Assembly: GCF_016185115.1 (NCBI RefSeq)
Contig: NZ_JACPOF010000017.1
Location: 248,001 to 312,000, forward strand
Source of the DNA: Polaromonas sp.
Lineage (GTDB): Bacteria > Pseudomonadota > Gammaproteobacteria > Burkholderiales > Burkholderiaceae_C
DNA: 64,000 bases
Direction of reading: 5' to 3'
A model generated the notes under the pieces. That model was not told the DNA's origin. It worked only from the letters and a program-made list of their open reading frames with translations, and did no database searches. The number at the start of each line of letters is the position of its first letter. The first letter of the stretch is position 1. A program made the translations under genes and the position numbers. Shown here piece after piece: positions 1 to 64,000 of the stretch.

Positions 1-2
1 TG

Positions 3-557
3 CTGGCTGCGGTGCTGGCAGAGGGCATCTTCCTGCTTGGCCCGATCAGCTATTTGCCCTCATACCTGCATAACCGGCATGGTCTGAGCCTGTCTTTCGC
101 GTCGGCGCTGATTGCGCTTTATGCGGTGGGTGGACTGATATACGCGCTGACCGCCAAAAGGATTGTTCAGAAATATGGCGAGCGCCGCATGGTGCTGGCG
201 GGCGGGGTGTTGATGGGCACGGGCTTCCTGGGTCTGCTGCTGTCACTCGTGCCGTGGCTGGCCGGCCCGCTGGCGCTGCTGACGGGTTTCGGCACTTACC
301 TGTTCCACAACACGCTGCAGACCCATGCCACACAAATGGTGCCGGCGTTTCGGGGCACGGCCGTGGCGCTGTTTGCATTTGGATTGTTTGGCGGGCAGGC
401 GATTGGCGTGCTAATTGCCGGCTACACCTATGACCACCTGGGCTATACCTTCATGTTGCTGGTGCCGGCCATCGCCCTGCCACTGACCGGCTGGGCTTTC
501 GCCCGCGCCTTGCGCCTGCGTATCGCGACGGAAACCGCCGCAGTCACCGCGAAATAA
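3..557 (+). CDS. MFS transporter, C-terminal part (cut by left edge)
   Basis: The reading frame is open from the first bases and enters from outside the window, so only the C-terminal ~184 residues are visible. They contain several hydrophobic segments separated by short charged loops such as KRIVQKYGERR, the pattern of a major facilitator superfamily carrier between helices 8 and 9. The GTG at position 12 is only the first possible start inside the window. The substrate cannot be told. It ends 1 base before the stop of the convergent isochorismatase-like gene. Confidence 0.8.
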   Translation: MAAVLAEGIFLLGPISYLPSYLHNRHGLSLSFASALIALYAVGGLIYALTAKRIVQKYGERRMVLAGGVLMGTGFLGLLLSLVPWLAGPLALLTGFGTYLFHNTLQTHATQMVPAFRGTAVALFAFGLFGGQAIGVLIAGYTYDHLGYTFMLLVPAIALPLTGWAFARALRLRIATETAAVTAK

Positions 558-1253
558 TCAGGCTGCGGCGGCCACGTTCTCCCTGGCCGGCACAAGCCTG
601 CGGGCAACGTCGTCGACAGACAGTACATCGCCGAACACCAGCATCCAGTTGTTCAGCGCCCAGATGTGCTCGTCGGGCGTGAAGGCAGACAGCGCATCCT
701 CGACCATGACCACGCGGTAGTTCTGCATCATCGCGTCGCGGCCTGTGGAGTCGCAGCAGACATTGGTGGCCGTGCCGCCTATCAGCACGGTTTCAATGCC
801 CAGTTTTCGCAGCAGCTGGTTCAGCTCGGATGAGCCCTGCACCATCGCGCTGTAGCAAAGCTTGACCACGTGCTCATCACCGGGTTGCACATCGAGCTCG
901 CTGTGCAGGGCGTAGCCCCTTGCGGCGGGGTCAAGGCTCTCCATGCGCTTTTGCTTGCGCTCCGGCGTATAGGTCTCGCTGTAATGCAGCGAAAGGTGCA
1001 CGTCCGAGTTCACCGAGGTGGTCTGTATCCATACCACCTTGCCGCCCGCCTCGCGTACGGCTGCCGCAAGCCGGTTGATGGCGGGAATGGTCGCAGCCGC
1101 AGAGGGCACAGCAGCGGGAAAACCGGGCAGCACAAAGTGGTTCTGCATGTCGACCACCACGAATGCGAGTTTGCCTGCATCAAAACTGTCGTACGGGTGA
1201 AGACTGCCTTGCCGGCTGGTGACGCGGTCAACAATCCACTGGGGAAATTCCAT
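558..1253 (-). CDS. Isochorismatase-like cysteine hydrolase
   Basis: A 231-residue soluble enzyme of the isochorismatase/nicotinamidase-like superfamily. The expected triad is visible: Asp35 in VVVDMQN, Lys131 in HVVKLCYSAM and the nucleophile Cys166 in GTATNVCCDST. The TNVC context resembles the RutB/ureidoacrylate amidohydrolase branch, so an amide or carbamate substrate is more likely than isochorismate. I place the start at 1253 because an AGGAG lies seven bases upstream; the longer GTG-type start at 1316 would overlap the preceding exbD gene. It is the last gene of the leftward TonB/ExbBD cluster, 37 bases after exbD. The link between the two functions is unclear. Confidence 0.85.
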   Translation of the reverse strand: MEFPQWIVDRVTSRQGSLHPYDSFDAGKLAFVVVDMQNHFVLPGFPAAVPSAAATIPAINRLAAAVREAGGKVVWIQTTSVNSDVHLSLHYSETYTPERKQKRMESLDPAARGYALHSELDVQPGDEHVVKLCYSAMVQGSSELNQLLRKLGIETVLIGGTATNVCCDSTGRDAMMQNYRVVMVEDALSAFTPDEHIWALNNWMLVFGDVLSVDDVARRLVPARENVAAAA

Positions 1254-1290
1254 GTTCAAACTCCTGAAATTAAAAAGAAAATTATTGGGT

Positions 1291-1716
1291 TCATCCGCCC
1301 TGGTTGACCACGCCAACCTTTTGCAGCCCCGCCCTGTTGGCCATCACCAGGAAGGCCGCAACAAAAGAATAGGGGGTGTCGAAAGACGGCTTCAAGTGAA
1401 TCTCTGGTTGCACAGGCTGCGCCCTTGCAGCTGCCATGCGCGCCTGCACGGCCTGCATATCGGCAAGCGTTTCGCCGTTCCATTGAAGAAAACCGGCAGC
1501 ATTCATCTGCACCTCGACCACCTCGGGCATAGTGCCGGCCTGCATGGACGGCATGTCGAGATTGACAGAGTGCAGCTGCACGGGAATAGTGATGATGAGC
1601 ATGACCAGCAGCACCAGCATCACGTCGATGAGCGGTGTGGTGTTCATCTCTACCATGGGTCCGGCCTCGGGGTCATCGCCGCTGCTTCTGGACAGGTGTT
1701 GTGTGTAGAGCTTCAT
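1291..1716 (-). CDS. exbD: ExbD/TolR-family biopolymer transport protein (second copy)
   Basis: A 141-residue protein with a short cytoplasmic N-terminus, one membrane helix beginning at TTPLIDVMLVLLVMLIIT with the proton-relay Asp of the PLIDVML motif, and a periplasmic domain. ExbD forms the proton channel with ExbB and powers TonB. Its start overlaps the stop of the upstream exbD by four bases, indicating translational coupling. It differs clearly from that first copy, so this is an old duplication. The periplasmic domain ends in a short segment with the motif PYSFVAAFLVMANRAG. Confidence 0.9.
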   Translation of the reverse strand: MKLYTQHLSRSSGDDPEAGPMVEMNTTPLIDVMLVLLVMLIITIPVQLHSVNLDMPSMQAGTMPEVVEVQMNAAGFLQWNGETLADMQAVQARMAAARAQPVQPEIHLKPSFDTPYSFVAAFLVMANRAGLQKVGVVNQGG

Positions 1717-2141
1717 CGGTTTTGCGCCGGCTCGGTCACCAGGCTGACATGTGCGAAGCCGTGGCCCTGCGCCGTGTCTATCACCTGGCCGATGTAGGCA
1801 TAGGGTGAGTTGGCGTCGGCGCGTATGTGGATCTCAGGTTGCGGCTTCAGGGCGGCGATGTCACCGATCAATGACGAGAGCGCCTGGATGTCTGGCGCGA
1901 AGCTGTCGTTGAAATACAGGTTGCCGACCCTGTCTACCGTGACCACCACATAGTCACCGCTGGTGTCGCGCCACTGCGCTGATTCGACCGGCAGGTTGAC
2001 GTTGACGGTGGCGCTCACCACCGGAATCGTGAGCAGGAAAATGATCAGCAGCACCAGCATCACATCGACCAGCGGTGTGGTGTTGATCTCGGCCATCCAG
2101 CCGTCTTCGGCCTGGCTTTCGGTTGACGAATACAGCGCCAC
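1713..2141 (-). CDS. exbD: ExbD/TolR-family biopolymer transport protein (first copy)
   Basis: A 142-residue ExbD with the conserved stretch MAEINTTPLVDVMLVLLIIF holding the proton-conducting Asp, followed by a periplasmic domain. It starts two bases after the exbB stop and its own end overlaps the next exbD by four bases, so exbB and both exbD genes are read as one unit. Two adjacent exbD genes with one exbB are common in Burkholderiales and may form a mixed ExbD pair in the channel. Confidence 0.92.
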   Translation of the reverse strand: MALYSSTESQAEDGWMAEINTTPLVDVMLVLLIIFLLTIPVVSATVNVNLPVESAQWRDTSGDYVVVTVDRVGNLYFNDSFAPDIQALSSLIGDIAALKPQPEIHIRADANSPYAYIGQVIDTAQGHGFAHVSLVTEPAQNR

Positions 2142-2143
2142 GG

Positions 2144-3115
2144 TCAGTCAATCACAGAAGGTACGACAGCTTCAGGGGCTTGGGCGGCATCAGCGCCCTG
2201 CGTCACATCGGTCGTGGCCAGCAGCAATGAATGCAGCTGCGCGCCGAAGTTGCGCAGCGACTCGAACGCCAGCTTGTTTTGCCTGAGCAGCCAGTTGTAG
2301 CCAAACACTGCCGGCACAGCAACCGCCAGGCCGATTGCCGTCATGATGAGCGCCTCTCCCACCGGCCCGGCCACGCGGTCAATCGACGCCTGCCCCGATG
2401 CGCCGATTTTGACAAGCGCCGTGTAGATGGCCCACACGGTGCCAAACAGGCCCACGAAAGGCGCGGTCGAACCGATGGTGGCCAGCACGGCCATACCGCT
2501 TTGCATGCTTATCTGCACACCCGAGAGCGCCTGCTCTATCGCCCGCACCAGCCAGGTGTCGTAGTCGACACGCGGCCTGAGCGCTGCGTACTGGTGAACG
2601 GCCGCGCTGCCCGCATCGGCCACATAACGTACGGGGTTGCTGGCTTCAAGCTTGCCCACATGCGATGCAAAGTGCCGCACGTCGTCAAACACGCCCTGAG
2701 CCACCGCGGCCTGCTTTCTCAGGCGCCGCAATGCCACAGTCTTGGCCAGCAATGCGTACCAGCTGGCAATTGACATCAGCGCGAGCAGCAACAGGCAACC
2801 CTTGGCCACCCAGTCGCCCTGCAGCCAGATGGCCGCCAGGCCGTAGGGATTGGCAGCCGCCGGTACAGGCGCTGCTGAAGGCCGTGCCTTGCCATCATTG
2901 AGCGAACCGCTTGCAATTCGCGTCGCCGGGACAGGTGAAGGTAGCGCTGCGGGAACCGCGGCCGATGACGGCGCACTGGCGCCCAGCGTGGTGCTGAGCT
3001 GGCTTTGCGCCGCTGCGGGCAACGCAGCCGCAGCCAGAACCATCGCCAGAAACAGCGCATGGAAAAGACCGGCAGGACGCATGGAGCGCAGGGTCACGGT
3101 GTTCGTCTGGTTCAT
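2144..3115 (-). CDS. exbB: ExbB/MotA-TolQ-family proton channel protein
   Basis: A 323-residue ExbB. It begins with a signal-peptide-like stretch ending ALPAAAQ, followed by an Ala/Pro-rich linker, then three membrane helices. The third pair contains the typical ATIGSTAPFVGLFGTVWAI and GPVGEALIMTAIGLAVAVP segments of the TolQ/ExbB fold. This extended form with a cleavable N-terminus occurs in Pseudomonas-type ExbB. The start at 3115 was chosen because the signal peptide begins there; the frame remains open upstream but is Arg-rich and overlaps the TonB-like gene. It lies 55 bases after the TonB-like gene. Confidence 0.92.
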   Translation of the reverse strand: MNQTNTVTLRSMRPAGLFHALFLAMVLAAAALPAAAQSQLSTTLGASAPSSAAVPAALPSPVPATRIASGSLNDGKARPSAAPVPAAANPYGLAAIWLQGDWVAKGCLLLLALMSIASWYALLAKTVALRRLRKQAAVAQGVFDDVRHFASHVGKLEASNPVRYVADAGSAAVHQYAALRPRVDYDTWLVRAIEQALSGVQISMQSGMAVLATIGSTAPFVGLFGTVWAIYTALVKIGASGQASIDRVAGPVGEALIMTAIGLAVAVPAVFGYNWLLRQNKLAFESLRNFGAQLHSLLLATTDVTQGADAAQAPEAVVPSVID

Positions 3116-3170
3116 GGAATGCCTTTGTACTGGAAATAAAAACGTGGCGGTAAAAAAGGTTGTTTCGGCG

Positions 3171-4340
<1,170 letters not shown>

Positions 4341-4390
4341 GTTCCCACAACTTTCATTTCAGGCCGAAGCAAGTGAAGCGGCCAGATGCA

Positions 4391-4416
4391 AAAAGTTAAT
4401 ATGGAAGTTAACTTTT
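4391..4416. promoter_or_regulatory. Inverted repeat upstream of the TonB/ExbBD cluster
   Basis: Perfect nine-base arms AAAAGTTAA and TTAACTTTT are separated by eight bases. The site lies about 50 bases upstream of the TonB-like start, AT-rich in a GC-rich region, where a repressor or activator of the leftward cluster would bind. The cognate regulator is unknown; it is not a recognisable Fur box. Confidence 0.5.
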
Positions 4417-4454
4417 CACATTCGGAACAGGTTTTGTCGCGCTGCAGGCTCCCA

Positions 4455-4545
4455 AAAGCCTTTAAAAACGTCTTTTTCAGGCATCAAATCAGCCTCCAGA
4501 CCAATAGATACGTACGTGAGCAGCTATGTTTTTAATAGCAAATCA
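4455..4545 (-). repeat. Dispersed intergenic repeat, family T, copy 1
   Basis: On the minus strand this reads TTGCTATTAAAAACATAGCT, then GCTCACGTACGTATCTATTG, then a tail with GATGCCTGAAAA. The same order of blocks recurs at 7801, 28969 and 53716. It fills most of the gap between the TonB-like gene and the Bug protein gene and has no coding potential. Confidence 0.8.
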
Positions 4546-4591
4546 AACGTGATGCCGGCCCTATCACTCACTCACGCACCCACGCGCCTGC

Positions 4592-5575
4592 TCACTCAAC
4601 CTTGATCTTGCCGTCCTGAATCGTTTTGGCCCACTTCACGGCTTCGGCGCGCATGTAGGCGTCCATCGCAGAGGGTGTGCTCGGCGTCAGTTCGGTGCCA
4701 AATTCGGTCATCTTCTGGCGTATGGCAGGCTCGCTGGTCACCTTGAGGTAAGCCGCATTCAGGGCCGCGATCACCGCTGGCGGCGTGCCGGTTGGCACCG
4801 AGAAACCCTGCCATGCCCAGGCGTCAAAACCGGGGTAGCCCGACTCTGCCACCGTCGCCAGGTCCGGCGTGGCGGCAAGGCGTTTCTCACCCAGCGAGGC
4901 AATCGCGCGCACTGTGCCGGCCTTCAGATGCTGCGCCGCCGTAGGCAGGTCGGTCATCAGCACCTGCAACTGGCCGCCGAGCAAATCCTGCACCGCAGGA
5001 CCGGCGCCCTTGTAGGGAATCTGCACCATGGAAATGCCGGTGCGCTGCATCAGCAGTTCCATCGCCAGGTGGTGCGGCGTGCCGTTGCCGGGTGTGCCGT
5101 AACTGAGCTGGCCGGGCTTGGCCTTGGCCAGCGCGACAAACTCGGCCAGGTTCTTTGCCGGTACCGAGGGATGCACCGCCAGCACCAGGCCGAAGCGCGC
5201 AGTCAGCGACACAGGCGCCAGGTCCTTGAAAGAGTCGTAGGTCAGCTTGGGGTAAAGGCTGCGGTTGACCGAATACGTCGCACTGTCACCCAGCAGGAAC
5301 GTGTAGCCGTCAGCAGGCGAGGTGGCCGCGGCCGTGGCGCCTATGGCACTGCCCGCGCCGGGACGGTTGTCAACGATGATCTGCTGGCCCAGGATGTCGC
5401 CCATGCGCGGCGCAACGGTGCGCGCAAACGCATCTGTGCCGCCGCCTGCGGCGTAAGGCACGATCAGACGGATAGGCTTGTTGGGCCAGGCCTGCGCCAG
5501 GGCGCCGGTCGCGGCCCAGGGTGTGGCTGCCAGGCTGGCAATGGCTGCGAGTGCATGGCGTCTGTTGGTGTTCAT
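4592..5575 (-). CDS. Bug-family (TctC-like) tripartite tricarboxylate transporter substrate-binding protein
   Basis: A 327-residue periplasmic binding protein. Signal peptide (about residues 1-27, ending GALAQA) is followed by the family hallmark WPNKPIRLIVPYAAGGGTD and later GSAIGATAAATSPADGYTFL. Bug proteins capture small organic acids; the ligand is not predictable from sequence. No TctA/TctB membrane genes are nearby, which is normal for this greatly expanded family in Burkholderiales. The family length is ~320-330, so the gene looks intact. Confidence 0.93.
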   Translation of the reverse strand: MNTNRRHALAAIASLAATPWAATGALAQAWPNKPIRLIVPYAAGGGTDAFARTVAPRMGDILGQQIIVDNRPGAGSAIGATAAATSPADGYTFLLGDSATYSVNRSLYPKLTYDSFKDLAPVSLTARFGLVLAVHPSVPAKNLAEFVALAKAKPGQLSYGTPGNGTPHHLAMELLMQRTGISMVQIPYKGAGPAVQDLLGGQLQVLMTDLPTAAQHLKAGTVRAIASLGEKRLAATPDLATVAESGYPGFDAWAWQGFSVPTGTPPAVIAALNAAYLKVTSEPAIRQKMTEFGTELTPSTPSAMDAYMRAEAVKWAKTIQDGKIKVE

Positions 5576-5647
5576 TTTTTGTCTCCTTGGTTGATCTTTG
5601 ATTGCTGTCGGGAATTGTGCGCCTGTCTACGGCCTTGAACGCGCTAT

Positions 5648-6640
5648 TCATTCCGGTTTGATACCCGGGCTCGTGAATGGCTCCGCCCCACTGCGCAGGC
5701 CAGCGTACACGGTCGGATAACGCAAGTGCAGACCCAGTTCGTTTTTCATGCGGCGATTGTCCAGCCTGCGGGATTCACCCATAAAACTCAGCATCATGGG
5801 TGGCAGCTGCTGCTGGGCTTCACCACGCTGTAAACGCGGTGGACGTGGCAGGCCGTACATGTCGGCGGCCAGGTCGAAATAATCGCCCATTTTCAGTTGT
5901 GTGTCGTCGTTGACGTTGCTGATGCGCTGCGGTTTGCCGCGCCACATGGCTGCGAGGCAGGCGCGGGCAAGGTCGTCTGCGTGGATGTGGTTGGTGTAAA
6001 CGTCGTCAAGAGCGGCCAGCACCGGCGTGCCCCTGAGCAGGCGTGCGCGCGGCGTGCCGCCTTCGCGGTCAGGCGCATAAATGCCGGGGATGCGCAGGAT
6101 GTGTACCGGCACGGATGCCGAGCGCCCAAAAAACCTCACCGCACTTTCTGCATCCACACGCCGATATGCACGCGCGCTGGCAGGGTTCACGCAACGCGTT
6201 TCAGCCACCACATCGCCGCTGCAATCGCCATACACACCACTCGTCGAGCCATATACCAGCGCCTGTGGCAAGCCGCGCAGCCGCAGGGCCTGCAACAGCC
6301 TGCGCGTGCGGCCGTCATCGCGCGCATTGGCGACTTCATTGGCCGGCGGCGCCAGGTGAATCACACGGTCAGCCAGCCCCGACAACCTGCGCAACGTGGC
6401 GGCATCGTCCAGGTTGCCAGGCAGGGGCGTGATGTTTCTTCCGCGAAACGCCGCGAGCTTCGACTGCGAAGACGTGAGCGCCATGACATTGACCCGTGCA
6501 GGCAGGGCAGCCGCTGCGCGCAGGCCCACATCACCACAACCGATGATCAAAACGCGCTGGCGGCGAAAACGTGCAGGCAGCGCACCAAGGGGACTTGAAT
6601 TTGAAGGCAAAATTGGGGTCTGGGCCAAAAGCAGGCCCAC
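5648..6640 (-). CDS. NAD(P)-dependent epimerase/dehydratase-like protein (YeeZ-like)
   Basis: A 330-residue SDR-type protein. The Rossmann motif VLIIGCGDVGLRAA appears near residue 30, and the extended-SDR signature VYGSTSGVYGDC near the middle, followed by a conserved YRRVDAE segment where the usual YxxxK lysine is replaced by Arg-Val. This places it with the YeeZ-like atypical epimerases of unknown substrate. The start is uncertain: GTG at 6640 gives the longest frame, and TTG codons lie slightly inside. It diverges from the ferredoxin-reductase gene with only 31 bases between starts. Confidence 0.8.
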   Translation of the reverse strand: MGLLLAQTPILPSNSSPLGALPARFRRQRVLIIGCGDVGLRAAAALPARVNVMALTSSQSKLAAFRGRNITPLPGNLDDAATLRRLSGLADRVIHLAPPANEVANARDDGRTRRLLQALRLRGLPQALVYGSTSGVYGDCSGDVVAETRCVNPASARAYRRVDAESAVRFFGRSASVPVHILRIPGIYAPDREGGTPRARLLRGTPVLAALDDVYTNHIHADDLARACLAAMWRGKPQRISNVNDDTQLKMGDYFDLAADMYGLPRPPRLQRGEAQQQLPPMMLSFMGESRRLDNRRMKNELGLHLRYPTVYAGLRSGAEPFTSPGIKPE

Positions 6641-6671
6641 GCAAAACTACAGACCCCCAAGGATAACGAAT

Positions 6672-7712
6672 ATGAGCTTTAACGTGACCGTGCAACCCAG
6701 CGGCCGTACCTTTGTTGCGCAGGTAGATGAAGTCTTGTTGTCTGCCGCCATACGCCAGGGCATAGGCATGCCTTATGGCTGCAAGGACGGCGCCTGCGGC
6801 TCATGCAAATGCAAAAAGCTCGAAGGCACCATCAAGCAGGGCACACACCAGGCCAAGGCACTGACGGCTGAAGAGGCGGCTGATGGTTTTATCCTCACCT
6901 GCTGCGCCACCGCAGAAACCGACCTGGTGCTGGAGTCGCGCCAGGTCACCGACGAAAGCGCCTTCCCCATCAAGAAAATGCCGGTGCGCGTCGCCAGCCT
7001 GGCGAAAGCCTCACATGACGTGATGAATGTGCGCCTGCAATTGCCCGCTGCCGATGTGTTCAAGTACCACGCCGGTCAGTACGTCGAATTCCTGCTGCGC
7101 GACGGCGACCGCCGCGCGTATTCGATGGGCACCGCACCGCACACGCAGCTTGAGAACCCCGGCGTTGAACTGCACATCCGCCACATGCCCGGCGGCAAGT
7201 TCACCGACCATGTGTTCAGCGCCATGAAGGAAAAGGAAATCCTGCGCATTGAAGGCCCCTTCGGCAGCTTCTACCTGCGTGAAGACTCAGACAAACCCAT
7301 GGTGCTGCTGGCATCGGGCACGGGCTTTGCGCCCATCAAGGCCATCATCGAGCACATGCAGTTCAAGGGCATCACCCGCCCTGCGGTTCTCTACTGGGGC
7401 GGCCGCCGCCCTGCCGACCTCTACATGAACGACTGGGTCAACAGCAAGGTCGCCGAGATGCCCAATTTCACGTATGTGCCGGTTATCTCCGACGCACTGC
7501 CTGAAGACGCATGGGCGGGCCGCACAGGCTTCGTGCACAACGCCGTACTGCAGGACATCCCCGACATGTCTGGCTACCAGGTCTATGCCTGCGGCGCACC
7601 CATCGTGGTTGACTCGGCACAGGCCGCGTACATCAAGGCTGGTTTGCCTGAGGAAGAGTTTTATGCTGATTCGTTTGTGACCGAGAAGGACAAGGCGCAA
7701 GCGACGGCTTGA
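6672..7712 (+). CDS. CDP-6-deoxy-delta-3,4-glucoseen reductase-like ferredoxin/flavin reductase
   Basis: A 346-residue fusion of a plant-type [2Fe-2S] ferredoxin and an FNR-like module. Ferredoxin ligands are Cys37, Cys42, Cys45 and Cys77. The flavin-binding RAYSMGTAP motif and the NAD-binding ASGTGFAPIKAIIEH follow. It passes electrons from NAD(P)H through flavin to the cluster and on to a partner oxygenase or dehydratase. Family name comes from AscD/DdhD, but in Burkholderiales a solitary copy is usual and its partner is unknown. Start ATG 6672 has AAGGATAAC upstream; the frame stays open further upstream but opposite the divergent gene. Confidence 0.88.
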   Translation: MSFNVTVQPSGRTFVAQVDEVLLSAAIRQGIGMPYGCKDGACGSCKCKKLEGTIKQGTHQAKALTAEEAADGFILTCCATAETDLVLESRQVTDESAFPIKKMPVRVASLAKASHDVMNVRLQLPAADVFKYHAGQYVEFLLRDGDRRAYSMGTAPHTQLENPGVELHIRHMPGGKFTDHVFSAMKEKEILRIEGPFGSFYLREDSDKPMVLLASGTGFAPIKAIIEHMQFKGITRPAVLYWGGRRPADLYMNDWVNSKVAEMPNFTYVPVISDALPEDAWAGRTGFVHNAVLQDIPDMSGYQVYACGAPIVVDSAQAAYIKAGLPEEEFYADSFVTEKDKAQATA

Positions 7713-7800
7713 TCTTTGCCCTGCGGGCTGTCCCGGAACTGGTTTGAAGTCGACCCTCACGGCCAGCCGGGCTAATCGCGGGCCTGGTGGCGAAAGCATG

Positions 7801-7890
7801 TTGCTACAAAATAAGTAGCTGCTCACGCGCATATCCATTGGCCTGCAGCCGATTTTCGCAGGCAAAAACAGGTGCTTGAAGGCTTAAAAC
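7801..7890 (+). repeat. Dispersed intergenic repeat, family T, copy 2
   Basis: It begins TTGCTACAAAATAAGTAGCT, continues GCTCACGCGCATATCCATTG and CTGCAGCCGATTTT, and ends with CAGGTGCTT. The first block forms a small GCTAC/GTAGC stem. It sits in the 332-base gap between convergent genes ending at 7712 and 8045. Confidence 0.8.
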
Positions 7891-7976
7891 CCGGACAAAC
7901 GCCATTCGCAGGTTCACGAAACAGCCAGGATGTAAAGCTGACTTTACACTCCCCGAACCTGCACAATTGCCATAAA

Positions 7977-8000
7977 AAAAGCCACCTCGCGGTGGCTTTT
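7977..8000. terminator. Bidirectional intrinsic terminator
   Basis: The stem AAAAGCCACC/GGTGGCTTTT with a four-base loop has an A-run before and a T-run after, so it can end transcription on both strands. It lies between the convergent ferredoxin-reductase and TRAP binding-protein genes. Confidence 0.85.
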
Positions 8001-8044
8001 GCTTTCGCATGCCAGGCCGGCAATGCCAGCCTGAGCATGGCAAC

Positions 8045-9127
8045 TTACAGCTTCTGGGTAGCCATGAAGTTGTCGAAGCGGTTTTCTGCATAACGGAACC
8101 ATGACACCTGGTCACGCTGGAATGCACGCATGTCGGCGTAGATCTTCTTCCACTCGGGGCTCTTGGCATCGTTGGCGGCAAACACTTCCTGCGAGGCCTT
8201 GAACGAGGCTTCCAGCACGGCCTGGGAGAACGGCAGCACCTTGGTCTTGGCGGCCACCAGCTGCTTGAGCGCAGTGGGGTTCAATGCGTCGTACTTGGAC
8301 AGCATGTCGGTCGCTGCCAGGGCAGAGGCTGCATCGACAATCGCCTTGTTCTCGGGTGACAGGGCATCAAACGCCTTCTGGTTGATGAAGAAGTCCACCT
8401 CAGGACCGCCTTCCCACCAGCCGGGATAGTAGTAAAACGGTGCAACCTTGTTGAAGCCCAGTTTCTGGTCATCGTAAGGGCCGACCCACTCGGCTGCATC
8501 GATGGTGCCTTTTTCCAGGGCCTGATAGATTTCGCCGCCGGGAATGCTTTGTGGCACTGCGCCCAGCTTTTGCATGACTTCACCGACCAGGCCGCCGCCC
8601 AGGCGCATCTTCATGCCCTTGAAATCGGCAACGCTCTTGATTTCCTTGCGGAACCAGCCGCCCATCTGGGTGCCCGTGTTGCCGCCGGCAAAGCTGACCA
8701 TGTTGTACTTGGCGTACAGCTCATTCATGAGCTTGCGGCCGTTGCCGTGACGCATCCATGCCGTCATCTGGCGTGCATTGAGGCCGAAGGGAATGGCTGA
8801 ACCGAGTGCAAACGCAGGGTTCTTGCCGTAGAAATAGTAAGGCACCGTGTGGCACATCTCGACCGTACCGGCCTGAACGCCATCGACCACGCCGAACGGG
8901 GGCATCAGTTCGCCGCCGGCATGCACGGAGATTTCGAATTTGCCGCCGGACATGGCCTTGACGGCATTGGCGAAAACTTCTGCACCGCCATAGATCGTGT
9001 CGAGCGATTTGGGGAAGCTGGAAGCGAGGCGCCAGCGAATGGCTGCCTGCGCATGGACGGCAGGCGCGACGCCTGCAGCAAGGACGCCGGCGATACCGGC
9101 ATTTTTAATGAGTGAACGACGATCCAT
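8045..9127 (-). CDS. TRAP transporter solute-binding protein (DctP family), paralogue 1
   Basis: A 360-residue periplasmic binding protein. The N-terminus DRRSLIKNAGIAGVLAAG has a twin-arginine-like signal cleaved near VHAQA, followed by IRWRLASSFPKSLDTIYGGAE, typical of the DctP branch for organic acids. Conserved PGGEIYQALEKGTIDAAEW supplies the ligand-contact region. The start has an AGGAG eight bases upstream. No DctQ or DctM genes are adjacent, so its membrane partner is elsewhere. It is 360 residues like its neighbour at 9406 and shares most motifs. Confidence 0.93.
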   Translation of the reverse strand: MDRRSLIKNAGIAGVLAAGVAPAVHAQAAIRWRLASSFPKSLDTIYGGAEVFANAVKAMSGGKFEISVHAGGELMPPFGVVDGVQAGTVEMCHTVPYYFYGKNPAFALGSAIPFGLNARQMTAWMRHGNGRKLMNELYAKYNMVSFAGGNTGTQMGGWFRKEIKSVADFKGMKMRLGGGLVGEVMQKLGAVPQSIPGGEIYQALEKGTIDAAEWVGPYDDQKLGFNKVAPFYYYPGWWEGGPEVDFFINQKAFDALSPENKAIVDAASALAATDMLSKYDALNPTALKQLVAAKTKVLPFSQAVLEASFKASQEVFAANDAKSPEWKKIYADMRAFQRDQVSWFRYAENRFDNFMATQKL

Positions 9128-9405
9128 GAGTGCTTTCTCCTGAAAGTTTGCCTGAATTTTGGAATATCAAATTACATGTTCTGCTGCGTCGCCGCCGGAC
9201 TTTTGATCCGTCGACAGGAATGCAGCTGAGCCCCGCAATTCTCAAGGCTTTTTAATCGCACCTGACCCGGTTATTACCCCTAGTACAGAGGCGAAAACGG
9301 TCTGAAAAGGGGTGTTTAGCTGTCAATAAACTGACTGCAGGCCACCGGTTGCCCCACATGACCAGAAAGCATGCCGGTGCGTGCCTTGACGGCATGGATG
9401 AAGGC

Positions 9406-10488
9406 CTAGAGTTTCTGGCCCTGCATGAAGCGGTCGAACGTGGCTTCGGTAAAACGGAACCAGAGGTTTTGTTCTCCGCGAAACCTGGCGTAGTCTGCAT
9501 ACACCTTCGCCCATCGCGGGTTGGAAGCAGACAGTTCTGCATACAGGTCACGTGAGACCTTGAAGGCCGCGTTCATCACATCTGCGGGAAAGGGCCGCAG
9601 CTTGGCGCCGGCGTTGACGAGCTGCTTGAGCGCTGCAGGATTGCGGGCGTCGTACTTGGCCTGCATGTCCACATGCGCGGCAGATGAGGCCACATCCACC
9701 AGAGCCTTGAACTCGGGGCTCAGGGCTTCCCAGGCCTTGCGGTTGACATACAGGTCCAGCTGCAGGCCACCCTCCCACCAGCCGGGGTAGTAGTAATTGG
9801 GTGCAACCTTGTTGAAGCCCAGTTTCTGGTCGTCGTAGGGGCCTATCCACTCACCGGCGTCAATCGTGCCGTTCTCAAGCGCACTGTAGATTTCGCCGCC
9901 AGGCAGGTTCTGGGGCTGGCCACCCATGCGCTCTATGACCTTGCCGGCAAAGCCGTTGACCCGGAACTTCAGGCCCTTGATGTCGGCGAGCGAGCGGATG
10001 TCCTTGCGGAACCAGCCGCCCATCTGCGCGCCCGTATTGCCGCAGGGGAAGTGCACCATGTTGTAGGCCGCATAGAACTCGCGCATGAGCCTGAGCCCGT
10101 TGCCCTGGAAGGTCCAGGCACTCATCTGCCGGCTGTTGAGGCCGAAGGGAATGGCCCCGCCTATCGCGAAGGTTTCGTCTTTTTCATAAAAATAATAGGC
10201 CGCTGTGTGGGCGGCCTCGATGCGGCCCTGCTGCACGCCATCGACCACACCGAAAGCCGGCATCAGTTCGCCAGCGGGATGCACGGACACCTCAAACCTG
10301 CCGCCGGAGATCGCCTTTACATGCCGGGCAAAGGTTTCTGCGCCCCCATAAATGGTGTCCAGCGACTTGGGGAAACTGGAGGCCAGCCGCCAGCGCACCA
10401 GAGGCGCAGCGTGCACGGCAGGGGCCGCTCCCGCCGCAAGGACGCCCGCAATACCGGCATGTTTGACAAGTGAGCGGCGGTCCAGCAT
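9406..10488 (-). CDS. TRAP transporter solute-binding protein (DctP family), paralogue 2
   Basis: A 360-residue DctP-type protein, tandem paralogue of the gene at 8045: the same RRSL-K-AGIAGVLAAG signal, the same SSFPKSLDTIYGGAE block and PGGEIYSALENGTIDAGEW. I start it at 10488, where the signal peptide begins after a GGAG; the frame is open to 10587 but that extension is not signal-like. It is separated from paralogue 1 by 277 bases, so each likely has its own transcript. Conserved positions suggest both are functional; ligand specificity may differ. Confidence 0.93.
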   Translation of the reverse strand: MLDRRSLVKHAGIAGVLAAGAAPAVHAAPLVRWRLASSFPKSLDTIYGGAETFARHVKAISGGRFEVSVHPAGELMPAFGVVDGVQQGRIEAAHTAAYYFYEKDETFAIGGAIPFGLNSRQMSAWTFQGNGLRLMREFYAAYNMVHFPCGNTGAQMGGWFRKDIRSLADIKGLKFRVNGFAGKVIERMGGQPQNLPGGEIYSALENGTIDAGEWIGPYDDQKLGFNKVAPNYYYPGWWEGGLQLDLYVNRKAWEALSPEFKALVDVASSAAHVDMQAKYDARNPAALKQLVNAGAKLRPFPADVMNAAFKVSRDLYAELSASNPRWAKVYADYARFRGEQNLWFRFTEATFDRFMQGQKL

Positions 10489-10654
10489 TTGACTCCGAAT
10501 CAGGAAAGAAACGCCTGCGGCAAAGCAGTGGCAGACAGGCAGGCGCCCGGGGAAAGCATGCAGGATTCTAGAAACCGGAATTCGCACCTGCGCAGGGATT
10601 TACCCTTGAAAACCTGACATGGCCCTGAACCCGCGGGATCAGGACACAAGCACA

Positions 10655-12565
10655 TCAAGCCACGGACTTGAGCGTGACACGTGAAGATCTGCCCGCCGCA
10701 CACAGCTCGCCAAAACGCGCCGTGACGGACGACTCGATGCCCTCAGCATCAAGCCCCTGCATGGCCAGCAATTTGGCATGGTCGCCATGCTCGATGAACT
10801 CATCCTTCAGGCCAAGGTGCAATACCGGCATGGATACGCCTGCAGCCTGCAGGGCTTCACTGACCGCACTGCCGGCGCCGCCCATGACGGCACCTTCCTC
10901 GACCGTCACCAGCGCCTGGTGCGACGCGGCCACGCGCAGCAGCAATTCGGTGTCCAGAGGCTTGACCCAGCGCATGTTCACCACCGTGCAGCCCAGCTTT
11001 TCAGCCGCCTGCAAGGCAGGGTAAAGCAAGGTGCCGAACGCAAGGATGGCAATGCCGCCGCCCTCTTTTCGAATCTCGCCCTTGCCGAAGGGCAGGGCAT
11101 CCAGATTGGTTTCCGGCACCACGCCGACACCGGCGCCGCGCGGGTAACGCACAGCGACCGGGTGGTTCTGCTCAAACGCAGAACTGAGCAACTTGCGGCA
11201 CTCACCCTCATCTGCCGGGCAGGCCACGCTCATGTTGGGAATGCAGCGCAGGTAGGGAATGTCGTAAGCACCGGCATGCGTCGCACCGTCGGCGCCGACC
11301 AGCCCCGCGCGGTCAAGCGCAAACACGACCGGCAGGTTTTGCAGCGCAACGTCATGAATGAGCTGGTCATAACCACGCTGCAGGAAGGTCGAATAAATGG
11401 CGACCACGGGCTTGAGGCCTTCAGTCGCCATGCCCGCCGCAAACGTGACGGCATGCTGCTCCGCAATGCCGACATCGTGATAGCGCTCGGGAAAGCGCCT
11501 GTGAAACTCGACCATGCCGGAACCTTCACGCATGGCGGGCGTGATGCCGACCAGGCGTTTGTCATGCGCGGCCATGTCGCACAGCCACTGGCCGAACACC
11601 TGGGTGAAGGTCTGTTTGGCAGGTGCGGTGGATTTCTGCAGGCCCATGGCCGGGTCGAACTTGCCGGGGCCGTGATAGGCAATGGGGTCGGCCTCGGCCA
11701 GCTTGTAGCCCTGCCCTTTTTTGGTCACCACATGAAGGAACTGCGGGCCACTGCCTTTTTGCATCAGCTGCTTGATGTTTTCGATGGTCGGTATCAGCGA
11801 CTCGAGGTCATGCCCGTCAATCGGGCCTATGTAGTTGAAGCCGAAATTCTCGAACAGCGTTGCCGGCACCACCATGCCCTTGGCATGCGTCTCAAAACGC
11901 TTGGCAAGTTCAAGCAGGGGCGGTGCAACGCTGAGCACATGCCGGCCTACATTCCTGGCGGATGCATAAAAACGGCCGCTCATCAGCTGGGCGAGGTAGC
12001 GGTTGAGCGCGCCTACCGGCGGGCTGATGCTCATGTCGTTGTCGTTGAGCACGACCAGCAGCTTGCAGTTGTCATGCACACCGGCATTGTTGAGCGCCTC
12101 GAAGGCCATGCCTGCACTCATCGCGCCGTCACCAATGATGGCGACCGAATAACGGTCTTCGCCCTTCTGCTTCGACGCCAGGGCCATGCCCAGGGCGGCA
12201 GAAATCGAGGTCGAAGAATGGGCCGTGCCGAAGGTGTCGTACTCACTCTCGTCACGACGCGGAAAGCCGGACAGGCCGCCGAACTGGCGCAGGCTACCCA
12301 TGCGCTCGCGCCGCCCGGTGAGGATTTTGTGCGGATAGGTCTGGTGGCCCACGTCCCACACCAGCCGGTCGTCGGGCGTATTGAACACATAGTGCAGCGC
12401 GACGGTCAGCTCAACCGTGCCGAGGTTGGAACTCAGGTGCCCGCCGGTCTTGGATACCGTGTCCAGCAGGTAGGCCCGCAACTCGTCGGCCAGCGGCTTG
12501 AGCTGTGCACGCGGCAGTTCGCGAAGGTCGGCCGGGCTGCTGATGGATTCGAGGAGTGAGGTCAT
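10655..12565 (-). CDS. dxs: 1-deoxy-D-xylulose-5-phosphate synthase
   Basis: Dxs condenses pyruvate and glyceraldehyde 3-phosphate, with thiamine diphosphate, in the first step of the MEP isoprenoid pathway. The 636-residue length is typical. The N-terminal domain shows [19 protein letters not shown] and the diphosphate motif [10 protein letters not shown]; the central transketolase-like domain shows [13 protein letters not shown] and the C-terminal domain closes with [10 protein letters not shown]. It lies 37 bases downstream of ispA, completing an xseB-ispA-dxs unit common in proteobacteria. Confidence 0.97.
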
Positions 12566-12602
12566 CGTGATGTCTGTTTTCTTATGCGCGGGATTTCAGC
12601 GC

Positions 12603-13586
12603 TCAGTGCTGGCGGTTGACCAGCATGTCGGCAAGTGCGCGCAGTGCCGCAGTGCCGCGCAGCCCGTGGGCATCTACCTGGTCCAGGCTGGCAAGCGAAC
12701 GCGCCAGCAACTGCTGCGCGTATTGCCTGGAGGCATCCAGCCCCATGAGCGATACAAACGTCGGCTTGTCCTGCGCAGCATCCTTGCCGGCAGTCTTGCC
12801 CAGTGTGGCAGAGTCGGCCGTGACGTCCAGGATGTCGTCCACCACCTGAAACGCCAGGCCCACTGCCGCGCCGTAATCGCGCAGCGCTTCCAGGACCGGG
12901 GCGGATACGGCGCCACAGTGCGCGCCCATCATCACACTGGCCTGCAGCAACGCGCCGGTCTTGAGGCGGTGCATTTCGTGCAACTGCTCTGAGGTGAGCG
13001 GCATGCCGACGCTGGCCAGGTCTATGGCCTGCCCGCCTGCCATGCCCTGGAAGCCCGCAGCTTTCGCCAGGATACGGCACAGGCGCGCCTGCATCGCGTG
13101 ATCGATATCGGCATCGTCGGGCGTGAGGAACTCAAACGCCAGTGCCTGCAGAGCATCGCCGGCCAGCAGGGCCTGGGCTTCGCCAAACTTCACGTGGACA
13201 GTGGGCTTGCCGCGCCTGAGCACATCGTTGTCCATGCAGGGCATGTCGTCATGAACCAGTGAATACGCGTGAATCAGTTCCACCGCACAGGCAGAACGCA
13301 AGGCGGCATCGGGATTGCCGCCCACCGCCTCGCAGGTGGCCAGTACAAGAAGCGGGCGCAGGCGCTTGCCGCCGTCGAGCACTGCATAACGCATGGCGTC
13401 GCCCAGCCCTGCCGGTGCTGGCGCCTCTACCGGACAGGCCACCCAGCAGGACAATGCCTGCTCAATGGCGGCAAGCTGCTGCGAGCTCCAGTCGGCAAGA
13501 TTGAAAAGGGAAAAGTTTTCGGGTGCGTTCAAGGCGTTTCTCGGCGGCGCTGTGCCTGCAGTGCGAAGGACCTGTCCTAGGCCCAC
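12603..13586 (-). CDS. ispA: Polyprenyl synthetase (farnesyl/geranyl diphosphate synthase)
   Basis: It elongates dimethylallyl diphosphate with isopentenyl diphosphate, using the products of the MEP pathway begun by the neighbouring dxs. The first Asp-rich motif is DDMPCMDND, the second DDILD, and GGKRLRP marks the homoallylic substrate site. The GTG at 13586 overlaps the end of xseB by ten bases and gives 327 residues; a TTG at 13532 would give 309, closer to the usual ~300, so the start is uncertain. Compact gene packing suggests cotranscription with xseB and dxs. Confidence 0.93.
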
Positions 13587-13834
13587 GGTTTCAGTTCATT
13601 GCCCTCAAGAACCCTGACCTGATTTTCAACGACTTCCAGCCTGCTTTTGCAGAACGCCAGCAACTGGGCGCCGCGCTGGTAGCCCGCAAGCAACTGGTCC
13701 AGTGGCAACTGGCCCGACTCCAGGCTTGAAACCAGCTCTTCCAGTTCCCGAAGCGCGGCTTCATAGGTGGCAGGCAGCGCAGGTGCGGGCGGAGCGGAAG
13801 AAGCGGTGGCTGGGGCAGCGGAGGATTTGGCCAT
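13577..13834 (-). CDS. xseB: Exodeoxyribonuclease VII small subunit
   Basis: An 85-residue protein with the family core [19 protein letters not shown] and the [22 protein letters not shown] helix. XseB binds XseA to form the single-strand-specific exonuclease VII. The N-terminal 20 residues are an Ala/Pro-rich extension. It is the first gene of the xseB-ispA-dxs unit; xseA is not in the window. Confidence 0.95.
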
Positions 13835-13971
13835 GATATTTGGGGTGAGGACTGATTTTAGGCCTTTGCCGCCATGCTTTACTTCCCCGTGTGCAGTCCT
13901 TGAGGCGGGACGGGGGCAAGTCAGTCAATCATTATCAGCCGCCAGCCATCAGCAAGGGGGCGGCGGGTAGA

Positions 13972-13990
13972 ATTGAGAACAGTTCTCGAT
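13972..13990. promoter_or_regulatory. Fur-like dyad upstream of the Rieske oxygenase gene
   Basis: A perfect GAGAAC-A-GTTCTC palindrome (13975-13987) within TTGAGAACAGTTCTCGA resembles the TGAGAA/TTCTCA core of Fur boxes. It lies about 35 bases before the ATG at 14025, in promoter range. Iron control of a Rieske enzyme would be sensible, but this is inference from one site. Confidence 0.45.
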
Positions 13991-14024
13991 AAGGTGACCA
14001 CTGCGGCCTCCGCCGCACCATTGC

Positions 14025-15143
14025 ATGCCCGATTTAAGCCTTCGCCTGTTGCAGGCCACCAGCCAGCTCCCCATTTCAAGCTACTTTGACGCCGGTCTTT
14101 ACCAGCGCGAGCAGCAAAAGCTGTTCGCGCGCGGACCCCGCTACCTCGGTCACGAACTGGCAGTTCCCAAGCTGGGGGATTTTTACACCCTGCCTCAGGA
14201 AGCTGAAGGAAGGGCGCTTGTCAGAAACGCCTCCGGAATAGAGCTGATTTCCAATGTCTGCAGGCATCGGCAGTCGACCATGCTGCAAGGCAGAGGCAAC
14301 ACCGGCAGCAACATCGTCTGCCCTCTGCACCGCTGGACCTACAACACCTCCGGCGAGCTGGTAGGAGCGCCGCATTTCGAAACCGACCCCTGCCTGAACC
14401 TGAACCGCTACAAAACCACCACCTGGAACGGTCTGGTGTTTGAAGACAACGGCCGGGATGTGGCGGCGGAAATGTCCAGGCTGGAGACCATGGCCGATCT
14501 TGATTTCTCCGGCTACCAGCTCGACAAGGTGCACCTGCACCAGTGCAACTACAACTGGAAGACCTTTATCGAGGTCTACCTTGAGGACTACCACGTCGGT
14601 CCCTTCCATCCGGGTCTTGGCGGCTTTGTGACCACGCACGACCTCCAGTGGGAACTCAATAACAACTACTCGGTGCAGACTGTGGGTGTTTCGGACAAGC
14701 TGGGCAAGCCCGGCACCGACACCTACAAAAAATGGCATGACGTGGTGCTGCAATACCGCAAGGGCGTGCCGCCAAAATACGGTGCGATCTGGCTGACCTA
14801 CTACCCGCATGTGATGGTCGAGTGGTACCCGCATGCCCTTGTCGTCAGTACATTGCACCCCCAGGCGCCGGACAGGACACTCAACGTGGTCGAGTTTTTC
14901 TATCCTGAAGAAATCTGCGCTTTTGAGCGCGAGTTCATCGAAGCCCAGCAGGCCGCCTACATGGAAACCTGCGTGGAAGACGATGAAATTGCCCTGCGCA
15001 TGGATGCCGGCCGCAAGGCCCTCATGCTGCGCGGCGACAACGAGTTTGGCCCCTACCAGAGCCCCATGGAAGACGGCATGCAGCACTTTCACGAGTGGTA
15101 CCGCCGCGAGATGGGCGCCAGCAAGACCACGCAGATGATCTGA
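14025..15143 (+). CDS. Aromatic ring-hydroxylating oxygenase alpha subunit (Rieske type)
   Basis: A 372-residue non-haem iron oxygenase component. The Rieske ligands are Cys79-x-His81 and Cys99-x2-His102; the mononuclear iron site is in the EVYLEDYHVGPFHPG segment with the expected two His. Length suits an alpha subunit that works with a separate reductase. No ferredoxin or reductase is adjacent downstream; the ferredoxin-reductase at 6672 is a possible partner. The substrate is unknown: this chromosomal copy next to xseB is common in Comamonadaceae, suggesting a housekeeping rather than a catabolic role. Confidence 0.92.
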   Translation: MPDLSLRLLQATSQLPISSYFDAGLYQREQQKLFARGPRYLGHELAVPKLGDFYTLPQEAEGRALVRNASGIELISNVCRHRQSTMLQGRGNTGSNIVCPLHRWTYNTSGELVGAPHFETDPCLNLNRYKTTTWNGLVFEDNGRDVAAEMSRLETMADLDFSGYQLDKVHLHQCNYNWKTFIEVYLEDYHVGPFHPGLGGFVTTHDLQWELNNNYSVQTVGVSDKLGKPGTDTYKKWHDVVLQYRKGVPPKYGAIWLTYYPHVMVEWYPHALVVSTLHPQAPDRTLNVVEFFYPEEICAFEREFIEAQQAAYMETCVEDDEIALRMDAGRKALMLRGDNEFGPYQSPMEDGMQHFHEWYRREMGASKTTQMI

Positions 15144-15222
15144 GCCCCGTCCGGGCAGCCGACATCGCCTGATGCAGATGCCGCCCCGGATTTACAAGCT
15201 CCGCACCATACCCTGACCCGCC

Positions 15223-16116
15223 ATGCAAGCCCTCTGGATGATCCTGGCCTCGCTCTTTTTTGCCAGCATGGGTGTGTGCATCAAATTCGCGTCCAGCCAT
15301 TTCAACAATGCCGAAATACTGTTTTACCGCGGTGTATTCGGCATTATTTTCATGGCAGCCCTTGCGCACACACGCGGAACCACCCTTCGAACGTCTTACC
15401 CCGCGATGCACGCCTGGCGCAGCGTGGTCGGCGTGACCTCAATGGCCGCCTGGTTTTACGCGATTTCAGAATTGCCGCTGGCCACCGCCATGACCCTCAA
15501 CTACATGAGCAGCATCTGGATTGCAGCCTTCCTGGTCGGCGGCGCGCTGATGCTGGGCAAGGCAGCCCCCAGGCAGGGCCCGCTGGTGCTGGCCATACTC
15601 ACCAGCTTTGCAGGCGTGATGCTGCTGCTCAGGCCGGCCACGGCGCAAAACCAGGCTTTTGCGGCCCTGGTGGGCCTGTTGTCAGGCTTTGTATCTGCAT
15701 TTGCCTACATGCAGGTGATGGCCATGGCACGCCTGGGCGAGCCGGAAACCCGCACGGTGTTTTATTTCGCCGTCGGCACCATGCTCACAGGTCTGTTCGG
15801 CATGGCCGGTCTGGGCATCTCGAACTGGTCATGGCCGCAGGCACTCTGGCTGCTGCCGCTGGGCCTGTTCGCATCGCTGGGGCAGTTGAGCATGACCAAG
15901 GCCTATTCCATAGCCGCACATCACGGCGGCACGCTGATGGTGGCCAACCTGCAATACTCCGGGGTCGTGTTTGGCGCCCTGTACGGCGTCCTGCTGTTTG
16001 GTGACAATATTCCCCTGTCCGGATGGCTGGGCATGGCACTGATAGTCGCCAGCGCCATCGCGGCCACCGTCCTGCGCGCGCGTGCCGCCCCCAACGCCCC
16101 CGCAGAAGAACACTGA
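15223..16116 (+). CDS. DMT-superfamily (EamA) transporter
   Basis: A 297-residue membrane protein with ten predicted hydrophobic helices in two EamA repeats. Typical pieces are LASLFFASMGVCIKFAS at the start and LGLFASLGQLSMTKAY in the second repeat. Family members export metabolites or amino acids; the cargo is not predictable. It is followed after 22 bases by the sulfurtransferase gene, so the two are probably cotranscribed. Confidence 0.92.
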   Translation: MQALWMILASLFFASMGVCIKFASSHFNNAEILFYRGVFGIIFMAALAHTRGTTLRTSYPAMHAWRSVVGVTSMAAWFYAISELPLATAMTLNYMSSIWIAAFLVGGALMLGKAAPRQGPLVLAILTSFAGVMLLLRPATAQNQAFAALVGLLSGFVSAFAYMQVMAMARLGEPETRTVFYFAVGTMLTGLFGMAGLGISNWSWPQALWLLPLGLFASLGQLSMTKAYSIAAHHGGTLMVANLQYSGVVFGALYGVLLFGDNIPLSGWLGMALIVASAIAATVLRARAAPNAPAEEH

Positions 16117-16138
16117 GCCGCCTCCAGAGGAGCATGAG

Positions 16139-17047
16139 ATGTACACCACCCTGATTTCCGCCGAACAACTTCAGGCGCTCGTTGATGCCAAAACACCCTT
16201 GCGCATCTTCGACTGCACCTTCGAGCTGATGCAGCCGCATGCAGGCGAAAAGCAATACCTGGATTCGCACATACCGGGCGCGGTTTACGCCAACCTCGAC
16301 ACGGCATTGAGCGCAAGACATGGCGTCAATCCCGCGAAGTCCGGGGCAGACGCCGTCATCACCGCGAGCGGCGCAGATGCGCCTGCCTCGGGCGGACGCC
16401 ACCCGCTGCCGAACAGGGAGCGGTTTGCGACATGGCTGTCCAGTGTCGGTTTTGCGAACGACATGCAGGCCGTTGTCTATGACCGCAATGGCGCCAACTA
16501 CTGCGGCCGGCTCTGGTGGATGCTTAAATGGGCTGGTCATGACAATGTTGCGGTGCTTGATGGAGGCCTGCAGGCCTGGCAGGCGGCGGGCGGCGCTGTC
16601 ACCGCCGGCGAAGAGCCGGCCCACTTTCAGAGCAACTTCAAACTGGGCCACGAGAAAGTCCGCCTGGTATCGCCATCCACCATTCTTTCCGGCCTCGGCA
16701 AACCCGGCCAGACCCTGATCGACGCGCGCGGCGCGCCTCGTTTCAGGGGTGAAGTGGAGCCGCTGGACCCGGTTGCCGGTCATATACCCGGCGCACTCAA
16801 CCGGCCTTTTACGCAAAACATGGGTGAAGATGGAAAGTTCAAGCCTGCAGCGCAACTGAGGTCAGAGTTCGAAGCATTGCTGGCAGGCCGCGACCCCGCC
16901 AGCGTGGTGCATCACTGCGGCAGCGGCGTCAGCGCTGTACCCAACATCATTGCGATGGAGGTCGCAGGCCTGGGCAGCAGCGGTCTGTACGCCGGCAGCT
17001 GGAGCGACTGGTGCAGTGATGCCAGCAGGCCAGTAGAGCGCGGATAG
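16139..17047 (+). CDS. sseA: Thiosulfate/3-mercaptopyruvate sulfurtransferase (tandem rhodanese)
   Basis: A 302-residue protein with two rhodanese domains. The inactive N-terminal half ends near residue 150 (YDRNGANYCGRLWWML); the catalytic half carries Cys260 in HHCGSGVSA, matching the CGSGVTA loop of 3-mercaptopyruvate sulfurtransferases. It moves sulfane sulfur to a thiol acceptor. The ATG at 16139 is preceded by AGAGGAG; the frame is open upstream into the transporter gene but lacks a site. It ends in VERG, about 80 bases before the small-ORF cluster. Confidence 0.9.
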   Translation: MYTTLISAEQLQALVDAKTPLRIFDCTFELMQPHAGEKQYLDSHIPGAVYANLDTALSARHGVNPAKSGADAVITASGADAPASGGRHPLPNRERFATWLSSVGFANDMQAVVYDRNGANYCGRLWWMLKWAGHDNVAVLDGGLQAWQAAGGAVTAGEEPAHFQSNFKLGHEKVRLVSPSTILSGLGKPGQTLIDARGAPRFRGEVEPLDPVAGHIPGALNRPFTQNMGEDGKFKPAAQLRSEFEALLAGRDPASVVHHCGSGVSAVPNIIAMEVAGLGSSGLYAGSWSDWCSDASRPVERG

Positions 17048-17128
17048 AACCAGAGCACGGTCAGAACGGAAAAGTCCGAACGGAATCGGGCTTTGAAGCA
17101 GCGGCAGCGCGTTTGCGCCAGACAGGTA

Positions 17129-17230
17129 TTAACCCATTGGCATGGGCGTTGTCTGCACCTCCCCAGGCTCGGGCGGCGTTTGCAGCGGCTCTTCGGGCCG
17201 CGGGGGTGGCACATTCGGATTTGTCGCCAT
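17129..17230 (-). CDS. Tiny proline-rich protein, third ORF of a micro-operon
   Basis: A 33-residue ORF: Met-Ala then VPPPRPEEPLQTPPEPGEV and a TTPMPMG end. It begins 11 bases after the stop of the 80-residue ORF, with a GAAAGG ribosome binding site overlapping that stop. Such a site in the right place argues it is translated. No function is known; Pro-rich composition suggests a disordered peptide. Confidence 0.5.
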   Translation of the reverse strand: MATNPNVPPPRPEEPLQTPPEPGEVQTTPMPMG

Positions 17231-17241
17231 GGCCTTGCCTT

Positions 17242-17484
17242 TCAATTTTTCAGGTGTTCTGGCGTGCTGGAGATTTCGGGCTTGTCGGGCAGCTGGCGGA
17301 TTTCCGCCTGGCCATCAACATCCTCTCCATCAGACGGAATGTCTTCTTCGCAGGAGATTTCGGGCTCTTCATTCTGGCCGTTTTTGCCAGGGCCTTCTTC
17401 GTGTTCCAGATCAGGGTGATCCGGGCGTGGCATGGACGGACCACCTGGAACTGCGCCGGGTGGGGATGACGGTGTGTGATCCAT
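17242..17484 (-). CDS. Small acidic protein, second ORF of a micro-operon
   Basis: An 80-residue acidic, Pro-rich protein with no hydrophobic segment (for example EISCEEDIPSDGEDVDG). Its ATG overlaps the stop codon of the upstream 68-residue membrane ORF in a TGATG arrangement, so it is probably translated by coupling; it has no ribosome binding site of its own. An in-frame TTG lies one codon further out. Unknown function; likely disordered and cytoplasmic or facing the partner membrane protein. Confidence 0.5.
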   Translation of the reverse strand: MDHTPSSPPGAVPGGPSMPRPDHPDLEHEEGPGKNGQNEEPEISCEEDIPSDGEDVDGQAEIRQLPDKPEISSTPEHLKN

Positions 17485-17690
17485 CAATACAGGCCGACCA
17501 GTATCAATGGCGCCTCACTGACGACGGTAGCTGCAGCAGCCATGCTGGCGAAAACCATGACAAAAAATGCGATGCACGGACCCAGGCGGGCCAGAGCGCT
17601 GCGGGGAAGATTGTCTGTCGGGGTGTCACGCTGCCCAGGCAAGCGTGATGAATAAAAATGATCTGAACCGGAAGCCGAATGTGCGTTCAT
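17484..17690 (-). CDS. Small single-span membrane protein, first ORF of a micro-operon
   Basis: A 68-residue protein with a polar N-terminal half and one membrane helix covering LGPCIAFFVMVFASMAAAATV to the C-terminal GLY. The ATG is preceded by AAAGGTGG, a strong ribosome binding site. It leads a set of three overlapping or closely spaced small ORFs on the minus strand that fill the gap between the sulfurtransferase and ZIP genes. I recognise no family; the coupling and binding sites are the case for its reality. Confidence 0.55.
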   Translation of the reverse strand: MNAHSASGSDHFYSSRLPGQRDTPTDNLPRSALARLGPCIAFFVMVFASMAAAATVVSEAPLILVGLY

Positions 17691-17717
17691 GGCGAGCCAC
17701 CTTTACACAGATTTTTG

Positions 17718-17733
17718 AAGATGTGTATATCTT
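17718..17733. promoter_or_regulatory. Dyad upstream of the micro-operon
   Basis: Arms AAGAT and ATCTT are separated by six bases, about 28 bases upstream of the first small ORF and near a candidate TATACA box. A short dyad like this can arise by chance. Confidence 0.3.
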
Positions 17734-17778
17734 GCGGCGCGAAAAATGGACGGCGTATAGGCGATAAAGCACCCTTTT

Positions 17779-17797
17779 TGTCAGCTTGTGGCTGACA
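17779..17797. terminator. Stem-loop after the ZIP transporter gene
   Basis: Perfect arms TGTCAGC/GCTGACA with a five-base loop lie 28 bases past the ZIP stop on the minus strand. No T-run follows on that strand, so it is a weak or non-canonical terminator, or an RNA-stabilising hairpin. Confidence 0.4.
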
Positions 17798-17824
17798 GCA
17801 GGGATCGAAAGATCGGACGCCAGG

Positions 17825-18643
17825 TCAGTGAACGTGCGCAACGCTGCTGATCAGCGTGACCATTCCGATACCTATCATCAGCCACGCGATCTGCGCAGCG
17901 GTTTCCCGTGCGTTCACCCTTTTCTGGAGCTGGGGGATCAGGTCTGCAAGCGCAACATAGATGAAGCTGCTGGATGCCACGATCAGGAAGAAGGGCAGAT
18001 AGCCAATGAGCTGGTCCACCAGTGCGTAGCCAACAATACCGCCCAATGCGGTGACGGCCCCGGCCATGGACACCTTGACGATCGCGGCGCGCCGGTTATT
18101 GGACGACTGCCTGAGCACCACCAGGTCGCCCATGTGATGGGGTATCTCATGCACCAGCACAGCCAGTGCGGCCACGACGCCGAGGCGCAGATCGGCCATG
18201 AAGGCCGAGGCTATGAGGATACCGTCGCCAAACGCATGCACGCTGTCACCGGCAAGCACGGCCCAGCCGCCCGACTTGCCGTGGCTGTGGTCGTGATGGT
18301 GATGGACGTGCCCGTGGCTATGCGCCTTGTGCAAAACGCCCGGTGCTTCGCGATGTTCGCCGCTGTTGTGCTCATGCCCGTGATGCCACAACTCAGCCTT
18401 GTCGAGCAGGAAGAAAAACACCAGGCCCGCGAGCAGCGCCGCAAAAAGCGCCTGGGGGCTGACCTGGCTTTCGAATGCCTCGGGCAGCAGGTGCATGAAG
18501 GCCGTTGCCAGAAGCGCACCCGCCGCAAGACTGAGCATATGTTGCGTGTAACGGGCAAGCACGCCGAAGCTCAACATGGCTGCCAGCCACACACTGCCGA
18601 TGCCAGCGACCATGGTTCCGGCCAAAATTGCTATCAAAACCAT
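17825..18643 (-). CDS. ZIP-family divalent metal transporter
   Basis: A 272-residue inner-membrane protein with about eight helices and a His-rich cytoplasmic loop (HSHGHVHHHHDHSHGK) between helices 3 and 4. The metal-site helices are visible as GDSVHAFGDGILIASAF and LVHEIPHHMGDLVVL. ZIP proteins carry zinc and sometimes iron or manganese into the cytoplasm. It may partner with the ZnuD-like receptor at 49870, though far away. The start lies inside a stretch resembling the dispersed T repeat (TTGCTATCAAAACCATAGCT). Confidence 0.93.
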   Translation of the reverse strand: MVLIAILAGTMVAGIGSVWLAAMLSFGVLARYTQHMLSLAAGALLATAFMHLLPEAFESQVSPQALFAALLAGLVFFFLLDKAELWHHGHEHNSGEHREAPGVLHKAHSHGHVHHHHDHSHGKSGGWAVLAGDSVHAFGDGILIASAFMADLRLGVVAALAVLVHEIPHHMGDLVVLRQSSNNRRAAIVKVSMAGAVTALGGIVGYALVDQLIGYLPFFLIVASSSFIYVALADLIPQLQKRVNARETAAQIAWLMIGIGMVTLISSVAHVH

Positions 18644-18808
18644 AGCTTCTTGTGTTTGTTCTAAAAAGGCCGCAGCCCTGGATGATGAGAAAAGATGGTC
18701 AAAGAGGCCTGCAAGTCCCCCCGTACCCGTGCAACAAGGCCAAACCGCCTGTCACAGGGCGCAGCCATTTCGTCAATCTTATCAAGCGTGTCAAGTGCAG
18801 CCAGAAAT

Positions 18809-18838
18809 AAAAAAGCCGCCTCCGGGCAGGAGACGGCC
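18809..18838 (-). terminator. Intrinsic terminator of the dienelactone hydrolase gene
   Basis: On the minus strand GCCGTCTCC and GGAGGCGGC pair (one mismatch) around TGCCC and are followed by TTTTTTATTT. It lies about 35 bases after the gene's stop. A second small hairpin CCGCC/GGCGG precedes it. Confidence 0.85.
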
Positions 18839-18872
18839 TTGACACCGCCCGAAGGCGGTTCCGGGGGCGGGG

Positions 18873-19784
18873 TTAAGCGACGCCGTGGGTCTTGAACCAC
18901 TGGAGCGCACGTTTGAAACCGTCGTCTGCCGCTTCCTTGCGGTAGCTTGGGCGGTAGTCAGCGTGAAAGGCGTGTGGCGCGGAAGGGTAAACCACAAACT
19001 CGGAGGCTGCCGCAGCCTTGTTGCCCTTGGCAGCCGCGCTGGCCAGCGCATCCTTCATCTGGTTCACTGTGGTCAGCGGGATGCCGCCGTCCTGGCCGCC
19101 GTACAGGCCCAGCACCGGCGCTTTGAGGCCTGCGGCAAGATCCAGTGGGTTGGTCGGCGACAGGGGCGACGGGGTGCCGACGAGGCGGCCATACCAGGCA
19201 ACCCCGGCCTTCACATTTTTGCTTTGCTCGGCGTACAGCCAGGTGATGCGGCCACCCCAGCAAAAGCCGGTGATGCCGACCTTCTTGAGATTGCCGCCAT
19301 TGGCGCCTGCCCACTTCACGGCACCGTCCAGATCAGCCATGACCTGCGCATCCGGCACCTTTGAAACCACCTCGGTCATCAGCTTGGCCATCTCGCTGTA
19401 TTTGCTGGGGTCACCCTGGCGCGCGTAAAGTTCGGGGGCAATCGCCAGGTAGCCGGCCTTTGCAAAACGGCGGGCGGTGTCGGCAATGTACTCATGCACA
19501 CCGAAAATTTCCTGGATCACCAGGACGACCGGCAGGTTCTTTTTATTGGCAGGAGCTGCGTAAAAAGCCGGCACCTTGAAACCGTTGACTTCAAAACTCG
19601 TTTCACCCGTCTTCAGGCCTTCCGAGGACGTCTTGATGGCAGTCTGCGCCATGATGGGCATGGCTGTTGCGGCATAACCCACACCCAGCGCGGTCTTCAG
19701 CGCCGTACGGCGGCTTGCGCCGGCCTCGGTAGTCTGGCCGGGCAGCAGTGCGTCAAATTCGGTTTTCAGGTCATTGTTCAGCAT
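18873..19784 (-). CDS. Dienelactone hydrolase-family protein, Tat-exported
   Basis: A 303-residue alpha/beta hydrolase of the carboxymethylenebutenolidase family. The triad is Cys175 in GFCWGG, Asp in GGQDGGIP and His in SAPHAFHADYRPSY. An N-terminal SRRTALKTALGVG segment (residues 24-36) is a twin-arginine signal, so it is probably periplasmic, unusual for the soluble catabolic enzyme. Dienelactone hydrolase proper acts in chlorocatechol breakdown; no other genes of that pathway are near, so the substrate is unknown. Confidence 0.9.
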   Translation of the reverse strand: MLNNDLKTEFDALLPGQTTEAGASRRTALKTALGVGYAATAMPIMAQTAIKTSSEGLKTGETSFEVNGFKVPAFYAAPANKKNLPVVLVIQEIFGVHEYIADTARRFAKAGYLAIAPELYARQGDPSKYSEMAKLMTEVVSKVPDAQVMADLDGAVKWAGANGGNLKKVGITGFCWGGRITWLYAEQSKNVKAGVAWYGRLVGTPSPLSPTNPLDLAAGLKAPVLGLYGGQDGGIPLTTVNQMKDALASAAAKGNKAAAASEFVVYPSAPHAFHADYRPSYRKEAADDGFKRALQWFKTHGVA

Positions 19785-20013
19785 GAAGGTTCCTCAGTTT
19801 TTGAATGAAAGGCAGGTCGACACCGACCATCTGAGTCTATTCGGTCAATATAGTTCTTGCCAGTACAGGGAAATACCGATCAGTATTTTCCCTTGGTTCA
19901 CAGAAGACGCCACGCAGACAAATCGCCTTTTATCCTACAGCGCCGAAGACGGCTTGCGCCCAGACTTCATGACTTGGCCCTCTGAAATCCACCACCAGAA
20001 CAGGAACCCAACC

Positions 20014-20319
20014 ATGACATTCAAACGGTTTTTCGTCCCGGCCGCCCTCGCATGCATCCTCAGCGCATGCGCCCAGCAACAACACGTGCCCGCCATGCCG
20101 CCACCCCCCATGGCAGGCCAGTGCAACGCGGCCGCTGCCCAGTTCGCGCTGGGCGGTACGGCCACTACGGCGCTTGTCGAAGAAGCGCGCAAGCGTTCCG
20201 GGGCCTTGACGGCACGGGTGATAGCCCCCGGTCAGATCGTCACCATGGAGTACAGCGCGCAGCGCCTCAATATCGACGTCAACGCCGCCAATTCGGTGAT
20301 GAACCTGCGTTGCGGCTAG
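20014..20319 (+). CDS. Peptidase inhibitor I78-family lipoprotein
   Basis: A 101-residue protein with a lipoprotein signal (ALACILSAC; lipidated Cys at about residue 17) and an I78 inhibitor core: CNAAAAQFALG, ALVEEARKRSGA, IAPGQIVTMEYSAQRLNIDV and a final Cys, giving the conserved disulfide. These proteins block serine proteases. The ATG at 20014 follows an AGGAA; the frame is open further upstream without a signal peptide. It converges on the kinase gene with only three bases between stops. Confidence 0.88.
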   Translation: MTFKRFFVPAALACILSACAQQQHVPAMPPPPMAGQCNAAAAQFALGGTATTALVEEARKRSGALTARVIAPGQIVTMEYSAQRLNIDVNAANSVMNLRCG

Positions 20320-20322
20320 AAA

Positions 20323-21750
20323 CTAGGGTGCGTCGAGCAACTGAAACGGCAGTGCCTGCTTGACCAGTATCACGGTGCATGGCGCTTCCATCGCCACCTT
20401 GATGGGTACTGTGGCCACCAGGCGCTGCATCTTCAGCCCGTGGGTCGCAGCGCCCATCACGATGACGCTGACCTGGTTGCCCGCCGCGTACTGCACCAGC
20501 GCATGCGCAACATCGCCCGCCTCCAGTACATGGCAGGATATCTGATGCCCCATCAGGCCCAGCGGCTGCGCCCACTGCCGCATCTGGGTCAGGTAGCGGC
20601 GGTGCACACTGGTCTCGCTGGTCGCGTCACTTGATGCGCTGGTCTGGCCAGCTGCGATCACCGTCACACACGCCAGGCGGGCACCAGGGCGGGTCCCAAG
20701 TGCCCGTGCAACAGCCTGCCGCAGCGAGTAGAACGTGGCATCCGTCGTATCCTGATGCGGCAGCGCCACCATGACGATAGGGACTTCCTCGATCTGGCGG
20801 GTCGGCAGGGGACTGGGCTGGTAGTGCATGCCGGCCGCCTTCAGCCAGCGCTTGAGGTGTGTTCCCAGACTGGTACCTTTGGTGCGCAGGCCACGTTCAG
20901 TCACGATGACCTGTTCGGGATGCCGAAGGTCAAACGCCAAATGCGCCGCGGATGGGTAGCGTTTGGCCGCCTCGGGCTCCAGGCAGCGCATGATGACCTC
21001 CTGCAGCCATGGCGGTAACTGGGGCTGCAGCCTGCGCGGCGGCGTCGGGTCCATCCACAGACGCTGGCGCAGCCCACCGACGGTCTCGGGCGCGCCAAAC
21101 GGCAACTCTCCGGTAGCCAGCTGGTAGAGCATCACGCCAATCGCAAAGATATCGCTGCGCGGATCACCCCGCACGCCAACCACTTGCTCGGGCGCAATCC
21201 AGGCCGGCGAACCCACGGCCTTGCGCAGTTGTTCAGCAAGCAGATCAGGGTAGTGCGCATGGCAGGACAGACCGAAGTCGAGCAACACGGCGCTCCCGTC
21301 GGGCCGGATCAGCACGTTTGCGGGCTTCAAGTCCAGGTGCACGGTGTCTTGCTGGTGCAGGCTGTGTGCAGCCATCGCCACAGCGCCGCCCAGGCGGGTC
21401 AGCTCATCCAGGTCGGGACGCAGCGGCGCATCCACCCACTGCTGCAGGGTTGCCCCCTGGACATACTCCATCACCAGGTAGGGGACGTTTTCAAGGTCCC
21501 CTGCCGCCACAAAACGCGGCACGTGCGGACCTGTCACAAGCTGCAATATCCTGTGTTCGACTTCAAAGCTGACGATGTTTTCGGCACCATCGCCAGCCGT
21601 CATGCGCGGAATTTTCATGACCATGGGGAAACCGGGATCCCTGGCTCCGTGGGTGTAGTGCACGCGATAAATGTGAGCCATGCCACCGGAATGGACGCAC
21701 CCGTCAATCGTGAAACCGTCCAGTTCAGAGCCGGGCTCCATCAGCTTCAT
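20323..21750 (-). CDS. Serine/threonine protein kinase fused to a UspA-like domain
   Basis: A 475-residue protein. The Hanks-type kinase domain (about residues 10-280) has the ATP-anchoring Lys46, catalytic loop HLDLKPAN at 138-145 and DFG at 158-160, so it should be active. It continues into a universal-stress-protein-like domain from about residue 320, ending with the nucleotide-binding VIVMGAATHG and CTVILV. No membrane anchor is seen. The start overlaps the stop of the phosphoesterase gene by four bases, so kinase and phosphatase-type enzyme are made together. Confidence 0.9.
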   Translation of the reverse strand: MKLMEPGSELDGFTIDGCVHSGGMAHIYRVHYTHGARDPGFPMVMKIPRMTAGDGAENIVSFEVEHRILQLVTGPHVPRFVAAGDLENVPYLVMEYVQGATLQQWVDAPLRPDLDELTRLGGAVAMAAHSLHQQDTVHLDLKPANVLIRPDGSAVLLDFGLSCHAHYPDLLAEQLRKAVGSPAWIAPEQVVGVRGDPRSDIFAIGVMLYQLATGELPFGAPETVGGLRQRLWMDPTPPRRLQPQLPPWLQEVIMRCLEPEAAKRYPSAAHLAFDLRHPEQVIVTERGLRTKGTSLGTHLKRWLKAAGMHYQPSPLPTRQIEEVPIVMVALPHQDTTDATFYSLRQAVARALGTRPGARLACVTVIAAGQTSASSDATSETSVHRRYLTQMRQWAQPLGLMGHQISCHVLEAGDVAHALVQYAAGNQVSVIVMGAATHGLKMQRLVATVPIKVAMEAPCTVILVKQALPFQLLDAP

Positions 21751-22502
21751 CGTCCCAGCTCCAGCCGGTCGGCAAAGTAAGCCGGCAGGCCTGCCTGCCG
21801 AATGGCGACCGCCGCCCCACGGTGGTCGTAAGCGACGCGGTGAAAGGTCAGTTGCAGTGTGTTTGTGTCAAACACCGCGTACATGGCCTGCTGGTTGCCG
21901 TCCCGGGGTTGGCCGACCGAGCCCACTGTGGCCAGCCAGTGTCTGTGTGCAGGTACTGGAATGGCCACACCAGCCGCAGGCGTGAACTTCATCAGCCCCG
22001 CATCACTGCCGGCGCCCCGGTAATACAGGGTTTGAAAATGAACATGGCCGCCAAACACATGGCGTACCGCTGGCGATGTCACGGCGGCCAGGCTTGCGGC
22101 GGCGGCGCGCTCGTCTGTCACGTAGCGCCAGAGTTCAGGGTGGTCCGCGCTGGCATGCACCAGCAACACCGAGTCCTGCTCGACAACCATGGGCAGGCTG
22201 TCCAGAAATTGGCGCTGGCTGCTGTCAAGTTGGTCGTGGGTCCATCTGGCTGTGCTGTCTCCCACAGTTGTAGCCTGCAGCGGCGGCGTAACGGCCTGCA
22301 CGTCGTGGTTGCCCTTGATGACGAGCGCACCCTGCCCGGCCAGTGCCTGCACCCGCTGCACCACAGCCACGGGATCAGCGCCGTAACCGACAAAATCACC
22401 CAACAACGCAAATTTCTGTACACCCTGCGCGTGAGCATGCGCCAGGCATGCATCAAGGGCCTGAATGTTCGCGTGAATGTCTGACAGCAAAGCCAGCTTC
22501 AT
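21747..22502 (-). CDS. Metallophosphoesterase (YfcE/MPE-like)
   Basis: A 251-residue calcineurin-type phosphoesterase. All metal motifs are present: SDIHAN, GDFVGYG, GNHD and GHVHFQT. It could remove phosphate from proteins or nucleotides. Because it is translationally coupled to a Ser/Thr kinase, it may be the opposing phosphatase. A standalone housekeeping phosphodiesterase is the alternative. Confidence 0.9.
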   Translation of the reverse strand: MKLALLSDIHANIQALDACLAHAHAQGVQKFALLGDFVGYGADPVAVVQRVQALAGQGALVIKGNHDVQAVTPPLQATTVGDSTARWTHDQLDSSQRQFLDSLPMVVEQDSVLLVHASADHPELWRYVTDERAAAASLAAVTSPAVRHVFGGHVHFQTLYYRGAGSDAGLMKFTPAAGVAIPVPAHRHWLATVGSVGQPRDGNQQAMYAVFDTNTLQLTFHRVAYDHRGAAVAIRQAGLPAYFADRLELGR

Positions 22503-22603
22503 GGGGTTCCTGATGTTGTTGGTCGCCTCATGCGGCCATCATGCCGCAAGGCACTGATGGCAAACTTGTCACACATCAAGCAGTTGCAAGGCAACCGGGC
22601 ACG

Positions 22604-25453
22604 CTAGTGCGCTTTTTCCCAGTTGGGTCCGATGCCGATTTCAGCGAGCAGCGGGGCCTTCATGACGGCGACACCGGCCATGAGGCGAGGAATTTCAACA
22701 CGCACCCACTCCACCTCGGCCTCCGGCACCTCGAACACCAGTTCGTCGTGCACCTGCATGATCATTTTTGTGCCGCGCTTTTCATCGTCCAGCACCTGCT
22801 GCACCCTGTTCATGCTGAGCTTGATCAGGTCTGCCGCCGTACCCTGCATGGGCGCATTGATGGCAGCACGCTCGGCGCCACCACGGCGCGGGCCGTTGGG
22901 TGAATTGATCTCGGGCAAATACAGGCGCCTGCCAAACACGGTTTCAACATAACCCTTGGCTTTGGCCGACAGGCGGGTTTCATCCATGTAGTTTTTAACG
23001 CCGGGATACCGCTGGAAATACTTGTCGATATAAGCCGCCGCAGCCTTGGTCTCAATGCCCAGGTTGCGGGCCAGGCCAAAGCTGCTCATGCCGTAAATCA
23101 GCCCGAAGTTGATCACCTTGGCGTAACGGCGCTGCTCGCTGCTGACCTGTTCTACCGGCACGCCAAACACTTCGGCGGCCGTTGCGCGGTGCACGTCAAT
23201 GCCTTCCGTGAATGCGCGCAGCAATGCTTCGTCCTCACTGATGTGCGCCATGATGCGCAGCTCGATCTGCGAGTAGTCGGCACTGGCTATCACGCTGCCC
23301 GGCGGCGCCACAAAAGCCTCACGCACGCGCCGGCCCTCTGCGGTCTTGACAGGTATGTTCTGCAGGTTGGGGTCGTTGCTCGACAGGCGCCCCGTCACCG
23401 CCACAGCCTGCGCATAGTGGGTGTGCACCCTGCCCGTTCGCGGCAAGGCGAGCTGGGCCAGTTTGTCGGTGTAGGTGCCCTTGAGTTTGCTCAGGGAGCG
23501 GTGCTCCAGCAGCTTGGCCGGCAAGGGGTAGTCCTCGGCCAGTTTTTCGAGTACTTCCTCATCAGTGCTGCGTGCGCCGCTGGGAGTTTTCTTGATGACC
23601 GGCATGCCCAGCTTGTCGAAAAAGATCTCGCCCAGCTGTTTGGGGCTGCCCAGGTTGAACGGCTGTCCGGCAATCTCGTAGGCTTCGGCCTCAAGCTGCA
23701 GGATGCGCTGGCCCAGTTCATGGCTTTGGGTTGCCAGCATGGGCGCATCAATCAGTACGCCGTTACGTTCTATGCGGTAGAGCGTTTCGCTGCTTTTCAT
23801 CTCCAGTTCGTAGATAAAGCCGAGCTTGTCGTTGGCCTCTATCTGCGGCCAGAGCACGCGATGCACATCCAGCGTCTGGTCCGAGTCCTCGCAGGAATAC
23901 TCGGCCGCCTTGGCGATATCGACCTGGTTGAATTTAATCTGGTGCGAGCCCTTGCCGCACAGGTCTTCGTAATTGATACCGCTGCGTCCCACATGCCGCT
24001 CGGCCAGGCTGGCCAGGCCGTGCGGTTTGTGCACTTCGAGCACATAACTTTGCAGCATGGTGTCGTGGGCGTAACCCTGCACCTCAATGCCGTGATTCGC
24101 AAACACGTGGCGATCATATTTGACGTGCTGGCCCAGTTTCGGTTTGGCCGGGTTTTCAAGCCAGGGCTTCAGCCTTGCCAGCACTTCGTCACGCGGCAGT
24201 TGCGCCGGTGCATCGGGGTAGTCATGGGTGAGGGGTATATAAGCTGCCTCGCCGGGGTTGACACTGAAACTCAGCCCCACGATTTGCGCCAGCATTTCAT
24301 CGAGCGAGGTGGTTTCGGTGTCCAGGGCCACAAGTTCAGCCGCTTCGATTTTCGCCAGCCAGGCATCGAACAAGTCCCAGCTCAGGATGGTGTCATAGCG
24401 AAGATTGGTGGTGCGTTCGGCGAGCGGTACGTCAGCATGCGCGTCCGCTGCGGTTCGTTCGGCTGGCTCATCGAAGAGGCCGGGTGAACCCGAATCTGCC
24501 GGTGCAGCTTTTTTTGCCGGCGGGTGCCGGCCTTCCAGGCCCCCGACCATCTCGGGCGGGGTGCTTTCGACATCAATCTGCCGCACCAGCCCCTTGAAAC
24601 CGTATTTCTCGTAGAAATCCCTCAACTCGTCTGTCTGCTGTGCGCCCATGGCAATCGCATCCAGCGCGGGCAGGCCGTCAATGTACTCAGCCAGCTCACA
24701 GTCTTTTTTGATGGTCAGCAGCTCACGGCCTTTGGGCAGCCAGTCGAGCGAGCTGCGCAGGTTCTCGCCCACCACGCCCTTGATGTCTGCGGCTTTGGCC
24801 ACCAGCGCATCCAGGGAGCCGTATTCGAGCAGCCACTTCACCGCTGTTTTGGGGCCGACCTTGGGCACACCGGGCACGTTGTCAACCGCATCGCCCACCA
24901 GCGTCTGGTAATCAACCATCAGGCGCGGCGGCACGCCGAACTCGGCCTCGACGCCTGCCAGGTCGCGGCGGCGGTCGTTCATGGTGTCAATCACCGTGAT
25001 GTTCTCGTCGACCAGCTGGCTCAGGTCCTTGTCGCCGCTGGAGATGATGACTTCAATGCCCTGGCTTGACGCCGTGCAGGCCAGCGTGCCGATCACGTCA
25101 TCGGCCTCGACGCCCGGGACATCAAGCACCTTCCAGCCCAGCAGGCGCACCACTTCATGGATGGGCGCCACCTGGCTGCGCAGGTCGTCGGGCATGGGGG
25201 ATCGCTGGGCCTTGTATTCAGGGTACAGCGCATCGCGGAAGGTCGGGCCCTTGGCATCAAACACGCAGGCGGCGTAATCGGCGCGCACGTCCTTGCGCAG
25301 TTTCTGCATCATGTTGATCATGCCGCGTATCGCCCCCGTCGCAGGGCTGGCAGGGTCCCCCGGCCTGGCGCGCAGGTCAGGCATGGCGTGAAAGGCCCTG
25401 TAGAGGTAGCTGGAGCCGTCGACCAGCAGAAGGGTTTTTTTGTCAATGCTCAT
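22604..25453 (-). CDS. polA: DNA polymerase I
   Basis: A 949-residue three-domain polymerase. The 5' nuclease (about 1-300) starts with LLLVDGSSYLYRAF. The proofreading domain (about 350-540) keeps the ALDTETTSLDEM acidic site, so 3'-5' exonuclease activity is expected. The polymerase domain has ASADYSQIELR, RRYAKVINFGLIYGM and the C-terminal VHDELVFE. It fills gaps in repair and removes Okazaki primers. The gene is in its usual place near thrB for Burkholderiales. Confidence 0.98.
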   Translation of the reverse strand: MSIDKKTLLLVDGSSYLYRAFHAMPDLRARPGDPASPATGAIRGMINMMQKLRKDVRADYAACVFDAKGPTFRDALYPEYKAQRSPMPDDLRSQVAPIHEVVRLLGWKVLDVPGVEADDVIGTLACTASSQGIEVIISSGDKDLSQLVDENITVIDTMNDRRRDLAGVEAEFGVPPRLMVDYQTLVGDAVDNVPGVPKVGPKTAVKWLLEYGSLDALVAKAADIKGVVGENLRSSLDWLPKGRELLTIKKDCELAEYIDGLPALDAIAMGAQQTDELRDFYEKYGFKGLVRQIDVESTPPEMVGGLEGRHPPAKKAAPADSGSPGLFDEPAERTAADAHADVPLAERTTNLRYDTILSWDLFDAWLAKIEAAELVALDTETTSLDEMLAQIVGLSFSVNPGEAAYIPLTHDYPDAPAQLPRDEVLARLKPWLENPAKPKLGQHVKYDRHVFANHGIEVQGYAHDTMLQSYVLEVHKPHGLASLAERHVGRSGINYEDLCGKGSHQIKFNQVDIAKAAEYSCEDSDQTLDVHRVLWPQIEANDKLGFIYELEMKSSETLYRIERNGVLIDAPMLATQSHELGQRILQLEAEAYEIAGQPFNLGSPKQLGEIFFDKLGMPVIKKTPSGARSTDEEVLEKLAEDYPLPAKLLEHRSLSKLKGTYTDKLAQLALPRTGRVHTHYAQAVAVTGRLSSNDPNLQNIPVKTAEGRRVREAFVAPPGSVIASADYSQIELRIMAHISEDEALLRAFTEGIDVHRATAAEVFGVPVEQVSSEQRRYAKVINFGLIYGMSSFGLARNLGIETKAAAAYIDKYFQRYPGVKNYMDETRLSAKAKGYVETVFGRRLYLPEINSPNGPRRGGAERAAINAPMQGTAADLIKLSMNRVQQVLDDEKRGTKMIMQVHDELVFEVPEAEVEWVRVEIPRLMAGVAVMKAPLLAEIGIGPNWEKAH

Positions 25454-25551
25454 GCGATGGCATTGTCGGGGATATCAGCCGCCCTCCCGGGACAGAAGCC
25501 AAACCGCTGCCTGACCCCTGCGACACCCTTGTCCAGGCCGGTGCGAAGCCC

Positions 25552-25816
25552 AGGACGTGTTAACAATTAAACGAATGAGCGATAGTGCCCCAGGCGGCCT
25601 GATGCAAGGCGCTGTGAGGGCCGTGTGGCCTGCCACACAATCGAGCAGCAACGCCGCAGCAGGTCGTCTGGGGCACTTTCCCTGCGGGTTGGCCCCAGAT
25701 GGGGCGTCTGCTTTGTCGCACGGCTTGCCAATAGCGGTGCTATTGGCAGCGCCGCGCTTCGCGCATCCATCCCCATCTGGCGCCAACGCTCATCCGTTTA
25801 ATTGTTAACACGTCCT
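25552..25816. repeat. 265-bp palindromic element A (30-base terminal inverted repeats)
   Basis: The ends AGGACGTGTTAACAATTAAA and its complement form 30-base arms with one mismatch (25552-25581, 25787-25816). Inside are nested stems: AGTGCCCCAG (25584)/CTGGGGCACT (25668); GTGTGG/CCACAC (25623-25638); GCCCCA/TGGGGC (25692-25705); TTGGCCCCAGATGGG paired with its near complement near 25770; and TGCCAATAGC/GCTATTGGCA (25726-25748). It has no convincing coding sequence and lies between divergent polA and a small exported protein gene. Architecture matches element B at 33597. Confidence 0.9.
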
Positions 25817-25827
25817 AGAATGCAGGC

Positions 25828-26208
25828 ATGAAACAAGTTCTGCCATCCTCATGTCGTGCCGTGGTCGTTGCTGCGCTGCGTGCCTTGCCGGTGGCGACAG
25901 TTTCAATGGCCCAAACTTCTGCCTCACCTGCTGCGCCAGCTGCGGTAACGCCTGCACCCGACGCCGCTCCCCCGGCGCAGGGTCGTCCGGACAAGGCCGG
26001 GCAGCGCATACGCACCGAAGACGCCGGGGTCCGCATCGATGAGTTGCGCGTGGGCGGTGAAACGCAAAGCATCACCGTGCAGCCCAAAACCGGTATCAAT
26101 GTGCCGGCTTACGAAGTCCGACCTTCGGATACGGCCAAAAGCAGCTCTCCTTCATCCTCCAGCAGCGACACCAACGGTGCCCGCGTCTGGAATGTCCTGA
26201 AGTTTTAG
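25828..26208 (+). CDS. Small conserved exported protein of unknown function, next to thrB
   Basis: A 126-residue protein with an N-terminal hydrophobic signal (about residues 1-28), a Pro/Ala linker and a conserved core RIRTEDAGVRIDELRVGGET, then SITVQPKTG and a C-terminal RVWNVLKF. Homologues I recall sit beside polA or thrB in Burkholderiales, but no function is known. It starts 11 bases after palindromic element A, so A may carry or affect its promoter. Confidence 0.75.
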   Translation: MKQVLPSSCRAVVVAALRALPVATVSMAQTSASPAAPAAVTPAPDAAPPAQGRPDKAGQRIRTEDAGVRIDELRVGGETQSITVQPKTGINVPAYEVRPSDTAKSSSPSSSSSDTNGARVWNVLKF

Positions 26209-26239
26209 GGCTTGCTTACCCTAGTACCATCGCTGTTTC

Positions 26240-26255
26240 GTACAAATTCTTGTAC
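26240..26255. promoter_or_regulatory. Dyad upstream of thrB
   Basis: Perfect six-base arms GTACAA and TTGTAC are separated by ATTC, 25 bases before the thrB ATG. It could be an operator; the regulator is unknown. Confidence 0.35.
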
Positions 26256-26280
26256 CTACCCGTAAGGTTTAGTTTCAGGC

Positions 26281-27237
26281 ATGGCCGTTTTTACCGAGGT
26301 CTCGTTCGACGAGGCCGATGATTTCCTGCACACGCTGGATCTGGGCAAACTTGAGTCCATCAAGGGTTGCGCCGGCGGCATTGAAAACACCAATTTTTTT
26401 GTCGATACCGACAAGGGCCGGTTTGTCCTCACGCTGTTCGAGCGGCTGACGTTCGAGCAGTTGCCGTTTTATCTGCACCTGATGAAGCATCTGGCAGAAC
26501 GCGGCATTCCCGTGCCTGACCCTGCGGCCAACGCGAGCGGGCAGATCCTGCACAAACTCAAGGGCAAACCCGCCGCAGTCGTGAACCGCCTGCGCGGCAG
26601 CAGCGAGCTCAAGCCCCAGGCCAGCCACTGCGCCCAGGTCGGTGAAATGCTGGCGCGCATGCACCTCGCGGGGCTGGACTACCCCAGGCGGCAGCCCAAC
26701 CTGCGAGGCCTGGCCTGGTGGAACGAGACCGTGCCCGTGGTGCTGCCCGAGGTCACGCCCGAGCAGCACAGCCTGCTTCTGGGCGAGCTGGCCTACCAGA
26801 ACCATATTGCGGCATCGTCTGCTTACACCGCCCTGCCGAGCGGCCCCATACATGCCGACCTTTTCCGCGACAACGTGATGTTTGAGGACGGCCAGCTCAC
26901 CGGCTTTTTCGACTTTTACTTTGCCGGCTGCGACACCTTTTTGTTTGACATCGGTGTCTGCCTGAACGACTGGTGCGTCGATGTGGAAACCGGTGTGCAT
27001 GAAGAAGCACGCGCAAAGGCATTCATAGCCGCCTATCAGACAGTCCGCAAGCTGACCGCGCAGGAGCGTGCATTGCTGCCTGCAGCGCTGCGCGCCGGGG
27101 CACTGCGCTTCTGGGTGTCACGCCTCTGGGATTTCCACCTGCCGCGTGAAGCTGCAGTGCTTCAGCCGCATGACCCCGGTCACTTTGAACGCGTGTTGCG
27201 CCAGCGCGTGCTGCACCCGGTCCTCATGCCGGCCTGA
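26281..27237 (+). CDS. thrB: Homoserine kinase (choline-kinase-fold type)
   Basis: A 318-residue enzyme that phosphorylates homoserine in threonine biosynthesis. It belongs to the ThrB form common in alpha- and betaproteobacteria, not the GHMP type: N-terminal MAVFTEVSFDEA, GGIENTNFFV, and the phosphotransfer motif IHADLFRDNVMF followed by FDFYFAGCD. Length is standard. It stands alone with a short leader. Confidence 0.95.
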   Translation: MAVFTEVSFDEADDFLHTLDLGKLESIKGCAGGIENTNFFVDTDKGRFVLTLFERLTFEQLPFYLHLMKHLAERGIPVPDPAANASGQILHKLKGKPAAVVNRLRGSSELKPQASHCAQVGEMLARMHLAGLDYPRRQPNLRGLAWWNETVPVVLPEVTPEQHSLLLGELAYQNHIAASSAYTALPSGPIHADLFRDNVMFEDGQLTGFFDFYFAGCDTFLFDIGVCLNDWCVDVETGVHEEARAKAFIAAYQTVRKLTAQERALLPAALRAGALRFWVSRLWDFHLPREAAVLQPHDPGHFERVLRQRVLHPVLMPA

Positions 27238-27357
27238 AACCGGGCCCGCCAGGGGTGGCAGGTTACGCTTGGCAACCATTGCGCCACACACCCGATGCCG
27301 CCCTGGCGCCTTTTTTTGAACTTCCAAGCTTTTGCGCGCCCCAACCGGCCTTCCACC

Positions 27358-28179
27358 ATGAAACTCAATATTGTTCCGGCACGTACAGGCATCACCTGGG
27401 TCAAGCTCGGCCTGAAAACCTTTCTTCAGCAGCCACTGGCCATGTCCGGCCTGTTCTTCATGTTCATGGCCGTGCTGTCGGTGGCGACGCTGCTGCCCTT
27501 TATCGGATCTGCCCTGGCGCTTGCCCTGCTACCCGCAGCCACGCTGGGCCTGATGGCCGCGACGCAGGAGGCGACCAAAGGGAAATTCCCCATGCCCTCC
27601 ATCCTCATCAGCGCCTTCCGCGCCGGCAAGCAGCGCATGCGCGCCATGATGGTGCTGGGTGCGCTTTACGCCGTGGGCTTTCTGGTCTTGATGGGCATAT
27701 CGGCGCTGATTGATGGCGGGCAGTTCGCAAAGCTCTATCTGGTGGGCGGCAAGATCACCCAGGAGATGGTGACGCAAGACAATTTCCAGCTGGCGATGTG
27801 GGTCACCATGCTGCTCTACATCCCGCTGTCGCTGCTGTTCTGGCACGCCCCGGCGCTGGTGCACTGGCATGGCATACCGCCGGTGAAAAGCCTGTTTTTC
27901 AGCCTGATGGCCTGCTACAAAAACTGGGCGGCACTGGCCGTTTACGGTCTCGCCTGGGCCGGCATCTTCATGGGCGCCATGGTGCTGCTGACGCTGATTG
28001 CCGTGCTGCTGGGTAACCCCAACATCGCCGTGATGGCGCTCTTCCCGGTGGCACTGCTGGTGATGGCGATGTTTTTTACGTCGATTTTTTTCACCTTTCG
28101 TGATAGCTTCACTGACACCCCCGACCCCTCAACGCCAGCCCCGGACGCGCCGGCTGCTTTTTCAGGAGACTCCACATGA
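27358..28179 (+). CDS. BPSS1780-type multispan membrane protein of unknown function
   Basis: A 273-residue membrane protein with about five or six helices and the entry motif KLNIVPARTGITWVKLG seen in a betaproteobacterial family of unknown role. The C-terminus is a short Pro/Ala tail. ATG 27358 is chosen because family members start at MKL-IVPA; the upstream frame is not conserved. Its stop overlaps the FecR-like gene by four bases. Confidence 0.8.
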   Translation: MKLNIVPARTGITWVKLGLKTFLQQPLAMSGLFFMFMAVLSVATLLPFIGSALALALLPAATLGLMAATQEATKGKFPMPSILISAFRAGKQRMRAMMVLGALYAVGFLVLMGISALIDGGQFAKLYLVGGKITQEMVTQDNFQLAMWVTMLLYIPLSLLFWHAPALVHWHGIPPVKSLFFSLMACYKNWAALAVYGLAWAGIFMGAMVLLTLIAVLLGNPNIAVMALFPVALLVMAMFFTSIFFTFRDSFTDTPDPSTPAPDAPAAFSGDST

Positions 28180-28895
28180 CCCAGCACTTTCTGCAAGGCC
28201 GCTCTGAAAAGGAAGTCACGTGGTACCAAAGGCGGGAAACGCTGAAAGCTGCAGCAGCCTGGGTGGCGATGGGAAGTTTTGGCGCGGCAGTGGCCCAGCA
28301 ACGCAGCAATGTGGTCCAGCTGACGGGTGACGCGCTGCTTAACGGCAGCCGCCTGCTGCCGGGGCAAACCATTCAGACCGGCGACCAATTGCAGACCGGG
28401 CCAGACTCCAGCCTGATCTTTGTCATGGGCAACGCTTCTTTCCTGGTGCGCCAGAACACCATGATGACGGTCGAGCGCGGTGCAACCCTGTCAACGGTCA
28501 GCCTTTTGCGCCTTGTCACGGGCGCAGTTGCCAGCATCTGGAACAAGGGCGGCAGCCGCTCCATCGTCACGCCTACCCTCACTGCAGGCATACGCGGCAC
28601 CGGCGTCTATACAGAGGTCTTGCCCCAGCAGGACAACCGCACCTACTTCTGCAACTGCTACGGCACTGTCGAGCTGAATGCGACCGGCAGCAGGCAGCTG
28701 TCGCAAGCTGAATACCACCAGTCATTCTGGGCAGAACCTTCGACCAAAGAGGGGCCACGCCTGACGCCTGCGGGCTACCTGAACCACACCGACGCCGAGC
28801 AGGAATTCCTCGCCGAACTCATAGGCCAGCGCACTTACTGGCAGATCGTGGGCCGCAAGGGCCGGGGCGACGGCAGCGGGACCATGGGTTATTGA
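28176..28895 (+). CDS. FecR-domain exported protein
   Basis: A 239-residue protein with an N-terminal hydrophobic segment (about residues 22-40, TLKAAAAWVAMGSFGAAVA) and a FecR-like domain (GDALLNGSRLLPGQTIQTGD, GSRSIVTPTLTAGIRGTGVY). This domain usually senses or binds periplasmic ligands, but no sigma factor is adjacent and the protein is exported, so a FecI/FecR role is unlikely. ATGA overlap with the membrane protein implies joint function. Two Cys (CNCYG) lie close together near residue 152. Confidence 0.8.
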   Translation: MTQHFLQGRSEKEVTWYQRRETLKAAAAWVAMGSFGAAVAQQRSNVVQLTGDALLNGSRLLPGQTIQTGDQLQTGPDSSLIFVMGNASFLVRQNTMMTVERGATLSTVSLLRLVTGAVASIWNKGGSRSIVTPTLTAGIRGTGVYTEVLPQQDNRTYFCNCYGTVELNATGSRQLSQAEYHQSFWAEPSTKEGPRLTPAGYLNHTDAEQEFLAELIGQRTYWQIVGRKGRGDGSGTMGY

Positions 28896-28968
28896 TGGGC
28901 TTGTTGACGGTTTATCCGGCCTGAACGCGATTCTCCGGTATTTCTGGCGCCCCGAAGAAACACAGTCG

Positions 28969-29050
28969 CTATCATTTAAGTAGCTACTCACGTACATATT
29001 CATTGGTCTACAGCCCGATTAGGCCCCTAAAAAGGTACTTTTCAGGACTT
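28969..29050 (+). repeat. Dispersed intergenic repeat, family T, copy 3
   Basis: It reads ATCATTTAAGTAGCTACTCA, then CGTACATATTCATTGGTC and TACAGCCCGATT, with a tail AAAAAGGTACTTTTCAGG. Same block order as copies 1, 2 and 5. It lies between the FecR-like and uvrD genes. Confidence 0.8.
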
Positions 29051-29100
29051 TTTTGGCTGTTCTTGAGCACCCGTCCGGCCGTAAAAACCAAAATTTTAAT

Positions 29101-29126
29101 GTATACGTTAAAAATTTAACGTATAC
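29101..29126. promoter_or_regulatory. 26-bp perfect palindrome downstream of uvrD
   Basis: Twelve-base arms GTATACGTTAAA and TTTAACGTATAC flank AA. It sits about 40 bases past the uvrD stop (minus strand) and 206 bases past the FecR gene. It is strongly AT-rich in a GC-rich genome. It could be an operator or a terminator stem, though neither side shows a clear T-run. Confidence 0.5.
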
Positions 29127-29167
29127 GGCAAAATTGGCATTTTTGAAGCTTTCTGGGAGGCAGAACC

Positions 29168-31624
29168 CTAAACCACAGTCAGTTTGGCCACGCTGAGCGC
29201 CAGCCACTTGACGCCATGCCGGGTGAAGTTGATTTGCGCCCGCGCATCGTCACCGCTGCCTTCGAGCATCTGCACCCTGCCCTCGCCGAACTTGGCGTGG
29301 AACACATTCATGCCGGCCTTGAGGCCGTGCGCAGGCCCGTTGCGCTGCTCGGGCACCGGCGGGTTGGCAAAACGCTCTGTCGCACCAGTCCTCGAAGAAA
29401 AAACGCTGCTCGCCCAGTCCTTGCGGCCACTGCCACTGCCTGCGTCATCGCCCCAGGCGCTGCCGCCGCGGCCCATGCTGCCCAAACCTGAGCCGAATCC
29501 CTGGTTCTTCGGCGTGATCCACTTCAGCGCACCTTCGGGCAACTCGTCGAAAAAGCGGCTTTTGAGGTTGTAGCGCGTCTGGCCGTGCAGCATACGGGTC
29601 TGTGAGTGGCTCAGGTACAGGCGCTTGCGCGCGCGTGTGATGGCCACATACATCAGGCGGCGTTCTTCCTCAATGCCGCCATGGTCGCTGAGCGAGTTTT
29701 CATGCGGGAAGACGCCGTCCTCCAGCCCGGTGATGAACACGCAGTCGAATTCCAGCCCCTTGGACGAATGCACCGTCATGAGTTGCACGGCATCCTGGCC
29801 GGCCTTGGCCTGGTTATCGCCCGCCTCCAGAGCTGCATGCGTGAGGAAGGCGGCCAGCGGGGACAGCGTCTCGCCGGTTTCCGCGTCTGGCGCCAGCATC
29901 TCGGGCAGCGGTTCGTCCATCAGCGGCGCAGAAGGGTCCAGCCCCTGGCTGGCCGGCGACTGCTTCAGGGGCGCACCCAGCTCATCGACCGGCAGGGCCA
30001 CAGCGTCACGCCCGAAGCCTTCCTGACTGACAAACGACTCGGCAGCATTGACCAGTTCGGCCAGATTCTCCAGCCTGTCCTGGCCTTCTTTTTCGAGTTT
30101 GTAATGTTCTTCAAGCCCGCTGTGCTCCAGCACCAGCTCGATGATCTCGCGCAGGCTCAGGCCCGCCGTCTGCTCGCGCATGACATCAAGCTTCGCCACA
30201 AACGCGCTCAGGTTGGCGCCCGCCTTGCCGGGCACGGCGCTCACGCCATCGTGCAGCGAGCAACCGGACGAGCGCGACACATCCTGCAATTGCTCCAGGC
30301 TGCGCAGGCCGATGCCGCGCGGCGGAAAGTTCACCACGCGCATGAAGCTGGTGTCGTCGTGCGGGTTCTCCAGCAGGCGCAGGTAGGCCAGCGCGTGCTT
30401 GATTTCAGCCCGCTCGAAAAAGCGCAGGCCGCCGTACACCCGGTAAGGCACAGCGGCATTGAAGAGCGCGGTTTCCATCACGCGGCTCTGCGCATTGCTG
30501 CGGTAAAGCAGCGCAATTTCCTTGCGCTCCATACCGTCACGCACCAGCTGCTTGACCTCATCGACAAACCACTGCGCCTCGGCAAAGTCGGTGGCCGACT
30601 CGTAGACACGCACTGGCTCGCCCGGCCCTGCCTCGGTGCGCAGGTTCTTGCCAAGGCGCTTGCTGTTGTGGCTGATGAGTTCGTTGGCGGAGTCGAGGAT
30701 ATTGCCGAAGCTGCGGTAGTTGCGCTCCAGCTTGATCTGCTGTTTGACGTCAAACTCGCGCACGAAGTCGGTCATGTTGCCGACACGCGCACCGCGAAAG
30801 GCATAAATGCTCTGGTCGTCGTCGCCCACCGCAATCACAGACCCGCCGGGCATGGGGGCCGAGCCCTGCGTGGCTTCAGGCCCCTGCCCGGCCAGCATCT
30901 TGATCCACGCGTACTGCAGCTTGTTGGTGTCCTGGAACTCGTCGATCAGGATGTGGCGGAAACGCCGCTGGTAGTGTTCGCGCACCGGCGCGTTGTCACG
31001 CAGCAGTTCGTAGCTGCGCAGCATGAGTTCGCCAAAATCGACCACGCCCTCGCGCTGGCACTGCTCTTCGTACAGCGCGTACAGCTCTATCTTCTTGCGG
31101 TCTTCCTCGTCGCGCGCCTGCACGTCTTTGGCACGCAGGCCGTCTTCCTTGTGGCCGGCAATGAAGTACATCAGCTGCTTGGGCGGGAAGCGTTCGTCGT
31201 CGATATTGAACTGCTTGCACAGGCGCTTGATGCTCGAAAGCATGTCCTGCGTGTCGAGAATCTGGAAGGTCGAAGGCAGGTTGGCCAGCTTGTAATGCGC
31301 GCGCAAAAAACGGTTGCACAGGCCGTGGAAGGTGCCAATCCACATGCCGCGCACATTCACGGGCAGCATGGCCGACAGGCGCACCAGCATCTCCTTGGCG
31401 GCCTTGTTGGTAAACGTGACGGCCAGGATGCCGCCGGGTGAGACCTGGCCGGTTTGCAACAGCCAGGCGATGCGGGTCGTCAGCACCCGGGTCTTGCCGG
31501 AGCCGGCGCCAGCAAGAATCAGCGCGTGTGTGGCCGGCAGGGTAACGGCAGCCAGTTGCTCGGGATTAAGATTTTGTAAGAGCGGGGAGTCTGGCGCGAC
31601 AGCATCAGTGAATTCTGGGAACAT
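29168..31624 (-). CDS. uvrD: UvrD-family DNA helicase II
   Basis: An 818-residue superfamily 1 helicase for nucleotide-excision and mismatch repair. Motif I is AGAGSGKT at 38-45, motif Ia TFTNKAAKEM, motif II LIDEFQDTN, motif III VGDDDQSIYAFRGA and motif VI VAITRARKRLY. The C-terminal GMNVFHAKFGEGRVQMLEG is the UvrD/PcrA Tudor-like tail, favouring UvrD over Rep. It diverges from a hypothetical gene with 21 bases between starts. Confidence 0.95.
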   Translation of the reverse strand: MFPEFTDAVAPDSPLLQNLNPEQLAAVTLPATHALILAGAGSGKTRVLTTRIAWLLQTGQVSPGGILAVTFTNKAAKEMLVRLSAMLPVNVRGMWIGTFHGLCNRFLRAHYKLANLPSTFQILDTQDMLSSIKRLCKQFNIDDERFPPKQLMYFIAGHKEDGLRAKDVQARDEEDRKKIELYALYEEQCQREGVVDFGELMLRSYELLRDNAPVREHYQRRFRHILIDEFQDTNKLQYAWIKMLAGQGPEATQGSAPMPGGSVIAVGDDDQSIYAFRGARVGNMTDFVREFDVKQQIKLERNYRSFGNILDSANELISHNSKRLGKNLRTEAGPGEPVRVYESATDFAEAQWFVDEVKQLVRDGMERKEIALLYRSNAQSRVMETALFNAAVPYRVYGGLRFFERAEIKHALAYLRLLENPHDDTSFMRVVNFPPRGIGLRSLEQLQDVSRSSGCSLHDGVSAVPGKAGANLSAFVAKLDVMREQTAGLSLREIIELVLEHSGLEEHYKLEKEGQDRLENLAELVNAAESFVSQEGFGRDAVALPVDELGAPLKQSPASQGLDPSAPLMDEPLPEMLAPDAETGETLSPLAAFLTHAALEAGDNQAKAGQDAVQLMTVHSSKGLEFDCVFITGLEDGVFPHENSLSDHGGIEEERRLMYVAITRARKRLYLSHSQTRMLHGQTRYNLKSRFFDELPEGALKWITPKNQGFGSGLGSMGRGGSAWGDDAGSGSGRKDWASSVFSSRTGATERFANPPVPEQRNGPAHGLKAGMNVFHAKFGEGRVQMLEGSGDDARAQINFTRHGVKWLALSVAKLTVV

Positions 31625-31645
31625 CCCTCATTGTAGAAAGCCCTG

Positions 31646-32374
31646 ATGAAATCCCCGCCCAGTCATTTATCAACCCTGCAGTTCTGGCAGGGGCTCTCCA
31701 CGCTGGCACTGCTGATACCTGCAGTGGCCGGCGCACAGGCCGTTTGCGCCAGCGACGGCCAGCCGCGGCCCGTAGCCCTGGTAGAGCGTTTTATCAACGC
31801 CGATTGCGAGGGCTGCTGGCGCGACCCGGGTGCGCGTCATGCCAAAGCCGGCGAGGCCGTGCTGGACTGGGTGGTGCCCGGCAGCAAAGGGGACGACGCG
31901 CCCCTGTCAGTGGTCGCCAGCCGCGATGGTCTCAAACGCCTGCAGTCCATGGGGCAAGGTGTACCCCCGTCGGCAAGCGATTACATACACAACATCACGG
32001 CCCTTGCGGGTACCCGGCTGCGCGTCGCACGCGGGCTGGCGCTGTCTGGTTATATGGGTGCGTCGATAGAGCTCAAGCCCTTGCCAGCCAGCGCCAAGGG
32101 GCAGCAATGGACAGCGTGGCTTGCGCTGGTGGAAAGCCTGCCAAAGGGCACAGAAGGCTCGCCCGTTGCACGCAACCTGGTGCGCAACCTTGTGCAGGTG
32201 GACTGGAATGGTGACACCGATCCCGCAATGCAGCAGCAGCGTTTTTTTGAATCGCGTGTGATGAGCGTTGCGGCAGGCGCAAAACCAGAGCGCCTCTCAG
32301 TGATTGGTTGGGTGCAGGACAGCAAGGGCAAGGTGCTGGTGGCTGCGCAGTCGCGCTGCGTGCCGACACGGTGA
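31646..32374 (+). CDS. Exported protein of unknown function with a CxxC pair
   Basis: A 242-residue protein with a signal peptide (about residues 1-31, ending AVAGAQA). The mature start has [20 protein letters not shown], where Cys54 and Cys57 form a CxxC like that of thioredoxin-like proteins; the rest shows no motif I recognise. Its start is only 21 bases from the uvrD start. No strong ribosome binding site is seen. A periplasmic redox or metal role is a guess. Confidence 0.7.
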
Positions 32375-32446
32375 ATCGGCCACGGCATATAAGGTCTATA
32401 TCAGGCCCGGCATCCACCGCATCTGCCAGCAAGTCTAAAATCAGAC

Positions 32447-32478
32447 ACCGGGCCCAAGCAATTGCGCCCGGTTTTTTG
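32447..32478 (+). terminator. Intrinsic terminator
   Basis: Arms ACCGGGC and GCCCGGT around a 12-base loop are followed by TTTTT. It ends the CxxC exported-protein gene about 73 bases past its stop, before guaC. Confidence 0.85.
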
Positions 32479-32559
32479 TTGCCCAGCCAGCAAAAGTCCG
32501 GACCCAATCCCACGCGCCCACATCTGTTCGTCAACAGTTTTCTGGAGCCTGGGAATCAA

Positions 32560-33537
32560 ATGGAAATATTCGACTACGACAACATCCTGCTGCTGCCGCG
32601 CAAATGCCGCGTGGAGAGCCGCTCGGAGTGCGACGCGGGTGTAGAACTTGGCGGACGCACCTTCCGCATCCCGGTGGTGCCGGCCAACATGAAGACGGTG
32701 GTCAACGAAAGCATCTGCGTGTGGATGGCCCAAAACGGTTACTTCTACGTGATGCACCGCTTTGACCTGGACAACCTGAAATTTGTACGCGACATGAAGG
32801 CCCAGGGCGTTTACGCCTCGATTTCACTGGGCGTCAAAAAAGCCGACTACGACACGGTGGACCAGCTTGTGGCCGAGGGCCTGGTGCCCGAATACATCAC
32901 CATTGACATCGCGCATGGCCACGCCGACACCGTGCAGAAAATGATTGCCTACCTCAAGCAGAAACTGCCAACCTCGTTTGTGATCGCCGGCAATGTCGGC
33001 ACGCCAGAAGCCGTGATCGACCTTGAAAACTGGGGCGCCGATGCCACCAAGGTGGGCATTGTCCCGGGCAAGGTCTGCATCACCAAAATGAAGACCGGTT
33101 TCGGCACAGGCGGCTGGCAGCTCTCAGCGCTCAAGTGGTGTGCACGCGTGGCGACCAAACCCATCATTGCCGACGGCGGCATACGTGAGCATGGCGACAT
33201 CGCCAAGTCAGTGCGCTTTGGCGCGACCATGGTCATGATCGGCTCCATGCTTGCGGGGCTTGAAGAAAGCCCCGGCAAGACGGTGGAAGTCGACGGCGCG
33301 CTGTTCAAGGAGTACTACGGCAGCGCCTCGGACTTCAACAAGGGCGAGTACAAACACGTCGAGGGCAAGCGCATTCTTGAGCCGGTCAAGGGCACGCTGG
33401 CCGATACGCTGCGCGAGATGGAGGAAGACATCCAGAGTTCCATCAGCTACGCCGGCGGTACAAAACTCATGGACATCCGCAAGGTCAACTACGTTACCCT
33501 GGGTGGCGATAACGCAGGCGAGCACCTGCTGATGTAA
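32560..33537 (+). CDS. guaC: GMP reductase
   Basis: A 325-residue IMPDH/GMPR-fold enzyme converting GMP to IMP with NADPH in purine salvage. No CBS domains. Catalytic Cys173 lies in [36 protein letters not shown] forms the phosphate site. It is a GMP reductase rather than an IMP dehydrogenase because of length, the start [16 protein letters not shown] and the absence of CBS. The ATG has GGAG 13 bases upstream. Two hairpins without T-run follow (33549-33587). Confidence 0.92.
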
Positions 33538-33548
33538 GGGTTGGTACA

Positions 33549-33587
33549 CCCCCCATGGGGCTTCGCCCCTCCCCCTTGCAGGGGGCA
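33549..33587. repeat. Two GC-rich hairpins after guaC
   Basis: GGGG-CTTCG-CCCC and CCCCC-TTGCA-GGGGG stems follow each other downstream of guaC with no T-run. They may stabilise the 3' end or belong to a repeat. They directly precede palindromic element B. Confidence 0.55.
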
Positions 33588-33596
33588 GGCTACTTA

Positions 33597-33863
33597 GAAC
33601 GTGTTTGTGATCTCCCAGGGGTCGCGCAGCGGTGTTTGCGGGATGGGGTGCAAGGCGCGGTGCGCCGCCAATAGCACAGCTATTGGTCAGCGCCGCAACG
33701 CCGCAGACCGCCCGCAAACGCCACGGCCCTCCGGGTTGGAGCGAAATCGGGCGATTGAACGCCTCGGCTGCTGGCATGGGCATCAGCCCATGCGGCGCAG
33801 CCGAGGCATCCACTCATACCGATTGCGCTCCAACGCGGCCCCTGCGAGATCGCAAACACGTTC
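33597..33863. repeat. 267-bp palindromic element B (30-base terminal inverted repeats)
   Basis: The ends GAACGTGTTTGTGATCTCCC and the complement form 30-base arms with three mismatches (33597-33626, 33834-33863). Inner stems: GGTGTTTGCGGG/CCCGCAAACGCC; CCAATAGC-aca-GCTATTGG (33668-33686); TTGGAGCGAAATCGG with its complement near 33820; GCCTCGGCTGC (33761)/GCAGCCGAGGC (33797) enclosing CATGGGC/GCCCATG. Compared with element A, the layout and short motifs (TGCAAGGCGC, CAACGCCGCAG, GGGTTGG) are shared, while stem sequences differ. It has no convincing coding sequence and fills most of the gap between guaC and the hydrolase gene. Confidence 0.9.
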
Positions 33864-33914
33864 TCACGCCCGGCAAAGCCGGATCGCGGCCCCTGCTGGC
33901 TAAACTGGGTTTGC

Positions 33915-34814
33915 TCATGCCGCGCCTTTCCTGCCGGGCAAGCCCAACAGTTGGAGCGCAAGTTGATGCGCACGCTGATCAGGCTCGGCCAGTGTCTGCA
34001 GCACGCTGAAGTGATTCAGACCTGGCAATTCCTCGCAGACCGGCACCACCTTTTTGCCCCAGGCCTGCTGGATCACTACATTCTGGCGCAGGAACTCTTC
34101 GCTCTCGTCACCGCCGACTACCGCATACAAGGTACCGGTCCTAGGCGCAGGCAGCAAGGCCGGGCTGGCGCGGGACACATCTTCCGGTGTCAGGCGCAGC
34201 GAGTCTTTCATGGCCGGTGTGTGCGGCAGCGGCGCGAGGTCGTGGAGGCCGGAAATCGACAAGGCATTTTTGACAAGGTTTGACGGCAGATCGCGCGCAT
34301 AAGCAGGCCAGTTGCAGGCCAGCATCATGGCCGAGAGATGCCCGCCGGCGGAGTGCCCCGCCACGGTGATGCGTGAAGGGTCGCCCCCATGCTGTGCAAT
34401 ATTGCGGAAGGTCCAGGCCAGTGCCTTGACCATCTGCATGGTGATGTCGGGAATAGTCACCGCCGGGCAGAGGTCGTAGTTGGGCACCACCACGCAAACG
34501 CCGTTCGCCGTAAAAGACGGGGCGACAAAAGAGTGATCTGATTTGTCGAGTGACCGCCACCAGCCGCCGTGGATGAAGACCAGCACCGGTGCGCCCTTGC
34601 CGTTCTTTTTCTGGGCCGCGGCAGGAAACACATCCAGATTTTCATTGGCGCTTTTGCCATAAGCAGCGTCAAGTACGCAACCGGGTACCTGGCGTGCCCG
34701 TGCGGACTGGTCAATCCAGTGGGCCAGGTGAGCAGCAAAATCCGGCACGCGGGCGCGGTTGTTGTACTGGACGTCCAGCCACTGTGGATCGGGATGTGCC
34801 GGTGAACCTGTCAT
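33915..34814 (-). CDS. Alpha/beta hydrolase, kynurenine formamidase-like
   Basis: A 299-residue serine hydrolase. The oxyanion motif HGGWWRSLDKSDH and the nucleophile elbow AGHSAGGHLSAMML are those of arylformamidases and related esterases; the His is near ELPGLNHFSVL. Related proteins hydrolyse N-formylkynurenine, but no tryptophan-degradation genes are close, so substrate is uncertain. The start at 34814 follows a GAGG; the upstream frame overlaps the divergent promoter region. Confidence 0.85.
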   Translation of the reverse strand: MTGSPAHPDPQWLDVQYNNRARVPDFAAHLAHWIDQSARARQVPGCVLDAAYGKSANENLDVFPAAAQKKNGKGAPVLVFIHGGWWRSLDKSDHSFVAPSFTANGVCVVVPNYDLCPAVTIPDITMQMVKALAWTFRNIAQHGGDPSRITVAGHSAGGHLSAMMLACNWPAYARDLPSNLVKNALSISGLHDLAPLPHTPAMKDSLRLTPEDVSRASPALLPAPRTGTLYAVVGGDESEEFLRQNVVIQQAWGKKVVPVCEELPGLNHFSVLQTLAEPDQRAHQLALQLLGLPGRKGAA

Positions 34815-34842
34815 GCAGACCTCGTAAAGTTGATGGGGAGTT

Positions 34843-34858
34843 GATATGTACGCATATC
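34843..34858. promoter_or_regulatory. Dyad between divergent hydrolase and dehydrogenase genes
   Basis: Perfect arms GATATG and CATATC are separated by TACG. It lies 28 bases upstream of the hydrolase start and 83 upstream of the dehydrogenase start, so a single regulator could control both. Unproven. Confidence 0.4.
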
Positions 34859-34941
34859 TTGACACAGCTGCAAGCTCGCTGACAGGGTTTGGCTGGCTCT
34901 TCATTCAAGATGACAATCGGTTTTTATTTTGCAGATCACAT

Positions 34942-35838
34942 ATGACCACAGGACCCACCATCACCGTTCTCGGCACAGGCAACATGGGCTTTCCCATGGC
35001 ACGCAGGCTTTGCCAGGCGGGGTATGCCGTGCATGCGTGGAACCGCAGCAGCCACAAGGCCGAGCCACTGACGGCATTTGGTGCGTCCGTTCATCAGCAT
35101 GCAGCAGATGCGGTTGCTGGCGCCGATGTGGTCATCAGCCTGCTGGAGAACGGCGCGGTGGTGGGCGACGTTCTTTTTGGCAGCGACAACGCCACGACTG
35201 CAGCAGCCGCAGCCATGAAAGCCGGAAGCCTGTTCATCGATATGGCATCCATACAGCCACGCGAAGCACGCGACCACGCGGCACGGCTCGGTTCAATGGA
35301 CATTGCCCACCTCGATGCGCCCGTATCGGGTGGCACCACGGGCGCCGAAGAGGGCAACCTTGTCATCATGGTGGGCGGAAAGGCCTTCGACTTTGAGCGC
35401 GCCCTGCCCGTCCTCAAGCATTTTGGTCGCGCCACCCATGTGGGGCCGCATGGCAGCGGCCAGCTCACCAAACTGGCCAACCAGATGATCGTGGGCATCA
35501 CCATAGGCGCGGTGGCCGAGGCCCTGCTGTTCACGGCGCGCGGCGGTGCGGACATGGCCAAGGTTCGGGAAGCCATCACCGGCGGATTTGCCGACAGCCG
35601 CATCCTGCAACTGCACGGCCAGCGCATGGTGGACCGCGACTTTGCACCGCGCGGGCGCCTCGCCATTCAGCTCAAGGACATGCGCAACGCACTGGCCACC
35701 GCGCAGGAAATAGGCTTTGACGCGCCCATCACCGCATTGTTTGAGCAACTGTATGCAGAGGGTGCGGAACACGGCCTGGCAGAACTGGACCAGTCCGGCC
35801 TGTTTGTCGAGCTTGCCAGCCGCAACGGCATGAGTTGA
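34942..35838 (+). CDS. NAD(P)-dependent beta-hydroxyacid dehydrogenase (3-hydroxyisobutyrate dehydrogenase-like)
   Basis: A 298-residue two-domain enzyme: Rossmann start TITVLGTGNMGFPMARRLCQ, substrate motif DAPVSGGTTGAEEG, and the catalytic Lys in GQLTKLANQMIVG. These enzymes oxidise 3-hydroxyisobutyrate, tartronate semialdehyde reductively or related acids. ATG 34942 gives the N-terminal Rossmann fold; the upstream extension is not family-like. Weak ribosome binding site. Divergent from the formamidase-like gene. Confidence 0.92.
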   Translation: MTTGPTITVLGTGNMGFPMARRLCQAGYAVHAWNRSSHKAEPLTAFGASVHQHAADAVAGADVVISLLENGAVVGDVLFGSDNATTAAAAAMKAGSLFIDMASIQPREARDHAARLGSMDIAHLDAPVSGGTTGAEEGNLVIMVGGKAFDFERALPVLKHFGRATHVGPHGSGQLTKLANQMIVGITIGAVAEALLFTARGGADMAKVREAITGGFADSRILQLHGQRMVDRDFAPRGRLAIQLKDMRNALATAQEIGFDAPITALFEQLYAEGAEHGLAELDQSGLFVELASRNGMS

Positions 35839-35864
35839 CTGCCTGCCGCAAAAAATTCAGGCAG
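35839..35864. terminator. Small stem-loop after the dehydrogenase gene
   Basis: CTGCCTG and CAGGCAG arms around a 12-base A-rich loop start at the dehydrogenase stop. It has no T-run; the strong terminator at 35871 follows. Confidence 0.45.
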
Positions 35865-35870
35865 CAAGTA

Positions 35871-35907
35871 AAAAGCCCCGGCAGATTTTTCAATCTGCCG
35901 GGGCTTT
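35871..35907. terminator. Bidirectional intrinsic terminator
   Basis: A 16-base perfect stem, AAAGCCCCGGCAGATT and its complement, with a TTTC loop, flanked by A-run and T-run. It ends both convergent transcripts (dehydrogenase and DEAD-box helicase). Confidence 0.93.
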
Positions 35908-35958
35908 CCTGTTTGGGGCTAGCCTCTACAGGCATTCACCACAAGCGCAGCGTGATGA

Positions 35959-37863
35959 TCAATCACGGGCCTTGGAGAACTTGCCGGGCTTCTTGGCTGC
36001 ATCGCGTGGCACAAACACCTTGCCTGCAGGGCGTGCAAAAGCAGGCTTGCGATCGGCGAAGTCAGGGCGTGGTGCAAAGCCTTCGTTGCGTGCACCGCGG
36101 GGTGCTGCAAAACCGGCGTTGTTGTTATTGCCAAAACCGCGGTCGTCCTGGCGGCGTGGGCCACGGTCATTAAAACCGGAACGGTCTGCGTAGTTGCCTT
36201 GTGGTGCAGGACGGCCCTGGAAGGAACCGCCACGGTCATCGCGCGGCTCGCTGCGAGGCGCACCGAAACCACCACGGTCATCACGGTTGCCCTGGAAACC
36301 ACCACCAAAGCCGCCACCGGCAGGCTTGCGGCCGGCGTAACCGCCACCACCGCCGCCGAAGCTGCGGCCACCACCACGGTCATCACGGCCACCGCCGAAA
36401 TTGCCGCGTGGGCGATCGGAGGTAGGTGCGAAACGCTGCTGTGGCTCCAGGCCGGCGATCACGCTGGGCTTGAGGTTTTGCTGGGTGTAGTGTTCGATGT
36501 CCTGGATCTTGCGGCGATCACGGAACTCGGCAATCGTCACAGCCTTGCCTTCACGGCCAGCACGGCCGGTGCGGCCGATACGGTGCACATAATCTTCAGC
36601 CTTCATGGGCAGGCCGTAGTTGACGACGTGGGTAATCGTCGGCACATCAAGGCCGCGGGCAGCCACATCGGTGGCAACCAGAACCTGGACGCGCCCATCG
36701 CGGAAAGCCATCAGGCGGCGGTTGCGCAGGCCCTGGCTCAGTGCACCGTGCAGGGCAACGGCACTGAAGCCTTCCTGGACGAGGTCATTGGCCAGGCCAT
36801 CGCACTCGACCTGCGTGCATGCAAACACGATGGCCTGGTTGATGGTGGTGTCGCGCAGCAGGTGGTCGAGCAACTTGCGCTTGTGCGTCATGTTGTCGGC
36901 CCACAGCAGGGTCTGCGTGATGGAGGTGTGCTTTTCGTGCGGCGAATCAATCTGCACGCGCTGTGGCTCGCGCATCACGCGGGTCGCCAGCTGCATGATG
37001 CGCGGTGCGAAAGTCGCGCTGAACATCATGGTCTGCTTGCGCTCTATGGTGAGCTGGTTCACTTCGGTCAGGTCGTCTGCAAAGCCAAGATCGAGCATGC
37101 GGTCGGCTTCGTCAACAACGAGGAACTGCACCTGATCGAGCTTGATCTGCATGCTGCGCTGCAGGTCGAGCAGACGGCCTGGGGTGGCAACAACGAGGTT
37201 GGCGTTCTGCAGTTTTGCAATTTGCAGCTGGTAAGGAATACCACCCACAACGTTGGCAATACGCAGTCCGCGGCAATGGCGAACCAGGTCAATCGCATCG
37301 GCGCAAACCTGCTGGGCAAGTTCACGGGTAGGGCACAGGATCAGCGCGCCGGGCGTGGCAGGCTTGAAGTTGCGTGCGTTGGTCGGGTCCTTGCGTTTTG
37401 GCTTCTTCAGTGGTGCTTCACCGCGTGCAACAGCTTCGGCACTCAGGCGCTCGAACTCGGCACGCTCGTCACGTTCAGCCTGTTCCTGCTGCTTGAGCAG
37501 GGTATGCAGCACTGGCAGCAGGAACGCTGCCGTCTTGCCACTACCGGTCTGGCTGGAAACCAGCAGGTCGGTGAACTTTGCCTTGCGGGCAGTGTTGGTG
37601 CTGTCTGCATCTAGGGCCTGCATGGCCTGGGGGATGGTTGCCATCTGGACGGCTGTCGGCTGGGTGAAGCCCATATCGGCAACAGCCTGCAGCAGTTCCT
37701 TGGCCAGACCCAGCTTCACGAAGCCGTTAGGCTCTGCAACGATGGCGTCCAGGGACGTTTCGACGCCCTCAGGCGCGTCAGAGAAATCCGCAATCACGTT
37801 GATGTCGGCGTCAGTATTTATTTCGGGCGCAAAGTCGCCACGAGGCTCAAAAGAGTCAGTCAT
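35959..37863 (-). CDS. DEAD-box ATP-dependent RNA helicase with Gly/Arg-rich tail
   Basis: A 634-residue helicase. Q motif GFTQPTAVQ, motif I SSQTGSGKTA, motif II VDEADRMLD, SAT as FSATF and motif VI HRIGRTGRAGREG are all present. An unusual charged insertion (about residues 130-165, EQEQAERDERAEFERL) splits the first RecA domain. The tail from about residue 480 is Gly/Arg/Asp-rich with repeated DDRGG and RGG boxes, as in RhlE/DeaD proteins that bind structured RNA. It remodels RNA in ribosome assembly or decay. ATG 37863 is preferred over a TTG at 37887. Confidence 0.93.
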   Translation of the reverse strand: MTDSFEPRGDFAPEINTDADINVIADFSDAPEGVETSLDAIVAEPNGFVKLGLAKELLQAVADMGFTQPTAVQMATIPQAMQALDADSTNTARKAKFTDLLVSSQTGSGKTAAFLLPVLHTLLKQQEQAERDERAEFERLSAEAVARGEAPLKKPKRKDPTNARNFKPATPGALILCPTRELAQQVCADAIDLVRHCRGLRIANVVGGIPYQLQIAKLQNANLVVATPGRLLDLQRSMQIKLDQVQFLVVDEADRMLDLGFADDLTEVNQLTIERKQTMMFSATFAPRIMQLATRVMREPQRVQIDSPHEKHTSITQTLLWADNMTHKRKLLDHLLRDTTINQAIVFACTQVECDGLANDLVQEGFSAVALHGALSQGLRNRRLMAFRDGRVQVLVATDVAARGLDVPTITHVVNYGLPMKAEDYVHRIGRTGRAGREGKAVTIAEFRDRRKIQDIEHYTQQNLKPSVIAGLEPQQRFAPTSDRPRGNFGGGRDDRGGGRSFGGGGGGYAGRKPAGGGFGGGFQGNRDDRGGFGAPRSEPRDDRGGSFQGRPAPQGNYADRSGFNDRGPRRQDDRGFGNNNNAGFAAPRGARNEGFAPRPDFADRKPAFARPAGKVFVPRDAAKKPGKFSKARD

Positions 37864-37888
37864 GTGTTTCTCACTAATCACCTGCAAG

Positions 37889-37980
37889 CCTTGCTTTTGG
37901 CAAGGTCACAGGAAACTCATCCTCCCGCGTGGCAGGAGGATTCGTTCAATGGTTAAAAAAACATCAACCATCAAACGAAT
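37889..37980 (-). promoter_or_regulatory. Three-hairpin 5' leader of the DEAD-box helicase gene
   Basis: Read on the minus strand there is a long imperfect stem (ATTCGTT / AACGAAT with inner AACCAT/ATGGTT, 37980-37940, T-rich loop), then ATCCTCC/GGAGGAT (37941-37919), then CCTTGC/GCAAGG (37905-37889), 25 bases before the ATG. Cold-shock helicase genes often have structured leaders that control translation; this one may do so or be the helicase's own target. The full gap to orn (37864-38178) otherwise holds a CATAAT-like promoter near 38105 only. Confidence 0.5.
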
Positions 37981-38178
37981 ATTGCGAATCAGGCTGGAAC
38001 AGAAGAACTGAACTGCCGGAGACGGTGGCCCCGATCATTAGGGCCCAAAAGTGTGAGGTAGATGTACAAATGCAGAGCACCCTGTGCAACTGCAAGCCCA
38101 TGATTATGGCACGTTTTACGGGTTTGTACTAATCTTTTTCGAAATGAGTGCCACAAAGGCCCCCAGAACCGTATTGAA

Positions 38179-38742
38179 CTACTTCAGGAAATGCTGGCGG
38201 TAGTGTTCCAGTTCGTCAATCGACTCATGCACATCTGCCAGCGCGGTATGGCTCTGCCGCTTCTTGAACGCGCTGTAGACCTCGGGGCTCCAGCGTTTGG
38301 CGAGTTCCTTGAACGTGCTGACGTCGATGTTGCGGTAGTGCAGAAAAGCCTCCAGCTTCGGCATGTACTTCACCAGAAAGCGCCTGTCCTGGCTGATGGT
38401 GTTACCGCACAAAGGTGACGTGCCCTTGGGCAGGTACTGGGCCAGAAATGCCAGGATTTGCGCCTCGGCATCTGCCTCGCTCACCGTGCTGGCCTTGACC
38501 TTGTCGATCAGCCCGCTGCGGCCGTGGGTGCCCTTGTTCCAGGCATCCATCTGGTCCAGCAGCTCGTCGGACTGGTGAATGGCCAGAACCGGACCTTCGA
38601 TGCGCGGAGTCAGCTGCGGCCCGGTGACGATGACGGCGATTTCTATGAGGCGCTCTTTTTCCGGGTCCAGCCCGGTCATTTCGCAGTCGATCCAGACAAG
38701 GTTCTGATCAGATTTTTTAAGCAGGGGTTCGTTATCAGGCAT
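38179..38742 (-). CDS. orn: Oligoribonuclease
   Basis: A 187-residue DEDDh 3'-5' exonuclease that finishes off short RNA fragments. Motifs: [31 protein letters not shown] and [14 protein letters not shown]. Length is exact for the family. It lies divergent to the M48 protease gene with 35 bases between starts and is separated from the helicase by the leader region. Confidence 0.96.
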
Positions 38743-38777
38743 CTTGCGATTCTCGCTGATAGCCTAAACTTCCCTTT

Positions 38778-40067
38778 ATGCGTGACATTTCTCTGGTTTT
38801 CACACTTGTTTTCTGCGCGGCGCTGGTCGTCGGCCTGCTGACCCGTTTTTATCTCGCTTCGCGCCAGATTCGCCATGTCGCCCGGCATCGTGATGCTGTA
38901 CCCACCGCCTTCGCATCCACCATCTCGCTGGAGGCACACCAGAAAGCCGCCGACTACACCATCACCAAGGCGCGCTTCGGCTTGCTGGAAATGGCGTTCG
39001 GCGCCGCCGTGCTCTTGGGCTGGACATTGCTGGGCGGCATTGATGCGGTCAACCAGTTTCTCTCCAACTCAAACCTTGCCAGTTACGGCAGTCTGGTGCC
39101 GCAGCTTGCATTGCTGGCCGCGTTCGGCCTCATCGGCAGCCTGCTGGACCTGCCCTTTACGCTGTACAGCACCTTCAGGATAGAAGAACGCTTTGGTTTC
39201 AACAAAATGACGCTCAAGCTCTGGCTTGGCGACATGGTCAAGGGGCTGCTTGTTGGGGTCATCATCGGCCTGCCTATCGTGGCGCTCATTCTCTGGCTGA
39301 TGGGCAGCGCCGGGCGCTTCTGGTGGCTGGGGGCGTGGGGGGCGTGGATGGCTTTCAATCTTCTGGTTCTGGTGTTGTACCCCACTGTCATCGCCCCCCT
39401 GTTCAACAAGTTCAAGCCTCTTGATGACGAAGTGCTGAAGACCCGGGTGACAGCCCTGATGCAACGCTGCGGCTTTGCGGCCAAAGGCCTGTTTGTCATG
39501 GATGGCAGCAAGCGCTCGGCGCATGCAAATGCGTATTTCACTGGTTTTGGTGCGGCCAAACGTGTGGTGTTTTACGACACGCTGCTCAAGCAGCTCACGC
39601 CCGCAGAAGTCGATGCCGTGCTGGCGCATGAGTTGGGGCACTTCAAGCACAAACACATCATCAAACGCATCGTCCTGATGTTCGCCATCAGCCTGGCAGG
39701 TTTTGCGCTTCTGGGCTGGCTGTCGTCACAGGTCTGGTTTTATACCGGGCTGGGCGTGCGGCCCAACATGACCGGCTCCAACGACGCTTTGGCCTTGTTG
39801 CTCTTCATGCTGATAGTGCCGCTGTTCAGCTTTTTTATCTCGCCGGTCTTCGCCCGTTTTTCACGCAAGCACGAGTTTGAGGCAGATGCCTATGCGGTAT
39901 CGCAGACCGATGGCAGGGATCTTCAAAGCGCCCTGCTCAAGCTCTATCAGGACAATGCCAGCACGCTCACGCCAGACCCGGTGTTTGTGAAGTTCTATTA
40001 CTCGCACCCGCCTGCATCGGAGCGGCTGGCACGTATGGCGCCCGCCCTGCAAGGATCATCATCTTGA
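38778..40067 (+). CDS. M48-family membrane metallopeptidase (Ste24/CAAX-protease-like)
   Basis: A 429-residue membrane protease with about seven helices. The zinc site is HELGH at residue 284, with the third ligand in the EFEADAYAV segment. It has the two-part N-terminal region of Ste24-type proteins rather than the shorter HtpX form. Probable role in membrane protein quality control. Its stop overlaps the phhB start (TTGA), beginning a three-gene coupled operon. Confidence 0.92.
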   Translation: MRDISLVFTLVFCAALVVGLLTRFYLASRQIRHVARHRDAVPTAFASTISLEAHQKAADYTITKARFGLLEMAFGAAVLLGWTLLGGIDAVNQFLSNSNLASYGSLVPQLALLAAFGLIGSLLDLPFTLYSTFRIEERFGFNKMTLKLWLGDMVKGLLVGVIIGLPIVALILWLMGSAGRFWWLGAWGAWMAFNLLVLVLYPTVIAPLFNKFKPLDDEVLKTRVTALMQRCGFAAKGLFVMDGSKRSAHANAYFTGFGAAKRVVFYDTLLKQLTPAEVDAVLAHELGHFKHKHIIKRIVLMFAISLAGFALLGWLSSQVWFYTGLGVRPNMTGSNDALALLLFMLIVPLFSFFISPVFARFSRKHEFEADAYAVSQTDGRDLQSALLKLYQDNASTLTPDPVFVKFYYSHPPASERLARMAPALQGSSS

Positions 40068-40381
40068 ACCCCATACACCAGAACCGCCGCGCGCTCAGCG
40101 CAACCGAAATCGTCACACAACTGAGCAAACTCAACGGCGAGCAGGTGCCGGGATGGCGGCTGATCGATGGTTCGCTTGAAAAAACCTTCAGCTTCAAGAA
40201 CTACTACGAAACGATTGCCTTTGTGAATGCGCTGGCCTTCATCGCCAATGCCGAGGACCACCACCCCGACCTGGCGGTGAGTTACAGCAAATGCACTGTG
40301 CGCTTCAACACCCATGATGTGGACGGCATTTCCGTCAGTGATTTTTTCTGTGCGTCAAAAGCCGACGCACTCTTCACTTGA
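40064..40381 (+). CDS. phhB: Pterin-4a-carbinolamine dehydratase
   Basis: A 105-residue PCD/DCoH protein. Motif EDHHPDLAVSYSKCTVRF holds the His-His pair of the active site. It recycles tetrahydrobiopterin-type cofactors for phenylalanine hydroxylase, but no phhA is adjacent. It uses a TTG start with AAGGA upstream, overlapping the protease stop by four bases; its own stop overlaps the rsgA TTG by four bases. Confidence 0.9.
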   Translation: MNPIHQNRRALSATEIVTQLSKLNGEQVPGWRLIDGSLEKTFSFKNYYETIAFVNALAFIANAEDHHPDLAVSYSKCTVRFNTHDVDGISVSDFFCASKADALFT

Positions 40382-41340
40382 GCAAGCCGGCCAGGCCAGG
40401 CGCAGCCCCCATTGCGGGCACGCGCCCCGGCCTCGTAGTGGCAGGCTTCGGGCGCCACGTTCTGGTGGAGACCGACAGCGGGGAACGCGTCATCTGCCAT
40501 CCACGCGGAAAAAAGAGCCAGGCGGTGGTGGGCGACAGGGTTCGCTGGCTGCCCAGCGAAGACGAAGGCACGATAGAAAAAGTGGAAGAGCGCAGCAACC
40601 TGTTCTACCGGCAGGATGAGATGCGCACCAAATCCTTCGCCGCCAACCTCGACCAGGTGCTGATCCTGATCGCGGCCGAGCCTGAATTTTCTGAAAGCCA
40701 GCTCACACGGGCATTGATTGCCGCCGAAGCGGAACAGATCACGCCCATCATTGCCCTCAACAAAAGCGACCTGGCGGAACCCTTCGGGCGAGCGTGGACA
40801 AAGTCGGCGCCTTACCGTGCGATGGGCTACACCATGCTGCCGCTGGCCATCAAGCCCAAGGTGGAAACCGCTGACAACGCCGAACAACGGGCAGAGCTGA
40901 TGGCCCTGTTGCATGGCAAAAAAACGCTGGTACTGGGCCCCTCAGGCGCAGGAAAGAGCAGCCTGACCAACCTGCTGGTACCGCAGGCAAAAGTGCTGAC
41001 GGCAGAGATTTCGCAGGCCCTCAATTCGGGCAAGCACACCACCACCAGCACCACGCTTTACTGGATAGACGAAGCCCGCACGACTGCGCTGATTGACTCG
41101 CCGGGATTCCAGGAGTTCGGGCTTAACCACATACAGCCCATGCAACTCGCGACGTTGATGCCGGACCTCAAGGCGCATGCGCAAAATTGCAAGTTCTATA
41201 ACTGCACGCATCTGCATGAGCCAGGCTGCGGGGTTATCGCAGAAGTCAATTCGATCGGCAGTGCGCCCTCCACCATCAGCGCAAACCGCTACCGCTTATA
41301 CAGCGAGCTGTTTGAAGAGCTCTCGCAGACCCGTTATTGA
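40378..41340 (+). CDS. rsgA: Ribosome small subunit-dependent GTPase A
   Basis: A 320-residue circularly permuted GTPase acting late in 30S maturation. The G motifs come in permuted order: NKSD, then GPSGAGKSSLTN, then DSPGFQEFG. The N-terminal OB fold starts GLVVAGFGRHVLVE. The C-terminal zinc-binding CKFYNCTHLHEPGC completes it. TTG start overlaps the phhB stop, so the gene is translationally coupled. Confidence 0.95.
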   Translation: MSKPARPGAAPIAGTRPGLVVAGFGRHVLVETDSGERVICHPRGKKSQAVVGDRVRWLPSEDEGTIEKVEERSNLFYRQDEMRTKSFAANLDQVLILIAAEPEFSESQLTRALIAAEAEQITPIIALNKSDLAEPFGRAWTKSAPYRAMGYTMLPLAIKPKVETADNAEQRAELMALLHGKKTLVLGPSGAGKSSLTNLLVPQAKVLTAEISQALNSGKHTTTSTTLYWIDEARTTALIDSPGFQEFGLNHIQPMQLATLMPDLKAHAQNCKFYNCTHLHEPGCGVIAEVNSIGSAPSTISANRYRLYSELFEELSQTRY

Positions 41341-41346
41341 GCCTGT

Positions 41347-42372
41347 TCAGCCAAGCAGGCGTGCAAGCGTCAGCAAGGCCAGCAACACCATCCACAGCAC
41401 GACAGACCGCCACACCAGCCCGACGATGCTGCGCAAATGGGCCGGCTCTGGTTCGCGGCCCGGCGTAGGCTCAATGATGGAGGACTGATCTGCATCCAGA
41501 CCACCCGCCTGGAACCCCTGGGACGTATTCGGAGAGAACACCGTCTTCAGCGCTTCACCGCCCAGGCGTACGTTCACGGCACCGGATGTAGCCGCCAGAA
41601 TAATGCCGTCGTTGCGGCTGTCCGTTGCTGCCGGAGCGTCAGCCGTAAACCGCTGGGTGTAGTTGCGCCATGCATCGATGGCATCCTCGAAACTCCCGAC
41701 CACTGCAAAGCCGAGGGCGGTGACACGCGCGGGCACAAAATCAATCACACCCCAGGCCTTCAGGGCAGCGCCCTGCAGCGCCGGACTGGCACCCTCGCCC
41801 GCCGAAGGCGTTTTGCTTTTGTACATCCAGTAGCGGGAAACAAACTCGCTCATGCGGTACATGACGGCGCCCGCAGGCCCAAGGCCCAGGGCCGCCAGCA
41901 CCGAGAACCATCCCAGCACGCCAAAAACATGGCGATGCGCCGCCAGCACCGAATACTCAATCACGTGCCTGACGATTTCGCTGCGCGGCAACTCGCTCGC
42001 ATCAACCTGCCGCCATTGCGCGAGAAGTTCGCGCGCAAGTGCTTCGTCGCCATCATCCAGCGCGTCGCGTATATCGGTGAAGTGGTGGCTGAACTGCCTG
42101 AAGCCAAGCGTGACATACAGAATCGCCACACTCCAGATGAAAGCCAGCACGGCACTGATGCTCCAGAGCAGCCAGTGGATCGCCAGCGTCGCCACGGCAG
42201 GCGCGATGACGGTGACAGTCCAGGCGATCCAGCCGTGATGCGGCTTGCCGGCATCAAGACTGCGGCTGGCCCAGCGTGCCCAGCCCCGAAATGTTGAGTG
42301 AATCCAGTTGCCGCGGGCCAGTGGCCGGGCCTGTTCAATGATGAGTGCAAACAATACGGCAAGAAAGCTCAT
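41347..42372 (-). CDS. CobD/CbiB (AmpE)-like membrane protein
   Basis: A 341-residue membrane protein with about five helices. Entry MSFLAVLFALIIEQARPLARGN and motifs such as GFRQFSHHFTDIRDALDDGD match the CobD/AmpE-like family in Burkholderiales. No cobalamin genes or B12 riboswitch are near, so a role in cobinamide synthesis is doubtful. Converges with rsgA, six bases between stops. Confidence 0.85.
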   Translation of the reverse strand: MSFLAVLFALIIEQARPLARGNWIHSTFRGWARWASRSLDAGKPHHGWIAWTVTVIAPAVATLAIHWLLWSISAVLAFIWSVAILYVTLGFRQFSHHFTDIRDALDDGDEALARELLAQWRQVDASELPRSEIVRHVIEYSVLAAHRHVFGVLGWFSVLAALGLGPAGAVMYRMSEFVSRYWMYKSKTPSAGEGASPALQGAALKAWGVIDFVPARVTALGFAVVGSFEDAIDAWRNYTQRFTADAPAATDSRNDGIILAATSGAVNVRLGGEALKTVFSPNTSQGFQAGGLDADQSSIIEPTPGREPEPAHLRSIVGLVWRSVVLWMVLLALLTLARLLG

Positions 42373-42388
42373 AAGGAATCATAACTGG

Positions 42389-42487
42389 CCCCCACGGTCG
42401 CTCACTTCGTGTAGCTCCCTGCCCCCCGAGGGGGCCGCTGCGCCTGCGGTCTGGCGAAGCCAGTCCCGCGGCCCCTGCTTGCGAAGA
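42389..42487 (+). repeat. GC-rich dispersed repeat, family R, copy 1
   Basis: It begins CCCCCACGGTCGCTCACTTC, runs through CTGCCCCCCGAGGGGGCCGC and CTGCGCCTGCGGTCTGG, and ends GCGGCCCCTGCTTGCGAAG. Five copies occur in this window. It sits upstream of the CobD-like gene. No coding role. Confidence 0.85.
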
Positions 42488-42543
42488 CACCGCTTCGCTT
42501 TGCGGCTAGAAAAGACGGTGGACTTCGGCGAATACCGAATAGA

Positions 42544-43260
42544 TCAGGCACTCAGGAAACGATAGAGATTGCGCAACATACCTGCCGTCGCGCCCCAGAT
42601 AAAACGCTCCGTGGGGTCAAGGCCGCCCACAACTGCAGGATCGAGGTAAGGCATGGACAGCCACTGGCGGGTCACGCCGTCAAACTCGACCTGGTGGCGC
42701 CTGTGGTGCGCAGGGTTCATGAGGTAGGACAAGGGCACCTCAAACACATCGGCCACCTCGCCGGGATTGGGCTGTAGCACAAAGCCGGGCGTCACCAGCG
42801 CCACGACAGGCGTGATGATGTAGGCCGTGCCGGTCACATAAGTTGGCAGCGTACCCAGAACCTCGACATGGTTGCGCGTCAGACCCACCTCTTCATGGGC
42901 TTCGCGCAAGGCCGTATCAACAGCATCGACATCAGTGTCGTCGGTCCTTCCGCCAGGAAAGGCGATCTGGCCGGAATGAGTGGAGAGATTGGTGGTCCGC
43001 TGCGTCAACAGCAAGGTCAGTTCATCGCGCATGACCAGCGGTACCAACACTGCCGCGAGTGCCGGCTGGCGGTCCGCAAATCTTTTCTCGACGCTGTGCT
43101 CGGGCGACCACTCTGGCGGACTCAGGAATCGCGCACGAAGCGCCTGCGGCGTCAGCCGTTCCAGCGCCACACCCGAGAGGTGATCGTCCACGCCAAGCAC
43201 CGGAATGCTGCGGGGGTCAAATTTGGGAAGAGGTTTTGTGAACTCGGTGGGGGAAGACAT
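42544..43260 (-). CDS. NUDIX hydrolase, CoA pyrophosphatase-like
   Basis: A 238-residue NUDIX protein. The box is FPGGRTDDTDVDAVDTALREAHEEVGL, with the spacing of the CoA/NADH pyrophosphatase (NudL/YeaB) branch. The preceding LLTQRTTNLSTHSGQIAFPGG is also family-typical. It hydrolyses nucleoside diphosphates linked to X, probably CoA or its oxidised form. Lies downstream of the rplS terminator. Confidence 0.9.
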   Translation of the reverse strand: MSSPTEFTKPLPKFDPRSIPVLGVDDHLSGVALERLTPQALRARFLSPPEWSPEHSVEKRFADRQPALAAVLVPLVMRDELTLLLTQRTTNLSTHSGQIAFPGGRTDDTDVDAVDTALREAHEEVGLTRNHVEVLGTLPTYVTGTAYIITPVVALVTPGFVLQPNPGEVADVFEVPLSYLMNPAHHRRHQVEFDGVTRQWLSMPYLDPAVVGGLDPTERFIWGATAGMLRNLYRFLSA

Positions 43261-43292
43261 GCGCTGGGCCTTTTGCTGCCATTTTCAGGCAA

Positions 43293-43322
43293 AAAAAAGC
43301 CGCCCATGAAGAGCGGCTTTTT
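43293..43322. terminator. Intrinsic terminator of the rpsP-rplS operon
   Basis: AAAAGCCGC and GCGGCTTTT stem around a nine-base loop, with a T-run on the minus strand. It lies about 15 bases past the rplS stop. Confidence 0.88.
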
Positions 43323-43335
43323 GCGGGCGGGCAGC

Positions 43336-43701
43336 TTAAGCGGCCTTGGCGCCCAGCTTTTCCTTGATACGTGCAGACTTGCCGCTGCGGCTACGCAGGT
43401 AGTACAGCTTGGCGCGGCGCACGTCACCACGGCGCTTGACTTCGATCTTGGCGATCAGCGGGCTGTAGACCTGGAAGGTACGCTCGACGCCTTCACCGTT
43501 GGAAATCTTGCGGACGATGAAGCTGGAGTTCAGGCCGCGATTGCGCTTGGCAATCACAACGCCTTCAAACGCCTGCACACGCTTGCGGGTACCTTCAACC
43601 ACGTTGACGCTGACAATGACGGTGTCGCCAGGCGCGTAAACGGGAACAGTCTTGTTGAGGCGGGCAATTTCTTCCTGCTCAAGGGTCTGGATCAGATTCA
43701 T
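43336..43701 (-). CDS. rplS: 50S ribosomal protein L19
   Basis: A 121-residue L19 with the typical start [12 protein letters not shown] and the core [36 protein letters not shown] and [16 protein letters not shown]. It is at the subunit interface of the 50S. The ATG at 43701 is family-consistent; the frame runs further upstream without support. Last gene of the rpsP-rimM-trmD-rplS operon. Confidence 0.98.
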
Positions 43702-43831
43702 AAAAATTCCAATTTCACTTTTTCGTTCATTCGCGAGCTGCGCTAAAGACCGCAAATCCAGGGGTTGCGCGCCAATATGAACATATCGGGCAACGTGGTT
43801 GCAGTGGCCGCCAGAGGACCGAAAAGCCTTT

Positions 43832-43837
43832 GATTAT
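43832..43837 (-). promoter_or_regulatory. Candidate -10 box between trmD and rplS
   Basis: Read on the minus strand the hexamer is TATAAT, just after the trmD stop and 131 bases upstream of rplS. No good -35 box is seen at the right spacing. It suggests rplS may be transcribed independently as well as from the operon promoter. Confidence 0.4.
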
Positions 43838-43843
43838 AGCAAG

Positions 43844-44623
43844 TCAGGCGTCTTTTTCGGGATTTTCAAACAAATCCATCAGAAAAGCCTCGTCGCCAGG
43901 AGTCAATTGCCCGGCTTCCCTGGCCTTCTGGACGAGTTCCGGGCGCTGCTTTTGCGTCAGCGCCAGCCGCTGGTCGCGCCGCCAGCGCTCAATGTGGCTG
44001 TGGTTGCCGGACAACAGGATTGCAGGGACTGTCTGCCTGCGCCAGGACTCCGGGCGGGTGTAGTGCGGGCAGTCCAGCAGGCCATCCAGCGCGGGATTGA
44101 AGCTGTCGAACTGGTGGCTGCCCTCGTCATTGAGCACGCCGGGCTGCAGCCTTGCGACGGCATCCAGCAAGGCCATGGCCGCAATCTCGCCGCCCGACAG
44201 CACGAAGTCACCCAGGCTGATCTGCATATCGACATGGGCATCAATAAAGCGCTGGTCCAGGCCCTCATAGCGGCCGCACACCAGCACGGCACCGGGGCCC
44301 GCAGACCAGCTCTCAACAGCCGTGTGGGTGAGCGTTTCGCCAATGGGCGAGAAAAGTACGACCGGGGCGGCAGCGCAGCCATTCGCCAGACGATCTGCCT
44401 GTATTTTTTCAAGGCACAGGCTCAGCGGTTCAGCCAGCATGACCATGCCGGGGCCACCGCCAAACGGCCTGTCATCCACGCGGCGATAGCTGCCGTCAGC
44501 AAAATCGCGGGGATTCCAGAACTTCACGTCCACCAGGCCAGATTCATAGGCGCGGCGGGTCACGCCGCTCGTCAGAAATGGCGTGAACAGCTCGGGGAAA
44601 AGGGTGATGACATCAAAGCGCAT
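43844..44623 (-). CDS. trmD: tRNA (guanosine(37)-N1)-methyltransferase
   Basis: A 259-residue SPOUT-fold enzyme that methylates G37 of tRNA to prevent frameshifting. Motifs DDRPFGGGPGMVM near residue 50, YEGLDQRFIDAHVD and SLGDFVLSGGEIA (knot). The ATG at 44623 starts MRFDVITLFPELF as usual; a longer frame overlaps rimM. It follows rimM by 49 bases. Confidence 0.97.
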   Translation of the reverse strand: MRFDVITLFPELFTPFLTSGVTRRAYESGLVDVKFWNPRDFADGSYRRVDDRPFGGGPGMVMLAEPLSLCLEKIQADRLANGCAAAPVVLFSPIGETLTHTAVESWSAGPGAVLVCGRYEGLDQRFIDAHVDMQISLGDFVLSGGEIAAMALLDAVARLQPGVLNDEGSHQFDSFNPALDGLLDCPHYTRPESWRRQTVPAILLSGNHSHIERWRRDQRLALTQKQRPELVQKAREAGQLTPGDEAFLMDLFENPEKDA

Positions 44624-44672
44624 GGAGAACCATTTTGCGCGACATTTGCGCTGCGGCAAGTACGCGAGACGC

Positions 44673-45263
44673 TCAGTAGTCAGGCTGCCAGTCAACCGTG
44701 ATGCGTTTGCCGGCGATGTCAACGCTGTCGACGTACACCGAGACAAAAGGAATCATGCGTTCGGCTGTAGCCTCAGTACCGTCTTCCTGCTTTGCGGTGT
44801 ATTCGACACACAACACGGAATGAGGGCCGGTGGCCATCAGGTCGCGTACCGAGCCCAGCGCCACACCCTCACGGTTGACGACGTCCAGGCCTATCAGGTC
44901 AACCCAGTAGTACTCGTCTTTGGAGGCTGCAGGAAAGGCGCTGCGCGGCAAAAAAATGCGCGCACCACGCAATGCTTCTGCAGCAGTGCGGTCGTCCAGG
45001 CCATTGACCTTGGCGACGACGGAATCAGAATGGGTTTTGGCCTCGTCCACCGCGATGGATACGGTGCCTGTAAAGGCGTTGAATCCGGGGCGGAATTTGG
45101 CGTCGGGCGGCTGCAGAAACCAGGATTTGGCTGCAAACAGCGCCTCGGGATCGGTGCTGTGGGGCAGGATCTTTAACCATCCCTTGACGCCCCAGGCATC
45201 GAGGATGCGCCCGACCTCAATCGCGTCATCTGGCAAGCCAGACGGCTGAAGCCCGGGCAACAT
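44673..45263 (-). CDS. rimM: Ribosome maturation factor RimM
   Basis: A 196-residue protein with a RimM N-terminal barrel (VGRILDAWGVKGWLKI) and a C-terminal PRC barrel (YYWVDLIGLDVVN, MIPFVSVYVDSVD). It assists 16S processing and binds S19. Follows rpsP by 11 bases. Confidence 0.95.
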   Translation of the reverse strand: MLPGLQPSGLPDDAIEVGRILDAWGVKGWLKILPHSTDPEALFAAKSWFLQPPDAKFRPGFNAFTGTVSIAVDEAKTHSDSVVAKVNGLDDRTAAEALRGARIFLPRSAFPAASKDEYYWVDLIGLDVVNREGVALGSVRDLMATGPHSVLCVEYTAKQEDGTEATAERMIPFVSVYVDSVDIAGKRITVDWQPDY

Positions 45264-45274
45264 CGAGATAAAAC

Positions 45275-45535
45275 TCAGGCTGCCTTGGCGGCGGCCGTTG
45301 CGCCCTGCTTGACCAGGCGTTCAACGGTTGGCGATGGCTGCGCGCCAACGCTGATCCAGTGGGTCAGGCGGTCCTGCATGATGCGCAGGCCTTCTTCGCC
45401 ACCTTTGGCGATCGGGTTGTAAAAACCGATGCGCTCGATGAAACGGCCATCGCGGCGGACGCGCTTGTCAGCCACAACGATATTGAAAAATGGACGGTGC
45501 TTGGAACCGCCGCGTGCAAGTCGGATGACGACCAT
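45275..45535 (-). CDS. rpsP: 30S ribosomal protein S16
   Basis: An 86-residue S16 ([42 protein letters not shown]). It heads the operon with rimM, trmD and rplS, an order conserved widely in bacteria. The gap upstream (45536-45732) holds the operon promoter. Confidence 0.98.
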
Positions 45536-45647
45536 GATTTATCCTTGGGTGGTGGGGCGCATGGTTAAAAAAGCACCCCAAAGTTTCCTGCAGCGATTGA
45601 GACACACGACATGACCACCCGGTCAGCGAAATGCTGCAAAGCCTGCG

Positions 45648-45678
45648 ATTATAGCCTGAGGAAACAGTTTGGGGTCAA
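45648..45678 (-). promoter_or_regulatory. Candidate promoter of the rpsP operon
   Basis: On the minus strand TATAAT lies at 45653-45648 and TTGACC at 45678-45673, separated by 19 bases (slightly long). It is 113 bases upstream of the rpsP ATG. The exact -10 match in a GC-rich region supports it. Confidence 0.6.
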
Positions 45679-45732
45679 AACGCCCCTTTCCCGGAATATC
45701 AGCCCTGCATTTACATCCAGCCGACACAAGCC

Positions 45733-46272
45733 ATGAGCACAAGCCCCTTGATCCGTCCAAGCCTTGAGAGCGACATCCCGGCGATTACCGCCATCTACGC
45801 CCACCATGTGCTGAACAGCACGGGTACCTTCGAGACCGAGCCGCCCAACCTGGCCGACATGACTGCCAGACGCGCCGATGTTCGTGCTAAGGGCCTGCCC
45901 TACCTGGTGGCCGTGCTGGATGGCCAGGTCGTGGGTTTTGCGTACGGAAACTGGTTCAAGCCCCGCCCGGCCTACCGCTATTCCGTTGAAGATTCAATTT
46001 ATCTTGCGCCCGGCCTGCAGGGCAAGGGCCTGGGCCGCGCGCTTCTGGCCGAACTGCTGCTGCAGTGCGAAGCTGCCGGCATACGCAAGGTCATGGCCAT
46101 CATTGGTGATTCGGCCAATGCAAGCTCGGTGGGTGTGCACAAGGCGCTGGGGTTTGAGGAAGTCGGCCAGGTCAAATCATGCGGGTGGAAGTTCGGCGCC
46201 TGGCGCGACATCGTCATCATGCAAAAAAGCATCGGCGCCGGTGACAGCAAGCCGCCCGATGGCGCACCATAA
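45733..46272 (+). CDS. GNAT-family N-acetyltransferase (phosphinothricin acetyltransferase-like)
   Basis: A 179-residue GNAT protein. It starts IRPSLESDIPAITAIYAHHV and has the CoA-binding YLAPGLQGKGLGRALLAELL, with later GFEEVGQVKSCGWKFGAW. This is the pattern of phosphinothricin/methionine-sulfoximine acetyltransferases, which act on toxic amino-acid analogues. Six bases separate it from the TM2 gene, so they may be cotranscribed. Confidence 0.88.
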   Translation: MSTSPLIRPSLESDIPAITAIYAHHVLNSTGTFETEPPNLADMTARRADVRAKGLPYLVAVLDGQVVGFAYGNWFKPRPAYRYSVEDSIYLAPGLQGKGLGRALLAELLLQCEAAGIRKVMAIIGDSANASSVGVHKALGFEEVGQVKSCGWKFGAWRDIVIMQKSIGAGDSKPPDGAP

Positions 46273-46278
46273 TCCCGC

Positions 46279-46758
46279 ATGCGTTCAAACTCCATATCTC
46301 CCGCGCCGCCCCGCTCAAAAAACAAGACCGCCGCTGCCTGGCTGGCCTTCATCCTCGGCCAGCTGGGTCTGCACCGGTTTTACATGTTCGGCATCAGGGA
46401 CCGCTGGGCCTGGCTGCACCCCGCGATCGCCGCCATCGGCTGGTGGGGTGTCTACCGGGTTCAGCTTTACGGACAGGACGACCAAATCGCCTGGCTGCTG
46501 ATCCCCTTGCTGGGTTTTACGCTTGCCGGCACGTCCATCACCGCGATTTATTACGGCTTGATGCCTACTGAAAAATGGAATGCCACTTACAACCCGGCGT
46601 TGCCGGACACGGCCTCAGGCAACACCAGCTGGCTGACGATAGGTGCTGTCGTGTTTGCACTGCTGTTCGGTGCCATCACGCTGATGTCCAGCATCGCGTT
46701 CAGCTTCCAGCGTTACTTTGAATACCAGGTCGAAGAAGCGCGCAAGATCAGCCAGTAA
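46279..46758 (+). CDS. TM2-domain membrane protein
   Basis: A 159-residue protein beginning with a TM2 domain: KTAAAWLAFILGQLGLHRFYMFG is followed by a second and third hydrophobic segment. TM2 proteins have no defined general function. The C-terminal part has a single further helix and ends EEARKISQ. Confidence 0.8.
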   Translation: MRSNSISPAPPRSKNKTAAAWLAFILGQLGLHRFYMFGIRDRWAWLHPAIAAIGWWGVYRVQLYGQDDQIAWLLIPLLGFTLAGTSITAIYYGLMPTEKWNATYNPALPDTASGNTSWLTIGAVVFALLFGAITLMSSIAFSFQRYFEYQVEEARKISQ

Positions 46759-46764
46759 ATAACG

Positions 46765-46861
46765 CCCCCACGTTCGCTCACTGCGTGTAGCTCTCTGCCC
46801 CCCGAGGGGGCGCTGCGCCTGCGGTCTGGCAAAGCCAGTCCCGCGGCCCCTGCTTGCAAAG
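46765..46861 (+). repeat. GC-rich dispersed repeat, family R, copy 2
   Basis: Starts CCCCCACGTTCGCTCACTGC, then CTGCCCCCCGAGGGGGCGCT and GGTCTGGCAAAGCCAGTCCC, ends CGGCCCCTGCTTGC. It separates the TM2 gene and the pit gene, and it is directly downstream of pit's stop. Confidence 0.9.
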
Positions 46862-46871
46862 ATTGCAGATT

Positions 46872-47882
46872 TCAGAAAATCTGCAGGCTCACCCAGTACG
46901 CAATCGCGGCCACAAATGCCGAGGCCGGAATCGTGAAGATCCACGCCCAGACAATGTTGCCGGCCACGCCCCAGCGCACAGCAGACGCGCGCTGTGTGGA
47001 ACCCACACCAACGATGGCGCCGGTGATGGTGTGCGTGGTGGACACCGGAATGCCCAGCCCTGTCGCCAGGAACAGCGTCAACGCCCCGCCGGTTTCGGCG
47101 CAAAAGCCGCCCACGGGCTTGAGCTTGGTGATCTTCTGGCCCATGGTCTTCACGATGCGCCAGCCGCCGAACATGGTGCCGGCTGCAATCGCCAGGTAGC
47201 AACTCACAATTGTCCAGGTCGGCGGCAAGGCGTCGCTCGCAGATGCGTAACCCGTAGCGATCAGCAGCATCCAGATGATGCCAATGGTCTTTTGTGCGTC
47301 ATTGCCACCATGGCCCAGGCTGTAGGCACCGGCAGACACCAGTTGCAGCCTGCGAAACCACCTGTCCACCCGTGAGGGCGTGGCACGCCGGCAGACCCAG
47401 GCCACCAGCACCATCATCATGGATCCGAGCAAAAAGCCCAGCAGCGGCGATACAAAAATAAACGCCACGGTTTTCATGATGCCGCCGGAGATCAGCGCAT
47501 GCGCGCCAGACTTGGCAATCACCGCACCCACAATGCCGCCTATCAGCGCATGTGAGGAGCTGCTGGGAATGCCGTAGTACCAGGTCAGCAGGTTCCAGGT
47601 GATGGCGCCTATCAGGGCGCCAAACACCACATGCGTATCAACAATGCCCGGCTGCACAATGCCCTTGCCCACCGTTGCGGCCACGCTGAGATGGAATATG
47701 AAAATCGCCAGCAGGTTGAAGGCCGCGGCGAACACCACGGCCTGCCCCGGCTTGAGGACGCCGGTCGACACCACTGTGGCGATTGAATTGGCCGCATCAT
47801 GAAACCCGTTCATGAAGTCGAAGGCGATGGCCAGGAAAACCAGCAGGGCCACGACCCACAGGGCGGTCTGTACGCTTTGCAT
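46872..47882 (-). CDS. pit: Low-affinity inorganic phosphate transporter (PiT family)
   Basis: A 336-residue carrier with about ten helices in two PHO-4 repeats. Signatures: FDFMNGFHDAANSIATVVSTGVL at the start and GGNDAQKTIGIIW and GIPVSTTHTITGAIVGVG later. It imports phosphate with protons or metal-phosphate. A DUF47 gene lies upstream, a pairing known for Pit systems. An R-family repeat lies between the two. Confidence 0.95.
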   Translation of the reverse strand: MQSVQTALWVVALLVFLAIAFDFMNGFHDAANSIATVVSTGVLKPGQAVVFAAAFNLLAIFIFHLSVAATVGKGIVQPGIVDTHVVFGALIGAITWNLLTWYYGIPSSSSHALIGGIVGAVIAKSGAHALISGGIMKTVAFIFVSPLLGFLLGSMMMVLVAWVCRRATPSRVDRWFRRLQLVSAGAYSLGHGGNDAQKTIGIIWMLLIATGYASASDALPPTWTIVSCYLAIAAGTMFGGWRIVKTMGQKITKLKPVGGFCAETGGALTLFLATGLGIPVSTTHTITGAIVGVGSTQRASAVRWGVAGNIVWAWIFTIPASAFVAAIAYWVSLQIF

Positions 47883-47913
47883 AGTTAAATTATTCCAGTG
47901 CTAGAAGGACGTA

Positions 47914-47998
47914 GGCGCGGCCGCAGCGCAGGGCCGCCCCAAGCAAGGCCAGCCCCATCGGGGGGCAGCGCATGACACGCAGTGCAAAGCGTGGGGGT
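47914..47998 (-). repeat. GC-rich dispersed repeat, family R, copy 3
   Basis: An inverted copy relative to copies 1, 2 and 4; its minus-strand start is CCCCCACGCTTTGCACTGCG, followed by CTGCCCCCCGATGGGGC. It lies between the DUF47 gene and pit, in the putative operon spacer, and may form an RNA hairpin there. Confidence 0.85.
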
Positions 47999-48006
47999 CA
48001 TAATTT

Positions 48007-48654
48007 TCAGGAATTCTCGAGGACGATGCCCTCGATCAGGTTGGCCACGTCCTCGCACTTGTCGGTGATGGTTTCCAGCAGTTCATAAACCGCCTTGAGC
48101 TTGATGACCTCCCGCACATCCGGTTCTTCACGAAACAGGCGGCTCATGGCAGAGCGCATCACCCGGTCGGCGTCCGATTCGAGCTTGTCAATTTCTTCGC
48201 AGGTCTTCAGGGCTGCTTCAGCCGTCGCCGGCTCGCTGACCTTGCCGATCAGCGCGACCGCATCTTTCAGGCGCTCGCAGCATTTCACGCTCAGGTCGGT
48301 CAGGCGGATGATGTCGTCCGTCATGTGGCGCACGTCATACAGAGCCATGGTTTCTGCCGAATCCTGAATCAGGTCGGCCACATCGTCCATGGTGTTGATG
48401 AGCTTGTGAATCTGCTCACGGTCTATCGGGGTGATGAAGGTCTTGTGCAGCGCCCTGTTGACGTCATGCGTGATGCGGTCAGCGGCGCGTTCGGCGTTGT
48501 CCACTTCACGATTGAAGGATTCGCGTTTTTCAACATCGCTGTAATTGGCGACCAGCTTTGAAAAGGCCTGGGCCGCTTCAACAATGCGCTCTGCATGCTG
48601 GTTGAACATCTCGAAAAAATTGCCTTCGCGGGGCAGCAACTTGCCAAACAGCAT
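48007..48654 (-). CDS. DUF47-family Pit accessory protein (PhoU-like)
   Basis: A 215-residue alpha-helical protein of the PhoU-like DUF47 family: FFEMFNQHAERIVEAAQAF, HDVNRALHKTFITPIDRE and DDVADLIQDSAE. It is thought to regulate its Pit partner. It precedes pit on the same strand (gap of 124 bases, holding repeat R copy 3), so they likely share a transcript. Confidence 0.92.
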   Translation of the reverse strand: MLFGKLLPREGNFFEMFNQHAERIVEAAQAFSKLVANYSDVEKRESFNREVDNAERAADRITHDVNRALHKTFITPIDREQIHKLINTMDDVADLIQDSAETMALYDVRHMTDDIIRLTDLSVKCCERLKDAVALIGKVSEPATAEAALKTCEEIDKLESDADRVMRSAMSRLFREEPDVREVIKLKAVYELLETITDKCEDVANLIEGIVLENS

Positions 48655-48718
48655 GTCGGTTCCTGGTTGAGTGGGTCAAGAATATGACCGTTTTGTGACA
48701 GGCGGGAGTTTAACTTAG

Positions 48719-48817
48719 CCCCCACGCTCCCCACTTCGTGTGGTTCGCTGCCCCCCGGGGGGGGCCGCTGCGCCTGCGGCCTGGCAAAGCCAGTTCCGCG
48801 GCCCCTGCTTGCGAAAA
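48719..48817 (+). repeat. GC-rich dispersed repeat, family R, copy 4
   Basis: Starts CCCCCACGCTCCCCACTTCG and ends GCGGCCCCTGCTTGCG, with the central CCCCCCGGGGGG block. It lies upstream of the DUF47 gene and downstream of the AEC transporter gene. Confidence 0.9.
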
Positions 48818-48856
48818 CCTCAATACGGGAGCTGCATGCGCAGCCGCCCTTGAAAA

Positions 48857-49819
48857 TTATGCGAACCTGCCGAGCAGCAGCAACACCAGCGTCAGGCTGA
48901 CCATGGCCAATGCAGTAGACATCACCACGCTGGCGGTGATCAGCTCTTCGGCCACCTTGTAGCGCTGCGAAAACAGGAACACATTGGCGCCAATCGGCAG
49001 CGCCGACGCCGTGACCATCACTGCCATGGGCAGGCCGCCTACTCCAAGCAAGTGGCAGATGCCAAACACAAGCAGGGGATGGAGCAGGTTCTTGACGCAG
49101 GCCAGCGCCAGCGCTGGCCGCAAATACCCGCCAATCGATGTATTGGCCAGCGTGACACCCACCAGCACCAGTGCCAGCGGTCCGAAGGCATTGGCCAGCA
49201 ACTCCAGCGGCCTGTCGATCACCTCGGGGATCACCAGACCAGTCTGTGCAAACAGCAGCCCGACGATGATAGGCAAGGGCACAGGGTTAAGCACCGCGTT
49301 CTTCACTGCCAGCAAAACGGTGGTGACCGGATGCCGGGGCGCCGTGCCCAATTCACTGCCAAGCCCCAGCTTCTGTTCACGCGCCACGGCAAGTTCAAGC
49401 ACCAGGGTTGCAATCGTGAGCAGCACGAGCGCGTGCGTTGAGACGAGCGTCAGCAAGATCACAAGCCCCGCTGGTCCGTACATCAGGCCGACCATGGCGA
49501 TGCCTATCATCACGGTGTTCGAAAAAGTACCGGCCAGCGCCAGCACCGCCGCACGCCGGTTCAGGCCCTTGACCAGCAGGATGCAGCCAAAAAGGATGGC
49601 TACTGCGACGAAGTAGGCCGTCACCGGCTTGAAGTCGAGCTGCTCTATGCGCACCTTGCTCATGGTGCGAAACAGCAGCGCAGGCGTGAGCAGCAGAAAT
49701 ATCAGGTTGGACAGATCCTTGACCGCCGTGGGCCTGATCCACTGCAGGCGGCCTGCGGCAAAACCAGCAGCAATCAACAACACGACGGGAAGCAGGGAGA
49801 CAAGGACAAGCTGGTTCAT
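48857..49819 (-). CDS. AEC-family (auxin efflux carrier-like) transporter
   Basis: A 320-residue membrane protein with ten hydrophobic segments in the AEC pattern: N-terminal VLLIAAGFAAGRLQW, a central charged break near residue 150 (AVAREQKLG), then MVTASALPIGANVFLFSQRY. Members export small organic acids or amino acids. The start at 49819 gives the family N-terminus; the frame is open further upstream without signal. Substrate unknown. Confidence 0.9.
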   Translation of the reverse strand: MNQLVLVSLLPVVLLIAAGFAAGRLQWIRPTAVKDLSNLIFLLLTPALLFRTMSKVRIEQLDFKPVTAYFVAVAILFGCILLVKGLNRRAAVLALAGTFSNTVMIGIAMVGLMYGPAGLVILLTLVSTHALVLLTIATLVLELAVAREQKLGLGSELGTAPRHPVTTVLLAVKNAVLNPVPLPIIVGLLFAQTGLVIPEVIDRPLELLANAFGPLALVLVGVTLANTSIGGYLRPALALACVKNLLHPLLVFGICHLLGVGGLPMAVMVTASALPIGANVFLFSQRYKVAEELITASVVMSTALAMVSLTLVLLLLGRFA

Positions 49820-49869
49820 TTGCGCCAATCTTAGCGCCCGGCCTTCCCCGCTACGGTCTGTTTGCTTCG

Positions 49870-51984
49870 TCAGAACGACGCCTGTAAGCCAATCTTCAGA
49901 CTGCGACCGGGCAGCGGCGCTTTGGGGAATGCCGTCGTGGTCAGCACCGATGTCGCGCTGTAGGCCAGCTGGTTCGTGAGGTTGTCCACCCGTGCATAAA
50001 GCAGCGTGTTGACAGCCCCCATCTTCAGCGCATAGGTCGCCGCCGTGTTCCACAGCGTGTAGGCAGCCGTCGCGCGCTGGCCGGCCGCCACGCGGTTCTG
50101 CGCGGCAGAGTGGTCAAAACCCAGGTTCGCCCCCCAGGGGCCGCTGGCCCACTTCAGCGTGGCGCCCACACGCATGGGCGCGATGCGCGGCAATGGCTGG
50201 CCGTTGTTGAGGTTGGTGGCCCTGACCATGTCGCCGCGCAGGCCAAGGTCCAGCGTGCTGGCGCCTTCGAGCAAACGCATGTTGCCGCTCGCTTCAACAC
50301 CTGTGAAACGCGCACGCACCGCGGTGTAGGCAAATTCGCGGCGCACACGGTTGTCCGGGTCGGCGTCATCTATGCCGTCACCATCGGCATCCGTCGGGTT
50401 CAGCATGCCGCTGGATTGCCCGTAGGTGTTGCCCGTGGCCAGCAGCGCGATGTAGTTTTTGAAGTGATGTGCATAGACGTTGGCAGAAAAAGTATTCGCG
50501 CCTGCCTTCCAGTTTGCGCCTACGTCCAGGCTGGTGGATTTTTCCTTGCCCAGATTGGCATTGCCGGTTTCCCATGCATTCGTGGCCACGTGGGTGCCAG
50601 AGGCGTACAGCTCATAGTCCTTCGGTGCGCGTTCGCTGAAGGCCAGGTTGGTAGTGATCTGCCACTTCGGGGCGGCATTCCACAAAGCGCCAACTGCAAA
50701 GCTGGAAGGATTGAAGTCACGCGTGGCAGGCACAAAGCGGGCCAGGCGCGGGTTGCCCAGCGATGCCACCCTGACCGATTCCAGACGGCCACCAAAACTC
50801 AACCGGCCCCAGGACCTTGCATATTCTTCATAGGCGAACAGGCCGCGTTGCGTGGTCTCGCTGTAAGGGGCGAACGCTTCGGTACCGTCCGCCGAGAAGC
50901 GCGAGTTCTCGGCCTGCAGGCCGAACACACCGCTCAGCCCGCCAACAGACGCGTGCCTGGCTTCCACACGCACATCACTGCCCTTGTTCCTGAAAGCCGT
51001 GCCCGGTGTGGCCCCGTCAAACTCTGTGTGGGTGTAGTCGGTTTTGCTGTACTGGCCCTTGACGCTTTTGATAAAACCGCCGAGGTCACGAACCTCGCCC
51101 TCCAGGCCGATGCGGTCAGATTTCATGCCTATGGTCACGTTGTCTTCCGCTACTGTGCCGTAGGTGTTTCGGTAGGTGCTGATGGATGCACCAAGATAGC
51201 CGTGGTCAAACAGCAAAGATCCACCCAGCGCACCGCCATTGACCTTGCTGGCCGAGTTGCAAATGCGGTTGACTGTGCCCACGGCGCCGGGTTTGGTGCA
51301 GGCCAGAGCGACCGGCACATTCACATCGCCGGTTTCGCGGCTGAATGCATCAACATGCAGCCCATAGCGGTTGTTGCCCGCCTCAAGTGCCAGGCCGCCG
51401 CCCTTTTCACGATTGCCGGTCGCCAGGCCATAGTCAACCTTGCCCGCCACCCCGCCCTTTTCGTCGAACAGGGCTTCACGCGGAATGCGGTTGTCGATGA
51501 CGTTGACCACACCGCCCACCGCGCTGCCGCCATAGAGCAGCGCGCCCGGGCCGCGCAGCACTTCAATGCGCTGGGTGCTGATGGGGTCTGCGGTCACTGC
51601 GTGGTCGTAGCTCAGCGATGACGCGTCTACCGTCGCGCCGCCATTGCCCAGGATGCGGATGCGGTCGCCGTCCAGGCCGCGAATGATGGGGCGGCTGGCA
51701 TTGGGGCCGAAGTAGGTGCTGCTGATGCCGGGCTCGCCGTCCAGCGTTTCACCCAGCGTGGTTCTGGAACGTAACAACAGGCCGGTGCCGCCGTAACTTG
51801 CGGCAGGCGCAATGAGGTCAGTCGCGCCCAGCGGGTTGCCGGTGACCGTGACCTCACCGAGGTTTGCTGTTGATGAAGGTGTGGCGGCAGCGCCGGTCGC
51901 GTTCTGCGCCTGCGCCATGCCGGCCGTGGCCATAAAGGCCAGCACCGCGAGTTGCAGTGCGTTTTTTGAAAATGAGGATGTCAT
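49870..51984 (-). CDS. TonB-dependent receptor, ZnuD-like (zinc uptake)
   Basis: A 704-residue outer-membrane receptor with a signal peptide (to about AQA at residue 27), a plug domain with GEVTVTGNPLGA (TonB box region), STYFGPNASRPIIRGLDGDRI and VLRGPGALLYGGSAVGGVVN, and a beta-barrel ending in an aromatic LQASF. The NPLGATDLIAP and FGPNAS motifs resemble ZnuD, a zinc/haem receptor of Neisseria. A small His-rich gene lies just upstream. It would take energy from TonB/ExbBD, whose genes are at 1.3-4.3 kb. Confidence 0.92.
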   Translation of the reverse strand: MTSSFSKNALQLAVLAFMATAGMAQAQNATGAAATPSSTANLGEVTVTGNPLGATDLIAPAASYGGTGLLLRSRTTLGETLDGEPGISSTYFGPNASRPIIRGLDGDRIRILGNGGATVDASSLSYDHAVTADPISTQRIEVLRGPGALLYGGSAVGGVVNVIDNRIPREALFDEKGGVAGKVDYGLATGNREKGGGLALEAGNNRYGLHVDAFSRETGDVNVPVALACTKPGAVGTVNRICNSASKVNGGALGGSLLFDHGYLGASISTYRNTYGTVAEDNVTIGMKSDRIGLEGEVRDLGGFIKSVKGQYSKTDYTHTEFDGATPGTAFRNKGSDVRVEARHASVGGLSGVFGLQAENSRFSADGTEAFAPYSETTQRGLFAYEEYARSWGRLSFGGRLESVRVASLGNPRLARFVPATRDFNPSSFAVGALWNAAPKWQITTNLAFSERAPKDYELYASGTHVATNAWETGNANLGKEKSTSLDVGANWKAGANTFSANVYAHHFKNYIALLATGNTYGQSSGMLNPTDADGDGIDDADPDNRVRREFAYTAVRARFTGVEASGNMRLLEGASTLDLGLRGDMVRATNLNNGQPLPRIAPMRVGATLKWASGPWGANLGFDHSAAQNRVAAGQRATAAYTLWNTAATYALKMGAVNTLLYARVDNLTNQLAYSATSVLTTTAFPKAPLPGRSLKIGLQASF

Positions 51985-52069
51985 GAGGACTCTTTGAATC
52001 AGGATGCAAACCTGCACACCATTGGATGCGCAGGGGCAAGGCCGACCCCGCAGGGTCAGCGAAGGAGAT

Positions 52070-52444
52070 TCAAGGAGTCCGGGGCGGGCCGCGCGCGTCA
52101 AAAAGCGCAGCCCAGCGGGCGAGCGCTTCGCCCTCAAAAATCGCCACCGCCACGGTGGGCAGCAGAACCGGCAAAACCAGCGATGCCACATGCAGCGCAG
52201 CGCTGCCGTGGCTGGCCTGGTCGTACAGGCGGCAGTCGGCGTCACTGGCGTGGGAAGCAAACAGCGAATCCACCGTGCCATGTTTGGAATGACCGCTGCC
52301 CGCCTTGAGATGAACCGCTTTGGCCGACCCTACACCCGGGCCATGCAGCGTACCGTGCATCAGGCCCAGCGTCTGCGCGAACAGAAGCGCCAGCGTCAGC
52401 AGCCAGACGATGGTGTGGGTTGAGGGGCTTGACCGGCGGGTCAT
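52070..52444 (-). CDS. Small membrane-associated His-rich protein upstream of the ZnuD-like receptor
   Basis: A 124-residue protein with an N-terminal hydrophobic segment (TIVWLLTLALLFAQTLGLMHG), a His-bearing middle (LHGPGVGSAKAVHLKAGSGH, KHGTV) with one Cys in DCRLYDQASHG, and a second hydrophobic helix (LVLPVLLPTVAVAIF). This matches the DUF2946-like small proteins that I associate with TonB receptors and metal uptake; the family name is low confidence. It precedes the receptor by 85 bases on the same strand, so a metal partner role is plausible. Confidence 0.65.
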   Translation of the reverse strand: MTRRSSPSTHTIVWLLTLALLFAQTLGLMHGTLHGPGVGSAKAVHLKAGSGHSKHGTVDSLFASHASDADCRLYDQASHGSAALHVASLVLPVLLPTVAVAIFEGEALARWAALFDARGPPRTP

Positions 52445-52584
52445 GTGAAGTAATGGGGTATCAGTGGCTGCACCAGATGCCGGGAGGCAAAAGCCGCAGG
52501 ACCTGTAATGTAAGGCATATGGCCCCGGCGAGAAAGTTTGGTGTCCACTTTGCCCTGCAGCTTCAATGCGTATATAAACATTGC

Positions 52585-53592
52585 ATGACTGCCACGATCC
52601 CCGCTTCCACATCTCAAGCCGCCCACCTCCGCACCCACACCTTCCACGGCCTGGACACCAGCCAGCCGGCCCCGCGCCTGCTGGTACTGGGCGCGGTGCA
52701 TGGCAACGAGACCTGCGGCACGCAGGCCATCACCCAACTGCTGGCCGAGCTCGAGAGCGGCGGGCTGGTCATACAGCGCGGCACCGTGACGTTTATTCCC
52801 ATCACCAACCCGCTGGCCTACCAGCTGGGGCGCCGCATGGGCGACCGCAACCTGAACCGCAACATGACGGTCACCGCAGAGCCGCAGGATTTCGAGGACA
52901 GGATTGCCAACGTGCTGTGCCCCATTCTTGAAGCGCATGACGTGCTGCTGGATCTGCACTCCTTCCACACGGGCGGCGCGCCGTTTGTCATGATCGGCCC
53001 GCAGAACAATACCGGCACGCTGGAACCCTTCTGCCAGGCAGAGCAGGAAATGCAGCTGGCCCTGCACACCGGGCCCTGGCGCATCGTCGAGGGCTGGCTG
53101 GACACCTACGCACGTGGCGTCAAGCGCCGCGCACAGAAAGCGGCATCGGGCGGAAGCGACCGCTCACAAGCACTGGTCACCAGCACCAACTATGGCGTGG
53201 GCACCACCGAGTACATGCGCTCAAAAGGCGGCTATGGCGTGACGCTGGAGTGCGGCCAGCACGACGACCCCAAGGGGACAGACGTGGCGCGGCAGGCGAT
53301 TTTGCAGACCATGGCGCTGCTGGGCCTGGTCGATCCGGCAGCAGTGCCCTTGAGTCCGGCTGCGGCCGGGCGCGAAATCTTGCGGCTGGTCGATGTCACG
53401 GACCGCGAGCATACGGGCGACCGCTTCACGCGCGAATGGCGCAGCTTTGATGCAGTGAAGACAGACGAGGTGATTGGCTGGCGCCAGAGCGGCGAAGAGG
53501 TCAAGGCGCCACAGGACGGGTTTATCGTCTTTCCGAATCCGCGCGGGGAAGTCGGCCAGGAGTGGTTTTACTTTGCACTGCGGCGCGCCTGA
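52585..53592 (+). CDS. Succinylglutamate desuccinylase/aspartoacylase-family zinc hydrolase
   Basis: A 335-residue zinc enzyme of the AstE/AspA family. The zinc motif is GAVHGNETCG (His and Glu ligands), the second His is in LLDLHSFHTGG, and the catalytic Glu is in TLECGQHDDP. These enzymes cleave N-acyl amino acids. The C-terminal domain is the usual small beta barrel. The start 52585 is chosen by family; the frame is open upstream into the divergent region. It diverges from the His-rich gene. Confidence 0.88.
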   Translation: MTATIPASTSQAAHLRTHTFHGLDTSQPAPRLLVLGAVHGNETCGTQAITQLLAELESGGLVIQRGTVTFIPITNPLAYQLGRRMGDRNLNRNMTVTAEPQDFEDRIANVLCPILEAHDVLLDLHSFHTGGAPFVMIGPQNNTGTLEPFCQAEQEMQLALHTGPWRIVEGWLDTYARGVKRRAQKAASGGSDRSQALVTSTNYGVGTTEYMRSKGGYGVTLECGQHDDPKGTDVARQAILQTMALLGLVDPAAVPLSPAAAGREILRLVDVTDREHTGDRFTREWRSFDAVKTDEVIGWRQSGEEVKAPQDGFIVFPNPRGEVGQEWFYFALRRA

Positions 53593-53637
53593 AGGCATTC
53601 AACGTCAATTAATACAAAAAACGTAACAGTAATATTC

Positions 53638-53680
53638 AAATAGCTGCCTACATTGATTATTGATATCAGCCGAAGCATCA
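53638..53680 (+). repeat. Dispersed intergenic repeat, family T, partial copy 4
   Basis: It reads AATAGCTGCCTACATTGATT, then ATTGATATCAGCCGAAG, a diverged version of the central T blocks. It is shorter than other copies. Confidence 0.5.
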
Positions 53681-53715
53681 ATCACTGATCTCGAGCGGTT
53701 TAGACCGTCCAAAAG

Positions 53716-53812
53716 CCGTCAAAAAGGGCAAAAAACACCTGTTTTCAGGCATCAAATTGTCCGTAGCCCTTTAAATACGCGCGTGAGCAGCTATTAAAAT
53801 AGTAGCAATTTT
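53716..53812 (-). repeat. Dispersed intergenic repeat, family T, copy 5
   Basis: On the minus strand: TTGCTACTATTTTAATAGCT, then GCTCACGCGCGTATTTAAAG and a tail GATGCCTGAAAACAGGTG, matching copy 1 closely including the GATGCCTGAAAA tail. With copy 4 it occupies most of the 285-base gap before msrA. Confidence 0.8.
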
Positions 53813-53877
53813 CGATCAAATCTGAGCCTGGCACCGTCGCTTCTCCGCTCCGGACGACTGCAGGCACCTCCACAGGC

Positions 53878-54417
53878 TCAATCCCTGACCCGCGAGGCAA
53901 AGGTTTTGCGGAATTTCTCGACCTTGGGGCCGACCACAAAAGCGCAGTAACCCTGGTTGGGGTTGTTCTCGAAATAATCCTGGTGGTAGGCCTCGGCCGG
54001 CCAGTAATTGGCGAGCGGCAGCACTTCGGTGACTATGGGCTTGCCGAAGGTTTTGTCCTGGCTGGCTTCGCGGATGAAGTCGTCTATTACCTGCTTTTGC
54101 TCTGGCGAGGTGTAGTAAATGCCGCTGCGGTACTGCGTGCCGGCGTCGTTGCCCTGGCGGTTCAGGCTGGTGGGGTCGTGGATGACAAAGAAGATTTCAA
54201 GAATCTCGCGCAGCGTGATCTGCGCGGGGTCAAATTCAAGCTTCACGACCTCGTTGGAGCCAGTACGGCCGCTGCAGACTTCTTCATAGCTGGGCCGCGC
54301 CGCCTGGCCATTGCTGTAGCCCGATTCAACATCGGTCACGCCGCGCACCTTGACGTACACCGCCTCGGTGCACCAGAAGCAGCCGCCGCCCAGGGTGATG
54401 GTTTCAGTTGATGCCAT
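53878..54417 (-). CDS. msrA: Peptide methionine sulfoxide reductase A
   Basis: A 179-residue MsrA that repairs oxidised methionine. The catalytic motif GGGCFWCTEAVY has Cys13 as nucleophile; a second Cys is in NQGYCAFVV. Conserved THDPT-like is here FVIHDPTSLNRQGND, and YRSGIYYTSPEQ is also present. Length is usual. It is transcribed alone. Confidence 0.97.
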   Translation of the reverse strand: MASTETITLGGGCFWCTEAVYVKVRGVTDVESGYSNGQAARPSYEEVCSGRTGSNEVVKLEFDPAQITLREILEIFFVIHDPTSLNRQGNDAGTQYRSGIYYTSPEQKQVIDDFIREASQDKTFGKPIVTEVLPLANYWPAEAYHQDYFENNPNQGYCAFVVGPKVEKFRKTFASRVRD

Positions 54418-54549
54418 GGAAATCTCCGCTCAGATGATTGATGCCGTTGGTCACGCCCACTGGTGGTGAGTCGCGCCCGGAGCTTTCATCTTACGCGGGC
54501 ACCTTCGACACCGCCCGCCTGGCGTGGCTTGTCCCTGAGGCGAAGCGGT

Positions 54550-54831
54550 TCAATCGCGGCGGCGCGGGCCTTTGGGGGTAAATTGCGGGCCGACGGCCTT
54601 GCGCATCAGCTTGAGCAACAGCAGAAACACCACAGCGCCCAGAACAGCCAGGCCCAGCGAGCCCGCGCTGAAATCCTTGTCGTTGGTCGTGCCGTGGCTG
54701 AGCAGCGCCGCCACAAAGTCGCCGCCTATATAGGCGCCGAAAATGGCCACGGCCACAGTTTCGATAATGACGGTTTTTTCGCGGACTTGCGTCAGCAGGC
54801 AGGCAAGCGCGCCAAGAACGGCACCCACCAA
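54550..54831 (-). CDS. Small GlsB/YeaQ/YmgE-like membrane protein (start uncertain)
   Basis: A 93-residue hydrophobic protein with two or three helices: VGAVLGALACLLTQV, IIETVAVAIFGAYIGGDFV and LGLAVLGAVVFLLLLKLMRK. The family resembles the transglycosylase-associated proteins, though no activity is known. The TTG at 54831 is the first standard start, but its ribosome binding site is absent. A perfect AGGAG with six-base spacing instead faces an in-frame ATC at 54852-54850, giving seven more residues (start NPYIWC). Homologues I recall begin MNPY-W, so ATC may be the true start. Confidence 0.7.
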   Translation of the reverse strand: MVGAVLGALACLLTQVREKTVIIETVAVAIFGAYIGGDFVAALLSHGTTNDKDFSAGSLGLAVLGAVVFLLLLKLMRKAVGPQFTPKGPRRRD

Positions 54832-55004
54832 ACACCAGATATACGGGTTGATGCCGTTCTCCTAGAAGTAATCAGATAGCCTGATACTGACAGCTTTAGG
54901 CTGCGGCGTCCGATTTATCGCGTAAAGCGTCTGGACCGTCCGCTCGGCAAGGCGAATCACCCCTTCTAGAATAAGCACACCCAGCTACTTTTTTTATAGC
55001 ACCG

Positions 55005-55784
55005 ATGGAACCCGGCTCAATCAAACCCCTGCTGACCGCCTTGGCCTTGCCACCCATGTCGCTGCTGCTCCTGGCACTGCTGGGGCTGCTGCTGGTAGCT
55101 GGCAGGCGCAAACGCACAGGTGCATCACTGCTGTGGCTGGCCCTGACTACGCTGTGGGTCCTGAGCTGCCACGGCGCTGCAGTGTGGCTGGCGCAAAACG
55201 CCCTGCCCCAATACCCACCGGCATCTGCCGCGCAGATCTCAGCCGGCAAGGCCCAGGCGATTGTGGTGCTGGGCGGCGGTGTGCTGCCGCTGGCGCCCGA
55301 GTATGGGCAGGCGCAGCCCAGTGCCTCTACCGGGGCGCGCCTGCGCTACGGCATCTGGCTGGGCCGCCAGACGGGGCTGCCGCTGGCGTTCACAGGCGGC
55401 ATGGGCCATGCGGCCAGCAATACGCAGGGCACGTCAGAAGCCGCGGTGGCAGCACGCGTCGCACAGCAGGAATACGGCATGCGCATTCGCTGGCTGGAGT
55501 CGGCCTCGCGCGACACGACCGAAAATGCGCGCCTGCTGGCCCCCATGCTCAAGCGTGACGGCGTGCAGCGTATCGCACTGGTCACCCATGCCGCGCACAT
55601 GCCGCGCGCCGTCATCGCCTTCGAACGTGCAGGTTTTGTTGTGCAGGCAGCCCCCACAGGCTATATCGTGCCCCGGCGCAGCGCGCTGCTTGAATGGCTG
55701 CCTTCAGCATCAGGGCTTCAGGCCACGCAGGAGGTGCTGCATGAATGGCTGGGCATTCTGGCCGGGCGTGTACTGAGCATCTGA
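55005..55784 (+). CDS. YdcF-like DUF218 membrane protein
   Basis: A 259-residue protein with two N-terminal membrane helices and a periplasmic or cytoplasmic DUF218 domain: AIVVLGGGVLPLAPEY, ARLRYGIWLGRQTGLPLAFTGG, ESASRDTTENARLLAPML and LVTHAAHMPRAVIAFE. This fold is linked to envelope stress or to undecaprenyl phosphate metabolism (ElyC-type), but function is unproven. ATG 55005 lies in a leader with no strong binding site. Confidence 0.88.
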   Translation: MEPGSIKPLLTALALPPMSLLLLALLGLLLVAGRRKRTGASLLWLALTTLWVLSCHGAAVWLAQNALPQYPPASAAQISAGKAQAIVVLGGGVLPLAPEYGQAQPSASTGARLRYGIWLGRQTGLPLAFTGGMGHAASNTQGTSEAAVAARVAQQEYGMRIRWLESASRDTTENARLLAPMLKRDGVQRIALVTHAAHMPRAVIAFERAGFVVQAAPTGYIVPRRSALLEWLPSASGLQATQEVLHEWLGILAGRVLSI

Positions 55785-55839
55785 CGCCTGCCCATGCAGC
55801 TATTGGTGGATGTTGACGCCCGAAACGGCTCGGGTTACA

Positions 55840-55861
55840 TTACTAACCAGTCAGTCATTAA
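55840..55861. promoter_or_regulatory. Candidate TetR operator
   Basis: TTACTAACCAGTCAGTCATT resembles imperfect dyads bound by AcrR/TtgR-type repressors (ACT...AGT repeats). It overlaps the region just upstream of the TetR gene's ATG, so the regulator may control itself and the downstream pump genes. Confidence 0.45.
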
Positions 55862-55863
55862 AA

Positions 55864-56556
55864 ATGCCGCTTTCCAAGTTTTTTTGCAAACCCGATACCT
55901 CTGCCACCGTCAAGCGTGAGCGGCGCAAGGAAGCACGTCCCGGTGAACTGCTGGCAGCCGCGCTGGATCTGTTTGTCGAAAAAGGCTTTGCCGCAACAAA
56001 GTCCGAGGAAGTCGCGGCCCGGGCAGGCGTCTCCAAGGGCACGCTGTTTCTTTACTTTCCAAGCAAGGAAGAGCTGCTCAAGGCGGTGGTGCGAGAGAAC
56101 ATCTCTGGCCGCTTCAAGGAATGGAACGACGAGTTCCTGAGCTTTGAAGGCAGCAGCGCCGAAATGATCAGTTACTGCATGAACGTCTGGTGGGACCGCG
56201 TTGGCGCCACCAAGGCCTCGGGCATCACCAAGCTCATGATGAGCGAGGCGAAAAACTTCCCTGAAATCGCCGAGTTCTACCAGCGGGAAGTCATCGAGCC
56301 CGGCCAGACCCTGATTCGCCGCATCCTGCAGCGTGGCATTGACCGTGGCGAGATCCGTCCGCTGGACCTCGACTACGCCGTCTTCACCATTGTTGCGCCC
56401 ATGATGTTCCTGATCCTGGCGAAACATTCACCCGGTATCTGTGCACCCATGACACTGGCGATGGACCCGAAAAAATACATAGATACCCAACTCGGCGCCA
56501 TCCTGCATGGGCTGCTTGCAGCGCCTGCGGCCACCTCCAGCCCGGACAAAAAATAA
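55864..56556 (+). CDS. TetR/AcrR-family transcriptional regulator
   Basis: A 230-residue repressor. The N-terminal HTH is VEKGFAATKSEEVAARAGVSKGTLFLYF with lead RRKEARPGELLAAALDLF. The C-terminal ligand-binding domain is divergent. It is followed after 11 bases by the RND adaptor and pump, so it is the likely repressor of this efflux set. The ATG has no ribosome binding site; an upstream in-frame start at 55810 exists but lies over the operator. Confidence 0.93.
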   Translation: MPLSKFFCKPDTSATVKRERRKEARPGELLAAALDLFVEKGFAATKSEEVAARAGVSKGTLFLYFPSKEELLKAVVRENISGRFKEWNDEFLSFEGSSAEMISYCMNVWWDRVGATKASGITKLMMSEAKNFPEIAEFYQREVIEPGQTLIRRILQRGIDRGEIRPLDLDYAVFTIVAPMMFLILAKHSPGICAPMTLAMDPKKYIDTQLGAILHGLLAAPAATSSPDKK

Positions 56557-56567
56557 AAACCCCCGCC

Positions 56568-57776
56568 ATGACAACAAACAACAACAGGAAATGGATCAAG
56601 TGGGCTGCTGCTGCGCTGGTGGTGGTGCTGATTGCCGTCGGCGTCTTTCGCGCGCTGTCGGCACGCACGGCGCAGCAGCAGGCGCTGGTGGCCAGCACTG
56701 CGGTGAAAGAACAGGGCCTGGTCGAACTGGCCGCCACCGATGTGGTGAAGGTGCAGACCCTGCAGGTCATGCAGGGCCTGCCGGTGTCAGGCACGCTCAA
56801 GGCCGTGAATTCCGCCGTCATCAAGGCGCGTGTGGCTGGCGAGTTGCAGGGCCTGACAGTGCGCGAAGGTGACTTCGTCAAGGCCGGCCAGGTGCTGGCG
56901 CGCATAGAAGCGACCGAATACCAGTCACGCGTGCGTCAGGCCAGTGAGCAGGCTGCTTCGGCGAAGGCGCAGGTTGAAGTGGTGCAGCGCCAGTACGACA
57001 ACAACAAGGCCCTGGTAGACCAGGGCTTTATTTCAAAAACGGCGCTCGATACCTCACTGGCCAACCTCAACGCCGCACAGTCCACCTTCCGCGCCGCGCA
57101 GGCCGCGACGGATGTCGCCAGAAAATCGGTTGAAGACACCATACTCAAATCGCCCATCAGCGGGCAGGTGTCGCAGCGCCTGGCGCAGCCCGGCGAGCGT
57201 GTCGGCATAGACACGCGCATCGTTGAAGTGGTCGACCTCAGCCGGCTTGAGCTTGAAGCCACACTGAGCGCTGCCGACTCGGCACAGATCAGCGTCGGCC
57301 AGACGGCAGAGCTGCAGATAGAAGGCGGCAGCCAGGTCGCGACCGCAAAAGTGGTGCGCATCAACCCCAGCGCGCAGGCCGGCAGCCGCAGCGTGCTGGC
57401 TTATCTGAGCATAGACAACACCCCCGGCGGCAGGGCACTGCCGCTGCGCCACGGCCTGTTCGCACAGGGCACACTGGGCACGGCGAGTTCGTCCCTGCTG
57501 GCCGTGCCGCTGGGCAGCGTGCGTACAGATAAACCCGCACCCTACGTTCAGGCCATTGAAGACGGCAAGGTCGTGCACAAAACCGTAGAAATTGGAGCGC
57601 GCGGCACGGCAGGCAACGAAAACGTGGTGGCTGTCAAGGGTCTGGCCGAAGGCGCGCAGGTGATACGCGCCAACATTGGCTACCTGCGTGAAGGCACGCA
57701 GGTGCGCTTCACGCAGCTGGCTGCGCCCGCGGCGCCAGCGCCTGAAGCCGCAGCCTCAACCGCCTCGGCGAAATAA
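56568..57776 (+). CDS. RND efflux periplasmic adaptor (membrane fusion protein)
   Basis: A 402-residue HlyD/AcrA-type adaptor with an N-terminal membrane anchor (WAAAALVVVLIAVGVFRALS), biotinyl-lipoyl halves (INSAVIKARVAGELQGLTVREGD-like and ILKSPISGQVSQRLAQPGERV), an alpha-hairpin rich in Gln/Ala and a beta-barrel. It joins the pump to TolC. Sits between the TetR gene and the pump, 7 bases before the pump start. The C-terminus is Ala/Pro-rich. Confidence 0.93.
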   Translation: MTTNNNRKWIKWAAAALVVVLIAVGVFRALSARTAQQQALVASTAVKEQGLVELAATDVVKVQTLQVMQGLPVSGTLKAVNSAVIKARVAGELQGLTVREGDFVKAGQVLARIEATEYQSRVRQASEQAASAKAQVEVVQRQYDNNKALVDQGFISKTALDTSLANLNAAQSTFRAAQAATDVARKSVEDTILKSPISGQVSQRLAQPGERVGIDTRIVEVVDLSRLELEATLSAADSAQISVGQTAELQIEGGSQVATAKVVRINPSAQAGSRSVLAYLSIDNTPGGRALPLRHGLFAQGTLGTASSSLLAVPLGSVRTDKPAPYVQAIEDGKVVHKTVEIGARGTAGNENVVAVKGLAEGAQVIRANIGYLREGTQVRFTQLAAPAAPAPEAAASTASAK

Positions 57777-57783
57777 GCACGGC

Positions 57784-60700
57784 ATGTGGTTCACGCAGGT
57801 CAGTCTTAAAAACCCGGTGTTTGCCACCATGGTCATGGTGGCCATCGTGGTGCTGGGTTTGTTCTCCTACCAGCGCATGCAGGTAGACCAGTTCCCGAAC
57901 ATAGACCTGCCCGTGGTCGTGATCACCACAGAATATCCGGGCGCTTCACCTGAAATTGTCGAGAGCGAAGTCACCAAGAAGATTGAAGAAGGCGTCAACT
58001 CGATTGCCGGCGTGAGCGCCCTCACCTCGCGCAGTTATGAAGGCCAGTCGGTCGTCATCATCGAGTTCCAGCTCTATGTCGATGGCCGCAAGGCCGCCGA
58101 AGATGTGCGAGAAAAGATTGCATCCATACGCCCTACGCTGCGCGACGAAGTGAAAGAGCCACGCGTGCTGCGCTTTGACCCGGCTAGCAAGGCCGTCTGG
58201 TCCATTGCAGTCCTGCCTGCATCCTCAGGCCCGAGCGGCGAGCGCAGCGCCGGGCCGCCCCAAGCAAGCTCAGCCCCCTCGGGGGGCAGCGCAGTACGCG
58301 CAGCGACAAGCGTGGGGGCTGGCATGTCTGCGGTGGAACTCACCAACTGGTCCGACCAGGTTCTCAAGAAGCGGCTGGAGAACGTACGAGGCGCAGGCTC
58401 GGTCACGCTCGTGGGCGGCACCAAACGGGAGATCAATGTTTACCTGAACCCGCAGGCCATGGAGTCGCTGGGCATCACCGCCGAACAGGTCGTCAATGCT
58501 GTACGCAATGAAAACCAGGACCTGCCGGTGGGTGCCATCCGTTCGCTGGCGCAGGAGCGTGTGGTCAAGATCGATGCGCGCGTCAAACGGCCCGAGGACT
58601 TTGGCAAGATCATCATCACCCGCAAGGGCAGCGCAGCGGTGACGGTAGATCAGGTAGCGCGCATTGCCGACGGCGCGCAGGAAATCGACAGCCTGGCGCT
58701 CTACAACGGCCAGCGCACGCTGCTGATATCCGTACAGAAGGCGCAGGACGAGAACACCATCGCAGTGGTGGATGGCCTGAACAAGGCAATTACCGAAATC
58801 AAGCCGCAACTGCCGCCGGGTGTCAGGCTGGAGTTGATCGCCGACAGCGCGAGGCCCATACGTGTAGCGGTCGAGAACGTGCGCCGCACGCTGATAGAGG
58901 GTGCGTTACTCACGGTACTCATCGTATTTTTGTTCCTGAACTCATGGCGCTCCACCGTCATCACCGGGTTGACCCTGCCGATCTCCATCATCGGCACGTT
59001 TTTGTTCATGAACCTGTTCGGCTTCACCATCAACATGATCACGCTGATGGCGCTGTCGCTGTGTGTGGGCCTGCTGATCGACGATGCGATTGTCGTGCGC
59101 GAAAACATCGTGCGTCATGTGCAGATGGGCAAGACGCCGTACGACGCGTCAATGGACGGTACAAAAGAAATCGGCCTGGCCGTTCTGGCCACCACCTTCT
59201 CCATCGTCGCTGTGTTTCTGCCCATTGGTTTTATGGGCGGCATCATCGGCAAGTTCTTCCACGAGTTCGGCGTGACCATCGTCGCGGCCGTGCTGATCTC
59301 GATGTTTGTCAGCTTCACGCTCGACCCCATGCTGTCGAGCATCTGGCATGACCCGTCGATTGAAGCGCATGGCAAACGCGGCCCACCGGTGACTTTTTAC
59401 GACAAGACCATAGGCCGCGTGACTGGCTGGTTTGACAATGCCACCGAATCGCTGAGCAACAGCTACCAGGGCATCCTGCGATGGTCGCTGGTGCACAAGC
59501 TGAAAACGCTGCTGCTGGCGCTGGTGATATTTGTCATCAGCATCTTCATGGTGCCCCTGCTGGGCACGGAGTTTGTGCCCAAGGCAGATTTCTCCGAAAC
59601 CTCGCTCAACTTCTATACACCGGTAGGCTCCTCACTCGAAGCCACGGAAGCCAATGCACGCCAGGTTGAAGCCATAGTGCGGGAATTTCCCGAGGTGAAG
59701 TACACCCTCGCCACCATCAACACCGGCAATGCACAGGGCAAGATGTATGCAAGCCTGTACATACGCATGGTGGACCGCAAGGCACGCACGCGCAGTGTGG
59801 ATGAGCTTTCAGGCCTGCTGCGCGACCGCCTCAGGCAGGTACCCGGCATCACCGTCACGCACGTCGGACTGCTTGACTCGGTGGGCGGCAACAAGCAGGT
59901 GGAGTTTTCACTGCAGGGGCCTGACCTGAAAGAACTTGAGCGCCTGACGGTCATGGTCAGCAACCGCATTCGCGGCATTCCCGGCCTGGTGGACCTCGAT
60001 TCCAGCGTGAAGGCCGACAAGCCCGTGATCCAGGTCGATGTGCGGCGCGACGCCGCCTCCGACCTGGGCCTGTCGGTATCGCAGATTGCGGCGTCGCTGC
60101 GCACACTGGTGGCTGGCCAGACGGTGGGCAACTGGCGCGCGCCCGATGACCAGACCTATGACGTGAACGTGCGGCTGGCACCGGACGCGCGCAACGCACC
60201 ACAGGATCTCGAACGCCTGCCCTTCATGAGCAGCACTGTCGGCAGCAACGCCGATGGGTCTTCACGCATCGTGCGCCTCAGCCAGGTGGCCAGCGTGACA
60301 GAAGCCACCGGCCCCAACCAGATCAACCGGCGTGACCTGGCGCGTGAAGTCGCCATCAACGCCAACGTCTACAACCGCTCTGCCGGTGAAATCTCCACCG
60401 ACATTCGCGCGGCACTGGACACCATGAGCTTTCCGCCCGGCTACCGCTACCAGTTCAGCGGCTCGACCAAGAACATGGCCGAGTCTTTCGGATACGCGAT
60501 TTCTGCACTGGTGATGGCGATTTTGTTCATCTACATGATCCTGGCCAGCCAGTTCAAGAGTTTTCTGCAACCCATGGCACTGATGACCTCCCTGCCGCTG
60601 ACCTTGATAGGCGTGGTGCTGGCGCTGCTGATGTTCCGCTCCACGCTGTCGATGTTTTCCATCATCGGCATCGTAATGCTCATGGGCCTGGTGACCAAAA

Positions 60701-61071
60701 ACGCGATTTTGCTGGTGGACTTTGCGATACGGATGAGGGAAGAAGGCATGGAGCGCAGCGCCGCCCTGCTCGAAGCTGCCAAAGTGCGGCTTCGCCCCAT
60801 CCTGATGACCACACTGGCCATGATTTTCGGCATGATCCCGCTGGCCTTTGCGCTGACGGAAGGCTCGGAACAGCGCGCCCCCATGGGCCAGGCCGTGATT
60901 GGCGGCGTCATCACCTCTTCATTGCTGACGCTGGTGGTGGTGCCCGTGACCTATTGCTACCTCGATGACCTCTCGCAGTGGCTCAAACGCAAATTCGGCC
61001 CGAAAACAGACCCTTCAGCCGGCACGAGCGCCCCGGCTGAAGTACACACGCCAGTTACAGGGCACGACTAA
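57784..61071 (+). CDS. RND-family efflux pump permease with an in-frame repeat insertion
   Basis: A 1095-residue inner-membrane proton antiporter of the AcrB/HAE-1 type. Start MWFTQVSLKNPVFATMVMVA; the proton-relay helix carries the conserved Asp pair in LCVGLLIDDAIVVREN. Two large periplasmic porter loops and twelve helices are inferred. Residues 149-180 are encoded by a copy of the R repeat (58228-58323, see the repeat entry), between AVLPASS and MSAVELTNWSDQVL, in the first porter loop. It keeps the frame. Efflux substrates unknown. Confidence 0.93.
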   Translation: MWFTQVSLKNPVFATMVMVAIVVLGLFSYQRMQVDQFPNIDLPVVVITTEYPGASPEIVESEVTKKIEEGVNSIAGVSALTSRSYEGQSVVIIEFQLYVDGRKAAEDVREKIASIRPTLRDEVKEPRVLRFDPASKAVWSIAVLPASSGPSGERSAGPPQASSAPSGGSAVRAATSVGAGMSAVELTNWSDQVLKKRLENVRGAGSVTLVGGTKREINVYLNPQAMESLGITAEQVVNAVRNENQDLPVGAIRSLAQERVVKIDARVKRPEDFGKIIITRKGSAAVTVDQVARIADGAQEIDSLALYNGQRTLLISVQKAQDENTIAVVDGLNKAITEIKPQLPPGVRLELIADSARPIRVAVENVRRTLIEGALLTVLIVFLFLNSWRSTVITGLTLPISIIGTFLFMNLFGFTINMITLMALSLCVGLLIDDAIVVRENIVRHVQMGKTPYDASMDGTKEIGLAVLATTFSIVAVFLPIGFMGGIIGKFFHEFGVTIVAAVLISMFVSFTLDPMLSSIWHDPSIEAHGKRGPPVTFYDKTIGRVTGWFDNATESLSNSYQGILRWSLVHKLKTLLLALVIFVISIFMVPLLGTEFVPKADFSETSLNFYTPVGSSLEATEANARQVEAIVREFPEVKYTLATINTGNAQGKMYASLYIRMVDRKARTRSVDELSGLLRDRLRQVPGITVTHVGLLDSVGGNKQVEFSLQGPDLKELERLTVMVSNRIRGIPGLVDLDSSVKADKPVIQVDVRRDAASDLGLSVSQIAASLRTLVAGQTVGNWRAPDDQTYDVNVRLAPDARNAPQDLERLPFMSSTVGSNADGSSRIVRLSQVASVTEATGPNQINRRDLAREVAINANVYNRSAGEISTDIRAALDTMSFPPGYRYQFSGSTKNMAESFGYAISALVMAILFIYMILASQFKSFLQPMALMTSLPLTLIGVVLALLMFRSTLSMFSIIGIVMLMGLVTKNAILLVDFAIRMREEGMERSAALLEAAKVRLRPILMTTLAMIFGMIPLAFALTEGSEQRAPMGQAVIGGVITSSLLTLVVVPVTYCYLDDLSQWLKRKFGPKTDPSAGTSAPAEVHTPVTGHD
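58228..58323 (-). repeat. GC-rich dispersed repeat, family R, copy 5, inside the RND pump gene
   Basis: Same orientation as copy 3: its minus strand carries CCCCCACGCTTGTCGCTGCG and CTGCCCCCCGAGGGGGC. It contributes 96 bases, a multiple of three, adding 32 residues (GPSGERSAGPPQ, SSAPSGGSAVRAATS) of low-complexity sequence in the periplasmic loop. No stop codon arises in this frame. This is the only copy inside a gene. Confidence 0.88.
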
Positions 61072-61125
61072 AATTGGCGGGTTTGTCCCTATCATCCCCA
61101 CCTTTCCACCCATACATCTACCGCC

Positions 61126-61821
61126 ATGAACTACGAACAAGCCCGTTTCAACATGATCGAACAGCAAATCCGCCCATGGGAAGTGCTGGACAGCCAGATC
61201 CTGTCCCTGCTGGCAGTGGTCAAGCGTGAGGATTTTGTGCCGCTGGCGCATAAGGCTCTGGCCTTTGTGGACATGGAAATCCCGCTGACCAGCGACCTGC
61301 AGAACCATCCCGGCCAGTGCATGCTCGCACCCAAGGTCGAGGCCCGCATCCTCCAGGACGTGGCGGTCCAAAAACATGAGAAGGTGCTTGAAATTGGCAC
61401 CGGCTCCGGCTTCATGGCGGCACTGCTGGGCCACCGTGCACAGCAGGTGATCACCATGGAGATCGACAGCACGCTGGCCCAGACGGCGCGCGAGAACCTG
61501 CAAAAGGCCGGCATCTACAACGCAGAAGTGCGTACCGGCGACGGCGCAGCAAAGATTGCGCAAGCCGTCTCGGGCACCGACCCGTTGCGTGGCCCGTTTG
61601 ACGTCATCGTGCTCAGTGGCTCTGTCGTTCAAATCCCGCCCGCACTGCTGGCCATGCTCAAGGTCGGCGGCCGCCTGAGCGCCATCGTCGGCACCGAGCC
61701 GGTCATGCGCGCCACCCTGGTCACGCGTGTCGCAGAAGATGCCTGGCGCACGACGCAGGCCTGGGACACCGTAGCGCCGCAGCTGCTGAACTTCCCCGAA
61801 CCGTCGAAGTTCACTTTCTGA
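61126..61821 (+). CDS. Pcm-like protein-L-isoaspartate O-methyltransferase family protein
   Basis: A 231-residue SAM-dependent methyltransferase. The motif VLEIGTGSGFMAALLG binds SAM, and the N-terminus MNYEQARFNMIEQQIRPWEVLD is typical of this branch found next to TolC in Burkholderiales. It may not methylate isoaspartate, since the family here is a distinct subgroup. It is followed after 61 bases by the rhodanese gene. Confidence 0.88.
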   Translation: MNYEQARFNMIEQQIRPWEVLDSQILSLLAVVKREDFVPLAHKALAFVDMEIPLTSDLQNHPGQCMLAPKVEARILQDVAVQKHEKVLEIGTGSGFMAALLGHRAQQVITMEIDSTLAQTARENLQKAGIYNAEVRTGDGAAKIAQAVSGTDPLRGPFDVIVLSGSVVQIPPALLAMLKVGGRLSAIVGTEPVMRATLVTRVAEDAWRTTQAWDTVAPQLLNFPEPSKFTF

Positions 61822-61882
61822 AAAAGCCTGCGCAACAGAAGCCAGCCATCAAACACACCAGCAAGTAGCCGAGAGCATCCTG

Positions 61883-62245
61883 ATGATCCCCCAACTCGAC
61901 CTGTCCAGCTTTAAAGAATGGCGCGACAGCAGCACCGCTGCCACGCAGGCCGCCCCGCCGGTTGTGCTGGATGTCCGGGAGCCGTGGGAGTTGCAGACTG
62001 CATCGGTCAAACCTGACGGCTTCACGCTGCTGCACATTCCCATGCGTGAGGTGCCGGCGCGGCTGGCCGAGCTTGAAGAAACATACGGCGCTGCACACCC
62101 GATAGCCTGCCTGTGCCATCACGGCATGCGCAGCCTACAGGTCGGCAACTTCCTGGAGCAACGCGGTTTCACCGGCGTCGTCAACCTGCAGGGCGGCATA
62201 GATGCCTGGTCACATCAGGTCGATGCCACTGTTCCCCGTTACTAA
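61883..62245 (+). CDS. Single-domain rhodanese-like sulfurtransferase
   Basis: A 120-residue rhodanese. The catalytic Cys is in ACLCHHGMRSLQV (CxxGxRS loop), and VVLDVREPWELQTA is the usual entry. It transfers sulfane sulfur or acts as a reader. It lies between the methyltransferase and tolC, in an order seen in related genomes. Confidence 0.92.
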   Translation: MIPQLDLSSFKEWRDSSTAATQAAPPVVLDVREPWELQTASVKPDGFTLLHIPMREVPARLAELEETYGAAHPIACLCHHGMRSLQVGNFLEQRGFTGVVNLQGGIDAWSHQVDATVPRY

Positions 62246-62301
62246 AAAATTGTGCATGTGATCCGATCCGTTTTGCTGACTTCTTCTTGTTCAGGACTTT
62301 T

Positions 62302-63654
62302 ATGACAACGACTCAAAAACCGCCGGCGCTACCGGGTCTGCTGCCTCTTTCAATCGCTCTGGCCTCCGTGCTGATGGCTTTTGCACCACAGGCCCGGGCC
62401 CAAAGCCTGGTTGAGCTGTATGAGTCTGCACGCGCGTTCGACGCGAGCTACCAGTCGGCAAAACTGCAGTACGACGCCAATGTGGCGAGAGCCGACCAGG
62501 CGAAAGCCGGCATCCTGCCTTCCGCGGGGCTGGCTGCAGGCGTGTCGCGCACCGGTTTTGACAACACCAACCCGCTGGTGGACCGCAGCTTCAGTACCCA
62601 GAACGCGACCCTGACAGCAAGCCAGCCGCTCTATCGCCCGGCCAACTGGGCTGCCTATGAGCAAAGCTTCAGACAGGTCGAACTGGCCAAGGCCCAACTT
62701 GACGCATCCGAGCAGGATCTCATCGTGCGCTCCAGCCAGGCCTACTTTGATGTTCTTGCGGCACAGGACACCCTGACCTTTGTCCGCGCGCAAAAAGAAG
62801 CGGTGGCAGAGCAACTGGCTTCGGCCAAGCGCAACTTTGAAGTCGGGACCTCGACCATCACCGACACACGCGAAGCCCAGGCGCGTTATGACCTGGTGAC
62901 GGCGCAGGAAATCGCTGCCGAAAACGACCTGCGTGTGAAAAAGCTGGCACTCGACACACTCGCCGGCAAGACAAATTCGCAACCCAAAGGGCTGGCTGCA
63001 CCCATCGCCCTGCCACCTGTGGCGCCGGCTGACGTCAACCTCTGGGTAGACCAGGCAAGTCTCGTCCACCCCAGCATCCGGCAGGCGCAGAAAAACTACG
63101 AGATCGCAGAGCTTGAAGTAGACAAGGCCGAAGCCGGACACAAACCTACCGTCGACCTGAACGCCAGCTATAACGTCACGCGCAGCCCTGCGGGCACAGC
63201 CGTCAGCACCCTCAATACGCGCAACAACACCGGCACCATAGGCTTGCTGCTGAATGTGCCGCTGTTCGCAGGCTTTGCCACGCAGAACCGCGTGCGCGAA
63301 ACCCTGTCACTCAAGGACAAGGCGCAAAGCGACCTTGAAGGCGCACGCCGAACCGTCGCGTTGAACACCCGAACCGCCTACTTCGGTGTGCTGTCCGGAC
63401 AAGGCCAGGTCAAGGCGCTTGAAGCGGCCGAACTGTCAAGCCAGAGCGCGCTCGATGCCAACAAGCTGGGCTACCAGGTCGGTGTGCGCATCAACATTGA
63501 CGTGCTCAACTCCCAGAGCCAGCTCTTCCAGACCAAACGTGACCTTGCGCAGGCCCGCTACAACGTGTTGCTGGGTGGCCTGCGCTTGCGCCAGGCCAAC
63601 GGAACGCTGACGCCTGAAGACCTGCTCATCATCAATTCCCTGCTCGTCAAGTAA
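62302..63654 (+). CDS. TolC-family outer-membrane efflux protein
   Basis: A 450-residue outer-membrane channel of the TolC type. A signal peptide ends near QARAQ (residue 34); mature SLVELYESARAFDASYQSAKLQYDAN starts the first helical repeat; the second repeat begins about residue 240 (VDQASLVHPSIRQAQKNYEIAELEVDKAEAG). It provides the outer-membrane exit for the RND pump at 57784 and others. The start at 62302 gives the signal; the frame is open further upstream without one. Confidence 0.95.
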   Translation: MTTTQKPPALPGLLPLSIALASVLMAFAPQARAQSLVELYESARAFDASYQSAKLQYDANVARADQAKAGILPSAGLAAGVSRTGFDNTNPLVDRSFSTQNATLTASQPLYRPANWAAYEQSFRQVELAKAQLDASEQDLIVRSSQAYFDVLAAQDTLTFVRAQKEAVAEQLASAKRNFEVGTSTITDTREAQARYDLVTAQEIAAENDLRVKKLALDTLAGKTNSQPKGLAAPIALPPVAPADVNLWVDQASLVHPSIRQAQKNYEIAELEVDKAEAGHKPTVDLNASYNVTRSPAGTAVSTLNTRNNTGTIGLLLNVPLFAGFATQNRVRETLSLKDKAQSDLEGARRTVALNTRTAYFGVLSGQGQVKALEAAELSSQSALDANKLGYQVGVRINIDVLNSQSQLFQTKRDLAQARYNVLLGGLRLRQANGTLTPEDLLIINSLLVK

Positions 63655-63676
63655 ACCCTCCCGCAGGGGCAGCGCC

Positions 63677-64000
63677 ATGCTGATGCAGACCAAAGACGCG
63701 CCGCTGATGATGGGTGACCTGCCCATTGAAGCAGAGCGTGTCACGGCTGTGCCCAGCACGATACCGGCGGGCCCGATGTTCGAGCTGATTGAGGAAACCA
63801 CCTGGGAAGCCTTGCGCGCATCAGGCCGGCAATGGCCGTTTGACCGTCCGGTGCTGGTCAAGGGCGGCGTAAAACACTGGCCGTCATTCAGCAAATGGTC
63901 TTTTGAGTCACTGGCCGATGTCTGCGAGAGCGATGCGTCGGAAGCGCCGGTGAAATTCACCGATGGCCTGGTCGAGCAGGGCGTGACCAAGGGCAGGCCG
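63677..64000 (+). CDS. Cupin/JmjC-like protein, N-terminal part (cut by right edge)
   Basis: An open frame from ATG 63677 to the window end, at least 108 residues. After a Met-rich start it has WEALRASGRQWPFDRPVLVK, then GGVKHWPSFSKWSFESLADV, resembling the N-terminal region of cupin-like JmjC-domain proteins, where R-P-V-L-V-K-G is typical. The metal site would lie beyond the edge, so activity cannot be judged. Follows tolC closely (22 bases). Confidence 0.65.
   Translation, partial: MLMQTKDAPLMMGDLPIEAERVTAVPSTIPAGPMFELIEETTWEALRASGRQWPFDRPVLVKGGVKHWPSFSKWSFESLADVCESDASEAPVKFTDGLVEQGVTKGRP

Follow-up and report, generated by a model that had tools for sequence, protein, structure and literature searches.

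A gene-less two-hairpin element with IS5-type ends beside a Polaromonas GMP reductase gene: a probable MITE with a conserved core predicted to fold

Introduction

MITEs are usually regarded as passive, empty shells of a parent transposon. The insertion sequences of the IS5 family share terminal repeats and TNA or YTAR targets with the elements described here, and differ from them in their length (about 0.8-1.2 kb) and in carrying a transposase; the ends of genus members were read from sequence. MITEPsy1 of Pseudomonas syringae is a non-coding element with IS5-like terminal repeats (GGAAGGTCTGAAAAAGCC) and a 4-nt target, CTAG or YTAA, like that of the elements here termed Q-type (PMC3189936). 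It is reported to transpose, with its authors suspecting the transposase of ISPsy2, and is the published precedent for IS5-type mobilisation in trans (PMC3189936).

Other described repeats resemble parts of this organisation. In REPINs and BIMEs, hairpins occur as inverted pairs and the REP unit, of 21-65 nt and with a GT(A/G)G foot, is a single-strand substrate (PMC6006769). The R0, R2, R178 and R200 repeats of Pseudomonas fluorescens are intergenic, with a tail-to-tail bias, and some are MITE-like with stem-loops (PMC2718517); of these, R178 (101 bp) or R200 (320 bp) might be related to the elements reported here.

The locus analysed here compares with these systems as follows. MITEPsy1 is 100 nt long and, as reported, occurs as close copies of restricted host range, and the passages describing it mention neither a conserved core nor a two-hairpin fold (PMC3189936), in contrast to the longer element analysed here. 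Unlike REPINs, the elements have hairpins of about 100 nt, lack the GT(A/G)G foot and lie within transposon ends and target duplications. As a sequence-only reading of this DNA had supposed, neither a named element nor a description of such a family was found in Rfam or in the literature searched.

Results

The window, the whole stretch of 64,000 nucleotides that was analysed, contains a Y-shaped element of 267 bp (element B; 33597..33863, + strand), delimited by its sequence, inverted-repeat analysis, folding, a search of its own genome and a rule for element ends. Its neighbours on either side are a GMP reductase gene (IMPDH domain; 32560..33537, + strand), ending 59 bp upstream, and a gene for an alpha/beta hydrolase (esterase; 33915..34814, - strand) that converges toward it. 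The left terminal inverted repeat, GAACGTGTTTGTGATCTCCCAGGGGTCGCG (33597..33626, + strand), and the right one (33834..33863, - strand) constitute an outer stem, the arms 33596-33626 and 33834-33864 showing 90% pairing across 31 nt. The motif ACGTGTT, from which the ends had been taken to begin, is present and starts at 33599, but the element proper starts with GAACGTG at 33597.

Folding orders the element as outer stem, hairpin 1, a tiny hairpin and hairpin 2. Hairpin 1 (33626..33727, + strand) is core-forward on the + strand, with a conserved core at 33643..33711 (+ strand) that matches the general core model R2 at an E-value of 3.1e-19; the apical hairpin CCAATAGC/GCTATTGG noted beforehand was located at 33668-33686 (+ strand). 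At the junction lies a small CC-TCC-GG hairpin (33728..33734, + strand), followed by hairpin 2 (33735..33834, - strand), with the apical hairpin GCATGGGC/GCCCATGC at 33774..33793; here inverted repeats, folding, mismatch counts and R2 indicate that the fold has been kept and the core sequence lost. The TTGG arm, TTGGAGCGAAATCGG, pairs with its partner at 14 of 15 positions, as first described, inside an inverted repeat of 90% over 20 nt. The RNA folding energy of the element is -189.5 kcal/mol, against -117.4 +/- 5.3 kcal/mol for 200 shuffles (z -13.7), and the opposite strand folds with a z of -13.1. At 267 bp the element falls under 500 bp and was counted as gene-less; a frame of 125 aa (33632-34009) extends beyond it.

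A second element of the same plan and with different terminal repeats (GGACGTGTTAACAATTAAACG), element A, occupies 25552..25816 (- strand), about 100 bp upstream of a DNA polymerase I gene. It carries a core on each strand, at 25597..25664 (+ strand; R2, E 3e-11) and at 25703..25771 (- strand; E 8e-7), and its reverse complement shares the plan of B, which has one core and a core-less hairpin 2. Element A folds likewise, with z values of -12.7 for A and -13.6 for B in a rougher second shuffle. R2, whose alignment (A2) includes neither A nor the B of the window, matches B once and A twice in the window, the next-best match having an E-value of 0.022. Global alignment of A and B yields 136 identities over 259 aligned positions (52.5%), compared with a mean of 43.0% and a maximum of 49.7% in 30 single-base shuffles. 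Together with the R2 matches in both, this identity argues that A and B are related and not two unrelated palindromes. The CCAATAGC hairpin, which lies in the right half of A and the left half of B, had been taken to hint at module shuffling. Its position in A follows from its capping the minus-strand core of that element, and since the left half of A also holds a core, no shuffling of unlike modules is needed; inverted, related halves explain the difference better.

The core, a bulged hairpin of the form CAAGGC ... AACGCCG, is widespread. A DNA pattern for it matched at least 119 stretches; among the 80 matches listed, most bear Burkholderiales names, such as Acidovorax, Comamonas, Polaromonas and Paucibacter, and a few are metagenome bins with other labels. 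At the family level model R1 detected it in 145 of 299 genomes and at the class level in 79 of 370; R2 did so in 100 of 397 at the phylum level, spanning 67 of 232 genera and including other classes. The Polaromonas genome itself has 44 core matches (R2, E up to 1e-4), and a search of it with B returned five clear relatives. Plasmid records from Comamonas, Azotobacter, Halomonas and Pseudoalteromonas also contain the core, and nothing matching B was found in phage records.

Most distant copies are still Y-shaped and about 260-290 bp long but have different terminal repeats (for instance TAGTGTACTGTTGCATGC, CTAGTGTCCTGTCACAC, TACTAACCCGAACACTGG, TATTAACCCGGCAAGGG, GTACTCCGTCCAGG and ATACCAATTTGATTAAG), amounting, as judged by eye, to at least 10 kinds around the core. 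Among 52 distant Y elements, hairpin 1 contains the core in forward orientation in 46, on both strands in 1 and without a match in 5, and hairpin 2 contains it reversed in 46, on both strands in 3 and without a match in 3. In the 31 near T-type Y copies the core is confined to hairpin 1. Copies in the complete genomes inspected are mostly of the two-hairpin form.

Ends and targets were analysed over 171 loci, in which 163 core places were delimited by folding and 121 elements were assigned ends through an inverted-repeat rule. Two types emerged: T-type ends (GARCNTGTT...) with 3-bp TNA targets and Q-type ends (GGRNNNTCTG...) with 4-bp YTAR targets. Each type was found both in two-hairpin elements of about 270 bp (Y) and in single-hairpin elements of about 162 bp (H), the Q-type Y class comprising 7 filed places, of which only L076 and L149 were judged sound, plus L233 and distant ones. 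After filtering, 69 of 70 T-type and 40 of 51 Q-type elements entered the target test. TNA stood at both sides in 46 of the 69 T-type elements, with the same N in 33 of these 46 (shuffle mean 14.0, maximum 26), and 20 of the 40 Q-type elements had identical flanking 4-mers, chiefly CTAG, CTAA and TTAA (shuffle mean 4.6, maximum 11). The flanks of B itself, TTA (33594..33596) and TCA (33864..33866), are both compatible with a TNA target and are not identical, the N of the right copy differing from that of the left; the evidence for target duplication is thus that of the family-level test.

In other genomes of the genus, IS5-type insertion sequences (DDE_Tnp_1, DUF4096) have similar ends beside CTAG or TAA. 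Mismatches to the element ends numbered 2 of 20 at L212 and L225 and 3 at L176, and the ends of other copies differ from genus insertion sequences by 2-4 mismatches in 20, in a scan that also yielded scattered 4-mismatch matches away from insertion-sequence ends. As insertion sequences of the IS5 type in this genus have similar ends, B appears to be a MITE; it and A belong to a family of short elements with inverted terminal repeats and IS5-like target duplications. It combines terminal inverted repeats, a target duplication at the family level, a small gene-less body and ends common to an autonomous element. An interior derived from the parent element, which is true of only some MITEs, was not observed: the core was found inside insertion sequences in none of 60 loci (190 kb), the best R2 match having an E-value of 0.13.

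These ends and targets suggest that the elements are likely moved in trans by IS5-family transposases. Neither DDE_Tnp_1 nor DUF4096 had a match in the source assembly (96% complete), and DDE_Tnp_1 had none in 13 of the 27 genomes searched, some of them copy-rich, which leaves present mobility in these genomes conjectural. Four genomes (G594, G497, G670 and G031) have at least 10 core matches each, yet no DDE_Tnp_1 match. Co-occurrence of elements and DDE_Tnp_1 in the genus (23/28 vs 16/33, p 0.008) was lost once genomes below 3.5 Mb were left out (p 0.44), and was set aside.

Some insertions lie exactly at stop codons. For the GMP reductase locus, 30 loci were fetched (that of the source genome and 29 from relatives), and the core model was run over the full length of 13 of them (the source genome and 12 relatives) in which the stop codon had been placed, wrongly in L464 and L465. 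Among these 13, only the source locus and that of G055 contain the core. The latter (L468, from the stop codon at 1838) is a Y element whose ends differ; it sits precisely on the GMP reductase stop and is flanked by TAA|TAA. B and the element of G055 are two independent insertions beside the same gene in different genomes.

The stems of A and B, which differ and still pair, had been interpreted as compensatory change, to be tested statistically on aligned copies. We aligned 50 Y copies, namely L005 and the 49 that remained of 55 once near-duplicates had been taken out, and evaluated covariation against a null in which substitutions were re-placed on the tree (E < 0.05). Fifteen of 112 pairs covary significantly, with one further column pair besides; of the 15, nine belong to the outer stem, four to hairpin 1 and two to hairpin 2. 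In 59 cores, near and far, double changes were observed in 18 of 20 pairs, 94.6% of cells were paired against 30-44% for slid partners, and 10 of the 20 pairs were significant against the tree-based null, out of 11 significant in all, one being a neighbour outside. Compensatory change above a tree-based null is thus borne out over many copies, although its outer-stem part can be explained as matching of ends. Outer-stem pairing is uninformative on the fold because matching ends are expected wherever one transposase must bind both ends of a transposon.

The best conserved columns of the core are CAAGGCG and GCAACGCCG. Single-sequence folds and the 50-copy consensus place staggered AA and AAC bulges about a GGC/GCC helix. 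These bulges are conserved in 56 and 58 of the 59 cores, respectively; the helix can form fully in 38, and at least two of its three pairs in 56. The 59-core consensus draws the centre differently, with G12 paired to C59, and the pairing predicted for the core centre is hence uncertain.

Mismatches within the hairpins provide a further line of evidence. Arms were aligned with an equal penalty for every mismatch, and a mismatch was scored if it stood alone with a pair on either side. The count covers 123 elements out of 175 places, with near-duplicates and N-containing elements removed and only folds with one or two large hairpins retained. On the core-forward strand, with the core excluded, G.T mismatches outnumber A.C by 159 to 53, a count of non-independent events in which some positions recur; per element, G.T is more frequent in 77 and A.C in 17. 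Distant Y elements have 47 G.T and 13 A.C in hairpin 1, 10 and 52 in hairpin 2 read on the same strand, and 24 and 25 in the outer stem. Single-hairpin elements show the same tendency (24 vs 9 for Q-type and 13 vs 6 for T-type), as does the core-less hairpin 2 of near Y elements, oriented by position (32 vs 8); the minus-strand bias of hairpin 2 was seen for the group of elements to which B belongs. No bias was detected in hairpin 1 of near (Burkholderiales T-type) Y elements (10 G.T vs 12 A.C), in the basal stems of T-type elements (15 vs 16) or in the outer stem (34:39 in this set, 19:20 in a second). The second set, fetched partly as a test of the bias, comprised 73 loci, of which 6 yielded no palindrome and 63 were used (48 Y, 10 H and 5 other, excluding hairpins of ambiguous core direction), and gave 62 G.T against 18 A.C.

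A first alignment-based count with hairpins pooled had returned 163 G.T and 156 A.C, an apparent symmetry due to the near-cancellation of two oppositely oriented hairpins; the asymmetry emerged once hairpins were separated and arms aligned without wobble preference. Being strand-specific, the bias fits a folded single strand, RNA or DNA, since neither a cruciform nor template switching would distinguish the strands, and each hairpin seems to be selected as a folded single strand, the two on opposite strands. That the hairpin fold is under constraint rests on the hairpin covariation and on the excess of G.T over A.C. The original proposal of a fold under selection is upheld to this extent, covariation of the outer stem being no proof of it; the DNA cruciform suggested as one of its forms has become the less likely one.

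Discussion

We assign a probability of roughly 0.72 to the reading that element B is a gene-less, IS5-ended MITE, likely mobilised in trans, in which hairpin 1 on the + strand and hairpin 2 on the - strand are predicted folded single strands. The outer stem would be the transposase site, and its pairing mere end-matching, and the bulged core centre, with its fixed AA and AAC, may be where a host or transposon protein binds the folded strand. Where two cores are present, their inverted arrangement would provide each strand with one working hairpin nearest its 5' end, whatever the orientation of insertion. The folded form would be single-stranded DNA, as at a replication fork; it is weakly favoured over a sense element in mRNA because copies show no tendency to lie in the sense orientation of the adjacent gene. 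We would loosely apportion the identity of the folded strand at about 45% DNA, 35% RNA and 20% something else.

The most credible alternative, a possibility we hold tentatively, is a structured RNA, whereby a read-through transcript from either neighbour would fold the first hairpin for protein binding, as an mRNA 3'-end shield or as a transcription stop. The elements have features typical of RNA, namely conserved bulges, compensations and tolerance of wobble pairs, a two-core Y element presents a core-forward hairpin first from either side, and in 23 of 184 cases the element edge coincides exactly with a gene end. Convergent gaps host 49 of 143 elements, against 39 of 187 controls (p 0.008), according to one gene caller; a second caller, applied to near (Burkholderiales) elements only, placed 21 of 93 in convergent gaps, no clear excess, and as the enrichment was unsupported on this subset we do not claim it. 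In tandem settings, moreover, elements are in the same orientation as the genes in 12 cases and opposite in 29 with the second caller (20 and 25 with the first), Rfam at gathering score returned no matches in the window or in 20 loci with relatives, and the ratio of G.T to A.C, about 3:1, is low for functional RNA. At a permissive threshold, Rfam matched B to a plant-type microRNA family (28.8 bits against a cut-off of 137) and to some sRNAs, and yielded three more matches far below cut-offs in 12 loci with relatives, all of which we took as noise.

A broader and more doubtful extension of the folded single-strand reading is that selfishness resides in the hairpin core itself, which would be a phylum-wide, strand-specific module that swaps IS5-like vehicles, retains its shape and is read as a folded single strand by some protein, perhaps an 'orphan' Y1 for which no hairpin is known.

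Template switching (quasi-palindrome correction), which copies arm onto arm and keeps palindromes matched without selection on the fold, would produce compensatory change in all stems without function, and the unbiased, matched outer stem fits either this process or plain end-matching. For the hairpins it is already disfavoured, and improbable overall: being strand-symmetric, it does not predict a G.T excess of opposite sign in the two hairpins, and it would erase conserved bulges, which are instead among the best conserved columns.

Very improbable, too, is a REPIN-like arrangement in which a Y1 (RAYT) transposase uses the two inverted hairpins as single-stranded DNA sites. REPINs too are built of inverted pairs of bulged, strand-specific hairpins, and Y1 subclasses 2.1 and 2.3 are listed without a known REP (PMC6006769). 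A Y1_Tnp gene is present in 60 of 61 genomes of the genus, but irrespective of the elements, which occur in 28 of the 61, so that co-occurrence is uninformative, and the sole genome without a Y1_Tnp match (G011) has 15 core matches. Target duplications are a mark of DDE enzymes, and a GTAG or GTGG foot 0-2 nt 5' of either hairpin was found in 0 of 50 aligned copies. The source genome has Y1_Tnp (RAYT-like) matches at G000:C14:248867-249187 and G000:C17:1466-1822; in the genus the gene is mostly single copy and its open frame spans about 240-280 codons.

Least probable is a mutational origin of the bias through greater exposure of one strand to cytosine deamination, as C to T changes would indeed yield G.T and T.G on the exposed strand, but that strand must switch within a 270-bp element and spare the outer stem.

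Under the preferred reading of B as an IS5-ended MITE with folded hairpins, a folded, roughly 70-nt core whose bulges are fixed persists in a quarter of the sampled genomes of the phylum while the ends around it change, and the wobble tolerance of each inverted hairpin on its own strand points to a single-strand function in elements supposed to be passive. The core offers a concrete target for pull-down, and its covariance model can be used for genome annotation.

Variants of the architecture were also observed. At L232, hairpin 2 of a Y element is reduced to a short hairpin with TAA|TAA flanks retained; this element, L062 and L127 measure about 200-216 bp, the latter two being alike by length only. 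L386 is a single 159-bp hairpin, a near-perfect palindrome of -141.8 kcal/mol with ends AGGGTCTATTGGACTTTGG. Finally, L296, L298, L300 and L350, from genomes of different families, are Y elements of about 326-328 bp in which one hairpin is enlarged by an extra hairpin-forming insert.
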